From: Psychrobacter immobilis
GTDB taxonomy: Bacteria > Pseudomonadota > Gammaproteobacteria > Pseudomonadales > Moraxellaceae
NCBI RefSeq assembly: GCF_904846225.1
Contig: NZ_CAJGZJ010000009.1
Location: 1-64,000 of the forward strand
DNA length: 64,000 bases
Reading direction: 5' to 3'
Shown here: piece by piece, positions 1 to 64,000 of the stretch
Position numbering within the stretch: the first letter of the stretch is position 1
Layout of the letters: each line of letters begins with the position of its first letter
Notes under the pieces: generated by a model
Told to the model about the DNA's origin: nothing
Database searches by the model: none
Seen by the model: the letters and a program-made list of their open reading frames with translations, nothing else
Translations under genes and position numbers: made by a program

Positions 1-129
1 CTCGAAAGTCTGCTGAATAGGTCATGGATTCTTCTGCTACTTCGCTTATTTTAAAAGCATTGTATCTTATTTATAAAGGACTGACTATATGACACGACAT
101 GGTCGTTTGCCGCTGAAATCGTCATACGT

Positions 130-744
130 GTGATTGTAATGTTTACTATGATTATCTTGTTTCTACGATTCACAGGTAAACGTGGCATTCGCCAGCTCTC
201 TATTTTTGAGTTAACCATTATTTTGTCACTCGGATCTATCGCTGGCGACCCAATGTTCACTAAAGATTTGCCGCTTATTCAAGCTGTGCTTATCATGAGT
301 ATTGTGCTGCTACTTTATAGGCTGTGTACTTGGTTTACTGCAAAGTATAAGTTTTTTGAGGATTTGCTAGAAGGTAGAGCTACTTATATCGTTGAAAATG
401 GCTTATTAGTACTCGAAGACACCAAGAAAGATAAAATGTCTCATGATGAATTCTTTGCCGAAATGCGCCAATATGGTGTGCGTCATTTAGGACAAGTGGA
501 GATAGGATTGCTAGAAACAGATGGTGAGTTTAGTGTATTGTTATTTCCACACGATAAGACCCAGTATGGGTTACCCATTTTTCCTAAAGAGTTTCAAGCA
601 GCGAAAACCATAGAGGATGGACAGCCCTACGCTTGCATGCATTGCGGTTATGTCGAATGTATATTAGATCTAAATGAAGCATGTAGCCGTTGTCAACACT
701 CAGTAGGTTGGGCTAAGGCTCTTAGTACTAGGATCGTGAATTAG
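130..744 (+). CDS. YcaP/YetF-family (DUF421) membrane protein, N-terminus probably frameshifted
   Basis: Inner-membrane protein of the DUF421 family; no reaction is established for the family. The open frame starts at a GTG and keeps the rest of the first membrane segment, the TGKRG...QLS..E motif, a second membrane segment and a cytoplasmic domain. It ends in a zinc-ribbon-like pair of Cys-x2-Cys motifs (CMHC and CSRC), as in E. coli YcaP. The same frame is open back to 85 and encodes family-like residues (W-x-F-x3-I-V-I-R) but has no start there. An ATG at 24 in another frame (24-92) would supply the missing N-terminus if one base were gained or lost near 80-90. Without it the protein is about 20-40 residues short of the ~230-residue family length. 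Family assignment is strong; whether the gene works is uncertain. Confidence 0.72.
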   Translation: MIVMFTMIILFLRFTGKRGIRQLSIFELTIILSLGSIAGDPMFTKDLPLIQAVLIMSIVLLLYRLCTWFTAKYKFFEDLLEGRATYIVENGLLVLEDTKKDKMSHDEFFAEMRQYGVRHLGQVEIGLLETDGEFSVLLFPHDKTQYGLPIFPKEFQAAKTIEDGQPYACMHCGYVECILDLNEACSRCQHSVGWAKALSTRIVN

Positions 745-881
745 TCGGCCGAGGGTATTCCGAATTCGGTGTAACTGCCATTTAGATTAAATGATTACTA
801 ATACGGTCATCAAACATCATTTATAAAGCGAGTTTTTGGCACACCCATCGACAGCATGCTTTAAACAATCGATAAATAAAT

Positions 882-1058
882 ATGCAGAATAATTTACTTA
901 TAGACTTTTATTGCAAGTTGACCACTAAGAAATGGGCAGTGATGACCAAGTGTTTTATAAATACAGCACTGCGAGATCTCAATGATTTGATGGATAAAGG
1001 GATGCTGCAAAGATCTGAGGCGTTGGGGCGTAGTACGAGTTATGAGTTAGCTTTGTGA
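882..1058 (+). pseudogene. C-terminal remnant of a Fic-family protein
   Basis: A 58-codon open frame has a winged-helix-like end (TTKKWAVMTK, TALRDLNDLMDKG, GRSTSYELAL). This matches the C-terminal domain typical of Fic-family (AMP-transferase) proteins with a DUF4172-type N-terminus. The Fic catalytic core, whose motif is HPFxxGNGR, is absent upstream, so this is a leftover tail rather than a functional enzyme. It lies between the YcaP-like gene and the pilus operon in a stretch with no intact gene (745-1372). The assignment is by recalled family pattern only. Confidence 0.55.
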
Positions 1059-1169
1059 TAAAGGTCACATGGTTCTATGATACGCAACGCAATAGATGAG
1101 CTAGTTCAGCAGTTTGTTATAAGTGGTTCCATTTTAGCAGTCTGTTTTAAGTAGTCTATTAATAGGTTT

Positions 1170-1231
1170 GAAGGCTGTTTACAGTGGTTCCTTTGGGGCA
1201 TACCCCAAAGGAACCACTGTAAACAGCCTTC
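1170..1231. repeat. Perfect 29-bp-arm palindrome (cruciform-capable hairpin)
   Basis: Positions 1170-1198 and 1203-1231 are exact reverse complements, separated by the 4-nt loop CATA. There is no T-tract on either side, so it does not look like an ordinary intrinsic terminator, although it lies downstream of the minus-strand pilus operon. A shorter 6-bp inverted repeat follows at 1242-1259. It could be a small palindromic repeat element, a processed RNA hairpin, or the scar of an inversion. Confidence 0.85.
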
Positions 1232-1372
1232 TTCTATCCAAAGTCATTTTTCATAATGACACTAGTAGTTTGGTGTTGACTGCCTACTACTATTAAGCAA
1301 TTTCCGGTACACTTCTTCATGTGACATCTTAAGCAGATAAGGATTTGATCACTGATAAAGCAACAGGCTTTA

Positions 1373-2410
1373 TCAATAATTCACACTAATAGTTACTATG
1401 TCAGAGTAGTGATCTGGCTTGACGTCAGCGCTAGGTACATTAATATGTACAGTATGTGATTGATTTACTCCGGTACCATTATAAGCCACACCATTTCCCA
1501 CGCTTTCAGCAGTAAAGGTATTGCCCCATGCTGTTCCATCAGCAGATTGTAATTGATAAGGTATCACGTCGCTATTAGGGGTAGTGCCAGTCATAATGCC
1601 TGCACCATTTACGTTGCCGTTGGAAGGACCTAAGCCAATTGTGTAGGGAGCGGTATTAGTGCATGTTACACCTATACTAGTGCTGCCTTTGATATTAGTG
1701 GCGCTTGCCGCAATGTTCTCTAAATTGATATCGGTAGGTTTAGCAGTGATTTCACAGCTAGAAATGACAGTAGCTTGGACTGTAAACGCGAATGAATTAC
1801 TTTTATCTTGAACTCCCTCTAAGCAGTCAGTTAAGCTTGAGTTTTCTGCGGTTTTAAATGTTAAATCGCCATTAAAATTATTAGTATAAGTTCCAGGTGT
1901 GGCTAGAGTGTTGCCGTGATTTGAGAGTAGGGACATATTGATAACAACTTGGCCTGAAATATTACTTTGTCCTGAGGTAGTAGATCTGGCTGGAATATAG
2001 ATTGCTCCTGAGCTGTATTCCTCTCCAAAACTAGAAGTACGAGTTCCCCAAGTTTTACTATTTGGCAGTGTCATATCGAACGCCAATTTATCAGTATTAG
2101 ATGCTGTGTTCATATAACGTGGGATCACAGCGTTAGGTGTGTTGCCACCATCAGGTGCAAGGCAAACAGAAACATATCCAGCAGTGTCGCCAGTATTGGT
2201 ACAGCTGTATTCCAAATTTCCAGTGATATTTGCACTCTCAGAATTAGCAGTTGTAATAGTATTGCTTATATTTACAACTCCAGTATTCATGTTGGCCTGA
2301 CAACTAACATTTAATGTCGCATGTGAGCTTACTGCGGTGAACCACAGTATGATAGGTGTCAACAATATACTGTAACGCCATGGAGATATTTTTATTTGTA
2401 ATCGGTGCAT
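1373..2410 (-). CDS. Csu-like pilus tip subunit with two spore-coat-U (SCPU) domains
   Basis: Secreted subunit of an archaic chaperone-usher pilus, most like the two-domain tip adhesin CsuE. It has an N-terminal signal segment ending near SSHA and two SCPU-type pilin domains of about 150 residues. The second begins at the CEITAKP strand and ends in the typical C-terminal donor-strand-accepting pattern (DIVTISVNY). The start codon overlaps the usher stop (TAATG), implying translational coupling. It is the last gene of the operon. A role in surface attachment is inferred from the Csu system of Acinetobacter. The ligand cannot be read from sequence. Confidence 0.85.
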   Translation of the reverse strand: MHRLQIKISPWRYSILLTPIILWFTAVSSHATLNVSCQANMNTGVVNISNTITTANSESANITGNLEYSCTNTGDTAGYVSVCLAPDGGNTPNAVIPRYMNTASNTDKLAFDMTLPNSKTWGTRTSSFGEEYSSGAIYIPARSTTSGQSNISGQVVINMSLLSNHGNTLATPGTYTNNFNGDLTFKTAENSSLTDCLEGVQDKSNSFAFTVQATVISSCEITAKPTDINLENIAASATNIKGSTSIGVTCTNTAPYTIGLGPSNGNVNGAGIMTGTTPNSDVIPYQLQSADGTAWGNTFTAESVGNGVAYNGTGVNQSHTVHINVPSADVKPDHYSDIVTISVNY

Positions 2411-4899
2411 TATTTTTGTACCTTCTGGCAGATCAGGGGACCAATGAGTGGGATCTCATCGCCCTGCTTATGATAGTCAAAACTGACAGTGCAGATGTCA
2501 CCAGAGGGATTAATTACCTCAAGCACATTATGCTCATTTAGCGTATCCAGATATACTTCACCATCGAAACCGATGATTGTCGATGGCACAGCCGTGTTGG
2601 TGAGCAGTCTTACTTGACTGCCTAATGGTAGTGGTTGATGACTACTGTCTATAAGAATAACGGAAGCAGAGCGTACTGGCGTAATAGCAAATGTGACTAA
2701 AGTGCCAGCGCGGTCAGTTGGTGTGGCTTCAATATTGACGTTATCAATCCGCAGATCAGCGGGCAAACCCATAGGATCTATGCTAACTTTATTACTTTGA
2801 TAAGCATTTAGTGGCGAGACCAGCAATAGGCCACGACTATTTGTAGTACCAATTGGACTGTTTTGTAGTAGTACGGGCACATCGGCAATACCGTCAGTAG
2901 AGACAACCGCAAAACCACTGTTTATTCGACGAGTCGGAAAAATTCCCCCACCCATCATTACTAGTGAGCCTGTGCCACTGGCATAGGTAGCGTAACTGTC
3001 ATCGTTGACGCTAACACCCGCTTGTACTCGGCCATAGCGCCCAAGATAACTTAATTCTGCCAATCCATCGTTACTATCATTCCTATTAGAATTACTATCT
3101 AAGTTATTGTCTATACTGTGCCGTGCTTGTGCGCGCCAGTTTATGCCGCCTGAATTCGGCGCTGACTGTGAAATATCCGTTACAAACACATCACGCTCGT
3201 CTGTGTGCTGAACACTGCTATTCATCGAAATATTACGACCTAACGAGAATGAAGCTCCGATAGAGGCACTGTTATTAGCAGAGTCATTAATGTCTTGATT
3301 AAGATTAGCCCTCAATCTTACACGTTGGCCAAAGGATTTATTCCAATAGGCGCTGGCAAACTGTGTTGTTTGCTGATCAGCAAGTGACACTTGGTTATAG
3401 CTTATGCCAAAACTACCTAAGGATTGAGTGCTATAACCTGTAGATATCTGCTCACTGCGGCGAGCGGGTGCAGATCCGTATTGACTACCTACGTCACGGT
3501 AAGTCCCTTTCGTGCCTGTAGCGCTGACTCCGATATTAAAGCGACTGTTATTCCATGAGTAGTTTGTGCTGTATTGCGAACCGCTTTCACCTTGGCCTTT
3601 GCTACCTGCTAGTGATGCAAATAAAACACCACCTGCGCGGCCTAATAACCAAGTACCGCCGACTCCAGCATTACTTAGACCTTCGGTTACTTCGGCATGG
3701 GTTTCGGCAGTGAAGCGGTTACTCACCCCATAACGCCAAGTACTACTGGCAGCAATATTATTACCGTAATCAAAGGACTTGTTACCATAGTTTTTGCGCA
3801 CAGTACCCAATTCTACTGACCAGTCGGAAAGCCCCGGCTGGAGCAAACGATGGGCGTCATATAAAGAGAACTCAAGCGTAGTGCTTTGTCCTAATGCATC
3901 GGTAACTACCAACTGAGCATTGCCTGCGCCACTGAAGCTAGGAGCAGTCTGTAGCTCAAATGGTCCGGTTGGTACATTCCCACTGTATTGTTTAAGACCA
4001 TTCACATATAGTTCTACCGCTGAGGGCAAGGTAGCTGAACCAAAAAACGAAGGCAATGGGGTGGTGGCCATATAAGGCTGCAGATCAAAATTGGTACCAA
4101 TTTGTAGGCCACCTAAGCGCGTAGAGCGCGTCCATGACAGCGCGCCTGTGAGAATGTCACCAGCACGAACCGTAAGCAGCTTATCAGGAAATGATTTGCT
4201 CCAACTGGTATCCAGACGCACTGTGCGTCCGTCCCAATCTTTGTCATTATTGCCAGCAGAGTGAGTGGCTGTAGTTAATGTCGTAGAACTTAGTACACCG
4301 AGATCACTAAACGCGCGCAGCTCTGTAAAAGCACTGAGGTTTTTAGCACTGTTCTGAGTTTGATTGCCATAAATATCATAATTCAATAACATGCCTGGTG
4401 ATGCAGTGGGTTGCGGGCGCTGATTACTGCGTGTATTACGTACAGTAGTATCTAGATTGAGCAAGCTCAGAGGTGCGATAAGGCTCAGCGTTTGCCGCCG
4501 TGCATCATAATCAACCTTGAGGTCAGGCAAGCTATTTAACGGTATGAGTTCGGTGCTATCAGGCGGTACTATAAAGCCAAGCTGTTGCAACGCATCAGCG
4601 TTAGCCCAAAGTTGGTTTTTGTGGTAAACGAAATGTACCAAACCAGAGCTGGTTTGATTAAGGGTGACCTCTAGATACAGATCAGTTTCATCGTTTTCAG
4701 TGTTGTAACTGTCTATGTTGAGCTGAGCTTGTCTAATATTATCAATGATTGTAGAGGCCATGTCTTTAGAAGCACTCGTAGAAGAGACAATCTCATTCGG
4801 TTCGATAGCGTGGCTGACCGATACTGTTATACTCTGCAGTAAAACTGCTTTAGCGAGTGGAACTGTCCAATGTGACGTCCTGTGTCGTCTGAATTCCAT
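2410..4899 (-). CDS. Fimbrial outer-membrane usher (CsuD-like)
   Basis: Outer-membrane pore that assembles and secretes pilus subunits delivered by the periplasmic chaperone. At 829 residues it has the usual usher length. It shows an N-terminal signal peptide, a chaperone-binding N-domain (LYLEVTLN, LPDLKVDYDARRQTLSL), a long beta-barrel with a plug region, and two C-terminal beta-domains ending near ICQKVQK. The start lies inside the end of the chaperone gene (50-bp overlap) and the stop overlaps the tip gene start, so the four genes are tightly coupled. The sequence fits the archaic/sigma class found with SCPU-domain pilins. Confidence 0.9.
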   Translation of the reverse strand: MEFRRHRTSHWTVPLAKAVLLQSITVSVSHAIEPNEIVSSTSASKDMASTIIDNIRQAQLNIDSYNTENDETDLYLEVTLNQTSSGLVHFVYHKNQLWANADALQQLGFIVPPDSTELIPLNSLPDLKVDYDARRQTLSLIAPLSLLNLDTTVRNTRSNQRPQPTASPGMLLNYDIYGNQTQNSAKNLSAFTELRAFSDLGVLSSTTLTTATHSAGNNDKDWDGRTVRLDTSWSKSFPDKLLTVRAGDILTGALSWTRSTRLGGLQIGTNFDLQPYMATTPLPSFFGSATLPSAVELYVNGLKQYSGNVPTGPFELQTAPSFSGAGNAQLVVTDALGQSTTLEFSLYDAHRLLQPGLSDWSVELGTVRKNYGNKSFDYGNNIAASSTWRYGVSNRFTAETHAEVTEGLSNAGVGGTWLLGRAGGVLFASLAGSKGQGESGSQYSTNYSWNNSRFNIGVSATGTKGTYRDVGSQYGSAPARRSEQISTGYSTQSLGSFGISYNQVSLADQQTTQFASAYWNKSFGQRVRLRANLNQDINDSANNSASIGASFSLGRNISMNSSVQHTDERDVFVTDISQSAPNSGGINWRAQARHSIDNNLDSNSNRNDSNDGLAELSYLGRYGRVQAGVSVNDDSYATYASGTGSLVMMGGGIFPTRRINSGFAVVSTDGIADVPVLLQNSPIGTTNSRGLLLVSPLNAYQSNKVSIDPMGLPADLRIDNVNIEATPTDRAGTLVTFAITPVRSASVILIDSSHQPLPLGSQVRLLTNTAVPSTIIGFDGEVYLDTLNEHNVLEVINPSGDICTVSFDYHKQGDEIPLIGPLICQKVQK

Positions 4900-5620
4900 T
4901 GATCGTTACCTTGAATTTACCGGTTGTTGTCCCTGTCGGAAGAGCGGAAGGCGGTATTTTCAGTGTCCAGTTCATAGTGGCATCTGGTAAAACATAACCC
5001 AGTAAACCTTGGTGTATATTAACGCTATTGCCCGCAGTATCTATAACGCTCAGACCAATCAACTTGGCATGGCCATTGCCGCTATTGCTAACGCGTAATG
5101 TTATTTGCTTACCATCTGGTTGCACGCTATAACGCCATTGTAATTTTGGCTCAGTTTTATTAACACCAACGGGCTGTACAAATACAGGTAAAGAGTAGCT
5201 CATCGCAAATTGCAGGCCACTCTTTTTCTTAGCAGATTTAATTGGTAACTCATTAACAAAAATTCGATAGCTACCTTCCACCGCTCCAGTACCTTGCGGA
5301 GGTGCCTTGGCACGGATAATTCGAACCAGTTGTTTGTCACCGGGGTTGAGCTTAATCATTGGCGGACTGGCCAATAATCCTCGTGAGGGAGTAAGCTGAT
5401 CGCCTTTTTCATCCTGTGACCACTGATAAATGCGCACTTGCGCACTTATCGCTTCGTCACTTGAGTTACTAAGGGTCAGGCCACTGGCGTTTTCTCTAGC
5501 TTGTAAACTTAAAGAGATGGGAGAGACCTGTAGGCCACTCGCCATTGCACCGCTACAAAACAGTAGCAAACTAGAGATAACAGCAGGTCTCGCAACACGG
5601 CGTAACCAGAGACTCAACAT
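4850..5620 (-). CDS. Periplasmic pilus chaperone (CsuC-like)
   Basis: PapD-family chaperone that folds pilin subunits by donor-strand complementation and carries them to the usher. It has a signal peptide (LLLFCSGAMA), then the first Ig-like domain (LQVSPISLSL, QVRIYQWSQ). The latter includes the basic residues and R-I-I-R strand typical of subunit binding. The second domain contains PKLQWRYS and ends TLDSSTR. It starts 5 nt after the major pilin stop. Length (256 residues) is normal for the family. Confidence 0.9.
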   Translation of the reverse strand: MLSLWLRRVARPAVISSLLLFCSGAMASGLQVSPISLSLQARENASGLTLSNSSDEAISAQVRIYQWSQDEKGDQLTPSRGLLASPPMIKLNPGDKQLVRIIRAKAPPQGTGAVEGSYRIFVNELPIKSAKKKSGLQFAMSYSLPVFVQPVGVNKTEPKLQWRYSVQPDGKQITLRVSNSGNGHAKLIGLSVIDTAGNSVNIHQGLLGYVLPDATMNWTLKIPPSALPTGTTTGKFKVTINGIQTTQDVTLDSSTR

Positions 5621-5625
5621 TGGAA

Positions 5626-6144
5626 TTAATAAGCTACAGAAACATTAATAGTATCTGAGTAAGCGCCAGGTGTAACGTCGGCGGCATCAGTTACTGTTAG
5701 ATATATAGGAGTAGAAATGGCGGTAGCATAATTTTCGAATGCTGCGGTAGAGACTGTATCAGTAGTGCCCCAAGCAGTGCCACTAGCTGAGCCAGAAGTT
5801 AATTTATATGCCACTTCTTCAAGTGTTCCAAGTCCACCAAGCATAGTGCCAGTACCGTCGAGGTTACCAGTTGATGCAGGTGTTAGACCAATAACGGCCA
5901 CAGAGCCTTTAGAGCAATTTAAGATAAGATTAGTGGTTGCTGTTACAGCTGTAGTCGCTTTTCCTGCTTCAGTTGCTGCAAGTACAACGTCTACAGGAGC
6001 GGCATCTATAGTACATATTGATTCAACTTCCATAGTAACGCCAAAACTACTATCGGTAGTGCCTGCAGCATTTGCGCTAGAAATAGCGGCAAAACCACCA
6101 ATAGCAACTAATGTAACGGTCAATAAGTTTTTGTTAAAGGTCAT
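5626..6144 (-). CDS. Major pilin, spore-coat-U domain (CsuA/B-like)
   Basis: First gene of the pilus operon and probably the shaft subunit. It has a clear signal peptide ending ISSANA, a single SCPU domain with the conserved disulfide cysteines (SICTIDA and LNCSKG), and the typical ending DTINVSVAY. A good ribosome-binding site (GGAGA) lies 6 nt upstream of the ATG. At 172 residues it fits the family. Being first and single-domain argues for the major subunit. Acinetobacter csu operons have two further minor pilin genes that are absent here. Confidence 0.88.
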   Translation of the reverse strand: MTFNKNLLTVTLVAIGGFAAISSANAAGTTDSSFGVTMEVESICTIDAAPVDVVLAATEAGKATTAVTATTNLILNCSKGSVAVIGLTPASTGNLDGTGTMLGGLGTLEEVAYKLTSGSASGTAWGTTDTVSTAAFENYATAISTPIYLTVTDAADVTPGAYSDTINVSVAY

Positions 6145-6689
6145 GATTGTTCTCCAGAGAGTATAAATACTTTTAATATTTCAATGAGGTATAGCGCAGT
6201 ATTAAATGGGCACTTGATCTATACCATGTTAAATGGGGGAGATTATGTGTTTTAGTAATCGATTAAACCTAGAGGTTTCCCTTAGATCAATAAAAAATTA
6301 CAAAATGTAAACCGTTTGTCGTCAATATAGACCGTTTATCATGTTTGTTAACTTATTGTATTATATGTTTTATGGGATTGCACGTTAAATGTTTGATATA
6401 GTGCTATGTATTATAGGATTAGCTATTAGTTAGCCAAATATACTTTACAAAAGTTAGTTTTAATTTTTTATAAATTATGCTAGCGAGATTATGATACCTA
6501 TATACGATTTTGGTGTTTCTTCTATTATTTCCAGTAGTAACTAAATTAACAGTGATGTAGCTGAAGAGTTTTATCTAATAGAGGCAGATGATATTAACGG
6601 GTGTCATAAGGAGATTTTGTACAAGGGCGTTTCTACGCACAATGTGACGAATATTGAATAAAGTTTTTGAAGCGTATGTTTATTACAAA
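6145..6689. other. AT-rich region upstream of the pilus operon, with a tandem motif
   Basis: No intact gene is visible. Two near-identical 10-mers, ACCGTTTGTC (6311-6320) and ACCGTTTATC (6331-6340), lie exactly 20 bp apart on the same face of the helix. They sit about 170-195 bp upstream of the major pilin start and could be a regulator site. A short orphan reading frame ending at about 6660 is not recognisable. The pilus promoter must lie here, but I cannot fix its boxes with confidence. Confidence 0.4.
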
Positions 6690-6714
6690 AGAGGAGCTAA
6701 TCATCAGCTCCTCT
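6690..6714. terminator. Bidirectional-looking intrinsic terminator
   Basis: Nine-base arms AGAGGAGCT and AGCTCCTCT flank a 7-nt loop. The hairpin is followed by TTTTA on the plus strand and by an A/T-rich stretch on the other side. It separates the pilus promoter region from the IS remnant. Confidence 0.75.
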
Positions 6715-6738
6715 TTTTATTACTTTATTTAGAGTCAA

Positions 6739-7383
6739 TCAATGGTGTAGTGCCATAATTAACTTGTGGTAGGCATGGCTACAGTACTGGCTACCTCTGT
6801 CTGAATGTACAATCAGCCCTTGGCTTGGACATTTATTTTTGATTGCCATATTGAGTGCACGGCATACTAAATCTGCTGTCATGCGCTTATTAATGGCGTA
6901 GCCGACCAGCTCTTTGGTGTATAAATCTTTGACTCCAGCTAAGTACAACCAGCCCTCAGCAGTCCAAATATAGGTGATGTCACTGACCCACGCTTTATTA
7001 GGACGCTTAGCATCAAACTGCTGATTTAGTATGTTTGGATAGACAAGCTTATTGTGATCGGAGTCCGTGGTGACCTTAAAACATTTGTGGCGACGGCGTT
7101 TGATACCATGTTCTTCTTTAATGCTTCTGACCATTTACAGGCTAATATCGTGCCCTTGCTCAATCAGCTTTGCGCGCAGTCGATCAGCACCATAGCGCTC
7201 ACAAGTTTCACTGTGAGCGGCTCTAACCAGTAGCTCAGACTGGTTACGATGTATCTGTTGCTCACTAATATCGTGATTTATCCAGTCGTAATAGCTTGAT
7301 GGATTAACATTTAGCACGCGGCACATAGTAGTGATGCTAAAGAAGTGTTGGTTATCTTTGACAAAGGCGTACCTGATTAGCTG
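6739..7383 (-). pseudogene. IS3-family transposase OrfB, nonsense mutation and C-terminal truncation
   Basis: The catalytic DDE integrase-core subunit. An open frame from 7383 encodes YAFVKDN, then MCRVLNVNPSSYYDW and HIS-type residues up to a TAA at 7135-7137 (GHDISL stop MVRSIKEEHGI). It then continues in the same frame through VSDITYI (first catalytic D) and HSDRGSQYCS (second D). It ends at LIMALHH, before the conserved final E region. This is one premature stop plus loss of the C-terminal ~70 residues. The piece is a fossil. Confidence 0.9.
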
Positions 7384-7440
7384 TCACTGCGGGCGTAGCC
7401 CTTCGACTTGCGTCACTAAAACAGTCTCCCAGACTGTTTT

Positions 7441-7740
7441 TTAACGTTCCTCATTCGCGAAGTACGCCGTCGCCTTTTTTAGGATCTCTCGTTCCTCTTC
7501 AGCCGATTTAAACTGCCGCTTGAGCTGCTTTATTTCCTGAATAGCTGCCATAAGATCAGCATCAAACTGCTCAGTTCCTGCAAGTTTGCCTTGATTAGCT
7601 TTATTGTGCCAATTAGATAAGGTCTGCATGGCGATACCAAGCTGCTTTGCGGTCGCTGAGATATTGCCATTATTGTCTGCTATCTTCTTAACGGCTTCAG
7701 CTTTAAATTCTGTGCTATAGGTTCTTATTTTCTTGACCAT
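7441..7740 (-). CDS. IS3-family transposase OrfA (HTH subunit)
   Basis: The DNA-binding half of an IS3 transposase: an N-terminal helix-turn-helix (FKAEAVKKIADNNGNISATAKQLGI) followed by a leucine-zipper-like coiled coil (IQEIKQLKRQ, EEREILKKATAYFA). The start is the ATG preceded by GGAG, rather than one four codons earlier. The stop lies just before an A6C run and a short hairpin (CAGTCT-GGG-AGACTG). That arrangement is typical of the -1 programmed frameshift that makes OrfAB in this family. Its partner orfB is dead. Confidence 0.85.
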   Translation of the reverse strand: MVKKIRTYSTEFKAEAVKKIADNNGNISATAKQLGIAMQTLSNWHNKANQGKLAGTEQFDADLMAAIQEIKQLKRQFKSAEEEREILKKATAYFANEER

Positions 7741-7950
7741 GATAAACTCCAATTAATACGCTTAGTTTACCAAGTTTACCTCTACGGTTTCTTCAGCATA
7801 GCTCAGTTATCAATACCTTTATCTCATCGTAATAGGAATTGGTGGCTAGTAAGAGTTGGCAACATTGGAGTAATCGCTTATAAAATATTCAATGCCTTTT
7901 TAAAAGAAAGTCATTTTCATTATATGACGTTAAGTATTTTTTTACCTATC

Positions 7951-8838
7951 TTAAAGCGTCACTTCCGCCTTTAAAAACTCAATAAATGAGCTAACACGCT
8001 CTGATAATTTTCTATTCTTGTAGTAAACCAGATTAATAGACTGTTGGATTTTGATCGTACTAGACTCAAATAGCTGAATCAAATCTCCTTTTTGGATATC
8101 TTGATAAGTCATAAAATCGGACAAACACACGATACCGGTCCCACATAAGGCCAGCTGTCTTAGCGTCTCGCCACTATCTACTTTTATATTCGTATGAATA
8201 TGAAACAAATTATTAGCCGCATCATAGATAGGCCAATCATTTAACTTCTCCAATGAATTAAAACCTAATAACTGATGATGAGCCAAGTCCTCCACACTTT
8301 TGGGTATACCGTGTTTTTTCAAATAAATAGGGCTGGCTAAAATACGAATCTGGCTTAAGCCTAGTGGGGTAGCATTTAATGAAGAGTCTTTTAATTCACC
8401 GATACGAACAGCCACATCTGTACGTGCTTCTAATAAATCTACTAAACTTTCATTACTGACCAACTCGATATCGATTTGTGGGTAAGCATTACTATATTTA
8501 TCGATCAATGGTGCAATCACATGCAACATAAAAGGAGTAGCTGCATCAATACGCAACTTACCAGATGGCACCTCTTTATTCTTCACCATCATATCTCCCG
8601 CATCTTCTAAGTCACTGAGAATACTCCGCACACGTTCCAGATATTTTTCACCCTCCTGTGTCAGCTCCAAACGCCGTGTTGTGCGCCTAAATAGTGATGT
8701 ATTTAGTTTCTTTTCTAACCTTGATAACGCTCTGCTTACTGTTGAAACCGTAACCCCTAAGTGTTCAGCGGCCTGACTAATTGTGCCCTCATCAACAATA
8801 CTAACAAAAGTATCAAGCTCATTAATCGTAACTTTCAT
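7951..8838 (-). CDS. yafC: LysR-family transcriptional regulator (YafC-like)
   Basis: An N-terminal winged helix (ELDTFVSIVDEGTISQAAEHLG, with SRALSRLEKKLNTSLFRRTTR) is followed by a LysR substrate-binding domain to residue 295. The sequence closely follows E. coli YafC (RIDAATPFMLH, ASPIYL, GETLRQLALCGTGIVCLSDFM). As in E. coli, it is divergent from dkgB, with 117 bp between the starts, so it probably controls dkgB-mdaB from that gap. The inducer is unknown. Confidence 0.9.
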   Translation of the reverse strand: MKVTINELDTFVSIVDEGTISQAAEHLGVTVSTVSRALSRLEKKLNTSLFRRTTRRLELTQEGEKYLERVRSILSDLEDAGDMMVKNKEVPSGKLRIDAATPFMLHVIAPLIDKYSNAYPQIDIELVSNESLVDLLEARTDVAVRIGELKDSSLNATPLGLSQIRILASPIYLKKHGIPKSVEDLAHHQLLGFNSLEKLNDWPIYDAANNLFHIHTNIKVDSGETLRQLALCGTGIVCLSDFMTYQDIQKGDLIQLFESSTIKIQQSINLVYYKNRKLSERVSSFIEFLKAEVTL

Positions 8839-8955
8839 TATTGATCCTTATGCAAGAGTATTTTGATTTTTTGTGCCTTCTTATCAATTATAAGCGTCTA
8901 TATAATGATTGCCAATCCAACGATAACTTTCATAGATAAAATATAGGTAAAACAT

Positions 8956-9768
8956 ATGACACTGCCAAAATTCGGTTTAGGTACTTTTAGATTACAAGGT
9001 GATACGGTTATTCACTCTGTGACAAACGCCTTAGATTTAGGATATCGAGCGATAGATACGGCGCAAGCATACGATAACGAAGAGGCTATCGGTATTGCTA
9101 TCAAAAATAGCGGCATATCTTCTGAATCAATATATCTAACCACTAAGATTTGGGTTGATAACTTATCAAAGGAAAAGCTCATTCCTAGCTTAAAAGCCAG
9201 CTTAAAAAAGTTAGATGTCGATGCTGTAGATTTGACATTGATCCACTGGCCAGCGCCTTCAAGCCCAGTAGCTGTCGAAGAGTATATGACAGCTTTACTC
9301 GAAGCAAAAAAATTAGGCCTCACCAAAAAAATAGGAGTTTCTAACTTCAATATTGATTTGTTAAAACGAGCTATAGCAGTAATAGGCGCTGAAAACATTG
9401 AGACCAATCAAATAGAATTAAGCCCTTATCTACAAAATCGCCGCTTGGTAATTTTTATGAAGCAGCAAGGTATTAACGTGACTTCCTATATGACACTAGC
9501 ATACGGCAAAGCATTAAAAGATCCTATCATTCAAAAAATAGCCAATTACAATCAACAAACCCCAGCACAGGTGATCTTAGCGTGGGCACTCGCTAAAGGC
9601 TACGCTGTGATTCCCTCTTCCACTAAAAGAGAAAATCTAGCGAGCAACTTAGTAGCACAAAGCATCACATTGAGCGTTGAGCAATTAATGAAAATTGACC
9701 AACTCGATACCAATAGTCGTGAAGTCAATCCTGAAGGTTTGGCACCTATTTGGGATCCATCTATCTAA
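8956..9768 (+). CDS. dkgB: Aldo-keto reductase, 2,5-diketo-D-gluconate reductase B / methylglyoxal reductase
   Basis: NADPH-dependent cytosolic reductase of aldehydes and ketones (AKR5 family). The hallmark stretches are visible: [11 protein letters not shown], the catalytic [11 protein letters not shown] (D, Y), [10 protein letters not shown] (K), LIHWP (H), the [11 protein letters not shown] block and the cofactor loop [11 protein letters not shown]. Length (270 residues) and sequence match E. coli DkgB along their whole length. It is followed 20 nt later by mdaB, so the two probably share a transcript under the divergent LysR regulator. Confidence 0.93.
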
Positions 9769-9788
9769 TTTGTACAAGGCAGCTGATA

Positions 9789-10391
9789 ATGAAAAAAATA
9801 TTGATATTAAATGGTAGCAAACGTTTTGCTCATTCAATAGGTGAGCTCAATGACACCCTGACCCATATCGCTGAGCAACAATTACTCAGTTTAGGTCACG
9901 ACGTAAAAGTGACCAACATTGATGCAGGTTATGATATTCAGGATGAAATTGCAAAATGGCTGTGGGCAGATATTATCATTCAACAAGCTCCTGCTTGGTG
10001 GATGGGTGTGCCATGGACAGTCAAAAAATATATTGATGAGATTTTCACCATTGGTCATGGCAGTCTCTATCAAAGTGATGGGCGTTCTCGGCAAGACTTG
10101 GAGAGTAAATATGGTTCTGGTGGTCTGCTGCAAGGTAAACAGTATATGCTTTCAGTAACTTGGAATGCACCTACAGAAGCATTCACAGATCCTAAGCAGT
10201 TTTTTGAAGGTGTTGGCGTTGATGGCGTATATATCGCTACTCATAAGGCATATCAGTTTCTAGGAATGGAGCCAATGCCAACATTCATGAGTAACGATGT
10301 CATAAAAAATCCGACTATTGCTAATGATATTGCGCAGTATCAGGAACACCTGAGTGCCCTGTTTGGGCCAAGCTTTATCGCTCATGAATAA
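9789..10391 (+). CDS. mdaB: NADPH:quinone reductase MdaB
   Basis: Flavodoxin-fold two-electron quinone reductase that limits redox cycling. The start at 9789 is chosen because the preceding in-frame codons read through dkgB's end, while AAGGCAGCTGATA in front of this ATG gives a ribosome-binding site. Recognisable parts are LILNGSKRFAHS (FMN loop), APAWWMGVPWTVKKYIDEIFT, YGSGGLLQGK, LSVTWNAPTEAF and HKAYQFLGMEPMPTF. All are close to E. coli MdaB. Length is 200 residues. Confidence 0.93.
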   Translation: MKKILILNGSKRFAHSIGELNDTLTHIAEQQLLSLGHDVKVTNIDAGYDIQDEIAKWLWADIIIQQAPAWWMGVPWTVKKYIDEIFTIGHGSLYQSDGRSRQDLESKYGSGGLLQGKQYMLSVTWNAPTEAFTDPKQFFEGVGVDGVYIATHKAYQFLGMEPMPTFMSNDVIKNPTIANDIAQYQEHLSALFGPSFIAHE

Positions 10392-10440
10392 TGAGTTGAT
10401 CGCCTATCTGAAAATGCTGTGGTATAGCCAGTATGTCCTT

Positions 10441-10665
10441 ATGAAATTCAAAAAAATAGTCGTGATACCTTTTTTACCCAGAGCCTTATTGTTAAGTAGC
10501 TGTCTATTTCAGAATGCTAATGCTCCTATTATGCCAATTAAAGCTGCATAAGCAATTGACAGTCAGGCTCAGAACTCTAAATGTACGTCAGCGTACGGTG
10601 ATCCTAATGGTGTCGAATTAGTGAAGGATAGCCGAAAATCTGAAGATATTCCAAAGACAATATAA
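10441..10665 (+). pseudogene. Unidentified secreted-protein fragment with an internal stop
   Basis: From ATG 10441 the frame encodes a signal-peptide-like segment (MKFKKIVVIPFLPRALLLSS, then CLFQNANA) and hits TAA at 10549. The same frame then continues for 37 codons (starting AIDSQAQNSKCTSAYGDPNG) to TAA 10665. This looks like a short remnant of an exported protein broken by a stop. I do not recognise the family. The rest of the 10392-10822 gap holds only the hairpin described next. Confidence 0.35.
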
Positions 10666-10704
10666 ATGGGTCCTGATCTAAGCCTAGTAGCTGTCCAATT
10701 TAAT

Positions 10705-10739
10705 TGCCCTTCGTAAAGTGTGATAGCTTGCGAAGGGCA
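10705..10739. terminator. Hairpin, possible terminator between mdaB region and the heme locus
   Basis: Nine-base arms TGCCCTTCG and CGAAGGGCA enclose a 17-nt loop. A/T-rich sequence flanks both sides but there is no clean U-run, so termination is only likely. It sits between converging units (dkgB-mdaB and the hmuY-like gene). Confidence 0.45.
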
Positions 10740-10822
10740 GTTAAAATGATGTATTTATTTTATGAAATAATGCGGTATGTATAAGTTAAGCTTAGCTGAG
10801 CTAAACTCAAAAGGTAAAAAAA

Positions 10823-12079
10823 CTAAGGAGCAGGCTGAATGTCTATTCTAAATTCCCATGCGGTCGCAGTCGTCGCTGAGCTATCAGGGTAATTGATTTT
10901 ATCCAAACGCACGCGGGCATAGCTATTGCCTTCAGCAGATCTAATGAGCGCGCCTTGAGCGCTGTCAACCGCTTTGGCATTTAGCTGATGCGTCATGCCA
11001 TTGTAGGTATACCAGCCAAAGTCTAGGTTCGGGAAATTACCCGTATAAGCAGGATTGAGATCCGAGCCTTTACTATCAACGACCCAGCTTCTGGCACTCA
11101 TCGGTTTGTCGTATATAGCGGTGTTGGTAAGGTCGGTTAAAGTCGCCGCACTACCATCGGTCATAAACTTGCTGACAATGGGCTCACCTTTATCATCATA
11201 ATACCCTATCGGTGTTTTTGATAAGAAGCCACCAACTTTGCTCTTATTAGTGCCAATAGCAGAATCGCCACCATTTAAAATGACGCTATTACGCTTAAAG
11301 CCAATCTGCCAAGTGCTGTTTTTAGCAGTGCTAATTTTTCCTGTAGTTAGATCAAAATAGACCCAGTTATCATTGTTTGAGGCATCGATAGTTTTTGTCT
11401 GCACCTTGTTCGGTAGTGCAGTATCAATCCAGCGCAGAGTAGGGTAGCCTGAGGTTCCTGCATTATTATAGTAGTTGGTAATCTGCATGGCATAAATAGG
11501 CTGCTGTACGCTGCTGTCTGTCATGGCGCTGCCATTATCTGTGGTGACAAGGTAGACACGATTGTTCGGGTAGAGCTGATGGTTGCCTTTTAAGTTGTAC
11601 TCAAACCAAGGCTCTGCATCAAAAATACCGCCACTACGGTCTTCATTGTAGTGCATGGTAATGTCACGACTGGTATCAGGATCTTGAGTTGCATTGCTAT
11701 AACGACTCAGATCTGACCAATCGATTAAACCAAAAACGCCACCTTTGCCAGTGCCAGAATCACCGCTATTTGACCAGAGCTTGACCGAACGCGCTTGGTT
11801 ATCAAACTTGATATCCCATTTATCTTCAGCACACGAGCTTTCAGCTTTGGCATCAAAGTCATAACAGGTTGCGGTATTAGGCGCTAGATTGGTGACTTGC
11901 CAAGTAGCCGTTTCGCTAAAGCTGGCACTGCTCACAGGCGGGGTAGTGCCGCCATTACCGTTACTATCACTACTTGTACCATCACCGCAGCCGGTCATGC
12001 TGAGTGCTAAAATGCTGCTACTAAACAGTAATGCCAATTTAGTCGGCTTGGTGTGAACTGCTGGGAGAATGGGGGTCAT
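10823..12079 (-). CDS. HmuY-like heme-binding lipoprotein with two apparent HmuY repeats
   Basis: Outer-membrane-anchored lipoprotein expected to capture heme for the neighbouring receptor. The start with AAGGAAG upstream (12079) is preferred over one 14 codons earlier. It has a lipobox (LSMTGC), a Ser/Gly-rich linker, then two related segments. One is around residues 50-130 (WDIKFDNQARSVKLWSNSG, GKGGVFG). The other is around 230-300 (NWVYFDLTTGKI, WQIGFKRNSVILNGG, SKVGGFL). Both follow the HmuY pattern W-x-I-x-F...V-x-(L/T)-N-x-G. A single HmuY is about 200 residues, so this 418-residue protein looks like a tandem form. It lies 102 bp downstream of the receptor gene. Confidence 0.75.
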   Translation of the reverse strand: MTPILPAVHTKPTKLALLFSSSILALSMTGCGDGTSSDSNGNGGTTPPVSSASFSETATWQVTNLAPNTATCYDFDAKAESSCAEDKWDIKFDNQARSVKLWSNSGDSGTGKGGVFGLIDWSDLSRYSNATQDPDTSRDITMHYNEDRSGGIFDAEPWFEYNLKGNHQLYPNNRVYLVTTDNGSAMTDSSVQQPIYAMQITNYYNNAGTSGYPTLRWIDTALPNKVQTKTIDASNNDNWVYFDLTTGKISTAKNSTWQIGFKRNSVILNGGDSAIGTNKSKVGGFLSKTPIGYYDDKGEPIVSKFMTDGSAATLTDLTNTAIYDKPMSARSWVVDSKGSDLNPAYTGNFPNLDFGWYTYNGMTHQLNAKAVDSAQGALIRSAEGNSYARVRLDKINYPDSSATTATAWEFRIDIQPAP

Positions 12080-12181
12080 ATCAGCTTCCTTGATGGTTGT
12101 CGTTTCAGATAGAGGGTACAAAATAAGGGTAAAAATAGCGGTACAAATACACTTGCTTTAGAATGATTGTGAATTAAAGGC

Positions 12182-14377
12182 TTACCAATGGTAGCTGGCG
12201 CCAAGTAACCACTCGCGATTATCAATGGGACGGTAGTCACTGGTATCGGTGACATCACGCTGCACATCAAAGATATTATTAATCGCTGCATACAAGCTCA
12301 AGTTTGCAGTTGCGTCATAATTGAGCTTGCTATCTAGCGTCCACCAAGAGGGTGAATACGCTTGCTCGCTGGTACTAATCAACTGTTTGGATTCATAATT
12401 GATGCGCGGGATTAGCTGTAATTTGTCATTAAGCTGATAATCTAGTGCTAGCATCGCTTTGTGATTGGGTTTATAAGTCAGTTCGGTATCCGTCACATTG
12501 TTATACGTCTTTAAATAGGCGTAGCTGGCTTGTAGTTTGGTGCGCTCATCTACTTGCCAATCAATGCCAATATCGCCGCCATAGGTTTTGGCACTATCGA
12601 CGTTCATATATTTATAAATGGCGATATTGCCCTCAAAGCTCGCATTGTCTTCATCGGTCTGAATTAGGTTATCTATCTCGTTATAAAAACCATTGACCGT
12701 CAAATTCATGGTGTCGCTCAGTTGACCTTGATAGCCGATCTGATAGCTGGTTGAGGTTTCAGGTTGCAAGTCGGGATTGCCCATGACTTTATAACCCAAA
12801 TTGCTATGGTCAAAAACGTAATAGCGTTCTTTTAGATTGGGCACGCGATAGCCACCGCCAATACTGCTACGAAAGACATGGTCGCGCCCACTTGCATCCA
12901 AATGGTTGTATTTGAGTGATACTTTTGGCGCCGTATGACCACCAAAGTCCTCATCGTTTTGATAGCGAATACCGCTCAACACTTCCCAGTTATCGCCAAT
13001 CAGCCAATCATCTTGTAGATACAGCTCACCGACATCACGGCTGACGTCATCGCTGATAAGCTCGCTGACTTGGTTTTTCGTTTGGCTTAACTTGTCTTGC
13101 TGAACCTGACCGCCGACTTGGATAAGATGAAGGTGCTTATCGGATAGCAATAGCTCAGGTAGGTCGAGCTGGGCTTGCACCAACGTCGTACTAATCTCTG
13201 TATCACGGGCACTAGTGATGGCTTGCTGTGTTTTAGTATTAGATTCGCTTTGATATTCCTCATGCAACGCTTGAGCGGACAATCGATAAGTCCTGCTGCG
13301 ATCATCGACATGCGGCGCGATATCAGCGCGCGCACCGACACTAAAGCGCTGCTTGCTGATGTGCTCATCTCTTTGCTGTGCCAAATAGCGCGGCGCGACA
13401 TAATAATTAAAGCGACTGATATCGTCTTCTTTATAGTGGCTGGCTTCTAGCCAATATTGAGAGTTTTTGACCAGTCGGTTATCGTTGCGGTCATTGTTAT
13501 TACCTGATGTGTCGTTACCGTCAGGGCGGTAGCTGAAGCGGGCACTGACTTGTGATTGCTCGCTGGCATCTTTTAATCTAGGCCATGCTTCATGGTCTAA
13601 GCTTAAGCCATCATTGTGCACATACGAGCCTGATAGACGCGCGTGAAAGCGCTGGTTTTTATCTAACGGCCCTTCCACGCTGGCTTCTACATAGCGCTTA
13701 TTGGCATCTAGCTTTTTACCAGATGGATTTTGCTGCCCATTGCTGACAATCTCGGTGGTGATATGTCCTGTTGCCGCGCCAATGGGTTTGGTGATGATAT
13801 TAATGACGCCGCCCATCGCCGCGCTACCAAACTGCGCTGATGCCGCTCCTTGCACCACCTCTATCTGTTCGATATCCATATTCATATATTGATTCAAGTT
13901 TACTGTCGAGCCAGTGCTTGCCGTAATAGGCAAACCGTCAATCAACACCAATACTTGATCACCTGTGAAGCCTTGCATGCTGACTTCGTAACCTGTCTTG
14001 CCGTGGACTTCACGTAAGTAGACATTGGGCAACAAGGCTAGCGCTTCTTTTAAAGTATGAGCATGGTTGTCATCGAGCTGCTGGCGGCTAAGTACTTGCA
14101 GGGCAACTGGCGAATCACTCAAGGCGCGCTCAGAGCGAGTCGCCGTTACCACGATAGGGTCTAAACGTGTGCTCGGCATGGCTGCATCGTTAGTCATATC
14201 ACCATTCGTCTCTGCGAAAATTGGCGCTGCTTGGACTGAAACTGACGTGAATGTAAACAATGCTAATGCCACACTTATGGCTAATGGGCTACGACGCAGT
14301 AGTGAGGGATGGGTGTTTAGTCCCGTATGAGTCAACGATAAATCAAACGCTAAAATTGACATAAATAAAACAGCCAT
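12182..14377 (-). CDS. TonB-dependent outer-membrane receptor, probably for heme/hemoproteins
   Basis: A 22-strand barrel receptor with a plug. It has a signal segment (FTFTSVSVQA), a TonB box region (DPIVVTATRSERAL), the plug domain (LLPNVYLREV, MQGFTGDQVLVLIDGLP, IEVVQGAASAQFGSAAMGG) and a barrel ending in aromatic W (LGASYHW). Length 731 is normal. Heme is inferred from context: the HmuY-like lipoprotein downstream and hmuSTUV on the other strand. A siderophore ligand cannot be excluded from sequence. Expression is probably Fur-controlled from the shared upstream region. Confidence 0.85.
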   Translation of the reverse strand: MAVLFMSILAFDLSLTHTGLNTHPSLLRRSPLAISVALALFTFTSVSVQAAPIFAETNGDMTNDAAMPSTRLDPIVVTATRSERALSDSPVALQVLSRQQLDDNHAHTLKEALALLPNVYLREVHGKTGYEVSMQGFTGDQVLVLIDGLPITASTGSTVNLNQYMNMDIEQIEVVQGAASAQFGSAAMGGVINIITKPIGAATGHITTEIVSNGQQNPSGKKLDANKRYVEASVEGPLDKNQRFHARLSGSYVHNDGLSLDHEAWPRLKDASEQSQVSARFSYRPDGNDTSGNNNDRNDNRLVKNSQYWLEASHYKEDDISRFNYYVAPRYLAQQRDEHISKQRFSVGARADIAPHVDDRSRTYRLSAQALHEEYQSESNTKTQQAITSARDTEISTTLVQAQLDLPELLLSDKHLHLIQVGGQVQQDKLSQTKNQVSELISDDVSRDVGELYLQDDWLIGDNWEVLSGIRYQNDEDFGGHTAPKVSLKYNHLDASGRDHVFRSSIGGGYRVPNLKERYYVFDHSNLGYKVMGNPDLQPETSTSYQIGYQGQLSDTMNLTVNGFYNEIDNLIQTDEDNASFEGNIAIYKYMNVDSAKTYGGDIGIDWQVDERTKLQASYAYLKTYNNVTDTELTYKPNHKAMLALDYQLNDKLQLIPRINYESKQLISTSEQAYSPSWWTLDSKLNYDATANLSLYAAINNIFDVQRDVTDTSDYRPIDNREWLLGASYHW

Positions 14378-14531
14378 CGTAAAAAGAGAGAGTAAGAAAG
14401 TCGTGTTACTTAAAGACCTTTTTCTACAAAAAGAGCGATCTAAAGCGACCTTTTCATAGTATTAATTATTAAAGGTTTGGTTACTTGATTCACTAGATTA
14501 AGTAACAAAGCCCAGACATAGTATTTCAAAC

Positions 14532-14570
14532 GATAACAATTATCAAGATGTAAATGATAATTATTATTAT
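14532..14570. promoter_or_regulatory. Fur box region between receptor and hmuS
   Basis: GATAACAATTATC (14532-14544) is a perfect GATAA-n3-TTATC palindrome. It is followed by AATGATAATTATTATT (about 14553-14568), close to the Fur consensus GATAATGATAATCATTATC. The sites lie about 155 bp upstream of the receptor start and 270-300 bp upstream of hmuS, so they could repress both under iron-replete conditions. Apart from this the 14378-14839 gap shows no gene. Confidence 0.72.
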
Positions 14571-14839
14571 TTACAAAGTGAAAAAATGTTGCCATAATGA
14601 TTTTTCCCGAAGCCTAGAGACAAAATTATAAATGATGAATTGGAAGCGATAATTGCTAAAAGTTTGCTTGATAAATACACCCTTGCTGCATCATTGTAAG
14701 CACTGTAGTACAGCAGGTATTGGTCTTATCAAACATCAATCATCATAGTCGCTGCTATTTTCTAAAGATATTCATATCTCAATACTATATAGCCAAGATC
14801 ATTGGCTTTTTTACTGCTATCTATTTTATGGAGACCATC

Positions 14840-15973
14840 ATGAGTCAACCGCTATCGTTAACCAAAAAAAATACTGAGTTGTGGCAACAGTACCAAGCAT
14901 TAAAAGCAAAAACCCCGATGCTATTTCCTACAGAAGGGGCGGCTGCATTGGGGGGCAGCGAGTTTGAACTGATGTTAGCCTCGCCCTATAGCCAGTATAT
15001 TGGTGATCAGTGCAAAGCTGTGTTAAAGCAATTTGAGAAGTTTGGTGAAATGGAAAGCATCGTCAGAAACGAGCTGGCCGTGCATGAAAAAACGGCGCCG
15101 TATCACAATCTTAAGCTTGGCGAAAAGATGGGATTGGCACTCAATGTTGGTGGTCTAGATTTGCGATTCTTTATGTGGCAATGGCAGCATATGCTGGCGG
15201 TAACGGATACCAGCCGTGCCGATAAGCCATCTTATAGTATTCAGTTTTATAACGCTCAGGGCGCGGCGATTGACAAAGTCTATCTGCGAGAGCTAAGCGA
15301 TGAGAATATCAGCCGTTGGCAGGCGATGATTCAGAAGCAGCTGCAAACGGTAAATAAGAAGACGCTGACGTTAGAGGCACAAGAGCCGCTAAATGACTGG
15401 CGTTACAAGGCATTAAGTGAAGATGCGCGCGCGCAGCTACAACAAGGCTGGCAGGCAATGACAGACGTGCATCAATTCCACTCATTATTAAAAAATCTCG
15501 ATATAGATCGTGCTAGTAGCTACCGTCAAGCACCAGAGCAGATGACGCAGCAGCTTGATATTAGCGCGGTCGAAGCGGTATTTGAGCAAGCGCGTGATGC
15601 GAAATGTCCGATTATGATATTTGTTGGTAATAGCGGTCTGGTGCAGATTCAGACTGGCACCGTGCAGACGCTCAAACGTATGGGCGATTGGTTCAATATT
15701 TTAGATAAAGACCATAATGACTTTACGCTGCATTTAAAAGACAAAGCATTGGCGCAAGTGTGGAGCGTTAAGCGCCCAACCAAAGACGGCATCGTGACTT
15801 GTATCGAAGGTTTTGATGGTCACGGCGTCAGTATCTTTAGCGTGTTTGGTCAGCGAATTGAAGGCACACCTGAGCTTGAAGCATGGCAGCAAATTGTCTC
15901 GACGGTCATCGAAGCGCATCCATATGCAGAAGCCTTAGCAGCAGTTGCAATGGCTGAAGAAGAGAGCGTGTAA
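14840..15973 (+). CDS. hmuS: Hemin-degrading / heme-trafficking factor HmuS
   Basis: Cytoplasmic HemS/ChuS/HmuS-family protein that receives heme from the ABC transporter and hands it on or degrades it. It has two tandem HemS domains. The first contains FPTEGAAALGGSEFELMLASP, and a region near NLKLGEKMGL; the second includes IFVGNSGLVQIQTG and FNILDKDHNDFTLHL. The start at 14840 (GGAGA upstream) trims 40 residues of unlikely N-terminal extension, giving 377 residues. It opens the plus-strand hmuSTUV unit. Confidence 0.9.
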   Translation: MSQPLSLTKKNTELWQQYQALKAKTPMLFPTEGAAALGGSEFELMLASPYSQYIGDQCKAVLKQFEKFGEMESIVRNELAVHEKTAPYHNLKLGEKMGLALNVGGLDLRFFMWQWQHMLAVTDTSRADKPSYSIQFYNAQGAAIDKVYLRELSDENISRWQAMIQKQLQTVNKKTLTLEAQEPLNDWRYKALSEDARAQLQQGWQAMTDVHQFHSLLKNLDIDRASSYRQAPEQMTQQLDISAVEAVFEQARDAKCPIMIFVGNSGLVQIQTGTVQTLKRMGDWFNILDKDHNDFTLHLKDKALAQVWSVKRPTKDGIVTCIEGFDGHGVSIFSVFGQRIEGTPELEAWQQIVSTVIEAHPYAEALAAVAMAEEESV

Positions 15974-16111
15974 ACCCGTCATAAAAAATCAGCAAATTTT
16001 GCGATATTGACACTCACATAACGGATAAATCATAGCTGTTTTGTGAGTTATTTGGGATGCTTAATACACGTTAATAGTGTCATTTTTTACGTTAGCAAAT
16101 TAGGAATGCTT

Positions 16112-16969
16112 ATGTCTTCTGCATTATCAAAAACAGTAATAACTCATTCAGTGATAAATAAAAAATTGATGAGTCGTGCTATCAGCACTGCTGCCATTAT
16201 TGGCGCATTTGCCGTGCCCTCACTTTCTGCCCAAGCTTATGAGCGTATTGTCGCGATGAGTCCCGATGTTGCAGACGTTGTGGTGGCACTAGGAGGGACC
16301 AATAAGTTAGTTGGTAAAGATGCGACCAATCATAATCCAGCGTTGAAGAGCGTGCCAGCCGTGGGTATGCACCGTAATATCACCGCCGAGTCTGTATTGG
16401 CAGTTAAGCCTGATTTGGTGCTCGGTAGCTACATGGTGCAGCCTACGAGTATTTATCAGCGCTTAAATGGCCTAAAAGTTAAAGCTGTCAATGTAGCGCC
16501 TAAAGAAGAAGTAAACACCTTTGCCAATAGTATTAAATCCATCGGCAATTACGTTGATAAAAAACCCGAAGGATTGGAGCTTGCGAAGCGTTGGAATGCA
16601 GGGATGAGTCCAATGGCAAAGACGGGTAAGCGTTATTTATTAAGTTACGATGGTCGTATCGTTGCAGGTAAGGGCACGGTAGGGGATGAGTTGATTCGCC
16701 GTGCTGGTGGAATTAACGCTGCAAACGTATCAGGGCTAAAACCTATGTCACGTGAAGGCTGGCTGGCCGCCAAGCCTGATGTGATTATTATTGCCGATCA
16801 TAATCAAGCAGTGGTTGGCGGGGTCAGTAAATTTAGTAAACGTCCAGAGATTGCAGCAAGTGCAGCAGGTAAAAAAGGCGGCGTACATTTTTGGCCAGCA
16901 GATGAATTTCTACGGTATGGCTTACATTCGCCTGAAGTCTTAAAGAAGCTGAACGCTGTAGCAAAATAG
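16112..16969 (+). CDS. hmuT: Heme ABC transporter periplasmic binding protein HmuT
   Basis: Periplasmic heme carrier of the class III (BtuF/FhuD) fold. The start at 16112 is chosen for AGGA at the right spacing; upstream codons are a poor N-terminus. A signal peptide (ISTAAIIGAFAVPSLSAQA) is followed by YERIVAMSPDVADVVVALGG, AVGMHRNITAESVLAVKPDLVLGS and SREGWLAAKPDVIII. The conserved Tyr/His heme ligands of the family are plausible in the N-lobe. The permease gene follows 35 nt later. Confidence 0.9.
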   Translation: MSSALSKTVITHSVINKKLMSRAISTAAIIGAFAVPSLSAQAYERIVAMSPDVADVVVALGGTNKLVGKDATNHNPALKSVPAVGMHRNITAESVLAVKPDLVLGSYMVQPTSIYQRLNGLKVKAVNVAPKEEVNTFANSIKSIGNYVDKKPEGLELAKRWNAGMSPMAKTGKRYLLSYDGRIVAGKGTVGDELIRRAGGINAANVSGLKPMSREGWLAAKPDVIIIADHNQAVVGGVSKFSKRPEIAASAAGKKGGVHFWPADEFLRYGLHSPEVLKKLNAVAK

Positions 16970-17004
16970 CCTAAGTAAAAATACTTTATCTTATATTCAA
17001 CAAA

Positions 17005-18003
17005 ATGATATCTCACATGGCAAATACGATTTCTGCTTCTATCGCTATACAAACTGGAAAACACAAACATAGCATCTATTATATTGCCGCCACTGTCATA
17101 TCTGTGTTACTAATTTGGTTGGCGCTTGGTACTGGCTTTGGCGAATGGTCAAGCCCTAGCCATCTTGACGATACTATTTGGCAGCTACGCTATCCGCGCG
17201 TGGTTACGGCATTATTAGTGGGAATGGCGTTGTCAGTTAGTGGTGCAGCATTACAGGCTTTATTTGAGAATCCTTTAGCTGACCCAAGCTTAATCGGTAC
17301 GTCAGGTGGCGCGGCGCTTGGTGTTGTTTTGGTATTGGCATTGGGGTTTGGTGGTATTGGGATACCGCTTGCTGCGTTTACCGGAAGCGTATTGGTCTGT
17401 TTGTTTATTCTCGCTTGTCATCGGTTTTTGGGCGGTGGGCAGATGGGCTTGCTGATATTGGGATTTGTCATCAGTGCTTTTTGTGCCGCTGTGGTCAGCC
17501 TGATTTTATTCATGTCTGATGACATGGTACTTCGATCTGCGACCAATTGGCTGTCAGGTAGTATGGCGGAAGCAGGCTTTGCACCGCTGCGATATTCAAT
17601 TGTTTCTATGGTTTTAGGCTTAGCGATTTTATTACCGTTAGGTCGCCAGTTGGATGGACTGATGCTTGGTGAAGCCGCTGCTAAATCTTTGGGTATCAAA
17701 GTTGGTTTGGTTCGTTGTTTGGTCGTGATTGCCTCGGCATTATTGACAGGGGCGGCGGTGTCTTTAGCAGGCGTCATTGGTTTTATTGGCATGATGGTAC
17801 CAAACCTGCTGGCTATTCTGTTTGGCGGCAGACGTATGCGTCTCATGATTTGGTCCGGCTGGCTTGGGGCGATATTATTACTCGTCATTGATGGCGCGGC
17901 GCGGCATGTTGCCTATCCAGTGGATGTGCCCGTTGGCATCGTTTTAGCGTTGCTTGGCGGTCCATTCTTTATTTGGCTGTTTGTGCGTAGTAGCCGCCGT
18001 TAA
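17005..18003 (+). CDS. hmuU: Heme ABC transporter permease HmuU (FecCD family)
   Basis: Inner-membrane channel subunit with about ten membrane segments. FecCD signatures are present: LRYPRVVTALLVGMALSVSG, ENPLADPSLIGTSGGAALG, LGIKVG, and GFIGMMVPNLLAI. The C-terminal part has PVDVPVGIVLALLGGPFFIWL. Length 332 is typical. An in-frame ATG four codons in (17017) is an alternative start. Confidence 0.92.
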   Translation: MISHMANTISASIAIQTGKHKHSIYYIAATVISVLLIWLALGTGFGEWSSPSHLDDTIWQLRYPRVVTALLVGMALSVSGAALQALFENPLADPSLIGTSGGAALGVVLVLALGFGGIGIPLAAFTGSVLVCLFILACHRFLGGGQMGLLILGFVISAFCAAVVSLILFMSDDMVLRSATNWLSGSMAEAGFAPLRYSIVSMVLGLAILLPLGRQLDGLMLGEAAAKSLGIKVGLVRCLVVIASALLTGAAVSLAGVIGFIGMMVPNLLAILFGGRRMRLMIWSGWLGAILLLVIDGAARHVAYPVDVPVGIVLALLGGPFFIWLFVRSSRR

Positions 18004-18018
18004 TCGAAGAGGGTATTT

Positions 18019-18876
18019 ATGTTCCATTCATTTTTTACGGCTACATCAAAGACATCGCTAGCGAATCAAGATAGTCGTATAAATAGTAGTAATATCAAGA
18101 GTAGTGATGCAGGCGAGCTGTTGTCGATGCAAGATATTCATATTTCGCATGGTCATAAAACATTGTTAAAGATAGACAAGCTAACCGTGCCAAGTCAAAA
18201 GCTGGTCGCCTTTATCGGACCAAATGGCGCGGGTAAAAGCACGTTACTGCACACGGTTTTGGGTCAACACACAGGAACCGCGCTCAAAACGGATGGTCAG
18301 ATTACGATTTACGGTCAGCCTATCAACGAGGTCATGAATAATGGTCATATCGCTTGGGTTGGACAACATGAGCGTTTTGAGCTGCCACTAACGGTATTAG
18401 ATTATGTGCTATTAGGCGTTTCACCAAATCTTGCATGGTATCAGCGCCCAAACAGCAATCATATTGAGCGCGCGCAACATTTATTACAGGATTTTGAGTT
18501 ATCAAGCTTGATCAGTGCTCGCGTGCAAACCTTATCAGGGGGTGAAAAACAGCGCTTGGCTATCGTAAGGGCGCTAATGCAAGATACTAAAATCATGATG
18601 TTCGATGAGCCGACCAATCACCTCGATATCCGCCATCAGCGTTTTTTACTTCATTATTTGCAAAATTTGGTGCGACAGCAACGCAAAAGTATTTTGGTAG
18701 TCCTCCATGATTTGACCCATGCACATCGCTATACTGATGAGGTAGTATTGTTAAATGGTGGACAAATTGTTGCACAAGGAACGCCTAGTGAGGTGATGAC
18801 ACGTCCACAATTAAGCGATGTTTATGATGTCGATATTAAGGTGCATCAGACTGAAGATGGCTTGTTGTTTGTGTAA
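18019..18876 (+). CDS. hmuV: Heme ABC transporter ATPase HmuV
   Basis: ATP-binding subunit powering heme import. It has Walker A GPNGAGKST, a Q-loop (VGQHERFELP), signature LSGGEKQRLAIVRAL, Walker B IMMFDEPTNHLD and switch His (VVLHDLTHA). About 35 extra residues precede the nucleotide-binding domain. It follows hmuU by 15 nt and ends the operon. The 264-bp gap after it holds no obvious gene. Confidence 0.92.
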   Translation: MFHSFFTATSKTSLANQDSRINSSNIKSSDAGELLSMQDIHISHGHKTLLKIDKLTVPSQKLVAFIGPNGAGKSTLLHTVLGQHTGTALKTDGQITIYGQPINEVMNNGHIAWVGQHERFELPLTVLDYVLLGVSPNLAWYQRPNSNHIERAQHLLQDFELSSLISARVQTLSGGEKQRLAIVRALMQDTKIMMFDEPTNHLDIRHQRFLLHYLQNLVRQQRKSILVVLHDLTHAHRYTDEVVLLNGGQIVAQGTPSEVMTRPQLSDVYDVDIKVHQTEDGLLFV

Positions 18877-19141
18877 ACTCTCCAGTAAAACTATTCTTTT
18901 GTTTTTTATGAGAGTTTAAGAGACTGTTTTAACCTAAGAAGAGGAAGGTTTAAAACTCAAGTATTTATACTATACGATTAATCACGTGTAGGACTTTTTT
19001 CTATTAAAATGAAAGCAGTTTTGACCCCTGCCGCTAATCTCGTAGAAATTAACTTGGGATATTTTAATCAGACAACTTAATTGAGATATACGTCTGATAT
19101 TCGTATCAGTCGAAAAGACTAATGTCTTTACCTATCTAGAA

Positions 19142-19944
19142 TTATTTAGCAAAACGCAACAGAGCTACTCCTACTAAGGTTGTAAACGTTGAAAAAACTT
19201 TTATCAAATTAAGACGCTCTTTTAGAAAGAAAACGCCTATCAATAATGCAAAGATAATGCTGATTTCTCGCAAAGCAGTTATAAGAGGAATTGGTGCTTG
19301 AGCAAAAGCCCATGTAACAATCGCATAGGCAATAAAAGAGGCTCCTTCGCCAAATAAGAAAACAACACGGCCTTTAGTTGCTATAGTTTTTAGTGTAGTT
19401 GGTGATACATACGCAAGGTAAGCTGCCATAATAGTTCCGTTACCAATAGTTAGCCAACTATAGAAACCTAAAGAAGTTTCAGCAATACGAGCACCGAGGC
19501 CATCAATCAACAAGTAGCTTGCGACAAATATCCCTGTTGTCAGTGCGAGCATGGCTGCATTGCTATTACGTTGCCCATCAGCTTGCCGAACCAAGGCCAA
19601 GCTGAGGATACCCCATCCTATTCTCATGATAGCTAATGTTTGTATTGGTTCTAGTTGAACCCCTAATATGGTCACAGAGACTAATGCGACAAGTAGAGGA
19701 GCTGATCCACGGGCAATTGGATATATTTGGGTGAGATCACCAGCTTCATATGATTTCAGTAAGAATAATTGATATCCGACATGGAGTAGAATACCTACTG
19801 CTAGATAAGGCATACTTACAACAGATGGCGTTGGAACAAATGGTAAAACGATTAATGCAAGTGGCATATGTCCAAGGACTACAGCCCCCATGCTGCGTTT
19901 AATATAGCTGCGCCTATAACAGCAACAAATACTAGTGTACTCAT
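19142..19944 (-). pseudogene. EamA-family (DMT) transporter, frameshifted with an N-terminal deletion
   Basis: Drug/metabolite-type membrane transporter. The main open frame (from ATG 19891) encodes about eight membrane segments with family blocks such as YPIARGSAPLLVALV and REISIIFALLIGVFFLKERL. It begins inside what should be the first repeat. A second frame from ATG 19944 supplies the usual N-terminus (MSTLVFVAVIGAAILNAAWG) and runs into TAG at 19879. Joined, the two pieces still lack about 15-20 residues expected between the first and second membrane segments. A small deletion with frameshift at the GGGGG run is the simplest explanation. The main frame might still be translated. Confidence 0.6.
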
Positions 19945-20225
19945 GACTGAATCTCTAAATTTTACGCTATAGTTTAGACTTGCGTTGTTTATTCATTTAA
20001 CATGCAATAGATCAATTTATAATTTAGATCTAATTCACTTAAAAAAAGTGAGTGAAATAGTAAAGACATAAAAAATGGTACTGTCAGTAAAGCCTATTAA
20101 ATTCAGAATTATTATAGGGATAATTTACTGTTCCTATAATAGAAATATTATGACAAATGAATTTAGAACCAAGTAAGCCAGTGATATATAAGTTTTAAAA
20201 TATGATTCTCAAATCAACAAAGTAT

Positions 20226-23200
20226 CTATAGTTTACTATCTATAATGAGTATGTTTTCATCAGTGATAAGCATCATATGCACAAAAAACCGTAGTAGCGG
20301 CGAGTACTGCCATTTGTTCGTTTGATCTCTAGGATCTCGGCTAGCAATACCGATATGAATAGCTTCTATCGAGTTGTTAGACTGCCGCTTAATATTTTGA
20401 TAATTAGTAGATGGCATAGTTTTCATTAACAAGGCTTCGTTGCTACTCATTAGCCAATGTTTCAAAGGCAGTAGTTTATCCACAATATCAATGAAACGCT
20501 GCAACTCTTTCTTATCTCCTTTCCCAAATGATATGTATGCTTTGCTAGTAGATATTTTTTCACTACATATCTCAATGAACAAAGCCCAGTCTATCCTTGA
20601 TTCTTCCCGTAAGCGATAGGCATTGCTTAACAAAAGCGATAGCAATCTTAAGTCACTTTGATATTGAATATTCAGTGGACTCAGTACGGAATTCTTTGAA
20701 TCTGATAGCTTAACAAAGCGAGATTTGTCGCGTTTGGTAGCGATGTCGGCAACCTCGCTGGCACGTTTTATTAAAATTTTTGCATCGTGCATAGAGATAT
20801 TTGCCAATTGTGCCGCTTTGTTTAATGGTATTTTGTCATCATAGGTTTGTAGTAGCAGCTGAATTCGGTTCAGACCATAGCGACCAAACAGCTCATCATT
20901 GCCCAGTGAATTGGCACTCAAGGGACATTGCTCATCACGGTTTTCGATCGTAAATTTCGGTGACTTGCGTTTGCCCTCTATGATATTTTTAAATAAAAGT
21001 GTACGAATACTAGGTATGTTGACACTATTATTACTAACTGCCGCATTATTCTCTTTAAGCTTTTTTTTAGTAAAACTTGTTATGTTATACAGCGTTCGAT
21101 CTGGCAATGTTATATCTGCTTTACTAAGCGCATAGGTCGCCATCAGCGTGGCTAAATGGTTGTAATACTCAAAGCTACGCTCAGGCGACAAATGCCCCAT
21201 AATACCTGATAGAGCGTACCAGCGATCTTGTGCATCGATATGCTCCCCTAGTAGGCCTTTCTTTATACGCAGTATGTCGTTTTCGTCATAATCGGTGAGG
21301 GCTTCTACGAGATCTGGATGACCTAATAGCGCTAAAGATAGATTACTCACAGCCGTGTGTCTAAACCCATGAAAGGTATGCTCTGCCACATTATCATCTA
21401 CCGACATGTCTTTTAAGACTCGTTTGAGTAACTGTAAAGGAACATGGTCATCAATAGGACGCTGATCCGATGATAACGTAAAGATAAATTTGTTTGAATG
21501 GCTGCCAATATTACTTTGCACAAAGTTAATGAAAAAGTTCAGCTCATCAGGCTTGAGAAGGGCAAATAAGGCAATGCGGCGGATACTACTTTGAGTCTTG
21601 GTGGGCCGGTAGCTATTGGGCCTGATTACCACTGAGGGTGTAGCTGCCTTTAAACCTTCGATATCACTATACTTAAGTCCCAACAGCTCTTTTTTACGCA
21701 TGCCAGTACGATAGACTAAGATAAATAAAAGCGCGAACATCTCCCGCTCCAATATATCTACAGAACCCAGTATCTGCGTAATGATGGCCTGGTACGCTTG
21801 CGGTGATACCAGCTCTGCACGTACACGCCGACCGTTTTTGGAGTGTTGAAAGTTCACGGAGGGTAGATTGTATTTGCTCTTAGCAAAGTTGTGCATACTC
21901 TTCAATAAATTGGCAGAGTATCCAATGTCAGTATTATTCCGTACGACAGCTTTGTACTCTAAAATATCTTCATAAAGGTCCTCAAACTCTTCCTCTGACC
22001 AAATATCAAGCGGCTGAGCCGTTGTGAAATATAACCATTCATAGCCTATGGTTCTAATATATTTCAAAATAGACTCATTACTAAGTGATTTTGACTCCTT
22101 TCGATTGAGTAAACTTAGTACCCAATCTAATAAAATTTTTTCACTTAAGTCATCATATTGCTCATAGCGTTTTTGTACTCTTTCGATAAGAGTGTACGTC
22201 GTTTGGTCGAGTTTTTTCTTCTTCTGTTTTTCATTTATTTTGAAGTCTTTAGTCAGATTCATAATTAAATCAGACTTTCTAACCTCTATCTTTTTGGTAG
22301 AACTACTACTAGATGTCTCGTTTTGATTAATAGAGTTTTTGCTGATAGACAGCGTCAAGATATGTTCTAGATCATACGGCTTCTCTTTATACTGATATTT
22401 TCGGTTCAAAAACTGATCAAAGTCCTGCGTACTCAGTCCAACAGTGTTATGCATGCCTCGCAGCACCCCAACTGAAGCATGGTCAATATCAGCGCCCTTC
22501 AGCTCCTCCCAGTAATAACTGGCGTAATATAAGAACCTTGAAAAGGGAAGTGGCTTAATACCCAAAGGCTTGATCACGTCAGACAGAGCCACGGTTAAGT
22601 ATTGTTTTATCTTATCTTCTGACAGCTTGGCAATGATAGGTTTGATCTCTGCTTGACTGCTGTTTTTATGATAACGCATCAGCCAACACTGACTGACCAT
22701 ATCTACAATTATTTGCTTAGTGTTATAAAGCTTGTCACTTTCTTCTTCACGCTCGTTACCAAAACGCTTTTGCACAAAGCGCGGTGAGACCACTATTCTT
22801 TCTTTGATGAATGGCTGATACTCTTTGGCGAGCAATGAGGTAAGCCACCCTTGGAGCATCTGTATCTCATTAATACCGCCATACACAATACCTGAGAATA
22901 TTATCCAGCCTATGATTTGCTCTTGGCTATATTCGGCTGTTTGATTCCATTGATGCTCTACTGCACGAATAATTTTGACCAGCGCCTTACCGTTTTTTAT
23001 CCAAGCTGTATTTATAATTAGTGGATTGATTTTAGTAGGCTGTGGCGCGATTATCTTAGGATAGTGATGCTCAGCAAGCATATAGTGCTCATTTTGATAG
23101 TCAACGAACTTAACGACGACTTGCCAGACGTGTTTGAGTGTTCTAGATGACTCGTAAGCTTTTGCAATTTTGTCTTCAATGATTGGCTGAAACTCATAAA

Positions 23201-23573
23201 AACCCTCACTAGACAAAGGTTTTAGCTGTTCATAAAAATCATGCTGACATTGGCCTAATATTTGGCTCCATGACAGCCATGACAAATCAAAACAATCCTT
23301 AGAGCTTGGCAAAAATGAAAAGATGCGCTCATCGGACCAAAGCGCTTGTCGGTAATATTTATTGAAAGACTTTATGAATCCGATACTTCCAGGATAAATC
23401 CTTTTCAATGACTCCCATTCGGTCTGTAAATCGGCGAGTAGCTGTATCTCACGTGTCCTTGCCATGTCACTGTCTTTGAGTATAGATGGGTAAGGCACGT
23501 AGCGCTTTTTTCTACCATCAAACTTTGCTAAGTCATCAATAATTTTTGGCAGCTGTGTTTCATTTATTAGCAT
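20226..23573 (-). CDS. Very large tyrosine recombinase (third gene of recombinase trio; GmtZ-like candidate)
   Basis: Site-specific integrase, about 1115 residues from the ATG at 23573, which has AGAGG 7 nt upstream. Tyrosine recombinase catalytic features lie in the middle: R in RTGMRKKELLGLKYSDI, H-x2-R in FHGFRHTAVSNL, then GHLSPERSFEYYNH with the candidate nucleophile Tyr. About 600 residues precede the domain. Roughly 280 follow it, including an HTH-like part (PLNKAAQLANISMHDAKIL). The start overlaps the previous gene by 14 bp. The architecture (small protein, ~830-residue recombinase, ~1100-residue integrase) recalls the Gamma-Mobile-Trio, but that name is my inference. Confidence 0.75.
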   Translation of the reverse strand: MLINETQLPKIIDDLAKFDGRKKRYVPYPSILKDSDMARTREIQLLADLQTEWESLKRIYPGSIGFIKSFNKYYRQALWSDERIFSFLPSSKDCFDLSWLSWSQILGQCQHDFYEQLKPLSSEGFYEFQPIIEDKIAKAYESSRTLKHVWQVVVKFVDYQNEHYMLAEHHYPKIIAPQPTKINPLIINTAWIKNGKALVKIIRAVEHQWNQTAEYSQEQIIGWIIFSGIVYGGINEIQMLQGWLTSLLAKEYQPFIKERIVVSPRFVQKRFGNEREEESDKLYNTKQIIVDMVSQCWLMRYHKNSSQAEIKPIIAKLSEDKIKQYLTVALSDVIKPLGIKPLPFSRFLYYASYYWEELKGADIDHASVGVLRGMHNTVGLSTQDFDQFLNRKYQYKEKPYDLEHILTLSISKNSINQNETSSSSSTKKIEVRKSDLIMNLTKDFKINEKQKKKKLDQTTYTLIERVQKRYEQYDDLSEKILLDWVLSLLNRKESKSLSNESILKYIRTIGYEWLYFTTAQPLDIWSEEEFEDLYEDILEYKAVVRNNTDIGYSANLLKSMHNFAKSKYNLPSVNFQHSKNGRRVRAELVSPQAYQAIITQILGSVDILEREMFALLFILVYRTGMRKKELLGLKYSDIEGLKAATPSVVIRPNSYRPTKTQSSIRRIALFALLKPDELNFFINFVQSNIGSHSNKFIFTLSSDQRPIDDHVPLQLLKRVLKDMSVDDNVAEHTFHGFRHTAVSNLSLALLGHPDLVEALTDYDENDILRIKKGLLGEHIDAQDRWYALSGIMGHLSPERSFEYYNHLATLMATYALSKADITLPDRTLYNITSFTKKKLKENNAAVSNNSVNIPSIRTLLFKNIIEGKRKSPKFTIENRDEQCPLSANSLGNDELFGRYGLNRIQLLLQTYDDKIPLNKAAQLANISMHDAKILIKRASEVADIATKRDKSRFVKLSDSKNSVLSPLNIQYQSDLRLLSLLLSNAYRLREESRIDWALFIEICSEKISTSKAYISFGKGDKKELQRFIDIVDKLLPLKHWLMSSNEALLMKTMPSTNYQNIKRQSNNSIEAIHIGIASRDPRDQTNKWQYSPLLRFFVHMMLITDENILIIDSKL

Positions 23574-26052
23574 GGTCAACCTCTGCAGTGTTTGTGCCAA
23601 CATGATTTGAATTAGGGTAGTTGTTGATTGTGATATCCGATAACCCAAGCTGTGCTGCGATCTGTTCAAACACGGACGCTACACGCTTAATATCTGCTTT
23701 ACTACTTGATGAGAAACGCCCCAATACTTCTTGACGAGCTTTTTCATGACCGATAACCGTGTTAATCAGTGATAAAGAAACACCAAGCTTTTCAAGCTGA
23801 GTACGAACAAAATGGCGTGTCCAATAAGGATTAGCATCAATGATGTGTTTGGTCGTCTGATAAGCATCACCACGCTTAATATCCTTGAGAACAGTGGCAT
23901 TAAAAGTAGGAGCACGTTCAGACAATAGTTTCAATAAAGCCTCATCGTTACCTAAGCGAATATCGTCAATGGTGGCGCTGATTACATGATTTGACTGATG
24001 CTTAGCCTGATAGTCAATCAAATACGCTCTATAGTCTATTAAGTGTTTTACAAGAGTAGAGCATAGCGGTATCAAACGATCACTTTTGACCTTCTTAACA
24101 GGCTTGTCATTGATGAGCAGCCAACCCATATCAAGATCGATATCGTACATCTTGCCAAGACCGTTATTTGGTCGCACGCCGGTTAAAAGGCAAAAGATAA
24201 ACCATACAAAAATACCGGTTCTATTAAAGTGATCCTCATCATTTAAACTCTGATCGGTCCAGCACCTCATCTCATTTATGATGTCGCAAACCGTTTCAAT
24301 CTTTAGCGCAAACCCTGACCCCACTGTATATTTGCGCCAAAGAGATATATAAGATAAATCAAAACTACTAGTGCTGCTAAACACGCTTAGCGCCGACTTA
24401 TAGTTAGTAATAAGCGCTTCGCTGGTGTGGCTACTATAGTACATCGCTGGAGCATGGGGCGCTGGCGTGCGGCAAATGATATCAGCAATATGCTGATGAC
24501 AATCAGGTGTATAACGAGAGAGCACGATATGTAGTGCGGTCTCTATACGATTGACGGACAGGTACGGCAATCCAAGGCTGCTACGCAAGTTGGCAAGATA
24601 CGCCGTAAAATCTTCTTTTACAGGCAACTGACAGGCAAGCAAATTATCTATCAGCCACGACGGTAGTGGAACTTTGATGGTATCGGAATGATTTTCATAA
24701 TCCTTTTCGGCCAGTGTTTGGCTTGTGGACCTTTCGGTAATACCTAAACTGTGTTTAATGTAATACTTTTTACCTTCAAGGTTAAAAATACCAGGATGAC
24801 CTATATAGCCGGGTGTTAGTAAGGACTTAACTGGCAGTCCGGTAATCATAGATAACAGTAAAATACCCGCACAGGTTTTATGAGTCTCTGATTCTAGTAA
24901 GGTACTTGCGTCTTGGTTGAGCGCAGCAAATAACGCTTGGTAGCCGACAAGGGAGAGTAAGCGCGTATTAGAGTTGAGCGCGAGATTACGCTGAGACATG
25001 TAGTTTTGCTGTAGCGATAAGTCGATAGTTTGCAGCGGTATGGAGTTTTTGATTAACGGGTTTGGATATTCGCCGTAGCTGATATAGGGCGCCTCATAGT
25101 GGTCAATACACTCTTCAAAGCTCGTCGTTAACCCTTCATAGCTTTCAGTATTAGCTTCTAAAAATGCGAGATCTATGGCGATAGCGCTGTGTTCTATATC
25201 ATCACGTGTGTTACCCCATGCATCATTGCTGGGCGTGGTATTCCAGTTGTGACTCGTTGCAGTAGAGTCTAAGGGTATTGTCGATGTATTGTCTGCTAAG
25301 TTGATAGCTTTAATTTTAATGTTCTTAGGTGGCTTCTTACGCTTGGGTTTAGGCTTGCGTAATGCATGCGCATTTTGATAGGCGGTCGTTATTTTCTCTA
25401 TTTGACTGAGTTTTGCTTTTGCGTCAGTTTTATTCTTTGCTACTTTCATTTCCTCGGTATGAGTAGTTTGCTTATTGTTTATCGTCGCAAGCGCGCTTTT
25501 TTGCTGCTCTAACAGGCTGTTAAATACCGATAATATACGTTCTATGCTCATATCAATGTGCTTGATATCAGGTAGAGCCGGCCATAGCCACACACGCCTA
25601 GGAGCCGCTGAAAACTGCGCCATCTTAAATTGCATGAGTATGTTATTGGTATCAGTTTTTCTATCGGGCACCATAAGCAGCGCGGCAGTGTGCAGCGCTA
25701 TAGCCATCCAAATCAGCCGCGATGAGTGATTGAGTCGCTGACGACTGACAATATCTTGCATTAGGATAAGCAGCTGCATCATCAGTGGTTTTTGTGCCAA
25801 ATCCGTCCTATTGATCTGCATATACTGATTGGCAACTGGTCTCTGTTGTAGTAGTGGCGCTATCGTCTCTATTAAATATTTAGTAGAGTTTTCAGGACGT
25901 TTATAACTGTCATGTACTGCGATAACGATGGTAGAGATAGCCTCTACAACAGATTCGGGGTAAACAAACGCTTTATCACTCTTTAAATGATTAATAGTCT
26001 TTGCAGACAGCCATTCCTCCTGACTGGGAGAGGTGTCATTATTTTGAGTCAT
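23560..26052 (-). CDS. Large degenerate tyrosine recombinase-like protein (second gene of trio; GmtY-like candidate)
   Basis: 830 residues. The C-terminal ~200 have the tyrosine recombinase layout. There is an Arg in LLTGVRPNNGLGKM, an H-x2-R in WTRHFVRTQLEKLG, and a GHEKARQEVLGRFSS segment. At the position where the nucleophilic Tyr is expected, F and S residues appear, so it may be a structural partner rather than an active strand-exchange enzyme. A basic Lys/Pro-rich stretch (RKPKPKRKKPPKNIK) lies near residue 240. It overlaps the upstream small gene by 4 bp (ATGA). Confidence 0.7.
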   Translation of the reverse strand: MTQNNDTSPSQEEWLSAKTINHLKSDKAFVYPESVVEAISTIVIAVHDSYKRPENSTKYLIETIAPLLQQRPVANQYMQINRTDLAQKPLMMQLLILMQDIVSRQRLNHSSRLIWMAIALHTAALLMVPDRKTDTNNILMQFKMAQFSAAPRRVWLWPALPDIKHIDMSIERILSVFNSLLEQQKSALATINNKQTTHTEEMKVAKNKTDAKAKLSQIEKITTAYQNAHALRKPKPKRKKPPKNIKIKAINLADNTSTIPLDSTATSHNWNTTPSNDAWGNTRDDIEHSAIAIDLAFLEANTESYEGLTTSFEECIDHYEAPYISYGEYPNPLIKNSIPLQTIDLSLQQNYMSQRNLALNSNTRLLSLVGYQALFAALNQDASTLLESETHKTCAGILLLSMITGLPVKSLLTPGYIGHPGIFNLEGKKYYIKHSLGITERSTSQTLAEKDYENHSDTIKVPLPSWLIDNLLACQLPVKEDFTAYLANLRSSLGLPYLSVNRIETALHIVLSRYTPDCHQHIADIICRTPAPHAPAMYYSSHTSEALITNYKSALSVFSSTSSFDLSYISLWRKYTVGSGFALKIETVCDIINEMRCWTDQSLNDEDHFNRTGIFVWFIFCLLTGVRPNNGLGKMYDIDLDMGWLLINDKPVKKVKSDRLIPLCSTLVKHLIDYRAYLIDYQAKHQSNHVISATIDDIRLGNDEALLKLLSERAPTFNATVLKDIKRGDAYQTTKHIIDANPYWTRHFVRTQLEKLGVSLSLINTVIGHEKARQEVLGRFSSSSKADIKRVASVFEQIAAQLGLSDITINNYPNSNHVGTNTAEVDHANK

Positions 26053-26549
26053 AGCGATACTCCAGAGCGACGCGCATGATAGGTCTGCTCAGTGATATTT
26101 ATAAGCTCACAAAATTTGGTGACAGCAAAAATGTTTTTGCCAAATAACTGCTGATTCTTCTGTTTATCTAAGATGTTATTCAAATTTCTGTAAATGAGTT
26201 TGATATCTAGCTTTTTGTTATGCTGAGTGATGAGCTCAATGAGCTCATAAAAACAGAGCTCAAATTCAAAATCATCCTTTGAGATGTATTGCACAGATAC
26301 CTCTTGTCTGAGTACATTAAAATCGATATTAGGGCTTTTCACTAGATGAAAAAGCTCAAAATTATTGACTAAAAACCATTGTTTATCCTCTTTGATAAAC
26401 AATGTGGTTTTAGTCCAAGCAGCGCTTTGTTCAAGCTTAAAGGCTTCATTAATGAACGGTCTGATATGATATGTATAAATATTAAATAGATCGATAATAT
26501 CTGGAAATATAAGCACAGAGGTTATCTGTAGTTTCGCTATCGTTACCAT
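26049..26549 (-). CDS. Small unknown protein, first gene of recombinase trio (GmtX-like candidate)
   Basis: 166 residues with no signal peptide and no family I recognise. The N-terminal half is mixed alpha/beta; the C-terminus (IFAVTKFCELINITEQTYHARRSG) looks like a helix-turn-helix. The stop overlaps the next gene's start (ATGA), so it is co-translated with the two large recombinases and probably helps their DNA binding or regulation. The naming rests on gene order only. Confidence 0.6.
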   Translation of the reverse strand: MVTIAKLQITSVLIFPDIIDLFNIYTYHIRPFINEAFKLEQSAAWTKTTLFIKEDKQWFLVNNFELFHLVKSPNIDFNVLRQEVSVQYISKDDFEFELCFYELIELITQHNKKLDIKLIYRNLNNILDKQKNQQLFGKNIFAVTKFCELINITEQTYHARRSGVSL

Positions 26550-26930
26550 CTGCCTACGCCCTAACTGAAATAATGAGTTGAGGACTTGGACATTACGCCT
26601 CGTTTATTGACCTCTACTCATATCTTACTATTACTGGCGATCAATTAGATCCCACTTCGTCAACTAGGCGACAATACGTGACGCATCATTTTATTTTTAG
26701 GGTTATTTATAGAAGGGTAACGATAATTTGATCTTAAGCGTTTTAGAAATGAGCTAGAGTTAGCAAGAGCATGGGTAGGGTGGCTAGAGTAGCAGTTCAA
26801 GACAATAGCTTATAAATTCTAGATAGAACCTGAGCAGTATATTACTTAAATATTAGGATCAAGAGCTTAGATGGCGCGGATACAGATTAATATGTGATTT
26901 TAAGACATTAAAAGAGTGGTCTTATATATC
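26550..26930. other. Gap between trio and umuD
   Basis: No gene, RNA or strong hairpin is visible. It must contain the promoter of the minus-strand trio. It is A/T-rich and has no convincing sigma-70 pair that I can fix. Confidence 0.4.
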
Positions 26931-27356
26931 TCAGCGCTTAAACCGCCTAATACTACTCGCCACCACCCCAAATAATTCAAGCGATCCCTTAACCACGATA
27001 TCGGCATAATTCTCATTGTGCGCTCGCAGTATGATGTTCTCACCCAGTATCAATTGCTTGGCAGTAAAGCCATCATCGACCAGTGCAATCACAATGTCCT
27101 TATGACAAGCGGTCAGTGAGCGATCAACGATTAGAATATCATTGGGGTAGATACCGATATCCACCATGCTATCTCCTTCCACCTCGACCAGATACGTCGA
27201 TGCTGGATGGCGTATGAGTAGGGTATTTAAATCAATACGGTTTTGCACATAGTCAGTGGCTGGGCTTGGAAAGCCTGCTTTGACCTTATCGCTGTATAAA
27301 GACAGCAATACCGTTTCAACCTCATTGGTGAGCTTACCGATTATTTTGACGGTCAT
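26931..27356 (-). CDS. umuD: UmuD-type S24 peptidase
   Basis: Self-cleaving subunit of DNA polymerase V. It has a cleavage site Ala27-Gly28 (KAGFPSP), the catalytic Ser63 in EGDSM and Lys100 in FTAKQL. The spacing is the same as Ser60/Lys97 of E. coli UmuD. There is no DNA-binding N-terminal extension like that of Acinetobacter UmuDAb. It begins immediately after the umuC stop codon with no gap (TAGATG), using TAAGGTG inside umuC as ribosome-binding site. This gene order (C then D) is the reverse of the usual one. Confidence 0.93.
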   Translation of the reverse strand: MTVKIIGKLTNEVETVLLSLYSDKVKAGFPSPATDYVQNRIDLNTLLIRHPASTYLVEVEGDSMVDIGIYPNDILIVDRSLTACHKDIVIALVDDGFTAKQLILGENIILRAHNENYADIVVKGSLELFGVVASSIRRFKR

Positions 27357-28655
27357 CTAATGCACCTTAGGCAACTGATTGATATTGGTGGTGTAGCAAG
27401 GAGAAAGCATGTCACGGCTCATCTGCCATGACTGCTTATTCTTGATGCCTTCACTGGCAATAAACACTGCCGCTTGCTGATGACTGTTCTGTCCGTACTT
27501 TTTATTCAGTGCATCCATGATGGCAGTGACCTCTGTACTTTTCTTTTTATCCTCGACTACTACTTTGCCTTCTGCAAACAAATCAAGCTGCACCTCATCA
27601 TGCTGACAGATACCAAGCAGCATCACACCTGCTTTAGCGTAGCGTACCTCTTCTTTATAGATCACCTTTAAGACTTGTCTGGCAGCGGTGACCATCACTC
27701 TGGTATCAGCGGTTGGAGTGATAAAGTGATAGTCACCAGAGATTGAGACATAGGGCTCATTCTTACTAAAAGGGCTGTTCTTAGCAAAGACCGTGATATA
27801 AGCACAGACGCTGTCTTGTTTGCGTAGTTTATTGGCGGCTTTTGCCACATGACCACAGATCGACTCGCTAAGGGCTTGCTGATCGGTGATCCGCTCGGAG
27901 AAAGACCGTGAGGAGATGATTTGTTTTTTAGGCTCGATGCTCTCAATACCTAAACAGGACTGACCGTTGAGCTCTAAACAGGTGCGCTCTAGTACCACAC
28001 CAAAGTACTGGCGTATCTTGGCAGGCTCACATATAGCTAATTGATAGACGGTATGAATGCCCATCTCATTGAGTCTAACCTTGTACCGATGACCCACACC
28101 CCATAGCTCACCTATATCTGTTATCTGCATGATACGGCGTATCCATCTGATATTTTCTAGGACACAGACGCCTTTGGTGGCTGGATACTTCTTAGCCGCA
28201 TGATTGGCAAGCTTTGCCATGTTCTTGGTAGTACCAATACCGACACTGACTGGAATGCCGGTGTGCATCTCTACAATGGCTTTAAGCTTATTGCCATAAG
28301 CATTAAGATCATTCATGGCAACGGGATAATCGGCTAGGTATAAAAAGGCTTCGTCAATAGAATACACTTCAACGGTTGGACACAGTATCTCTAACGTGTT
28401 CATGACACGCTGAGACATATCGGCATAGAGGGTGTAGTTGGAGCTAAAGACAGTGATGTTATTTTTGATGCAGAAGTCTTTGACTTGAAAGTACGGCACG
28501 CCCATCTTAATACCAAGCAGCTTTGCTTCAGGTGAGCGTGCTATGACGCAGCCATCATTATTAGACAGCACGACGACAGGCTTGTCGTTAAGATCAGGGC
28601 GAAAGAGCTTTTCACAGTTGGCGTAAAAGCTGTTGCAGTCGATGAGCGCATACAT
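27357..28655 (-). CDS. umuC: DNA polymerase V catalytic subunit UmuC
   Basis: Y-family translesion polymerase. The N-terminus MYALIDCNSFYANCEKLFRPDL carries the first metal-binding Asp, with VVLSNNDGCVIARS and EVYSIDEAFLYL (SIDEAF motif). The thumb/HhH part follows (IGELWGVGHRYKVRL) and the C-terminal little-finger domain extends to residue 432. It is full length and apparently intact. It is upstream of and abutting umuD. Confidence 0.94.
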   Translation of the reverse strand: MYALIDCNSFYANCEKLFRPDLNDKPVVVLSNNDGCVIARSPEAKLLGIKMGVPYFQVKDFCIKNNITVFSSNYTLYADMSQRVMNTLEILCPTVEVYSIDEAFLYLADYPVAMNDLNAYGNKLKAIVEMHTGIPVSVGIGTTKNMAKLANHAAKKYPATKGVCVLENIRWIRRIMQITDIGELWGVGHRYKVRLNEMGIHTVYQLAICEPAKIRQYFGVVLERTCLELNGQSCLGIESIEPKKQIISSRSFSERITDQQALSESICGHVAKAANKLRKQDSVCAYITVFAKNSPFSKNEPYVSISGDYHFITPTADTRVMVTAARQVLKVIYKEEVRYAKAGVMLLGICQHDEVQLDLFAEGKVVVEDKKKSTEVTAIMDALNKKYGQNSHQQAAVFIASEGIKNKQSWQMSRDMLSPCYTTNINQLPKVH

Positions 28656-28741
28656 AGCAGACTCGTCATAAAGGAAAAGGTATATCCAAGCACGAGTAAC
28701 TAGATGCTCAGATGAGATGACTTTGATTGTAGAGATAGCCG

Positions 28742-28756
28742 CTTGAACAATTCAAG
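28742..28756. promoter_or_regulatory. Palindrome upstream of umuC, candidate damage-response operator
   Basis: CTTGAA-CAA-TTCAAG is a perfect inverted repeat about 87 bp upstream of the umuC start. Acinetobacter UmuDAb sites are built on TTGAA...TTCAA half-sites, but with wider spacing, so this is only a suggestion. No E. coli-type LexA box (CTG-N10-CAG) was noticed nearby. Confidence 0.3.
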
Positions 28757-28817
28757 GGCAAATGTGAGTTATGCGACGGTGGTTGTCGTGAGGTTTTAGA
28801 TGAGCAGTTTAAACCAT

Positions 28818-28844
28818 AAAAAATAGCGCCCATGTTAGGCGCTA
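28818..28844 (-). terminator. Intrinsic terminator of the lipoprotein gene
   Basis: On the minus strand the arms TAGCGCC and GGCGCTA (7 bp, 7-nt loop) are followed by TTTTTT. It lies 64 bp past the stop of the lipoprotein gene. Confidence 0.8.
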
Positions 28845-28907
28845 CTTTATCTATCATTGTTATGTGATTAAGGTCATGCAATGAAAGTCATATGACAAAG
28901 CTAATCA

Positions 28908-29609
28908 CTACTGACTGGTTAAGGTCACTGTTCTAGCGCTGCCATTATTACTAGGCTGATTAAGTGTCACTTTGCTCGCTAATAGATCGCCTTTGGCATT
29001 AATCTTGTAGCATTCTGATGACGTACCTGCAGGGTCAGAGCTGAGCAATAGATTGCCTGATGTTTCTATGCAGAACCATGCGGTGTTATTAGTATCTCGC
29101 GCAAGAGACCAATCTTGGTTATAAGTAGCTATCTTGTTACGCATACTGCTATCAGTATAGACGGTTTCAGTCATCAACTTACTTGAGTCACCGACTGTAG
29201 CCATCTTAGGAATGACAGTTGTCTGGTTTGATAGTGAGTATTTACCCGTGCTATCTGTAAAGCCATGAAACACGAGTGGGTTCAGGGTAAAGTAATTGAT
29301 AGCGACTGACTGATCAGTGATTCGATCATTCACTTTATTGATAGTGTTTACTTCGGCACCTTGTACAGCTTTATTATTGAATCGCATACTGCCTTTAGGT
29401 GTGACTTGAATTTCTGCTGATACACTTTGATTCCCAACCGTGGCAATTAACTTATCACTGCGTTGCTTGGTGTAGATGTTTAGTATGGCAGCTTCAACAG
29501 GATATTGAGTGACGACTCTATTGGCATTATTATTTTGGTCTGTATTACCTGTCATAGCACAAGCGCTTAAGCCCAGTCCTGCTGCAATACACAATCCTAG
29601 TACTTTCAT
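28908..29609 (-). CDS. Hypothetical lipoprotein
   Basis: 233 residues. The N-terminus MKVLGLCIAAGLGLSACAM has a clear lipobox (LSAC) for a membrane-anchored lipoprotein. The rest is Asn/Thr/Ser-rich and beta-like, with two cysteines near the C-terminus (WFCIET, SECYKI) that could form a disulfide. I do not recognise the family. It is a single gene with its own terminator, between umuCD and the CRISPR trailer. Confidence 0.7.
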   Translation of the reverse strand: MKVLGLCIAAGLGLSACAMTGNTDQNNNANRVVTQYPVEAAILNIYTKQRSDKLIATVGNQSVSAEIQVTPKGSMRFNNKAVQGAEVNTINKVNDRITDQSVAINYFTLNPLVFHGFTDSTGKYSLSNQTTVIPKMATVGDSSKLMTETVYTDSSMRNKIATYNQDWSLARDTNNTAWFCIETSGNLLLSSDPAGTSSECYKINAKGDLLASKVTLNQPSNNGSARTVTLTSQ

Positions 29610-29707
29610 GGTTCAACCCCTTAGTTTGTCTAAATAATGGTTATAGATATCTACTATAATCGAATTTCTAGGCAATGACATCTGTCAACTACTTTAAACC
29701 CCCGCTA

Positions 29708-31047
29708 TTTTTAAGCATCCTATAGGTGATGAAACCCGTAAATGGCAGTCTCTTACTCAGCAGCTATAGCTTTTTAAGTCACCTGAGCGGTGAGATCCAT
29801 TTTTCCGAATTGCGTTTGGAATTATAACTTCTGAAAATCCTATTTAAAGGATTTTCCTTGCACAATTAAAATTGCAGTACAATTTTTTAACGCTGCTCAT
29901 AAGTCACCTGAGCGGTGATGAAGTCTTCTTCATCTAAGCAAGTGTTATCAATATCTTTCTAAGTCACCTGAGCGGTGATGAAGGATTGGCAATAAGAAGT
30001 TAGCTGACCGTTGGTTTTCTAAGTCACCTGAGCGGTGATGAAGACCAGTTTTGGCAGTTCGCCGTTGAGCACCCCTTTCTAAGTCACCTGAGCGGTGATG
30101 AAGTGGTAGGCCGAGCATGTCGCTTGGCAGACCGTTTTCTAAGTCACCTGAGCGGTGATGAAGGCCATCACGATTGGGTCTTGCCCGTTGCCAATTTTCT
30201 AAGTCACCTGAGCGGTGATGAAGTTGGTGGCACCAATGGGCATTAATACCAAGATTTTCTAAGTCACCTGAGCGGTGATGAAGGTAAGCTATCTAAGTTG
30301 CTAAAATTATTCCATTTTCTAAGTCACCTGAGCGGTGATGAAGAAACTGAGGTTGATTTACAGATTGATTATTTTTTTCTAAGTCACCTGAGCGGTGATG
30401 AAGGCGCATGGCTTTGTTGATTACAAGCTAGGTGTTTTCTAAGTCACCTGAGCGGTGATGAAGTGGCTGGCAACCGAGTCGGCAAGACGATTGCTTTTCT
30501 AAGTCACCTGAGCGGTGATGAAGACTACGTCATAAACCGTCATGGATTTATTCAATTTCTAAGTCACCTGAGCGGTGATGAAGCCGAAGCTCAGCAGGTA
30601 CTTGGTTCAGGCGAATTTCTAAGTCACCTGAGCGGTGATGAAGGCCATTATCTTTTCTTGCTCGCGGATTTGATCTTTCTAAGTCACCTGAGCGGTGATG
30701 AAGACTCAATTCCACTTGCATCTTTGTAGTGTGGTTTTCTAAGTCACCTGAGCGGTGATGAAGATTTTAGGAGAAAAGGCGATGAGTGATATTGATTTCT
30801 AAGTCACCTGAGCGGTGATGAAGTCACTGCATACTTGGTCATACACTTGCTGAAATTTCTAAGTCACCTGAGCGGTGATGAAGAGCTTGAGCAAGCAAAA
30901 CATGCCATATAATCATTTCTAAGTCACCTGAGCGGTGATGAAGCATATCAGGGCGTGTGTCGGCTGTCTCCGCAGTTTCTAAGTCACCTGAGCGGTGATG
31001 AAGATCGCAACATCATACTTAAAGCGCGTCAGCTTTTTCTAAGTCAC
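29708..31047 (-). CRISPR. Type I-F-like CRISPR array, orphan, truncated at its leader end
   Basis: Eighteen perfect 28-bp repeats start every 60 bp from 29956 to 30976. A copy at 29896 has a decayed 5' end. Decayed copies start at 29771 and, more weakly, about 29708. A 12-nt stub of a repeat lies at 31036-31047. Nineteen 32-nt spacers lie between 29924 and 31035. On the minus strand the repeat begins CTTCATCACCGCTC and ends GACTTAGAAA, the type I-F form, so transcription runs from high to low coordinates. The decayed low-coordinate end is the trailer and the leader should be above 31047. Instead, cas1 sequence begins there. No other cas gene is in the window. One spacer (30464-30495) encodes a terminase-like Walker A motif. 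Confidence 0.97.
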
Positions 31048-31167
31048 TTTTTGCATTACCCTACAATGAGAAAGGTAGTAAATATTGGCACGTTTCGAGT
31101 GCAAGATGGTTTTTAGATCCGATGAGGCAAAGCTATTATCTGTATAGGGGTTAGTCGATTTAGCCAT
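31039..31167 (-). pseudogene. cas1: Truncated type I-F cas1 fused into a CRISPR repeat
   Basis: The frame has 42 codons from ATG 31167. Residues 17-38 (SDLKTILHSKRANIYYL then SHCRV) match the start of type I-F Cas1; P. aeruginosa Cas1 has ELKTILHSKRANLYYLQHCRV. After MQK the reading runs into the repeat stub and stops at TAG within it. The remaining ~280 residues of Cas1 are absent, as are cas2-3 and csy1-4. The fragment is in the order and orientation expected for a I-F locus (cas1 first, array last), so it marks the left edge of a deletion. Confidence 0.88.
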
Positions 31168-31169
31168 AG

Positions 31170-31220
31170 TAATTCCAGTAAAGTAAGACCTTAAGACATG
31201 ATTTTACTTTACTGGAATTA
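31170..31220. repeat. 17-bp perfect inverted repeat just upstream of truncated cas1
   Basis: The arms 31170-31186 and 31204-31220 are exact reverse complements separated by 17 nt. The near arm starts 2 bp before the cas1 ATG. Likely roles are an operator for cas promoter control or an mRNA leader hairpin hiding the cas1 start. It could also be a terminator remnant, but there is no T-run. Confidence 0.8.
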
Positions 31221-31286
31221 TGTTCGCAAAACAATGGATAGTATTTACTCTGCGACAACAGATGTCGTTAAGGATTTGGAGATAAT

Positions 31287-31315
31287 AAAAAACCAGACAA
31301 CCTAAATTATCTGGT
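31287..31315 (-). terminator. Intrinsic terminator of the integrase operon
   Basis: On the minus strand a 9-bp stem (one G-T pair) with a 6-nt loop is followed by TTTTTT. It sits about 20 bp past the stop of the last small gene. It insulates the cas1 remnant from the integrase operon. Confidence 0.82.
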
Positions 31316-31335
31316 AATAAGGTACATCTGAAAAT

Positions 31336-31656
31336 CTATCTATCTACAATAAGCTGTCCACCAGAAAAGTTGATACATCCCTCACAGAACCAAGAGTTTA
31401 AATGTCTTGCATAGGGTATATCTGCTGGTACATCCAGCTGGTATGGACGACCACAGTACTCACAGTGTATGTCATCTAAATAAACCTGACACCTCGCAAG
31501 CGTAGCAAACAATTCATCAAATTCCATGTTGTGGTCGTAACAAAGTATTTTTAAATGAGCTATATAATCACTAGGTGATACATATGACCAATACTCATGG
31601 CACAAACGTTTTGCTGTATCCTCCAGATCTAAATCAAAAACAAAGTTTACACTCAT
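31336..31656 (-). CDS. Small hypothetical protein with zinc-ribbon-like cysteines
   Basis: 106 residues from the ATG at 31656, which has AAGGAG upstream; an earlier in-frame ATG lacks one. The N-terminus is acidic (FVFDLDLEDTAKRLCHEYW). The C-terminal part has two Cys pairs, CEYCGRP and CEGCINF, about 26 residues apart, suggesting a zinc-binding ribbon. The family is not recognised. It is the last gene of the integrase operon. Confidence 0.55.
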   Translation of the reverse strand: MSVNFVFDLDLEDTAKRLCHEYWSYVSPSDYIAHLKILCYDHNMEFDELFATLARCQVYLDDIHCEYCGRPYQLDVPADIPYARHLNSWFCEGCINFSGGQLIVDR

Positions 31657-31666
31657 AATATTCTCC

Positions 31667-31957
31667 TTAGTAATCATAGCCAGTTTGTGGCAGTAGTCCA
31701 TAAAGCTCGCTCTCTAGTTGATGGCATATCTCATCAACAAGATAGCCACTATTGGCATCTAAGCGCTTCTGAACCCATACCCGCATTGCCATATGATTAT
31801 CGAAGCAACTATCAACATTTAAGAACCTAGCCAAACCATTACCTGCTTGGATAGGAAACTCACAAATTATACTATTGGCAATGACATTGGCATCTTCACT
31901 AACGTAACCACTAGGTTTAAACGTCGCATGTAGGTTATCGTAATCAATCATTTTCAT
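31667..31957 (-). CDS. Small hypothetical protein following the integrase
   Basis: 96 residues, no recognised domain. Its start overlaps the integrase stop by 4 bp (ATGA), with GGAGACG upstream, so it is translated with the integrase. The next small gene starts 10 bp after its stop. Genes in this position of integrative elements are often directionality or cargo factors; that is inference. Confidence 0.55.
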   Translation of the reverse strand: MKMIDYDNLHATFKPSGYVSEDANVIANSIICEFPIQAGNGLARFLNVDSCFDNHMAMRVWVQKRLDANSGYLVDEICHQLESELYGLLPQTGYDY

Positions 31958-33156
31958 TGTGACGTCTCCTTGTCAGTAGATATCTGAGAAATCTGACTGC
32001 GGTTGACCAATGCTTCAAATGCACTACCATCCTGCCTAGTCATATTCGGTACGTAGCGACTATAAGTATTAAACAGCATCTTAGTCGTAGAGTGTCCCAT
32101 TTGGCTGGCTATCCACTCAGGACTTTCGCCAGCAGCTAACCATAACGTCGCTGCGGTATGACGGCTCTGATAGGCATTACGCTTTTTGAGACCCAAAATC
32201 TTAAGAGTAGGGTGCCAAACACGCTTATTTACGTTGTTATAATCAAGTGGTTCACCTGTATGCGCGCAAAACACATAGTCAGATCGCTTATAAGTAATGG
32301 TCTGTTGTTCCTTCAGAGCATCATAGACCCAAGGTGACATTTGAATCGCACGATAAGACTCCTGAGTCTTAGGAGGAACAATTTTGCCTTTAACATAAGC
32401 TTGTTTGATCACAATCTCACGTCGATTAAAGTCAATGTTCTCCCACGTCAGCCCATCAATCTCACTCGTACGCATACCAGTAAAAAAACGTACCAAATAA
32501 TAATTGCGATAGTCCGCTCTCACACCATTAATAAACGTCCAAACCTCATTCAGTGTGAATGGTTGAATATCCGTTTTAGGCTGTTTGAGCGCATTGATAT
32601 CGTAATAAGGGTTATCAAACTTGTAGCGTTTAGCGCCTTCTTTTAGTATCATACCCAAAGGTACCATTATCGAATTGATGCGTGCCGCTGACAGATGTTT
32701 GTTAGCTTTTCCGTACGTTACTTTGGCGAGCGATGAACGGAAGGCTAATACATCTGTCTTTTTTATGAGATGAATGGGTCTAGTCCCAAAACTAGGTAGT
32801 AAATACATATCGATAATCTCCTTTATTTTGCGTATATAAGTCTCACGCCATTCAATTTCTTTTTCAGAAAACCAGAGCAGGGCAAATTGTTTAAATGAAG
32901 GGGTGTCACTTTGAATGCATTCCTTACGATCACTTAACGCCATCATCTCGTCGCATTTATCACTTTTTGGAAAATATTTAGCATAACTAAAAATACCCAA
33001 TGTAATTTCCGCTTCCATTTTCTCAATTATCTTCTCAAGCTTCCTACGATTGGCTGGCGTGTCCGTCAGGTTTGTCGTCTCCCGACAGCGTTTGTTCATA
33101 TAGCGAAAGTCGACAAATAGCATATTGCTACTTTTGCGTGTTCTAATACTAGCCAT
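31954..33156 (-). CDS. Phage-type tyrosine integrase
   Basis: 400 residues. An N-terminal arm-binding region (ASIRTRKSSNMLFVDFRYMNKRCRE, DUF3596-like) precedes a SAM-like core-binding domain. The catalytic domain has R in FFTGMRTSEIDGLTW, H-x-x-R in YQSRHTAATL, H in MGHSTTKM and a Tyr in FNTYSRYVPN. The full R-K-H-R-H-Y set is plausible. It lies between the HTH gene and two small genes, all minus, in a compact integrative module about 0.8 kb from tRNA-Val. Confidence 0.92.
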   Translation of the reverse strand: MASIRTRKSSNMLFVDFRYMNKRCRETTNLTDTPANRRKLEKIIEKMEAEITLGIFSYAKYFPKSDKCDEMMALSDRKECIQSDTPSFKQFALLWFSEKEIEWRETYIRKIKEIIDMYLLPSFGTRPIHLIKKTDVLAFRSSLAKVTYGKANKHLSAARINSIMVPLGMILKEGAKRYKFDNPYYDINALKQPKTDIQPFTLNEVWTFINGVRADYRNYYLVRFFTGMRTSEIDGLTWENIDFNRREIVIKQAYVKGKIVPPKTQESYRAIQMSPWVYDALKEQQTITYKRSDYVFCAHTGEPLDYNNVNKRVWHPTLKILGLKKRNAYQSRHTAATLWLAAGESPEWIASQMGHSTTKMLFNTYSRYVPNMTRQDGSAFEALVNRSQISQISTDKETSQ

Positions 33157-33167
33157 AATGCTTCTCC

Positions 33168-33383
33168 TTATTGCAATGCCATAGCGTTAATGCTGCCAGC
33201 GATGCCAGTACGCATATCTTTTTCGATCTCTTCCCAAACGTATAGAATCTTACGGCCGCCGAAAGGACGAATGTAATGAATACCTTCGATAAGTACCGTA
33301 TCTTTAAGCTCATTGCGAATAGTACGAGGGTTATACTTGATAAGCTCAGAAAGCTCTTGGGTTGTCAGGTAGGTGTGTGACAT
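33168..33383 (-). CDS. AlpA/excisionase-like HTH protein
   Basis: 71 residues from the ATG at 33383 preceded by AAGGAA. The sequence YLTTQELSELIKYNPRTIRNEL is a helix-turn-helix, followed by a wing-like HYIRPFGGRKILY. This is the size and layout of excisionase or AlpA-type regulators encoded next to integrases. It ends 11 bp before the integrase start, so they are co-transcribed. Confidence 0.75.
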   Translation of the reverse strand: MSHTYLTTQELSELIKYNPRTIRNELKDTVLIEGIHYIRPFGGRKILYVWEEIEKDMRTGIAGSINAMALQ

Positions 33384-33425
33384 AATAAATTCCTTGTAAG
33401 CCAATTAAACAACTAGATTGTTTTA

Positions 33426-33467
33426 TCGATATAACAAATAATTCAATAAAAGTAATTTGTTATTCGA
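33426..33467. promoter_or_regulatory. Operator-like inverted repeat in the divergent promoter region
   Basis: ATAACAAAT (33431-33439) and ATTTGTTAT (33455-33463) are reverse complements, each flanked outside by TCGAT/TCGA. They lie between the divergent XRE gene and the HTH-integrase operon. This is the natural place for the repressor to control both. Confidence 0.6.
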
Positions 33468-33533
33468 TAGGAGTACTTTACTAGCTAAGGTTAGTCGATG
33501 CAAGTACTTTTTTAGTCTATTAAGGAATTATTG

Positions 33534-33758
33534 ATGATTTTATGTAACTTACCAGTGCTACTGGCTGAACGACGTATGAAAGTAGCTGATTTGATAAGAA
33601 CGACGGGAATTAGTAAGTCGACAATGCACAAGATCTATAATGAACAGACTTCAAGAATAGATTTTGAAACTATGGATAAGATTTGTGAGGCATTAGATAT
33701 TGGAGTAGGTGATTTATTTACTTATGTGCCAAACGAGCCGATAGATAAAAAGAAATAA
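33534..33758 (+). CDS. XRE/Cro-CI family repressor
   Basis: 74 residues. Helix-turn-helix: LLAERRMKVADLIRTTGISKSTMHKIYN, followed by the family's dimer-side helix (DFETMDKICEALDIGVGDLF). The start is the ATG at 33534 after AAGGAATTATTG; a TTG one codon earlier is less likely. It is divergent from the integrase operon and probably the module's repressor. Confidence 0.85.
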   Translation: MILCNLPVLLAERRMKVADLIRTTGISKSTMHKIYNEQTSRIDFETMDKICEALDIGVGDLFTYVPNEPIDKKK

Positions 33759-33960
33759 ATCAGATTTTAAGTGGTTTTAGAGAAACTAGAAGTAGAGGTC
33801 AAATAGGCTATTTTGATGAATAGTGCAAATTAAGAGAAGGCACATTTTGGGCACAACTTGGGCACACAGAGTTTTTGATACAATTTAATTAGGGTCGGAA
33901 AAGTGAGTATTCTAATTGGTGTCAACGTTCTTTTCCCCCTACAGCCCATATTTTACGGAC

Positions 33961-33992
33961 AAAAAAAAGCCCCAGTCGTTAAACTGGGGCTT
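33961..33992 (-). terminator. Intrinsic terminator after tRNA-Val
   Basis: On the minus strand a 10-bp stem (arms AAGCCCCAGT and ACTGGGGCTT, 6-nt loop) is followed by eight T. It directly follows the tRNA 3' end. The 33759-33960 stretch beyond it contains a GGGCACAA-type repeat (GGGCACAACTTGGGCACA) but no gene. Confidence 0.88.
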
Positions 33993-34000
33993 TCTAAATT

Positions 34001-34077
<77 letters not shown>

Positions 34078-34390
34078 ATTTAGGTTGAGCATTTTAGCAA
34101 GTTTCACAGACTTTGCAAGCTTTTTCTATAATAATACTGACTTATTATTTTTATATTGAGTACAAAGCTGAGTATTGAGTGGCGTGACAGCTTTTTTATG
34201 TAGATGAGTTAAATATTGATAAGTGTTATTTTAGTTATTCTTATTTATAAAATAACAAAGGTTAGTGGCGAGGTAACATGGAAATGTTATTATAAGCCTT
34301 CAAAGTGAGTCATCAGCACTATATTGATGACTAAACATCAGTTGTTTTTTATAACAATGAAATGAAACGTAGAATAAACTGGAGCATGAT
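34078..34390. other. Gap between tRNA-Val and yqjG
   Basis: A/T-rich and without a recognisable gene or hairpin. It contains the tRNA promoter on the minus strand and the promoter of the glutathionyl-hydroquinone reductase on the plus strand. Neither can be fixed confidently. Confidence 0.4.
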
Positions 34391-35368
34391 ATGGGCTTAT
34401 TGGTTGATGGTCAATGGCAAGATAAATGGTATGACACTGACGCTAGCGGTGGGCGCTTCGAACGGGAAGATGCGGGTTTTAGAAACTGGGTCACGGTAGA
34501 CGGCAGCGCAGGTCCAACAGGCAAGGGCGGCTTTAAAGCAGAAGCCAATCGTTACCATTTATATGTGTCTTTGGCCTGTCCTTGGGCGCACCGTACCATG
34601 ATTTATCGCAAGCTAAAAGGCTTAGAGGATATGATTTCTATATCTGTCGTCCACCCATTTATGGATGATAAAGGCTGGACGTTTGCAGAGGGCGAAGGTG
34701 TTATCGCTGATCCACTTATTAATGCCAGCTATCTTTACGAAGTCTACACTGCTGCCAAGTCTGACTATACAGGACGCGTGACAGTGCCTCTGTTATGGGA
34801 CAAAAAAACCAACAGCATTGTAAGTAATGAATCGTCTGAAATCATTCGCATGTTTAATTCAGCCTTCGATGAGATTGGAGCCGTAGCAGGTGACTTTGCA
34901 CCGTCAGAATTATTGGCAGAAATCGATGAGATCAATGCATTTGTCTATTCAGCCATAAACAATGGCGTCTATAAAGCAGGTTTTGCGACCACACAAGACG
35001 CCTATGAGGAGCCAGTGACAGAATTATTTGCTGCGTTAGATACCTTAGAGGCACGTTTGGCAAATAATCGCTACTTGGTAGGTAGCACAATAACCGAAGC
35101 GGACTGGCGCTTGTTCACAACCTTGATACGTTTTGATGCCGTTTATGTTGGTCACTTTAAATGTAATCTACACCGTATTGTCGACTATCCGAATTTATGG
35201 GGGTATCTGCGTGATTTATATCAAGTGCCAGGTATCGAAGAGACTATTAATATGACACATATTAAGCAGCACTATTACACCAGTCACGCTAATATTAACC
35301 CAACTCGTATTATACCTGTGGGACCTCTTTTAGACTTTAATGAACCGCATGACCGTGCACGTCTATAG
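34391..35368 (+). CDS. yqjG: Glutathionyl-hydroquinone reductase (YqjG/EcpA-type GST)
   Basis: Xi-class glutathione transferase that reduces glutathionyl-hydroquinones in the cytosol. It has the catalytic Cys63 in ACPWAHRTMIYRKLKGLE, the SVVHPFMDDKGW block, the cis-Pro region (VTVPLLWDKKTNSIVSNESSEI) and the C-terminal helical domain (DWRLFTTLIRFDAVYVGHFKCN). Length 325 fits the family. It is a single-gene unit preceded by GGAGCATGAT. Confidence 0.93.
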   Translation: MGLLVDGQWQDKWYDTDASGGRFEREDAGFRNWVTVDGSAGPTGKGGFKAEANRYHLYVSLACPWAHRTMIYRKLKGLEDMISISVVHPFMDDKGWTFAEGEGVIADPLINASYLYEVYTAAKSDYTGRVTVPLLWDKKTNSIVSNESSEIIRMFNSAFDEIGAVAGDFAPSELLAEIDEINAFVYSAINNGVYKAGFATTQDAYEEPVTELFAALDTLEARLANNRYLVGSTITEADWRLFTTLIRFDAVYVGHFKCNLHRIVDYPNLWGYLRDLYQVPGIEETINMTHIKQHYYTSHANINPTRIIPVGPLLDFNEPHDRARL

Positions 35369-35481
35369 CGTTAAATTCGAAGATGGTTATATGTGTCGAA
35401 TTGGTGTTATAAGGCAATGTATTTCTTCTTAATCGGCAAATATTCGTCAATACTATTAATTAATTAATTGACTGAATAGCC

Positions 35482-35521
35482 CAAAAAATTGCGCCAGCTG
35501 ATATCAGTCAGCTGGCGCAAT
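35482..35521 (-). terminator. Intrinsic terminator of hemB
   Basis: 14-base arms 35488-35501 and 35508-35521 are perfectly complementary around a 6-nt loop, followed by TTTTTT on the minus strand. It lies 34 bp past hemB and may also stop transcripts from the plus strand. Confidence 0.88.
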
Positions 35522-35554
35522 ATATTCATAAAATACAAAAGCAAATTTGAAAAT

Positions 35555-36972
<1,418 letters not shown>

Positions 36973-38790
36973 TTAAGGCTCAATAATCTGTGTGACAGGC
37001 ACTTGCTCAACACTATTCTCGTTAGAAGTCGTTTTTTCGGTGACGACTCCTACGGCTGCATCTGTTCTACCGTCATCATTGATGTCAACGGTAGCGCTAG
37101 GCTTAAAGGTCGTTACCTTTTTTGGTTGCGACTGCTTAATGTCGGCCACTTCTTGTGCAGAAGCAACACGCGCTGAGCCAGCGGCGTTAATAGCATTGGC
37201 CGCTTTTGCTTTATTGGTATTGGCAGGTAGCGTGAGAATTTGTGCTAAGTTGGTGTGCTGCGGCACAGGGATAACGGTTGGTGTATCCAGATTGGCACCA
37301 CCACCTAGCACTTGATATAGCTGAATTTGGCTGACAAGTTTTTGTAACTCTAAGTCCAAAATCCCTTGTTGCGTTGAGAATAGCGAACGCTGCGCATCAA
37401 GCACATCCAAGTAATTATCAATACCTGCTTTAAAGCGTGCATCAGAGATCTGATATGTTTGCTCAAAATTGTCTTGCAAACGATACTGAGATTCGAGCTG
37501 CTCGCCAAGTGTCGCACGTGTTGCTAGTACGTCAGATACTTCACGGAAAGCGGTCTGAATAGAACCCTCGTAGCCTGCAAGTGTTTGTTCACGCTCAATT
37601 TTAGCCACATCATAATTAGCGTCTAAGCGACCTGCATCAAAGATAGGCACACTGACAGTTGGTCCGAATGACCAGCCAAACGCGCTGTTTTTGAATAAAT
37701 CGTCTAGGCTGCCACTACTGACACCAACACTACTTGCTAAACTAATAGATGGGAAGTAAGAAGCACGTGCCACTGCTATATTTGCGCCAGCAGCTTTTAA
37801 ATTATATTCCGCTTGCAGTACATCTGGACGGTAGCGTAGCAATTCACTCGGCAGACCAGCATTAAAGATTTTCTGGTTAGTAATATTGCTGACGGCTGGT
37901 GTTGGAATCAAGTTGGTTGGAATGGGTCCGCCAACCAAAAATTGCAGCGCGTTACGTGAGGTTAAAATGCTGCTCTGCGCACGTAATACGGCGAGTTTAG
38001 CAGTTTCAAGTGACGCACTCGCTTGCAGTGAAGGCAGCTTAGGATCGATACCTGCCTCAAAGCGTTTTCCCGCAATAAATAGTGATTGCTCACGACTTTC
38101 AACGGTTGCTTCCGCCAGTTTTAGTTGAGCCAAACTATAGCTTAGGTTGGCATAACTCTGCGCGATATTACTTATTAGACTGATTTGAGTGGCATCTTTA
38201 GCGGCAGTTGTAGCCAAGAAATTCTGCAAGGCTTGATCTTTTAAGCTTGCAATCCTACCCCAAAAATCCAGCTCATAATTGGCCAAACCCAGTTGCACGT
38301 TATAAGAATCACTAATATTTGACCCTATTTGACTTTGCTGACGTCTGCGAGAGTAGCCAGCCGTCCCATCTATGCTAGGTAAGTCGTTAATATCAGTAAT
38401 TTGATATTGCGCACGTGCTTTTTCAATTGCTAAACGAGCACTTTCAAAGTCTTTATTGTTTTCCAGACCCAAAGCAATAAGGCCTTTTAAACGATCGTCG
38501 CTATAAAAACTCTGCCAGCGTTGACTGGCGACACTTGGTTGCTCAGCCGTACTAACCGTTTCCTTGTCGAACGCCCCATAGGTTTGTCCGATAGGGATAT
38601 TAGGCTCAGCAAGGACAGGGCGCATATCAGCTTTAGGGATGGTATTACAAGCAGCCATACTCATCGCCAAAGCGGTTAAACCTATTAGACGACCGCCATT
38701 TCTGCGCATCCGTGATAGCGCTGGTTGCGAAGTGGTAGCCATATTTGCTACCACTACTGAGTTGATGGTAAATATTTTTTGAGCACTCAT
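36973..38790 (-). CDS. adeK: Outer-membrane efflux channel (AdeK/OprM-like)
   Basis: TolC-family outer-membrane lipoprotein of a tripartite RND pump. It has a lipobox (LAMSMAAC), two outer-membrane-factor repeats ([51 protein letters not shown]) and the periplasmic coiled coils. At 605 residues it is longer than OprM-type proteins (~480). About 100 extra C-terminal residues after LGGGANLD are Ala/Thr/Val-rich and probably disordered. The start overlaps the pump gene stop (ATGA). Confidence 0.92.
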
Positions 38791-41700
38791 TGTGTATTAT
38801 CTCCAAAGCTTGCAGGCTGGTAACTCTCAGAAGGCGTTGGGTTTTTTGGGTCAGGTGTACCATTACCGCCATTGCCGCCATCTCTATCATTTGGCTTGTT
38901 GTTCTCATATTTGTGCGGGAATAAACTGCGCACCCAAATATAAAACATAGGAATAAAGAAGATACCTAATAATGTAGCGGTAACTACGCCGCCAAGTACA
39001 CTGGTACCGATGGCATTTTGACTACCTGAGCCAGGCCCTGTGGCGATAAATAATGGCACAACACCCAGTCCAAAGGCAAGTGAAGTCATAATAATAGGAC
39101 GTAAGCGTTGACGCGCTGCGGTCATAACTGCCTCTGTGAGGCTATAACCTTCCTCTTGGTGCTCTTTGGCAAACTCAATAATCAAAATGGCGTTTTTGGC
39201 GGATAGACCAACCACTGTGAGCAGACCTACTTGCAAGTAAATATCATTGCTAAAGCCACGGAATAAAGTAAATATAACGGCACCCAACACCCCAAGTGGA
39301 ATAACCAATAGTACCGAGAAGGGGATAGACCAGCTCTCATACAGAGCGGCTAAGCACAAGAATACTACTAAGATGGATAGCGCATATAGCATTGGCGCTT
39401 GTGCACCTGATTTTTGTTCTTCAAGCGACATACCAGTCCACTCGTAACCCACACCTTCAGGTAGCTTTTCCATCATCGCTTCCATTGAGCTCATTGCTTC
39501 ACCAGTACTCAAACCTGGTGCCGCGCTACCTTGGATATTCATTGATGGTAAGCTGTTATAACGAGTCAAACGTGGTGAGCCAGATTCCCATTCACTGCTA
39601 GAGAACGCATCAAATGGAATCATCTCATTGCTATCATTGCGCACATACCATTTGCCGATATCATCAGGGTTAGTACGACTATTCGCTTCACCTTGAACGT
39701 AGACGCGCTTAATGCGACCGCGATCGACGAAGTCATTGATATAGCTTGAACCCCAAGCGGTCGAGATAACGCTATTGATATTGGCCAATGACAAGCCATA
39801 AGCTGCTGCTTGCTCTTGGTTGATATTTACTTTTAACTGCGGTGCATCTTCTTGACCATTTGGACGTACGCCAGCGACTTGATCATTTTGCGCTGCCATA
39901 CCTAGTAGCATATTGCGTGCTTCAAGTAATCCCTCATGCCCAAGGTTACCTGTGTCTTGAATCATTAAGTCAAAACCACTAGCGTTGCCAAGCTCGGTAA
40001 TCGCTGGCGGTACAATCGCAAACACTTGCGCCTCGTTTAACTGAGTAGTGAAATAACCCATGGCGCGACCAGCAACCGATTGCGCGGTGTTTTCATCACC
40101 AGAGCGATTCTCCCAGTCTGTTAAACGGACGAAAGCCAGTCCCATGTTTTGCCCTTGTCCAGCAAAACTGAAGCCTGCGATCGTAAAGACCGAAGCGATA
40201 TTATCGGTCTCTTTCGTTTCGTAATAGTCACTGACTTTATCGAGTACGTCTTGTGTTTGATTGAGCGTCGAACCAGCAGGAAGCTGAACCAAGGTAAACA
40301 TAATCCCTTGATCTTCTTCTGGTAAAAACGAGCCCGGAATACGTAAGAATACAACAGCCATAAGACCGATGATGGCTGCATAGCCAATCAGATATAACCA
40401 TTTAAAACGAATACTTTTGCCAACGAAATTCTCATACGAGCGGCTAAGCTTTAAAAAGCCACGGTTGAACCAACCAAAAAACCCTTTTTGCTTTTCATTA
40501 CTACCTTTTTCATGGCTCTTGTTACGTTTTAGCAAGGTTACACATAGGGCAGGCGTAAAGATAAGTGCAATCAAAGCGGACAGCACCATGCTGGTAATCA
40601 GGGTAATAGAGAACTGACGATAAATCACACCCGTAGAGCCACCGAAGAAGGCCATCGGTACAAATACAGCAGATAGAATCAACGCAATACCGATAACGAT
40701 TTTACTAATCTCGCCCATGGATTGTGTTGTCGCATCTACGACGGAGATATGCGGGTCTTCCTCCATGATACGTTCGACGTTTTCAACAACAACGATTGCA
40801 TCATCGACCAGTAGACCAATGGATAGTACCATCGCAAACATGGTAAGTACGTTAATACTAAAGCCAGCAATGTAAAGTACGGCAAACGTACCCAGTAAAA
40901 CGACAGGTACGGCAAGGGTCGGAATAATGGTGGCACGCCAATTCTGTAAGAAAATGAACATGACGATAAAGACGAGTACAATGGCTTCAAGTAGTGTCAT
41001 TACTACCTGTTCAATAGACAAGCGAACAAACGGGGTAGTGTCATAAGGCACGACTGATACTAGACCAGCTGGGAAGTTTGCTTCCAGCTCTGCCATACTT
41101 GCACCGACTGCTTCACGAGTCTCAAGCGCGTTAGCACCGCCAGCCAATGAAATACCTATACCAGCGGCTTCTTTACCATTATACAATGAGATAACGCTGT
41201 AGTTTTCACTACCAATCTCTACATCTGCAACATCACCCAAACGCACTTGTGCGCCAGAAGTGTCTGTCTTTAATAAGATATCTCTAAACTCTTCAGGGGT
41301 TTGTAGATAGCTTTGTACAGTAACGGTAGCGTTGATAACTTGTTGGTCGGTATCGGCAGGCGCTTGACCTAATTGCCCAGCAGAGACTTGCGCGTTTTGC
41401 GCACGTACTGCCTCAACCACATCAGATGGCACCATGTTATAGCTACGTAGGCGGGCAGGATCTAGCCAAATGCGCATCGCATAAGTAGAACCAAACACCT
41501 GAACTTCACCAACGCCTTCGACACGGCTGATCTGATCGACAACGTTTGAGTTAACATAATCGGCGATATCGCTACGATCCATACTCTCGTCTTCGGAGAC
41601 AAAAGCTTGCACCATTAAAAAGCTGCTAGAGGATTTATTAACGTTGACGCCTTGACGCTGTACCGATTCAGGCAGCGAGCTCATAGCGGCTTGCAGTTTA

Positions 41701-42026
41701 TTCTGTACCTGTACTTGTGCGGTATCAGAATCTGTTCCGTTTTCGAACGTCAATGTGACAGAAGCAGCACCGTTTGAAGAGCTCGATGACGACATATACA
41801 TAAGGCCGTCAAGACCTTTCATACGTTGTTCAATAATCTGTATGACTGAGTTTTCGACGGTTTGCGCATTAGCACCAGGATAGGTTGCACTGACTGAAAT
41901 AGTCGGTGGCGCAATACGTGGATACTGTTCAATCGGTAAATTAATAACCGATATCACCCCGATGAGCATGACCAAAATAGCCAGTACCCATGCAAAAATA
42001 GGGCGAGTAATAAAAAAACGTGACAT
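38787..42026 (-). CDS. adeJ: RND multidrug efflux permease (AdeJ/AcrB-like)
   Basis: Inner-membrane proton-driven HAE1 transporter. N-terminus [20 protein letters not shown]. The proton-relay Asp pair sits in [19 protein letters not shown], the conserved Lys in [16 protein letters not shown], and the docking-domain block is [21 protein letters not shown]. It has 12 membrane segments and about 1079 residues, with a Gly/Asn/Pro-rich tail. Overall it reads closest to AdeJ of Acinetobacter. It is the middle gene of adeI-J-K. Confidence 0.95.
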
Positions 42027-42061
42027 AGTATATCCCTAAGTCTTCCTATCTTTGAATGGAA

Positions 42062-43477
42062 TTATTGAGCAGCGGCTTTTGGTTGTTTTTCGCTAGAATT
42101 ATCGTTACCAGCTGATTGCTTATCCACTGTTTTTGCAGCTTGCTGCGGCGTTCTAGCATTAGGTGCATTTTTTGCAGCGGGCGCTGCATTGGCTTTTTCT
42201 AATGGCTTAACGACCACTTCTTGTTCAGGCTTGACTTTACTGCCGCCAATCACAACGACCTTATCACCTGCTTGCAAGCCATCAGTAACGACCCATTGTC
42301 CATCATAAGTACCATTGATAGTAATTGGGCGTACTTGAATTTTGTTATTTTGATCAACGATATAGACTTGCGCATCACCTTTAGGGCTACGCGTAACAGC
42401 GCTTTGCGGAATCAATGCGGCGTTGGTAATTACGCTCTGAGTCAAGCGTGCTGTCACGTACATACCTGGCAACAAGATGTTATTGTTATTTGGGAAGATC
42501 GCACGCAAGGTCACAGCGCCTGTTGACTCATCAACTTTTGCCTCAGATAAAGCAAGCTTGCCACGCACTGGGTAGACTGAGCCATCTTCTAATACCAACT
42601 CAACCGAGTCCATACCTGCTTGTGCTTTGCCCTCAGATATTTGCTGACGCAGCTTTAATAGCTCAGATGATGACTGACTGATATCGACATAGACAGGATC
42701 TAGACGTGAGATAGTAACCAAAGGATCGGCCTGACTGGCGCTTACCAGCGTACCAGCGGTAACGCTAGAGCGATCAGTACGACCAGTAAGCGGCGCACGC
42801 ACGATAGTACGATTGAGATCTAAAGTATTGGCATCCAAACCAGCTTGAGCGGTCTGAATACCTGCTTTAGCGCTTTCGATTCCCGCTTGCGCTTGTCCAA
42901 CTGCCGCCGCCGCGCTTTGTACCGCTGCTTGTGCAGTACGTACTTGCGTCTGTGCCTGATCGTATTGCTGCTTTGAGATAGCATCAATACTCACCAAGCC
43001 TTGTAAGCGTTGTAAGTCATTTTGTGCCTGGGCCAATGAAGCTTGACGGCTGACCAGTTCAGCTTTTGCGTTGGCAGTATTTGCAAGTGATGTCTGATAG
43101 TTGGCTTGTGCTTGTTGCACAGATGCCTGACCACTGACGACAGACGACGCGTAGTTATCGGTATTAATACGATAAAGTGGCTGGCCTTTTTTGACGTTGC
43201 TCCCTTCTTGGAACAGTACCTCGTCAATCACACCATTGACCTGTGGGCGCACATCAGCAATTTGATAAGCTGCTGTACGTCCAGAAAAAGTTTGTACTTG
43301 AGGTACAGTATCAAGTGTGACAGTTTGGACGTTTACAACCGCAGGCGGCATTTGCTGCTGTGCGGCTTGATCACCAGCGGCGTCCTCGTTTTTGTCACAG
43401 CCAACAAGTACAGCTCCAGATAGTACAGATGCTATTACAAGCGCAAGATAAGAATGCTTCATCAATGTCCTCGGCAA
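42062..43477 (-). CDS. adeI: RND efflux periplasmic adaptor (AdeI/MexA-like)
   Basis: Membrane-fusion lipoprotein linking pump and channel. It has a lipobox (GAVLVGCDKN), a lipoyl-like half (VRPQVNGVIDEVLFQEGSNVKKG), a long Ala/Gln-rich coiled-coil hairpin (about residues 100-210), a second lipoyl half (RAPLTGRTDRSS) and beta-barrel domains. An Ala/Lys/Pro-rich tail of about 50 residues follows, longer than usual. It is the first gene of the operon, 35 bp before adeJ. Confidence 0.94.
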   Translation of the reverse strand: MPRTLMKHSYLALVIASVLSGAVLVGCDKNEDAAGDQAAQQQMPPAVVNVQTVTLDTVPQVQTFSGRTAAYQIADVRPQVNGVIDEVLFQEGSNVKKGQPLYRINTDNYASSVVSGQASVQQAQANYQTSLANTANAKAELVSRQASLAQAQNDLQRLQGLVSIDAISKQQYDQAQTQVRTAQAAVQSAAAAVGQAQAGIESAKAGIQTAQAGLDANTLDLNRTIVRAPLTGRTDRSSVTAGTLVSASQADPLVTISRLDPVYVDISQSSSELLKLRQQISEGKAQAGMDSVELVLEDGSVYPVRGKLALSEAKVDESTGAVTLRAIFPNNNNILLPGMYVTARLTQSVITNAALIPQSAVTRSPKGDAQVYIVDQNNKIQVRPITINGTYDGQWVVTDGLQAGDKVVVIGGSKVKPEQEVVVKPLEKANAAPAAKNAPNARTPQQAAKTVDKQSAGNDNSSEKQPKAAAQ

Positions 43478-44051
43478 TATGTATAAAATAAATAATGACA
43501 GTGTAAAAAATTATCAATAAGTCTTAGCGTATTCAATATCAAAATTAGTATTTGCTCAACCTACCTATCCTATCTTTACTAAGTGAACCTTCAATTAAAG
43601 CTCCACAATTAAGACAGTTGATAGTGATAAGTGCATTGAATATCGTTGTAAGAATTTTTGGCATCTAAAATGTAGCTGAGCCACAAATTTGACTGGTAAA
43701 TTTGATGACTAATTATAAACTATAGGGGTAACCCCACAGTCAAGTAGTTGCTTGCAAAGTTTATTGCAAAAAATGATAATATTGGTTTTTATGAATGAAT
43801 TAAAGACCGCTATGGCAAGCGTTGTCTCCCCTAACACCTAATCAAGAGGTATACAACGCTCAATTGAAAGCACGTGTAAATTTTTGTGAAAATAGCAAAG
43901 CCTTATAGATAGAAAGGTCTTAAAACTATGATACACCTGCTGTGCAATCAAAAAAACAACTTTATCAACCACTAATTGCCATTATTGTAATAATAATTAT
44001 GATTGGCTTTACCAATTCTCGCCCAATGATTCAGTAGTAACTACGTTACTG
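43478..44051. other. Gap between the efflux operon and ispB
   Basis: It contains the efflux operon promoter (minus strand). On the plus strand a very short frame ending at about 44038 encodes a hydrophobic stretch (LIAIIVIIIMIGFTNSRPM). It has no convincing start and may be a remnant. I see no RNA gene or repeat. Confidence 0.35.
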
Positions 44052-45077
44052 CTATAGCAAGCGAGCGCTGGCAAGCTCTGTTAATTGATATAAGCCTTTG
44101 CGATAGCAGTTATCAGGTAGTGTGCTAAGCGCTTGTTGTGCCAGTTTCGTTTCTTCAAGCGCACGCTGTTTACAATAGTCTAACGAGCCTGAATGACGTA
44201 CCAATTTGATAAGTTGCTCAGCATTTGGGGTTTTTCCAGTTTGCACCGCGATACGCAGTTGATCGTAGCCTTCGATATCACTGTCTTTAAGTAATTCAAG
44301 GGCTTTAATGGTGGGTAGCGTTGGCTTGCCTTCTGCCAAATCATCACCGAGGTTTTTACCCATCAACTCACTATCACCGCTGTAATCCAGAATATCATCT
44401 ATGATTTGAAAAGCATTGCCGAAGTGCTGACCGAAATCACCCAGCGCCTGCATATGTTCTGTCTTGTCTTGTAAAATGGCGGCGCCTTGAGTTGCCATCA
44501 TAAATAGACGCGAGGTTTTACCATCAATGATTCGTAAGTAATCGTCTTCTGTCGCGGCAGGGTTATGCTGATGTTGTAGTTGTAACACTTCCCCTTCGGC
44601 GATATCGCAGGTACCGTCTGAGAATACTTGTAGCAATGGTAAGCTTTGAAAGCCGACCAACAGGTTAAAGGCGCGGGCAATTAGGTAATCACCAACCAGT
44701 ACTGCGGTTGCATTGTCCCATGTGGCATTGGCCGTAGGCTTACCGCGGCGCTGACCTGACTCATCAATCACATCATCATGAACCAAAGTAGCGGTGTGCA
44801 ACATTTCAGTAATTGCCGCCAAATGCATGGCTTTTTCTGATGGACTATCATCAAACATTCGTGCACATAACAAAGTAATCAGTGGGCGCATACGTTTGCC
44901 ACCAGCATTAATGACATGCTGTGAGACATTCATTACCAGTTTCACTTTTGAATTAAGGCTACCGAATACTTGCTTATCCATGATCTCAAAATCATCCGCC
45001 ACAATACTTTGAATATCGTTATAGGTTGGCGTAGATTGGAGGGTGTGATGTGTATTATTTAAAGGAGTGCTAGTCAT
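44052..45077 (-). CDS. ispB: Octaprenyl diphosphate synthase
   Basis: Trans-prenyltransferase that makes the side chain of ubiquinone. It has two Asp-rich motifs, LVHDDVIDESGQRRGKPT and QIIDDILDYSGD, plus KTSRLFMMATQGAA and GKNLGDDLAEGKPTLP. Length 341 matches bacterial IspB. It is divergent from rplU-rpmA, as in many gammaproteobacteria. Confidence 0.94.
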   Translation of the reverse strand: MTSTPLNNTHHTLQSTPTYNDIQSIVADDFEIMDKQVFGSLNSKVKLVMNVSQHVINAGGKRMRPLITLLCARMFDDSPSEKAMHLAAITEMLHTATLVHDDVIDESGQRRGKPTANATWDNATAVLVGDYLIARAFNLLVGFQSLPLLQVFSDGTCDIAEGEVLQLQHQHNPAATEDDYLRIIDGKTSRLFMMATQGAAILQDKTEHMQALGDFGQHFGNAFQIIDDILDYSGDSELMGKNLGDDLAEGKPTLPTIKALELLKDSDIEGYDQLRIAVQTGKTPNAEQLIKLVRHSGSLDYCKQRALEETKLAQQALSTLPDNCYRKGLYQLTELASARLL

Positions 45078-45521
45078 AATAAATGGTCATATTAATAAGG
45101 AAAGTTTGTTGTAGCCTTGGTGATATATAGGTAAAGCATCGTGTTGCCTATAATAACATAGCTACCGCTTTAAATTGTTGGTTAAAGTGTGCGGAGGGTA
45201 GAGCGATTATCTTTTATTTATGTGAGATTAATTACAGGCGGAAACCGAGATCAAACCATAAAAATAGCACTGATATGATACTTAAATGAGTTCTTATTTT
45301 TTTAGAAAGTTATAGTCACATAAGAGTGTAATAAAAGGCTGTAAGTAGCTGATTGCATAAGTTATAATAGCCACCGATTAGGCATAAATTATCATTCCCT
45401 ATTGTTTTATGACTTGTTTTCGTATAGAACATGGCTTTTGTTGTGTTCAAAAATGATATTTCATATAGTGATACGGAACATAGTTTGCGTGTAATTACCT
45501 TACAAAAACAAGATGCGTTGC

Positions 45522-45550
45522 TTGCTTTTATAAGCAAAAAGACGTAAAAT
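45522..45550 (+). promoter_or_regulatory. Sigma-70 promoter of rplU-rpmA
   Basis: TTGCTT (45522-45527) and TAAAAT (45545-45550) are separated by exactly 17 bp, and rplU starts 88 bp further on. The spacer contains TTATAAGCAA, forming a small inverted repeat with the -35 box. The rest of the 45078-45637 gap has no supported gene; a minus-strand frame there looks random. Confidence 0.65.
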
Positions 45551-45637
45551 CTTGCCTTTAATTTTTCCCTGTCGTGTTCGTCGTAAAAGCGTTGGTATGA
45601 TATCAGCCACGGCACACGGGTTAAACGGAGTCATACA

Positions 45638-45949
45638 ATGTACGCAGTAATTAAAACTGGTGGTAAACAGCACCGTGTAGTGGTTGACGAGTTGCTTAAA
45701 GTTGAACTACTAAAAGCAGAAAAAGGCGAAACCATCAAATTTGAAGATGTGTTGATGGTTGTTGATGGTGAAACTGTCAAAATCGGTCAGCCTGTCGTTG
45801 AAGGCGCTAGCGTAGAAGTTGAAGTGGTTGAACATGGTCGCGGCGAAAAAATCCGTATCATCAAGCACAACCGTCGTAAGCATTATCACAAAGAGCAAGG
45901 TCACCGCCAATGGTACACCTTGTTAAAAATCAAAGCCATTAATGCCTAA
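45638..45949 (+). CDS. rplU: 50S ribosomal protein L21
   Basis: Binds 23S rRNA in the large subunit. [16 protein letters not shown] and the C-terminal block [16 protein letters not shown] are diagnostic. 103 residues, normal length. Co-transcribed with rpmA. Confidence 0.97.
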
Positions 45950-46040
45950 TTACCCATTTAGCTATTATTGCTAAATAGCGCACTAAATGCTTAAGAGTTG
46001 TCGCATTAGCGATAAGTCACATTAACAAGGAGATTTTCTC

Positions 46041-46298
46041 ATGGCACATAAAAAAGCTGCCGGTTCGACCCGTAACGGTCGTGATTCAAACCCAAAAATG
46101 CTCGGCGTAAAAATCTTTGGTGGCCAAGCTATCACAGCTGGTAACATCATCGTTCGTCAACGTGGTACAGAATTCCACGCAGGCGAAGGCGTTGGCATGG
46201 GTCGTGACCATACTTTATTTGCACTGAATGATGGTGTTGTGAAGTTTGCGACCAAAGGTAAGTTCAACCGTCGTTATGTGATGGTTGAAAACGCCTAA
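46041..46298 (+). CDS. rpmA: 50S ribosomal protein L27
   Basis: Its N-terminal tail reaches the peptidyl-transferase centre. The sequence [19 protein letters not shown] is diagnostic, and there is no Firmicutes-type cleaved extension. 85 residues. AAGGAGAT lies upstream of the ATG. Confidence 0.97.
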
Positions 46299-46349
46299 TT
46301 GCTTATCTAAGTTATTTTATACTTTTTGAATAAAATAACTGGATGACGA

Positions 46350-46388
46350 AAAAGCTTCTATTACTTTATGGTAGTAGAAGCTTTTTTA
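46350..46388 (+). terminator. Intrinsic terminator of rplU-rpmA
   Basis: Arms AAAAGCTTCTA and TAGAAGCTTTT (11 bp) are followed by TT on the plus strand. The 46389-46675 stretch after it holds only the lolA promoter region. Confidence 0.85.
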
Positions 46389-46675
46389 TGCCTATTGCTA
46401 AATGCAGGACGTTATGAGTTTTTTAAAGAGATAAAATCTTTAAATGAATATGATGCACGCTATAGACTATTGTGCAATTGAGCTGGTTACAAGTGTGTAT
46501 GGCAGGCGTAGTAATGATTGCAAATCATGACTAGGCGCGCAATGAAAAAACTGGCAAACTGTCTTCCTAGCTTATTAGCACTACCTTTATATAAGTAAGG
46601 TCAATGATTTCAGAGAACAACAATTTTAATAAGATATTTTATTTTTAAGCTATTATGCATTTTAAGAGAGGATTA

Positions 46676-47377
46676 ATGATGAATTTATTAACCAAGCAAT
46701 CAGCCAAACAGACAACTTTAAAACAAAAAATAATGAGTGGCGCTTTAACAGGTGTATTAATGACATCGCTTGGTGTTGCAGCACCTATGATTGCATTGAC
46801 GCAATCTGCAACGGCAGCGCCTGCTGATAATTTGACAGCGGCCAAACGCTTGAACAAGCTTTTAACAAATACGAAAAGTATGACGGCCAACTTCAGCCAA
46901 ACGACTAAAGGTGCCAATAGCGGTACTTTTTCGGGTACGATGAGTGTACAACGCCCAAATAATTTCCGCTGGGAAACAAAATCACCGTCAGAGCAGTTGA
47001 TCGTGGCTAATGGTAATTCTATGTGGGTCTATGATAAAGACTTGGAGCAAGCAACCAAGCAAAATGTCGACAGCCAAGTTGGCAATACGCCAGCACTCTT
47101 ACTGTCAGGCGATCCAAGTAAAATTGATCAAAATTTTAAAATTACCCAGCCTTATGACAATAAAAACTATTATGTACTCTATCCAAAATCAGATAGTGCC
47201 AGCTTTAAAAGCTTATCAATAAGCTTTAGCGGTGGCAAACCTGTGATGATGGTACTAAATGACACCTTGGGCCAGACAACATCGATTAAGTTCAGCAGCA
47301 TTAAACTTAATCCAAGTATCAGTGGCAGCCAGTTCAAGTTTACTCCGCCAAAAGGTGTTGATGTTATCAATCAATAA
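46676..47377 (+). CDS. lolA: Outer-membrane lipoprotein carrier protein LolA
   Basis: Periplasmic chaperone that ferries lipoproteins from LolCDE to LolB. A long signal region (through SATAAPA) precedes LNKLLTNTKSMTANFSQTT, RPNNFRWETKSPSEQLIVANG, WVYDKDLEQ and LNDTLGQTTSIKFSS. These form the LolA half-barrel. The start is one of two adjacent ATGs after GAGAGGA. Confidence 0.92.
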   Translation: MMNLLTKQSAKQTTLKQKIMSGALTGVLMTSLGVAAPMIALTQSATAAPADNLTAAKRLNKLLTNTKSMTANFSQTTKGANSGTFSGTMSVQRPNNFRWETKSPSEQLIVANGNSMWVYDKDLEQATKQNVDSQVGNTPALLLSGDPSKIDQNFKITQPYDNKNYYVLYPKSDSASFKSLSISFSGGKPVMMVLNDTLGQTTSIKFSSIKLNPSISGSQFKFTPPKGVDVINQ

Positions 47378-47419
47378 TCAGCAACGCCCATCACGATTAT
47401 TGACAGTTAAACAAGTATA

Positions 47420-47455
47420 AAAAGGACAGGCCGATTAAGGTTTGTCCTTTTTTTT
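47420..47455 (+). terminator. Intrinsic terminator of lolA
   Basis: Arms AAAAGGACA and TGTCCTTTT enclose a 14-nt loop, followed by more T on the plus strand. It separates lolA from the convergent scpB. Confidence 0.82.
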
Positions 47456-47498
47456 AAATCATAAATGGGATATTGGCACAGCCTAAGACAGGGATTTG

Positions 47499-48122
47499 CT
47501 AAGACAGTGATTTGATGCCTTCCATATCTGGCATCGGAGGCAAGTCATCTAGATGACTCAATCCAAACGCATCCAAAAATTGCGGTGTAGTGTGTAGTAA
47601 GGCAGGGCGACCTAAGGTGTCTTTATAGCCTTTCTCTATTATCCATCCTTTATCAAACAACTGCCGTAATATACTACTCGATAGCGTCACACCGCGCACA
47701 TGCTCTATGTCGCTACGTGTCACGGGTTGTTTGTAGGCAATAACACTCAGAGTCTCAAGTAACGCTTGGCTTAGGCGTTCTTGACGCTGCGGAAAAACAC
47801 GCTGTATTAACGCGCTATAGTTATCCGCGATTTGTAATCGATAACCACTGGCAGTTTCATGCAAATTTAACACACCAGTATCTAGGCGTTCTTGTAATAA
47901 TCTTAAAGATTGTTCTAGCTCTTTGGTAGACAAAGACAACTGTTTTTTGAGTAAATTTGCCGTGAGTGGCGCTTCTGATGCATGTAATATTACTTCAATA
48001 TACTTGCTGATCTCTGTATATTTGCTGAGATCTTGCGACTGTTCATTAGTTGATGCAGGCACAGTTGCTAAAATCGATCTATGTGCCTGATTGTTTTTTA
48101 TTGAATCATCACTGTCTACCAT
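47499..48122 (-). CDS. scpB: Segregation and condensation protein B
   Basis: Kleisin-associated winged-helix protein of the Smc-ScpAB condensin. Tandem winged helices are visible: ILHASEAPLTANLLKKQL..., then LSVIAYKQPVTRSDIEHVRGV and GRPALLHTTPQFLDAFGL. 207 residues. Downstream of scpA on the same strand. Confidence 0.92.
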   Translation of the reverse strand: MVDSDDSIKNNQAHRSILATVPASTNEQSQDLSKYTEISKYIEVILHASEAPLTANLLKKQLSLSTKELEQSLRLLQERLDTGVLNLHETASGYRLQIADNYSALIQRVFPQRQERLSQALLETLSVIAYKQPVTRSDIEHVRGVTLSSSILRQLFDKGWIIEKGYKDTLGRPALLHTTPQFLDAFGLSHLDDLPPMPDMEGIKSLS

Positions 48123-48220
48123 TGGGAATATACTCTTTCTAATTGTGGTGTTTTCAATAACACATAAACTATCAAGTGAGTGTAATGCTTACAGGCCAAA
48201 TATCATCACGGTAATCGCTA

Positions 48221-49060
48221 TTAAACCAGCCATTGTAATGTTAATGATTCAAGTTCCTTGCCTGTGGCGGACGCATTAGCATCAGTAGTATTTGCCGAGC
48301 TCGTGTAACTACTTGTATCCGTACTGACCACGCCAATCAACTGCCGCTTCATCAATTCAAGCACTGCTACAAAACTGACGACGACGCCTATCTTACCTTG
48401 CGCTTTATCTAATAGCTCATAAAAGGGGCGTGCGCCCTCTATGCTTAACTGCCGACTGATACTGGCAATACGATCAGCAAGCGGTACCGCATCAATTTTA
48501 ATGGTATGCATCTGATAGTCGGGTTGTAACTGCATTTTAAACAAGCTATCAATTAACAAAGTCGGTGAGTAACTCGGTAATTCAGTATTCATAACGTCTT
48601 GGCTAGGCATACTGACCATCGCCAAAAATACATCACGTTCTAGACGAACCAAATTATCTAAACGCTGACTGACCACTTTAATTTGTGCATATTCTTCTAG
48701 ACGTTCAATCAATTCCGCCTTTGGATCGCGCTCATCGGTAGGCCTTTCTGGCGAAGGCAAGAGCAGCTCAGTTTTGATCGCAATCAACGTTGATGCCATT
48801 AGCAGATAATCACCGGCTAACTCAAAATGCGCCGTGTCCAGCTCGCTAATATAAGCCAAATACTGCTCAGTAATGGGCAATATTGGCATCTGTGTCAAAT
48901 CAACGTTGCTTTTTTTGACCAGATATAATAAAAAGTCTAATGGCCCAGCGAATTGCTCTAACCAAATGGCAAAGGCCTTCGGCGGCACATAAAGATCTTC
49001 TGGTAGATGTTGAACTGGCGTTTGGTAAATGCGAATAGCAGTAGTATCAAATGTATCCAT
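48221..49060 (-). CDS. scpA: Segregation and condensation protein A (kleisin)
   Basis: Kleisin subunit bridging the Smc heads. FAGPLDFLLYLVKKSNVDLTQMPI is the family's N-terminal block, with YLLMASTLIAIKTELLLPSP and a C-terminal winged helix (VVSFVAVLELMKRQLIGV). The start at 49060 is chosen because it lies just after the methyltransferase stop; an upstream in-frame ATG would overlap it by 58 bp. 279 residues. Confidence 0.9.
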   Translation of the reverse strand: MDTFDTTAIRIYQTPVQHLPEDLYVPPKAFAIWLEQFAGPLDFLLYLVKKSNVDLTQMPILPITEQYLAYISELDTAHFELAGDYLLMASTLIAIKTELLLPSPERPTDERDPKAELIERLEEYAQIKVVSQRLDNLVRLERDVFLAMVSMPSQDVMNTELPSYSPTLLIDSLFKMQLQPDYQMHTIKIDAVPLADRIASISRQLSIEGARPFYELLDKAQGKIGVVVSFVAVLELMKRQLIGVVSTDTSSYTSSANTTDANASATGKELESLTLQWLV

Positions 49061-49065
49061 AATGC

Positions 49066-49677
49066 TCAAGGTTCCTGACATACTGCCATAAATAATCCTG
49101 CACCAATATCTAAAGTATGACAAATATAGCGAGAGTTATTTTTGAATTTTGCTATGAATTCAGAAACCTCATCGCTATGAGAGAGGACATTATCTACGAT
49201 AAGAACACTGCCAACACTCAATATTTTATGTAAACGTTCGGCATAATCAGAATAAAATTGACGCTCTGCATCTAAAAATATCAAATCAAAAATATCATCA
49301 GTCTCATTCAGAAAAACAAATGCGTCTTGCACTATTAACCTGACGAAAGTATGTAAACTGGTATTCTGTAAATGTTCCCTAGCAGCATCGCTTCGGCTTT
49401 TATCTATATCTAACGATATAAAATCAGAATGAGACTGGTGACGTAAACCATAAGCAAGCCAGAGGGTAGAAAATCCAGTTGACGTACCAATCTCCAGCAC
49501 TTTATTAGGTTTTCTTATCATGGCAATACTGGCTAGAAATTGAGCAGAATCTGGTTCTACATGGCGATGACGATTAAGTCTATTCGCTTGCTCAGTGTCA
49601 TACGCTTTGTCAGTATCATATAAAGACTGACAATAAGATAAGAAGTAAGTATTGTCGAAACATTCATGCATTGACAT
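49066..49677 (-). CDS. SAM-dependent O-methyltransferase (family 3-like)
   Basis: Class I methyltransferase. KVLEIGTSTGFSTLWLA is the SAM-binding motif I; SLDIDKSRSDAAREHLQ and DLIFLDAERQFYSDY follow, with the metal/substrate Asp-Asn (VDNVLSHS). It resembles the catechol/caffeoyl-CoA O-methyltransferase group. The substrate is unknown. Placed directly upstream of scpA, 5 bp apart, so it probably shares its transcript. Confidence 0.85.
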   Translation of the reverse strand: MSMHECFDNTYFLSYCQSLYDTDKAYDTEQANRLNRHRHVEPDSAQFLASIAMIRKPNKVLEIGTSTGFSTLWLAYGLRHQSHSDFISLDIDKSRSDAAREHLQNTSLHTFVRLIVQDAFVFLNETDDIFDLIFLDAERQFYSDYAERLHKILSVGSVLIVDNVLSHSDEVSEFIAKFKNNSRYICHTLDIGAGLFMAVCQEP

Positions 49678-49704
49678 TAATAATATCTACCAATACTTCA
49701 TTTA

Positions 49705-50805
49705 TTATTTAAGTTTGGCAAGTGGACGGATACCAATAGCGCGGCGTGTCTTGTCTAGCTGTTTACGGCTATGACGACGGGCTTTGTCTGCGCCCATTTG
49801 TAAGATTTCTTCCAACTCTTTTGGATTGGCCATCAGTTCTTCGTAGCGTGCGCGGAATGGCGCAATTTCATCGTTGATTTTATCAAACAACGCTTGCTTC
49901 GCATCACCCCAGCCAATACCAGCGGCATACTTCGCACGCATATCAGTAATCTCTTCAGAGCTTGCAAAGGCTTTATAAATTTCAAAAATAGCAGAATCGT
50001 CAGGATCTTTTGGCTCTTCTGGCAATTGTGAGTTGGTCACAATTTTCATAATCGCTTTATGCATCTGCTTTTCAGAGCTTACTTGAGGGTTGAGCTCACC
50101 AAAGAGCGGAATAGTATTGCCATAGCTCTTACTCATCTTGCGACCGTCAAGCCCTGTCAGTAGTGGTATGTCGCTGTCAACGACCGCTAACGGTAAAGTG
50201 AATAATGTTTTATAGCGATGATTAAAAGTACCCGCAATATCACGCGCCATCTCAACATGCTGAATTTGGTCGCGACCAACGGGCACATGGGTAGCATTAA
50301 ACATTAAGATATCTGCTGCCATCAGCACCGGATAGCCAAACAATCCCATGTTAATACCTTGGTCAGGATCAACGTCTTGTTTGCTGACATTGATATCGAC
50401 TGCCGCTTTGTAAGCATGAGCGCGGTTCATTAAGCCTTTGGCACATGAACAATTTAAAACCCAAGCAAGTTCTGGTATTTCGGGCACATCTGATTGACGA
50501 TAGAAGGTCACACGCTCAGGATCAAGACCGCAGGCAATCCAAGTTGCTGCAATAGCCTTGGTCGATTCATGAATAATAGCAGGATCATAACAGCCGATAA
50601 TGCCATGATAGTCTGCCAAAAAGAAGAATGCCTCATCGTCACTATTCTGGATAGACTGAATGGCTGGACGAATCGCGCCAACGTAATTTCCCAGATGCAG
50701 AGTACCAGTCGGTTTAATACCCGTTAAAATTCGTTTGGCTTGTGCCGAGTTATTAGAAGTTTGGCTGTCAGAGGTCTGGTTATCAGAAATATGATTGTTA
50801 TTCAT
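49705..50805 (-). CDS. trpS: Tryptophanyl-tRNA synthetase
   Basis: Class I aminoacyl-tRNA synthetase. [16 protein letters not shown] carries the HIGH-type motif, and [18 protein letters not shown] the KMSKS loop. [22 protein letters not shown] binds the substrate. A Ser/Asn/Gln-rich extension of about 22 residues precedes the core. Length 366. Confidence 0.95.
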
Positions 50806-50956
50806 GGTAAATCCATTATTTGGTTTATCAAGGTTTTATTTATAAAAGTTTCGTTTTTCAATTTATTATAAATTCATCGTTATTTATATGCAGGTAATAT
50901 AAAAATATTAACCGTAAAGTATAGCAAATTTTATCAATATTTTTGGGAATAAAGGA

Positions 50957-52048
50957 TCACTTGTAGATATCAGTACGACCATTCGGCCCATGCTTAAAGC
51001 GGCGATGAAACCACATCCACTGAGTTGGGTCAATACGAATTAACCCTTCTAACACGTCGTTGACCCGAGTCGCATCAGCAACCTCGTCATTGCTTGGATA
51101 GTTATCTAATTCTGGTGTAATCGTCAGGTGATAATGTGGGCGTTTACCACGTGGCAAATTATCTGGCGTCTGCCGATAGGTATGCAATGCCATCACAGCA
51201 GGTGGGTGCGTCTTGCTACCTAATTTAGCCATACGTCGTGAGGCAGTAATAGTGGCTGCAGGCACACCAAAAAATGGCGCCATTACCCCTTGCTTTAGGC
51301 CATAGTCTTGATCAGGGGAATACCAAATAACGTGTCCTGCTTTAATGGAGGTGACTAAACTGCGCATATCACGGCTAGAAATCTGCTTACCAAACAGATT
51401 GGTGCGACCATTATAAATAAACCAGTCGAGTAGTGGATTGTTCTGCGTGCGATACATACAGTCCAAGGCAAAAAACTGAGCACAAAACAATCCTCCCAAA
51501 TCAAGCATCGTATAATGCGCCCCTATTAAAATGACAGGACGATTGTCATTTTGAGCATTAACGAGATGCTGTAGTCCAGAAATAGATACCGTACGGGTAA
51601 AAACATTGGGCCGGAACCAAGCACATAAGGTTTCGAACACGCCAATTCCTTGATTGACAAAGACTTGTTTTGCCATCAGTTCACGCTCGATCTCCAGTTT
51701 TTCTGGGAAGGCCAGCTTGAGATTAATCAATGTATCACGGCGACGCGAGCCTGCAACGCTATAACAAAAAATACCGAGCTTACGCCCCAACCAAAACTGC
51801 CAACGTAGCGGCAGATATATCATGGGTAAGCATATAATAAATAACAGCCAAATAGCCCAATATTTGGGTAATAAAAATTGCTTTTGAAAGGGCTTTTTAT
51901 CTGCTTGCGCTGTGCGTTTATGCGTTTGTGTAATCGTCGGCGTACCAGTCGGTATGGCGGGCGACTTAATCGACGGCTTTCCACTTGGTGGTGGTACGCT
52001 ACTATTAGCGGTTGGTTTGCTGGGATCGTATTGTTCTGGCGCTTTCAT
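50957..52048 (-). CDS. Lipid A acyltransferase (LpxL/HtrB family)
   Basis: Inner-membrane late acyltransferase of lipid A synthesis. The start at 52048 has AGAAGGAT upstream, whereas the earlier in-frame ATG does not. After a Pro/Lys-rich N-terminal tail and one membrane segment (YWAIWLLFIICLPMIYLPL), the catalytic H-x4-D motif (IGAHYTMLDLGGL) is clear, with GRTNLFGKQISSRDMRSL and YSPDQDYG. Whether it is LpxL or LpxM/P-type cannot be decided. Confidence 0.9.
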   Translation of the reverse strand: MKAPEQYDPSKPTANSSVPPPSGKPSIKSPAIPTGTPTITQTHKRTAQADKKPFQKQFLLPKYWAIWLLFIICLPMIYLPLRWQFWLGRKLGIFCYSVAGSRRRDTLINLKLAFPEKLEIERELMAKQVFVNQGIGVFETLCAWFRPNVFTRTVSISGLQHLVNAQNDNRPVILIGAHYTMLDLGGLFCAQFFALDCMYRTQNNPLLDWFIYNGRTNLFGKQISSRDMRSLVTSIKAGHVIWYSPDQDYGLKQGVMAPFFGVPAATITASRRMAKLGSKTHPPAVMALHTYRQTPDNLPRGKRPHYHLTITPELDNYPSNDEVADATRVNDVLEGLIRIDPTQWMWFHRRFKHGPNGRTDIYK

Positions 52049-52296
52049 AATATCCTTCTGCAGCACTGTTTATGACATCAGGGCTAATAATGAAAAGTTG
52101 CTGATATGATGGGGTAGCATCAGACGCTTTGCAAGTTAGAATTTTCACAGGGTCTCTATTTTGCAGTGTTGAAGTAAATTACTCGTGCTCCAAGTATTAG
52201 CACAAAGATATGAGTATTTGACAGCTATGAATGATTAATTTATCACAGGAATAGTTTGATTGAGACATTCATGTGACTAACACGCCATTAACAGGC

Positions 52297-52337
52297 ATAA
52301 AAAAACCTTACAAGCTGTGACCAGCTTATAAGGTTTT
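52297..52337 (-). terminator. Intrinsic terminator of rplM-rpsI
   Basis: 15-base arms with one mismatch (52302-52316, 52323-52337) and loop GTGACC are followed by TTTTTT on the minus strand. The rest of 52067-52420 shows no gene. Confidence 0.85.
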
Positions 52338-52420
52338 GCAAATCTACACGCTTACTCAGTTCAGTTACTGTGGCTCCGAGAAAAAGACAACAGTAACAAA
52401 CAGAGAAGAGAGAGCTTTGA

Positions 52421-52807
52421 TTAACGTTTTGAGAACTGTGGACGTTTACGTGCTTTACGTAGACCCAGTTTCTTACGTTCAACTTGACGTGAATCACGAG
52501 TAACAAAACCAGCTGCTTTTAGAGCAGGTTTCAAAGTTTCGTCAGCTTCGATTAATGCACGTGTAATACCGTGGCGAATTGCGCCCGCTTGACCACTAAT
52601 ACCACCGCCTGCAACAGTCACATATAAATCATATGCGTTAACAGAATCAAGTAGTTCTAGAGGCTGACGAACAACCATGCGTGAAGTTTCACGGCTAAAG
52701 TATTCATCAAGTGGCTTACCGTTAACAACGATACTACCAGTACCTTTTGATAAAAAGACACGAGCAGTAGACGTCTTGCGGCGACCAGTTCCGTAATTGC
52801 GTTCCAT
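52421..52807 (-). CDS. rpsI: 30S ribosomal protein S9
   Basis: Small-subunit protein whose tail touches the P-site t[19 protein letters not shown] and the basic C-terminus [17 protein letters not shown] are diagnostic. 128 residues. Follows rplM by 10 bp. Confidence 0.97.
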
Positions 52808-52817
52808 AAGTATATCC

Positions 52818-53246
52818 TTAGATGTCTAGTTCTTTAGGTTGCTGTGCAGTATGTGGATGTTCAGTACCCGCATATAGTTTCAGCTTCTTGATCATCGCAT
52901 AGCCAAGAGGGCCCTTTGGAAGCATACCCTTAACTGCTTTGTGTAGAACATCTTCAGGCTTATGTGCAATCAGCTTAGTGAAGTTGGTTTCTTTAATACC
53001 GCCTGGGTAACCACTGTGACGATAGTACTTTTTATCTTGAGCTTTTTTACCCGTTACCGCAATTTTCTCTGCATTGATGACAACAATAAAGTCACCAGTG
53101 TCTACGTGTGGAGTATAACAAGTCTTATGCTTGCCACGTAAGCGAGTAGCGATTTGAGTAGCTAAGCGACCAAGAGTTTTGCCGTCAGCATCTACGACAA
53201 ACCACTCATGGGTCACTTCAGCTGGTTTTGCACTAAGTGTTTTCAT
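52818..53246 (-). CDS. rplM: 50S ribosomal protein L13
   Basis: Early-assembly large-subunit protein. [32 protein letters not shown] and [19 protein letters not shown] are diagnostic. 142 residues. First gene of the rplM-rpsI operon. Confidence 0.97.
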
Positions 53247-53500
53247 GATAAAACCTTAAAATTAGAATTCGTTGAGAGTTTAGCTGGGAACGGGGCTCTC
53301 AAAAAACAGACTGCACATTATAAGCAGTAGCGCCTACGCTTGCAAGCTGCATTGGGGTTTATTTTTGCCTTAGATACATTAAGCTGCAGCAATTGGTCAG
53401 TTTTTAAGCGGTTTTAGACATTTTTAGCTGGTATTCAATAATTTTACTAAAAAGGCTCATTTAAAAACGGTGGCTGTTGCCTTTGGCAATCAAGATACAA

Positions 53501-54187
53501 TTATGACGATGACAATCGATAAAGTCCAGCGACAACTTGTCCAACTTTAGTATGTTTTAAACATTTAAAACCGATTTTATGTTGACTTTTTAGTAGATTA
53601 GCATCTAAGTTTTCATTAACAGAGTTCGCCAGTTGTTTTAATTGATCGTCTAAATCTTTGTCCGCTTCTAAGTAAATCAGCGTTTCTGTATCGATCAATG
53701 AATGGCTAATCAATGCCATTAAAATAGGCTGCCATAAGTCGTGAGCATAAGGCGGATCGATAAATACAACATCAAAATGACGCTGAGTCAGCTGATTTTT
53801 AGTCAATACTTGCTCGGCTGTGCCCTGAATGATTTGGTAAGTGGTGGCATCAACGCGCAACTGTTCAGTACTTTGGCGCAGCATGTCAACTTGTGCAGGA
53901 TTGACTTCGATAAAGGTGGCGTGTGCTGCTCCGCGTGATAACGCTTCGAACCCTAGCACGCCACTACCAGCGCAGCTATCAAGTATATGAGCGCCATGAA
54001 TATCAGCCAATAGCCAGTTAAATAGCGTCTCTCGCAGCCGATCTGGCGTTGGGCGTAGGCCTTCTGCATCGACAAAGCGCACGCTACGGCGTTTAAACTG
54101 ACCACCAATGATACGCACGTCACCCGCCGCTACCTGTTTAACTTTATGACTCTTTTTAGGCTCGCGGCCGCTTAAGGACTTCTTCAT
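53501..54187 (-). CDS. rsmD: 16S rRNA (guanine-966-N2)-methyltransferase
   Basis: Methylates G966 of 16S rRNA. VRIIGGQFKRRSVRF and GLRPTPDRLRETLFNWL form the RNA-binding start; HILDSCAGSGVLGFEALSRGA is the SAM loop and VVFIDPPYAHDLW the DPPY catalytic motif. A Lys-rich N-terminal tail of about 20 residues is extra. It lies 23 bp downstream of mrdA. Confidence 0.93.
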   Translation of the reverse strand: MKKSLSGREPKKSHKVKQVAAGDVRIIGGQFKRRSVRFVDAEGLRPTPDRLRETLFNWLLADIHGAHILDSCAGSGVLGFEALSRGAAHATFIEVNPAQVDMLRQSTEQLRVDATTYQIIQGTAEQVLTKNQLTQRHFDVVFIDPPYAHDLWQPILMALISHSLIDTETLIYLEADKDLDDQLKQLANSVNENLDANLLKSQHKIGFKCLKHTKVGQVVAGLYRLSSS

Positions 54188-54210
54188 GGCAAATCTCGTT
54201 TACGCTGTCG

Positions 54211-56184
54211 TTACTCAGTGGTTGCCGCAGTTATTGCTGCTTTTTCTTCTAGCGCTTTTGCTTCTTTATCGCGTATGGCGTCACGTGCGGCTTTGTCAAA
54301 CGCTTTTTGGCGTTTAATCGCTTTAAGCTGATCTGCTGTCGGCGGCAAAATAGGATCGGTTTTGCGTTGTAGTACCCAGTAGTCAAATAAAGCACGACCA
54401 ATAGGAGCTGCGACGGCACCACCACCACCACCATTTTCGACCAGTACGGCAAGTGCGATCTCTGGGTTTTCTACGGGTGCGAAACCGTTAAACCAAGCGT
54501 GATCCCAGTAGCGTGGGTCTAGTGCGGCTTTATTGTAACGTTTACCCTGAGCGATAGATTTTACTTGCGCTGTTCCAGATTTACCGGCAGTACGATAGCG
54601 CGGATTGTAAGCGCGCCGTGCCGTGCCATGCTTAACCGTTTCTTCCATGGCATCATGCATACGCAGCCAATCAGAAGGTTTGCCGTTATAATCTATTTTG
54701 CCATCAGGCTTGGTGATAACCTTCACTTCAGCGGCCCCATCGCTGCTTTTTAGCAGATGCGGGGTGATATGATAGCCTTTGTTGGCTGTCATGGCAGTGG
54801 CATTGGCGATCTGTAACGGTGTTGCTAAAAAATAGCCTTGACCGATACTGACCGAAATAGTCTCACCCGGTAGCCAGCCTTTATCATAGGTATCTTTCTT
54901 CCATTTGGGCGATGGCATAATGCCTGATTTTTCATTGGGTAAATCGATACCCGTTTGTGCGCCAAAACCAAAGCGTACCATCCAATCATGCAGGCGCTGA
55001 ATGCCCATCTCATAGGCCAATTTATAATAGTAAGTGTCGACTGATTGTATGATAGACGTTTTTAAATTTACCGTACCGTGACCACCGCGCTTCCAGTCAC
55101 GGAATCGATGTGAATCTCCCGGTAAGCTAAAATAACCAGGATCATAAATAGTGGTATCCCAATTACGTAAACCGTAATGAATACCGCTTAAGCCTTCAAA
55201 GGGCTTAATGGTAGAGCCGGGCGGGTAGGTGCCTTGTAGCGCCCGATTATATAATGGCTGGTCAATGTCTTCTCTTAACGCGCCATAATCTTTAAACGAG
55301 ATACCGGATATAAAAGGGTTGGGGTCATAGCTTGGGTTACTGACGAAGGCCAGTACGTCACCGTTTTTGGGATCTATCGCGACAATAGCGCCGCGACGAC
55401 CATCGAGCTGCTGCTGAGCAACGGTTTGTAATCCGTAGTCTAAGCTCAAAGTAATGTCATTGCCGGATACGGGCGGCTTGGTGTCTAATTGACGTATGAT
55501 ATTGCCATGAGCATCAGTTTCTACTGATTGATAACCGGGTTGTCCCAATAATATGTCTTCATAATAATCTTCGATCCCAATCTTACCAATCAGGTCAGTT
55601 CCAGCGTAGTGATCTTTATCAATACGTTTGCTTTCTTTATCATTGATACGACCAACGTAGCCGATGACATGAGCAAATAATTCATCATAAGGATAGGAAC
55701 GCGTCAACTTGCTTTGAATCGTGACACCGCGAAAAAAGGGTTTACGCTCACTAAACTGGGCCAGTTGCGTATCTGTTACATCAATCCTGATGGTCACAGG
55801 ATCATTTTTACTTTTACTCAGACGCGCCAAAATATCAGTGATTTCTTCATCTGTCAGATCAAAGATAGGTGCGAGCAATTTTAATGTACGTTCTGGATTC
55901 TCTACTTCGTCAGGGCTCAACATTGCCGTAAATACAGGTTGATTGTCTGCCAAGATTATACCGTTGCGATCATAAATATAGCCGCGGCTGGGCGGTGCAG
56001 ATATCAATTTGATACGATTTTTGTCTGCTTGGGTTGTATATTTATCATGGGCATAAACTTGCAAATAACCATAGCGCATTATCAAGCCGCCCAAACCCAC
56101 AAATATTAAAATACCAAGGATAATAATGCGACTAGTAAAAACATTATTAACCTGTTCAGTATGGGGAGTCATTGGTTTATTCAT
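54211..56184 (-). CDS. mrdA: Penicillin-binding protein 2
   Basis: Elongasome transpeptidase with one N-terminal membrane anchor (IIILGILIFVGLGGLIMRYG) and a dimerisation domain (PPSRGYIYDRNGIILADN). The acyl-enzyme serine is in PPGSTIKPFEGL (S-x-x-K), followed by TDLIGKIGIEDYYE upstream and the KSGTAQ triad region. Length 657, with a charged C-terminal tail. No rodA homolog is adjacent within the window. Confidence 0.95.
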   Translation of the reverse strand: MNKPMTPHTEQVNNVFTSRIIILGILIFVGLGGLIMRYGYLQVYAHDKYTTQADKNRIKLISAPPSRGYIYDRNGIILADNQPVFTAMLSPDEVENPERTLKLLAPIFDLTDEEITDILARLSKSKNDPVTIRIDVTDTQLAQFSERKPFFRGVTIQSKLTRSYPYDELFAHVIGYVGRINDKESKRIDKDHYAGTDLIGKIGIEDYYEDILLGQPGYQSVETDAHGNIIRQLDTKPPVSGNDITLSLDYGLQTVAQQQLDGRRGAIVAIDPKNGDVLAFVSNPSYDPNPFISGISFKDYGALREDIDQPLYNRALQGTYPPGSTIKPFEGLSGIHYGLRNWDTTIYDPGYFSLPGDSHRFRDWKRGGHGTVNLKTSIIQSVDTYYYKLAYEMGIQRLHDWMVRFGFGAQTGIDLPNEKSGIMPSPKWKKDTYDKGWLPGETISVSIGQGYFLATPLQIANATAMTANKGYHITPHLLKSSDGAAEVKVITKPDGKIDYNGKPSDWLRMHDAMEETVKHGTARRAYNPRYRTAGKSGTAQVKSIAQGKRYNKAALDPRYWDHAWFNGFAPVENPEIALAVLVENGGGGGAVAAPIGRALFDYWVLQRKTDPILPPTADQLKAIKRQKAFDKAARDAIRDKEAKALEEKAAITAATTE

Positions 56185-56670
56185 ATAAAGTCAGAGCCAA
56201 AACGGTCAGTGAATCAATAAAAGAGATAAATGAGTAGGGCAGTTAGCCAAAGTGCGGTGAGCATAAAGGATAATGCAAAGGATTTCAATCACATAGGCTG
56301 ACCTAATTTGAAATAACAATGCATCAGCTTGATTTTAGATAATCACTGGCATTTAGAGAGCAATTATAACAGAACAAGTCATAGGACGCAGTATTCAGCC
56401 ATTTATTTTGTCGTTATCATTGGCTAAGTTGCTTATAGATGATGGTCATGTTTTTGCGATTGCAGAAAAGCCGTCAAACGTGTCATCTCTAGTCACAACT
56501 TGCCTAGGTTCTACGTGTGCTAAAGAGTAGCAAGTATGCTAAAATCAGGCGATTTATTTTATAGTAATTATTATGGGCAGAGCGTGTTTCTGTTAAGCCT
56601 TCTAATTTGCTAACCGTAGTTTATTAGCAACGATACTCAACCTCCAACTTCTTTAGGGGCAAGACAATTC
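56185..56670. other. Gap between mrdA and the DUF445 gene
   Basis: Divergent promoter region with no supported gene, RNA or strong hairpin on either strand. Confidence 0.4.
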
Positions 56671-58005
56671 ATGGATGCAACTTCATTGTGGCAGACGATA
56701 GCTGAGCACCCAGAATTTTTTGCTATGCTAACCATTCCGCCAGTAACAGCATTTGTCACATGGATACACGTTTGGATGGCGCTTAAAATGCTGTTTTATC
56801 CGATTAAGTTTTGGGGCATTCGTATCCCAAACTTCCCTTTTTTTGGGTTACCGGGTATTGGCTGGCAAGGTATCGTTCCACGCAAAGCGGGTAAAATATC
56901 AGGCGTTATCGTTGATCAGACGCTGTCAAAACTTGGCTCGCTTGATGAGTTTTTTCAGGCAATGGAGCCTGAGCAAATGGCGGTATTCATCACTGATACG
57001 GTGGACAAAAATCTTGAGCCACTGATTGATGAAATCATGCTGGATCATTCGCCAGCGCTATGGGGTAATCTGCCTTATGCGTTAAAGCGCCGCGTTTATG
57101 CTCAAGCACATCAAGAATTGCCCAATATTATGCAGTCTTTGGTGACTGACCTGACCTATCATGTCGAAGATTTGGTTGATATGCGTAAGATGATTGTCAA
57201 TACGATGGAAAGCGATCGTCGTTTGATGGTCAATATGTTTTTAAAAGTCGGACAAAAAGAAATTAATTTTATTTGGCATATTAGTGCTTTGATTGGTTTG
57301 ATCTTCGGTGTTGTTCAGATGTTCATATTTTTGCTGGTGCCGCAGCATTGGACCGTACCGTTTTTTGCCGCGATTTGGGGCTTTCTCACCAATTGGATCG
57401 CGATTTGGATGGTATTTAATCCAGTAGAACCACACTTTATACCTTATTTGAAGTTTTTTAGCGTACAAAGCCGTTTCCCCTTTATCAAACCGCAGATGTC
57501 TCACATCGCGCAGTATCGCCTGCAAGGTGGCTTTATGAAGCGCCAAGAGGAAGTTTCCGAAGTTTTCGCTGAAATTGTCGTGAAGGATTTGGTGACGCTT
57601 GAGAACATCATGAATGAGATGATGTATGGTGACAACGCTGCGCAAACACGTGAGTTGATGAAGTCACATCTGTATAAGGTGCTAGAGTCGCCTGTTATTA
57701 GTACCACATTGCGTGTCGGTTTGGGCCGCCGCGAGTATGGTCAGTTAAAAAACACCATTATCGATAAGTCTATTGTTGCCACGATGGTGCCATTGCGTGA
57801 TCCTGAACTGAACGAAAGCCGCGCCAGTAAAATATTTGGTCTGTTTCGTGATCGGATTCGTGCGCTAACGCCCAGTGAGTTCCAAAACTTATTGCGCCCC
57901 GCTTTTCGTGAAGACGAGATGACCTTAATTGTTTTGGGTGGTTTAACGGGCTTTTTAGCAGGGTGGTTGCATCTGATCTTGGTATTCTTTCCAGCAATGC
58001 AATAA
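56671..58005 (+). CDS. DUF445-family membrane protein
   Basis: Inner-membrane protein of unknown function. It begins and ends with membrane segments (FVTWIHVWMALKMLFYPI, and LGGLTGFLAGWLHLILVFF) and has another pair in the middle (ISALIGLIFGVVQMFIFLLV, FLTNWIAIWMVF). GIRIPNFPFFGLPGIGWQGIVPRKAGKIS is a conserved DUF445 block. Length 444 matches. Single gene upstream of the ccm cluster. Confidence 0.88.
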   Translation: MDATSLWQTIAEHPEFFAMLTIPPVTAFVTWIHVWMALKMLFYPIKFWGIRIPNFPFFGLPGIGWQGIVPRKAGKISGVIVDQTLSKLGSLDEFFQAMEPEQMAVFITDTVDKNLEPLIDEIMLDHSPALWGNLPYALKRRVYAQAHQELPNIMQSLVTDLTYHVEDLVDMRKMIVNTMESDRRLMVNMFLKVGQKEINFIWHISALIGLIFGVVQMFIFLLVPQHWTVPFFAAIWGFLTNWIAIWMVFNPVEPHFIPYLKFFSVQSRFPFIKPQMSHIAQYRLQGGFMKRQEEVSEVFAEIVVKDLVTLENIMNEMMYGDNAAQTRELMKSHLYKVLESPVISTTLRVGLGRREYGQLKNTIIDKSIVATMVPLRDPELNESRASKIFGLFRDRIRALTPSEFQNLLRPAFREDEMTLIVLGGLTGFLAGWLHLILVFFPAMQ

Positions 58006-58247
58006 TAAATAGACTTTTAGCGCCTCATACACATGATTATCGGGGCTATACAAGAATGTGGCAATTAGGAATATGACGACGTGACGCTGATGTATCCTGC
58101 TGTAAGATCCTAAGCTGCAAGTGCTGATAGCGATAATGATGGTAGTGAAAATGTGAGCAGTAACAAATATTAGATGTTTTGCGTACCCTAACATTCGACT
58201 CCGTAAAATAAACAATGACCGTATTAAGGTAAACAGGGTTAGACCGT

Positions 58248-60272
58248 ATGTTAATCACAGAATTGGGTTACTTTGCCTTGCTAGCTGCTTTTGTATTGGC
58301 GATTTTGCAGGTAGTGTTACCAACCGTTGGCGTCATGCGCGACTATGTTGCATGGCAGCGTCTGGCACCAAGTCTTGCGTGGGCACAATTTGCCGCAATG
58401 ATTATATCGTTTTCTGCGTTGATGGCAGGCTTTTATTATAATGACTTTAGTCTCGTCTATGTCACTCAACACTCTAATACTTTGTTGCCTTGGTACTATA
58501 AGTTATCGGCGACTTGGGGCGGTCATGAAGGGTCATTGCTGCTTTGGATGACGATTATGGCCACTTGGTGTGCGCTGGTTTCTTATTTCAGCCGTGGTCT
58601 ACCTCTGTCTATGCGCGCGCGAGTATTGGTGATTTTAGCGGGCGTGCAGATGATGATGCTAGCGATGCTTATCTTTACATCATCGCCGTTTGATCGCACA
58701 TTGCCCAATTTGCCTGTCGATGGCGCGGATTTAAACCCTGTATTGCAAGATTTTGGTTTGATCATTCATCCGCCCATGCTTTACATGGGTTATGTAGGGA
58801 TGGTTGTGCCGTTTGCTTTTTGTATGGCGGCATTGTGGGAAGGGCGCTTGGATGCGGTATGGACCCGCTGGTCACGGCCGTGGGCGCTGGCTGCTTGGGG
58901 ATTCTTGACCGTGGGTATCGCGCTTGGCTCGTGGTGGGCTTATTATGAACTTGGCTGGGGCGGTTGGTGGTTTTGGGATCCAGTAGAGAACGCCTCATTG
59001 ATGCCATGGCTGGCTGGCACGGCGTTATTACATTCGCTTGGGGTCACCGAAAAACGAGGTGTCTTTAAAGCGTGGACGATTATGCTGGCAATTTTTGCTT
59101 TTGCGCTCAGTCTACTAGGTACGTTCTTAGTTCGTTCAGGCGTTATTACTTCCGTACACTCGTTTGCCGCTGATCCAACGCGTGGTCTTGTCATCCTCAT
59201 GATTCTTGGTGTGATCATCGGGGGCGGTTTGTTTATGTTTGCCATACGCGGTTGGCGTTTGACCGTTGAAAGTCAGTATCAGCTCATATCACGCGAGTCT
59301 TTTTTGGTCATTAATAACGTGATTATTTTGATTTCGACCTTAGTCGTACTACTGGGTACGCTATATCCCATTATTGCCGATTCCTTTAATTTAGGTCAGG
59401 TATCAGTTGGCCCTCCTTACTTTAATGCGCTATTTGTTCCTCTAACATGGCTGTTATTAATAGCGATGGGCATGGGCTCTAATATTCGCTGGAAAAAAGA
59501 CAGTCGACCGCTTTTGGGCGTCGGGATGGTGATTGCGGTAAGTAGCCTAATATTAGCAGCGATTATCACGTACTTTGTGAGTCCGTCTGCCATGCTCAAT
59601 ATTGGGGTGACTTTGGCAGTCAGTTTTTGGGTGCTGCTATGGATGATTGTCGATTTCAGAGACAAAACTAAAAATGCCCCAAGCCGTCTTAAGGGCTTAC
59701 GGCAGCTGCGCCTAAGTTATTGGGGTCAACAGACAGCTCATATCGGTGTAATCGTTGCGGTCATTGGCGTCGCATTCACCAGCACCCTGAGCATAGAGCG
59801 TGATGTGGCACTGGGACCAAATGACACTATCCATGTCCAAGGCTATGACTTTACTGTGAAAGACTTTCATGAAGTCAAAGGCAGTAACTTTGATGCCACA
59901 CAAGCTGAAGTTGAGATTAGTAAAGACGGTCAAGTTGTGACTACTGTTTATCCCGAAAAACGTAATTATATTATCAGTATGATGCCGATTACAGAAGCGG
60001 CTATTGATGCCAGTCTCATGCGTGATGTGTACGTAGCGCTAGGTGAGCCTATCGCTGAGAACAGTAATCAATGGGCGTTTCGTATTTATGTCAAACCACT
60101 TATTCGTTGGATATGGCTTGGCGCGCTCATAATGGCGTTCGGTGCACTCCTGAGTATTCTCGATAACCGTTATCGTATCAAAAAAACGAAAACACAAATC
60201 ACTGACAATGAACCAGGATTTACCACGGTTACTGATTTGGATAAGCCAGCAACCAAGTTGGGAGGTCATTAA
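58248..60272 (+). CDS. ccmF: Cytochrome c heme lyase subunit CcmF
   Basis: Membrane heme lyase of the System I cytochrome c maturation pathway. It carries the WWD heme-handling motif (WGGWWFWDPVENASLMPWL), the TM core with HPPMLYMGYVG and periplasmic histidines (LLHSLGVTEKRG). 674 residues, full length. First gene of the ccmFGHI cluster; the ccmABCDE genes are not in this window. Confidence 0.95.
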   Translation: MLITELGYFALLAAFVLAILQVVLPTVGVMRDYVAWQRLAPSLAWAQFAAMIISFSALMAGFYYNDFSLVYVTQHSNTLLPWYYKLSATWGGHEGSLLLWMTIMATWCALVSYFSRGLPLSMRARVLVILAGVQMMMLAMLIFTSSPFDRTLPNLPVDGADLNPVLQDFGLIIHPPMLYMGYVGMVVPFAFCMAALWEGRLDAVWTRWSRPWALAAWGFLTVGIALGSWWAYYELGWGGWWFWDPVENASLMPWLAGTALLHSLGVTEKRGVFKAWTIMLAIFAFALSLLGTFLVRSGVITSVHSFAADPTRGLVILMILGVIIGGGLFMFAIRGWRLTVESQYQLISRESFLVINNVIILISTLVVLLGTLYPIIADSFNLGQVSVGPPYFNALFVPLTWLLLIAMGMGSNIRWKKDSRPLLGVGMVIAVSSLILAAIITYFVSPSAMLNIGVTLAVSFWVLLWMIVDFRDKTKNAPSRLKGLRQLRLSYWGQQTAHIGVIVAVIGVAFTSTLSIERDVALGPNDTIHVQGYDFTVKDFHEVKGSNFDATQAEVEISKDGQVVTTVYPEKRNYIISMMPITEAAIDASLMRDVYVALGEPIAENSNQWAFRIYVKPLIRWIWLGALIMAFGALLSILDNRYRIKKTKTQITDNEPGFTTVTDLDKPATKLGGH

Positions 60273-60273
60273 T

Positions 60274-60933
60274 ATGAGCGCATCAAATAATTCCTCTGAT
60301 CCAAATGCTAAACAAGATAAGATAAGCGGCGTCAAAACCATGAATAAAAAGCAGCTTAAGTTATGGTTTTTAATTCCGCTGATTGTTTTCATCGGTTTGA
60401 TCGTCATGCTATATCTACGTTTGGGTAAGCCTACCGATATCGTAACCAATACGGCGCTTGAGCGTCCTGTGCCTGCTTTTGAGTTACCATTATTGTCAGA
60501 CACCAGTCGTATCATGACCAATGAGAATTTGCCTGATAAGCCTTTTTTGATGAATATCTGGGGTTCTTGGTGTCCCACTTGTATTATCGAACATCCTTTT
60601 TTAATGCAGTTGGAGGAGCGTGGTGTCAATTTGGTAGGCGTTAACTATAAAGATGATATTGGCAATGCCTTGGGATATTTGAACCGAGGTGGTGATCCAT
60701 TCTCGATGTCCATTCAGGATTTATCTGGTCAGTTTGCTTTAGACTTGGGTTTGACAGGTGCGCCTGAGACTTTCGTCGTCGATGGTGACGGTGTGATTCG
60801 TCAGCATATTATTGGTGAGATCACTGAAAGTAATTGGCAAAGTCGTATTACCCCTTGCTTGATGGTGCTCAATGAAGCCAGTAATAAAAGCGTCAGTCCA
60901 AATCCTAATCAGGTTGCGGAGGCGTGTAAATGA
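60274..60933 (+). CDS. ccmG: Thiol:disulfide oxidoreductase CcmG/DsbE
   Basis: Membrane-anchored thioredoxin-fold reductase that keeps apocytochrome cysteines reduced. GGAGG fixes the start at 60274; upstream frame codons lie inside ccmF. One membrane segment (LWFLIPLIVFIGLIVMLYL), active site WCPTC, and the cis-Pro loop GLTGAPETFVVDGDG. 219 residues, somewhat longer at the C-terminus than E. coli CcmG. Confidence 0.94.
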   Translation: MSASNNSSDPNAKQDKISGVKTMNKKQLKLWFLIPLIVFIGLIVMLYLRLGKPTDIVTNTALERPVPAFELPLLSDTSRIMTNENLPDKPFLMNIWGSWCPTCIIEHPFLMQLEERGVNLVGVNYKDDIGNALGYLNRGGDPFSMSIQDLSGQFALDLGLTGAPETFVVDGDGVIRQHIIGEITESNWQSRITPCLMVLNEASNKSVSPNPNQVAEACK

Positions 60934-61493
60934 TAGCCAATCAGGTGAAATCAGTCACGATAAAGTTAGCGAGCTTACTAATAGCTTGTCTATTAAGTGT
61001 GGCAAGCTATGCTGCAATTGACGTCTACGACTTCGATTCTGTGCAACAAGAAGCCCAGTATCGCGGCCTCATCGAAGAGCTGCGTTGCCCAAAATGCCAA
61101 AACCAAAACCTTGCAGGATCTGATGCGCCGATTGCGCAAGACTTAAAGCAAAAAACCTATGACATGATAAAAGACGGTCGTAGTGATAGTGAGATTCGCG
61201 CTTATATGCAGGATCGATATGGCGACTTTATCAGTTATAAGCCGCCCGTACGTCCATCAACGTGGATCTTGTGGTTTTTCCCGCCATTACTGCTAATCTT
61301 GCTATTGGTAGGTTGGTTTTGGCAAAGCAAACGGCGGCAGCTTGTTGCCAGTGGCAAGAGTGGTGTGAAAATAGAAAATACTGCTACGGCACTGTCTGCT
61401 GCTGAAAAAGCCGAACTTGATCGCCTTTTATCACGTGCTGATAACGAGGCAAAAACAGATCATGACATCACAAGCCTTGAGGACAAAAAATGA
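60930..61493 (+). CDS. ccmH: Cytochrome c maturation protein CcmH
   Basis: Membrane-bound thiol oxidoreductase, CcmL-type domain. It has a signal peptide, redox motif LRCPKCQNQNL, and a membrane segment (WILWFFPPLLLILLLVGWFW). The start overlaps ccmG by 4 bp (ATGA) and the stop overlaps ccmI by 4 bp. 187 residues. Confidence 0.94.
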   Translation: MIANQVKSVTIKLASLLIACLLSVASYAAIDVYDFDSVQQEAQYRGLIEELRCPKCQNQNLAGSDAPIAQDLKQKTYDMIKDGRSDSEIRAYMQDRYGDFISYKPPVRPSTWILWFFPPLLLILLLVGWFWQSKRRQLVASGKSGVKIENTATALSAAEKAELDRLLSRADNEAKTDHDITSLEDKK

Positions 61494-62770
61494 CCCTATT
61501 CTCTACTGTTGGCTTGTTTATTGCTCTAAGCTTGCTTATCGCCTTAATACTTGCTGTCATTGCTATCGTACCGTGGTTAAGAGCTTCTCGTACGCAAAAG
61601 AAACCCGTAGACAATCAGCTACTAGATATCAATGTCGCTGTGTTCCGTGAACGCTTAGCTGAGCTGCAAACCGATAAAGACAGTGGCGTTATTGATGATA
61701 GTCATTATCAAAACCAAAAGCTTGAGCTTGAGCGCCAGCTTTTAGATGCACAGCGCGAAGTCACGCCAATGGTCACGCCTGGCATTAAGAGTCGATTAAT
61801 CATCGTAGTTTGGGTGCTTGTGTTGGCGGCAATGGCTTATCTGATGATCGGTGATCGTACCCCTGTATTTAAGCTTTGGGCAAGCGAGGACAAAGTGGGT
61901 CAAGTGGCCGATGACTTATTGACTGGCAAGATCGATCAGCCACCGGCTTGGGCGATTGAAGATGGTACGCAGCTGATTAGCGCGATGCAAACCAACGTCT
62001 ATCGTCACGCCGATGATCCTAATCGCTGGATGCGGTTATCGGAGCTATTTTTATCGTTAGAAGCCACTGATTCGGCGATTGAATCTTTATCTCGTGCTTA
62101 TCGCTTATCACCAGACAACGAAGAAATTGCGACCACTTACGCACAGATTAGTTTCTTTGCCAATAAAGGCCAGTTAGATGCCAATAGTCGCCGAGTGCTA
62201 CAAGACGTATTGGCCAAAAATCCAGATCATGAAGGCGCGCAAATGCTCATGGCAATGGGTGAGGCACGTAGTAGTAACTTCGCACAAGCACAAGGCTGGA
62301 TCAAGCGTCTACGTGACAATATCGCTGCTAAACCGGGCGACCATACCCAAGCGCTGGCAAGTTTAGACGAGTTAAGTGCCAATGTGACTACTCAAGAACA
62401 ACAGGCATCTGAAGGCATTGAGGTAACCGTAAAAATTGATGCTAGCCTGTTGCCATTAGTAAAAGCAGATGATGTATTATTTGTGGCGATACGTGATGTG
62501 AAAGGCGGTCCGCCATTTGCCGCCAAGCGCTTACCGATCAGCATCATCAAACAAGGCGAGGCTGTCATTAGCCTAAGTGATCTTGATGCCATGATGCCAG
62601 AGCGTACTCTGAAATCTGCTCGAGCGGATAAAGTGCAGCTAGCAGTCATTGCACGTATCAGCCATAGTGGCACTGCCAGCGCAGAGTCAGGAGATCTGTC
62701 AGGCAATCCAGTGGTTATTAGCGCTGCACAGGATCAGGCCAGTGTAGAAATTAATCAGCAAATTCCATAG
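61490..62770 (+). CDS. ccmI: Cytochrome c maturation protein CcmI (TPR)
   Basis: Apocytochrome c chaperone. The N-terminal two membrane segments are followed by DINVAVFRERLAELQ. TPR-like repeats then follow (WMRLSELFLSLEATDSAIESL, ALASLDELSANV), and last a C-terminal beta domain. 426 residues. Last gene of ccmFGHI; separate CcmI plus CcmH is the split arrangement. Confidence 0.9.
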   Translation: MTLFSTVGLFIALSLLIALILAVIAIVPWLRASRTQKKPVDNQLLDINVAVFRERLAELQTDKDSGVIDDSHYQNQKLELERQLLDAQREVTPMVTPGIKSRLIIVVWVLVLAAMAYLMIGDRTPVFKLWASEDKVGQVADDLLTGKIDQPPAWAIEDGTQLISAMQTNVYRHADDPNRWMRLSELFLSLEATDSAIESLSRAYRLSPDNEEIATTYAQISFFANKGQLDANSRRVLQDVLAKNPDHEGAQMLMAMGEARSSNFAQAQGWIKRLRDNIAAKPGDHTQALASLDELSANVTTQEQQASEGIEVTVKIDASLLPLVKADDVLFVAIRDVKGGPPFAAKRLPISIIKQGEAVISLSDLDAMMPERTLKSARADKVQLAVIARISHSGTASAESGDLSGNPVVISAAQDQASVEINQQIP

Positions 62771-62951
62771 AATGGTTATTTAGCTATTTTTAGCTATTTA
62801 GCTATTATCGTTCTAATTGAGGACGCACCTTAAGCTTTAAGCGCTGTTGTCCGATATAGCAGCGTGCAACAGCCTTGTATGAACACATAAGTCATGGCAA
62901 CTTAACACAGCAGTAAGGAAAATACTTGAGCTTTGCCATGCCACAAGGTAA

Positions 62952-63680
<729 letters not shown>

Positions 63681-63722
63681 TCGTTTATCGCGTATTTTAG
63701 ATAATTAATAGTACTGTTTAAG

Positions 63723-63749
63723 ACCCTGCTTATTGGCAGGGTTTTTTTA
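63723..63749 (+). terminator. Intrinsic terminator of adk
   Basis: Arms ACCCTGC and GCAGGGT with a 6-nt loop are followed by seven T on the plus strand, 42 bp past the adk stop. Confidence 0.9.
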
Positions 63750-63871
63750 TATCTGACTACAAATGAAATATCTATTTTTCAATCAATTGAATATAGTCAG
63801 TGAAAAGTAATATCGATATATCATGCAGTACCGTAGCGTTTTTAGGATATTTTGACTATAGATTGTTCACA

Positions 63872-63907
63872 CAAAAAAGCCGCTTACTTATAATAAGTAA
63901 ACGGCTT
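63872..63907 (-). terminator. Intrinsic terminator of the gene entering from the right edge
   Basis: 14-base arms with one mismatch and a 3-nt loop are followed by TTTTTT on the minus strand. It lies 38 bp past the stop of the partial minus-strand gene. Confidence 0.82.
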
Positions 63908-63944
63908 GCAAATACAATTGTACTAATGCGCTATCAAGTCAAAA

Positions 63945-64000
63945 CTATGCGTTGCCTTGAGCATCAACTTGCGTTTGCTGCTGGCTCTGAGCGTATGCTT
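63945..64000 (-). CDS. C-terminal end of an unidentified gene, cut by the window edge
   Basis: The minus-strand frame reads AYAQSQQQTQVDAQGNA then TAG at 63945-63947, Gln-rich and with a terminator just beyond. Too little is present to name it. Confidence 0.5.
   Translation of the reverse strand, partial: AYAQSQQQTQVDAQGNA

Follow-up and report, generated by a model that had tools for sequence, protein, structure and literature searches.

Orphan type I-F CRISPR arrays joined to a cas1 fragment at a recurrent base in Psychrobacter and a second genus

The window, a stretch of 64,000 nt from Psychrobacter immobilis (NZ_CAJGZJ010000009.1, positions 1 to 64,000), carries on its minus strand a fragment of a type I-F cas1 gene that runs directly into a CRISPR repeat. 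The fragment cas1′ (31048..31167) consists of the first 40 codons (MAKSTNPY...CRVMQK). It is fused on the same strand to the partial repeat GTGACTTAGAAA (31036..31047; repeat positions 17–28), which on the plus strand reads TTTCTAAGTCAC and makes up the final 12 nt of the full repeat CTTCATCACCGCTCAGGTGACTTAGAAA. At the junction, cas1′ and repeat overlap by 1 nt, a G common to the cas1 AAAAAG and the repeat. The fused frame ends inside the partial repeat at a TAG stop (31039–31041). The encoded 42-residue peptide (31042–31167, minus strand) had been taken for the N-terminus of a type I-F Cas1 in a preliminary description, and this was borne out: it matches the NCBIfam model TIGR03637 (Cas1f; E 3.4e-6, profile positions 1–20) and, among solved Cas1f chains, best PDB 5fcl_A (3.8e-11, query residues 9–38). 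Base-level reading likewise agrees with the earlier account of about 40 cas1 codons that run into the 3′ 12 nt of a repeat and stop there. The cas1 match is significant by itself and the junction is present at 11 loci, far beyond chance.

The array (29896..31035, minus strand) has 19 spacers, 18 perfect 28-nt repeats from 30976 down to 29956 and one degenerate terminal repeat at 29896–29923. Its leader side is the cas1′ side. A decayed repeat with six mismatches (29771..29798, minus strand) lies about 100 nt from the array end. The segment in between has TGAG...CTCA ends, which overlap both flanking repeat copies. Segments with such ends (29799–29899 in the window; 11111–11255 in L056) break the distal array end in several genomes. 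They follow the CTTA of a repeat, with a long repeat duplication, and are possibly an insertion element targeting CRISPR repeats.

The locus resides among genes of a putative island. The cas1 upstream region (31168..31290, minus strand), with an inverted repeat (31159–31186 / 31204–31231), is partly common to intact and truncated loci of relatives. Two small ORFs of 121 aa (31336..31701) and 96 aa (31667..31957), both on the minus strand and without a Pfam match, accompany cas1 in several loci, both intact and truncated. They are followed by a tyrosine integrase of 400 aa (31954..33156, minus strand; PF00589, PF12167), which is 87–92% identical in the fetched loci of G051, G066, G017, G049 and G101. 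A tRNA-Val (GAC) at 34001..34077 (minus strand) is the presumed attachment site of the island. This tRNA adjoins I-F loci in two genera (L223, L128, L129, L054 and the window). Genome G143, from another genus of the family, seems to contain two islands with one complete and one partial tRNA copy as ends. On the array side, a 166-aa ORF and an 830-aa tyrosine-recombinase-like protein (23560..26549, minus strand) occupy the same place in G051 and are conserved beside several I-F loci. The 830-aa protein has a weak phage-integrase domain (PF00589, E 9e-4, below Pfam's cut-off).

An intact locus in the relative G051 indicates what stood there before. Between flanks that are collinear with the window on both sides at 79–82% identity, G051 keeps cas1 and array in one locus, in the order integrase, small ORFs, cas1, cas2-3, csy1-4, leader and an array of 82 repeats. 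Order and orientation of cas1′ and array in the window agree with this arrangement, as originally described. The leader, which ends with TATAATTTCT in G051 and with TATAATTCCT in most relatives, is present in intact loci; in the window, cas1′ is in its place. Measured against the complete locus that G051 has at this position, the window lacks at least 8,891 nt. Searches of the window's genome (G000) for the I-F Cas1 body, Cas3, Csy3 and Csy4 gave no match, and the Cas1f profile match there was confined to positions 1–20. The array in the window is therefore an orphan I-F array, its genome having no cognate cas genes among these four. The loss took the cas1 body, cas2-3, csy1-4, the leader and a portion of one repeat. 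Plausibly, the newest spacers were lost as well. The array is probably inert now, because neither Cas6f nor Csy3 was found.

The junction is not private to the window. cas1 ending in ...ATGCAAAAA and continuing at repeat position 17 was present at 11 loci of nine genomes in two genera. Nine of these loci belong to 8 of 105 Psychrobacter genomes (G000, G066, G005, G049, G101 with two loci, G027, G092 and G046), detected with a Cas1f model and a search with the 302-nt junction region and read base by base. Six of the nine junctions agree base for base. That of G027 lacks one A, and two others are decayed, the second locus of G101 (C2) and G046. No array of two intact repeats follows either decayed copy. 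First spacers are different in every junction locus that keeps one. A search of 299 family genomes added two junction loci, both in G143. Here, the same cas1 base is joined to position 17 of a different repeat, for example ATTCACCGCCACACAGGCGGCTTAGAAA; the G143 repeat ends with GCGGCTTAGAAA.

Nine genomes of the genus had an array without a complete cas1, in a count whose array pattern misses the junction carriers G027 and G046: five arrays start at the junction, three at an IS-like cap, and G004 has a short array without cas1. The capped arrays L185, L197 and L201 (G019, G067 and G085) have the partial repeat CGCATAGGTGACTTAGAAA in common and different spacers; the array of G067 has repeats of another type. 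We take the cap to be a transposase-like N-terminal ORF. Second arrays were counted in G029, G031, G059, G082 and G096. In G096 (L104) and G100 (L094), cas1, leader and array are intact, and there is no Csy3 match in the genome.

Only two of 80 short Cas1-like proteins, P0001 and P0004, terminate in MQK(VT). The exact junction pattern was absent from 369 class-level genomes, a weak negative because the pattern demands a repeat end within 45 nt and missed G000 itself. A contig search gave 16 matches, four of them in Psychrobacter; three of the other 12 were read and all are unrelated. Plasmid matches numbered 18, 15 annotated as cas1f and three without a listed gene. Of the matches read, H1 is an intact I-F system, the frame of H9 is open beyond the cas1 site, and H14 and H15 are Acinetobacter pseudo-cas1 genes without a clear join to a repeat. 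Acinetobacter-like genomes (g15) have cas1 remnants with other breakpoints; in G271, also Acinetobacter-like, the repeat end is joined at about codon 50 via a 3-nt overlap, as judged by eye. An origin from phages or viruses gained no support: two matches in phage records are both annotated cas1, and no truncated copy was among them. The first pattern for viral sequences gave five stretches, all read, without CRISPR repeats or cas1; a wider pattern gave 33, among which the single stretch already known from the first pattern was read.

Comparison with sister genomes points to separate origins of the truncated loci. Three fragments match the intact cas1 of a close relative to within 1 nt of the last 64. 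G027 is collinear with intact G026 at 93.5% identity over 8 kb upstream, up to cas1 +62, and on the far side of the array the two align again over 2.4 kb at 96%. G092 aligns with intact G090 at 92.9% over 5.9 kb, up to cas1 +64, with short pieces of 85% (233 nt) and 89.6% (338 nt) at and past the array ends. The cas1′ of G143 is identical to intact G135 at 116 of 116 positions and 99% identical to G110; the array-side flank of its locus on C43 is 94.8% identical to intact G110 over 2,868 nt, and the other side is a contig end. In all three pairs, the fragment can be told from each other fragment by a base at most 18 nt from the junction, and at the nearest such base it has the letter of its sister. 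To import a known foreign truncated allele would therefore need a crossover within this distance. One spacer of G092 nearly matches one of G090, with a 1-nt offset and a mismatch, so that it does not show a common array and could have been acquired separately. A single event together with conversion may account for both G143 loci.

A tree of the fragments with intact cas1 (101 columns and 41 rows, without intact G011 and the second copy of G039) rejected a single clade for all 11 fragments (p-AU 9.2e-9) and for the nine Psychrobacter fragments (p-AU 9.8e-6). The tree has seven changes, and seven to eight over the bootstraps, which are unsettled, with only one starred branch; starred branches force at most three changes. 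The truncated label is somewhat clustered, as 9 of 500 shuffles were as low. T_G049 and T_G101a represent one truncated allele, with three differences in 121 columns and identity decaying upstream, so recombination or descent does spread a truncated allele.

The orphan I-F arrays thus probably arose by repeated removal of the cas genes at the same two breakpoints in Psychrobacter and in the second genus, as far as genome comparison can tell. The losses would have been independent events. We infer a specific determinant of the breakpoints, either an enzyme or a strong hot spot that acts on cas1 and a repeat.

A single ancient truncated allele, cas1′ with its partial repeat, might instead have been spread by homologous recombination and island transfer, its spacers turned over by repeat–repeat recombination and its cas1′ overwritten by local intact alleles. 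This explanation keeps about a quarter of the weight, because the capped arrays of G019, G067 and G085 appear inherited with a shared cap and partial repeat while spacers changed, and because of the allele shared by T_G049 and T_G101a. Fragments other than G046 also differ mostly by synonymous changes. Against it stand the rejection of one clade and the crossovers needed so close to the junction in three pairs. The partial repeat of G143 is of its own repeat type, which is impossible from a Psychrobacter donor, and a separate origin is needed at least there.

It is improbable that the fusion is a functional unit in which the cas1 promoter and a short Cas1 peptide serve as leader or regulator of a satellite array working in trans. 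Such a role would fit G066, which has a truncated and a separate complete locus, and the conservation of the peptides in most copies. G066 is, however, the only one of eight Psychrobacter carriers with a Csy3 match and the only one of all nine carriers with Cas3 and Csy4, both in the complete locus; the seven and eight others had no match. The arrays read go on with full repeats and contain no second copy of the truncated one. G046 differs from the other fragments by amino acid at 8–9 of 34 codons and, like the second G101 copy, lacks a following array of two intact repeats.

A deletion that happened once, in this lineage alone and by ordinary illegitimate recombination, would suit the intact G051 locus at the same place and the 1-nt microhomology, yet it is very improbable, as the same junction at 11 loci of nine genomes in two genera contradicts the single deletion scar proposed at first. 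Of the preliminary overall reading, the removal of the I-F locus with retention of the array stands; one local event does not, because the junction recurs.

Repeated removal with fixed breakpoints asks for a mechanism, and several were examined. In direct and inverted orientation, the cas1 break region showed no consistent similarity to leaders from 10 intact loci; G066 alone scored above nearly all its shuffles, in both orientations. Matches of 1,686 spacers to intact loci were weak (15–21 nt), and none was positioned at the cas1 site. For 152 spacers of nine truncated loci (19 from the window), comparison with 18 cas regions gave no signal: the best match had eight mismatches, and six spacers had nine or fewer in comparison to three reversed spacers. 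An orphan array directed against cas genes, of the E. coli CRISPR4 kind, was rejected with no cas-matching spacer among the 152. The linked 830-aa recombinase was rejected as the agent, being absent from the fetched stretches of G026, G027, G090 and G092. No reciprocal product was recognised in 105 genomes, where one pattern match was taken as chance by its sequence; this is a weak test because a lost circle would leave no trace. A product of site-specific recombination gained no support either, given an overlap of 1 nt only and no recognised reciprocal junction.

One breakpoint follows the A-tract after cas1 codon 40, and the other lies between repeat positions 16 and 17, at the loop edge of a hairpin recognised by eye. 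A specific or hot-spot reaction could take place between the cas1 A-run and the hairpin edge. Our lead guess, an unproven one, is that the system's own Cas1–Cas2/3 joined ends or integrated DNA aberrantly, because this complex acts on repeats and the break in cas1 comes after an A-run, like the 3′ boundary of the repeat. We know of no enzyme that explains the precision of the junction with only 1 nt of microhomology. Tentatively, a specific reaction may join cas1 codon 40 to repeat position 17 and excise the whole I-F operon, a built-in or element-imposed off switch that keeps the array and has been used repeatedly in the family; we regard this as possible rather than likely.

Orphan I-F arrays are described for E. 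coli as CRISPR4.1-2 (Almendros et al. 2016, as described in PMC8616872). According to that description, the I-F cas genes are lost and a short array is kept, as in the window. E. coli differs by I-F cas genes located between two arrays, as in LF82 and as reported in PMC4489801, and by orphan spacers reported to target I-F cas genes, whereas none such were found in the truncated loci here. A further difference from the E. coli arrays as described is that cas1′ here stays fused inside a repeat. Deletions follow I-F self-targeting, and cas loss by targeting of a system's own cas genes has been discussed (Vercoe et al. 2013, PMC3630108). There as here, DNA loss ends a conflict between CRISPR and chromosome; here, in contrast, no anti-cas spacer was found and breakpoints are the same between species. 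In Legionella, I-F arrays are reported to collapse by repeat–repeat recombination (PMC7056967). Recombination at repeats trims arrays in both cases, joining repeat to repeat in Legionella and cas1 to repeat here. A literature search of titles and opening abstracts returned no description of a cas1′–repeat junction.

The novelty is the repeated base-exact junction, not the orphan array as such. CRISPR-Cas systems are often lost, and the manner of loss is mostly invisible. Here, loss leaves the same base-exact mark in apparently separate lineages, and the mechanism of loss is therefore open to direct study; intact Psychrobacter can be screened by PCR across the known junction. If an enzyme is responsible, a precise route of excision is available to the immune system or to one of its enemies.

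The intact loci revealed another feature. Between cas2-3 and csy1, 13 of 23 intact Psychrobacter I-F loci examined (L061, L101, L105 and others) contain antisense copies that resemble the repeat, between one and three per locus. Often two of them lie about 48 nt from each other, with a spacer of about 20 nt and a −10-like box. This arrangement looks to us like an autoregulatory guide of the CreR type. The spacer between the copies in G104 and G066 repeats sequence located just upstream.
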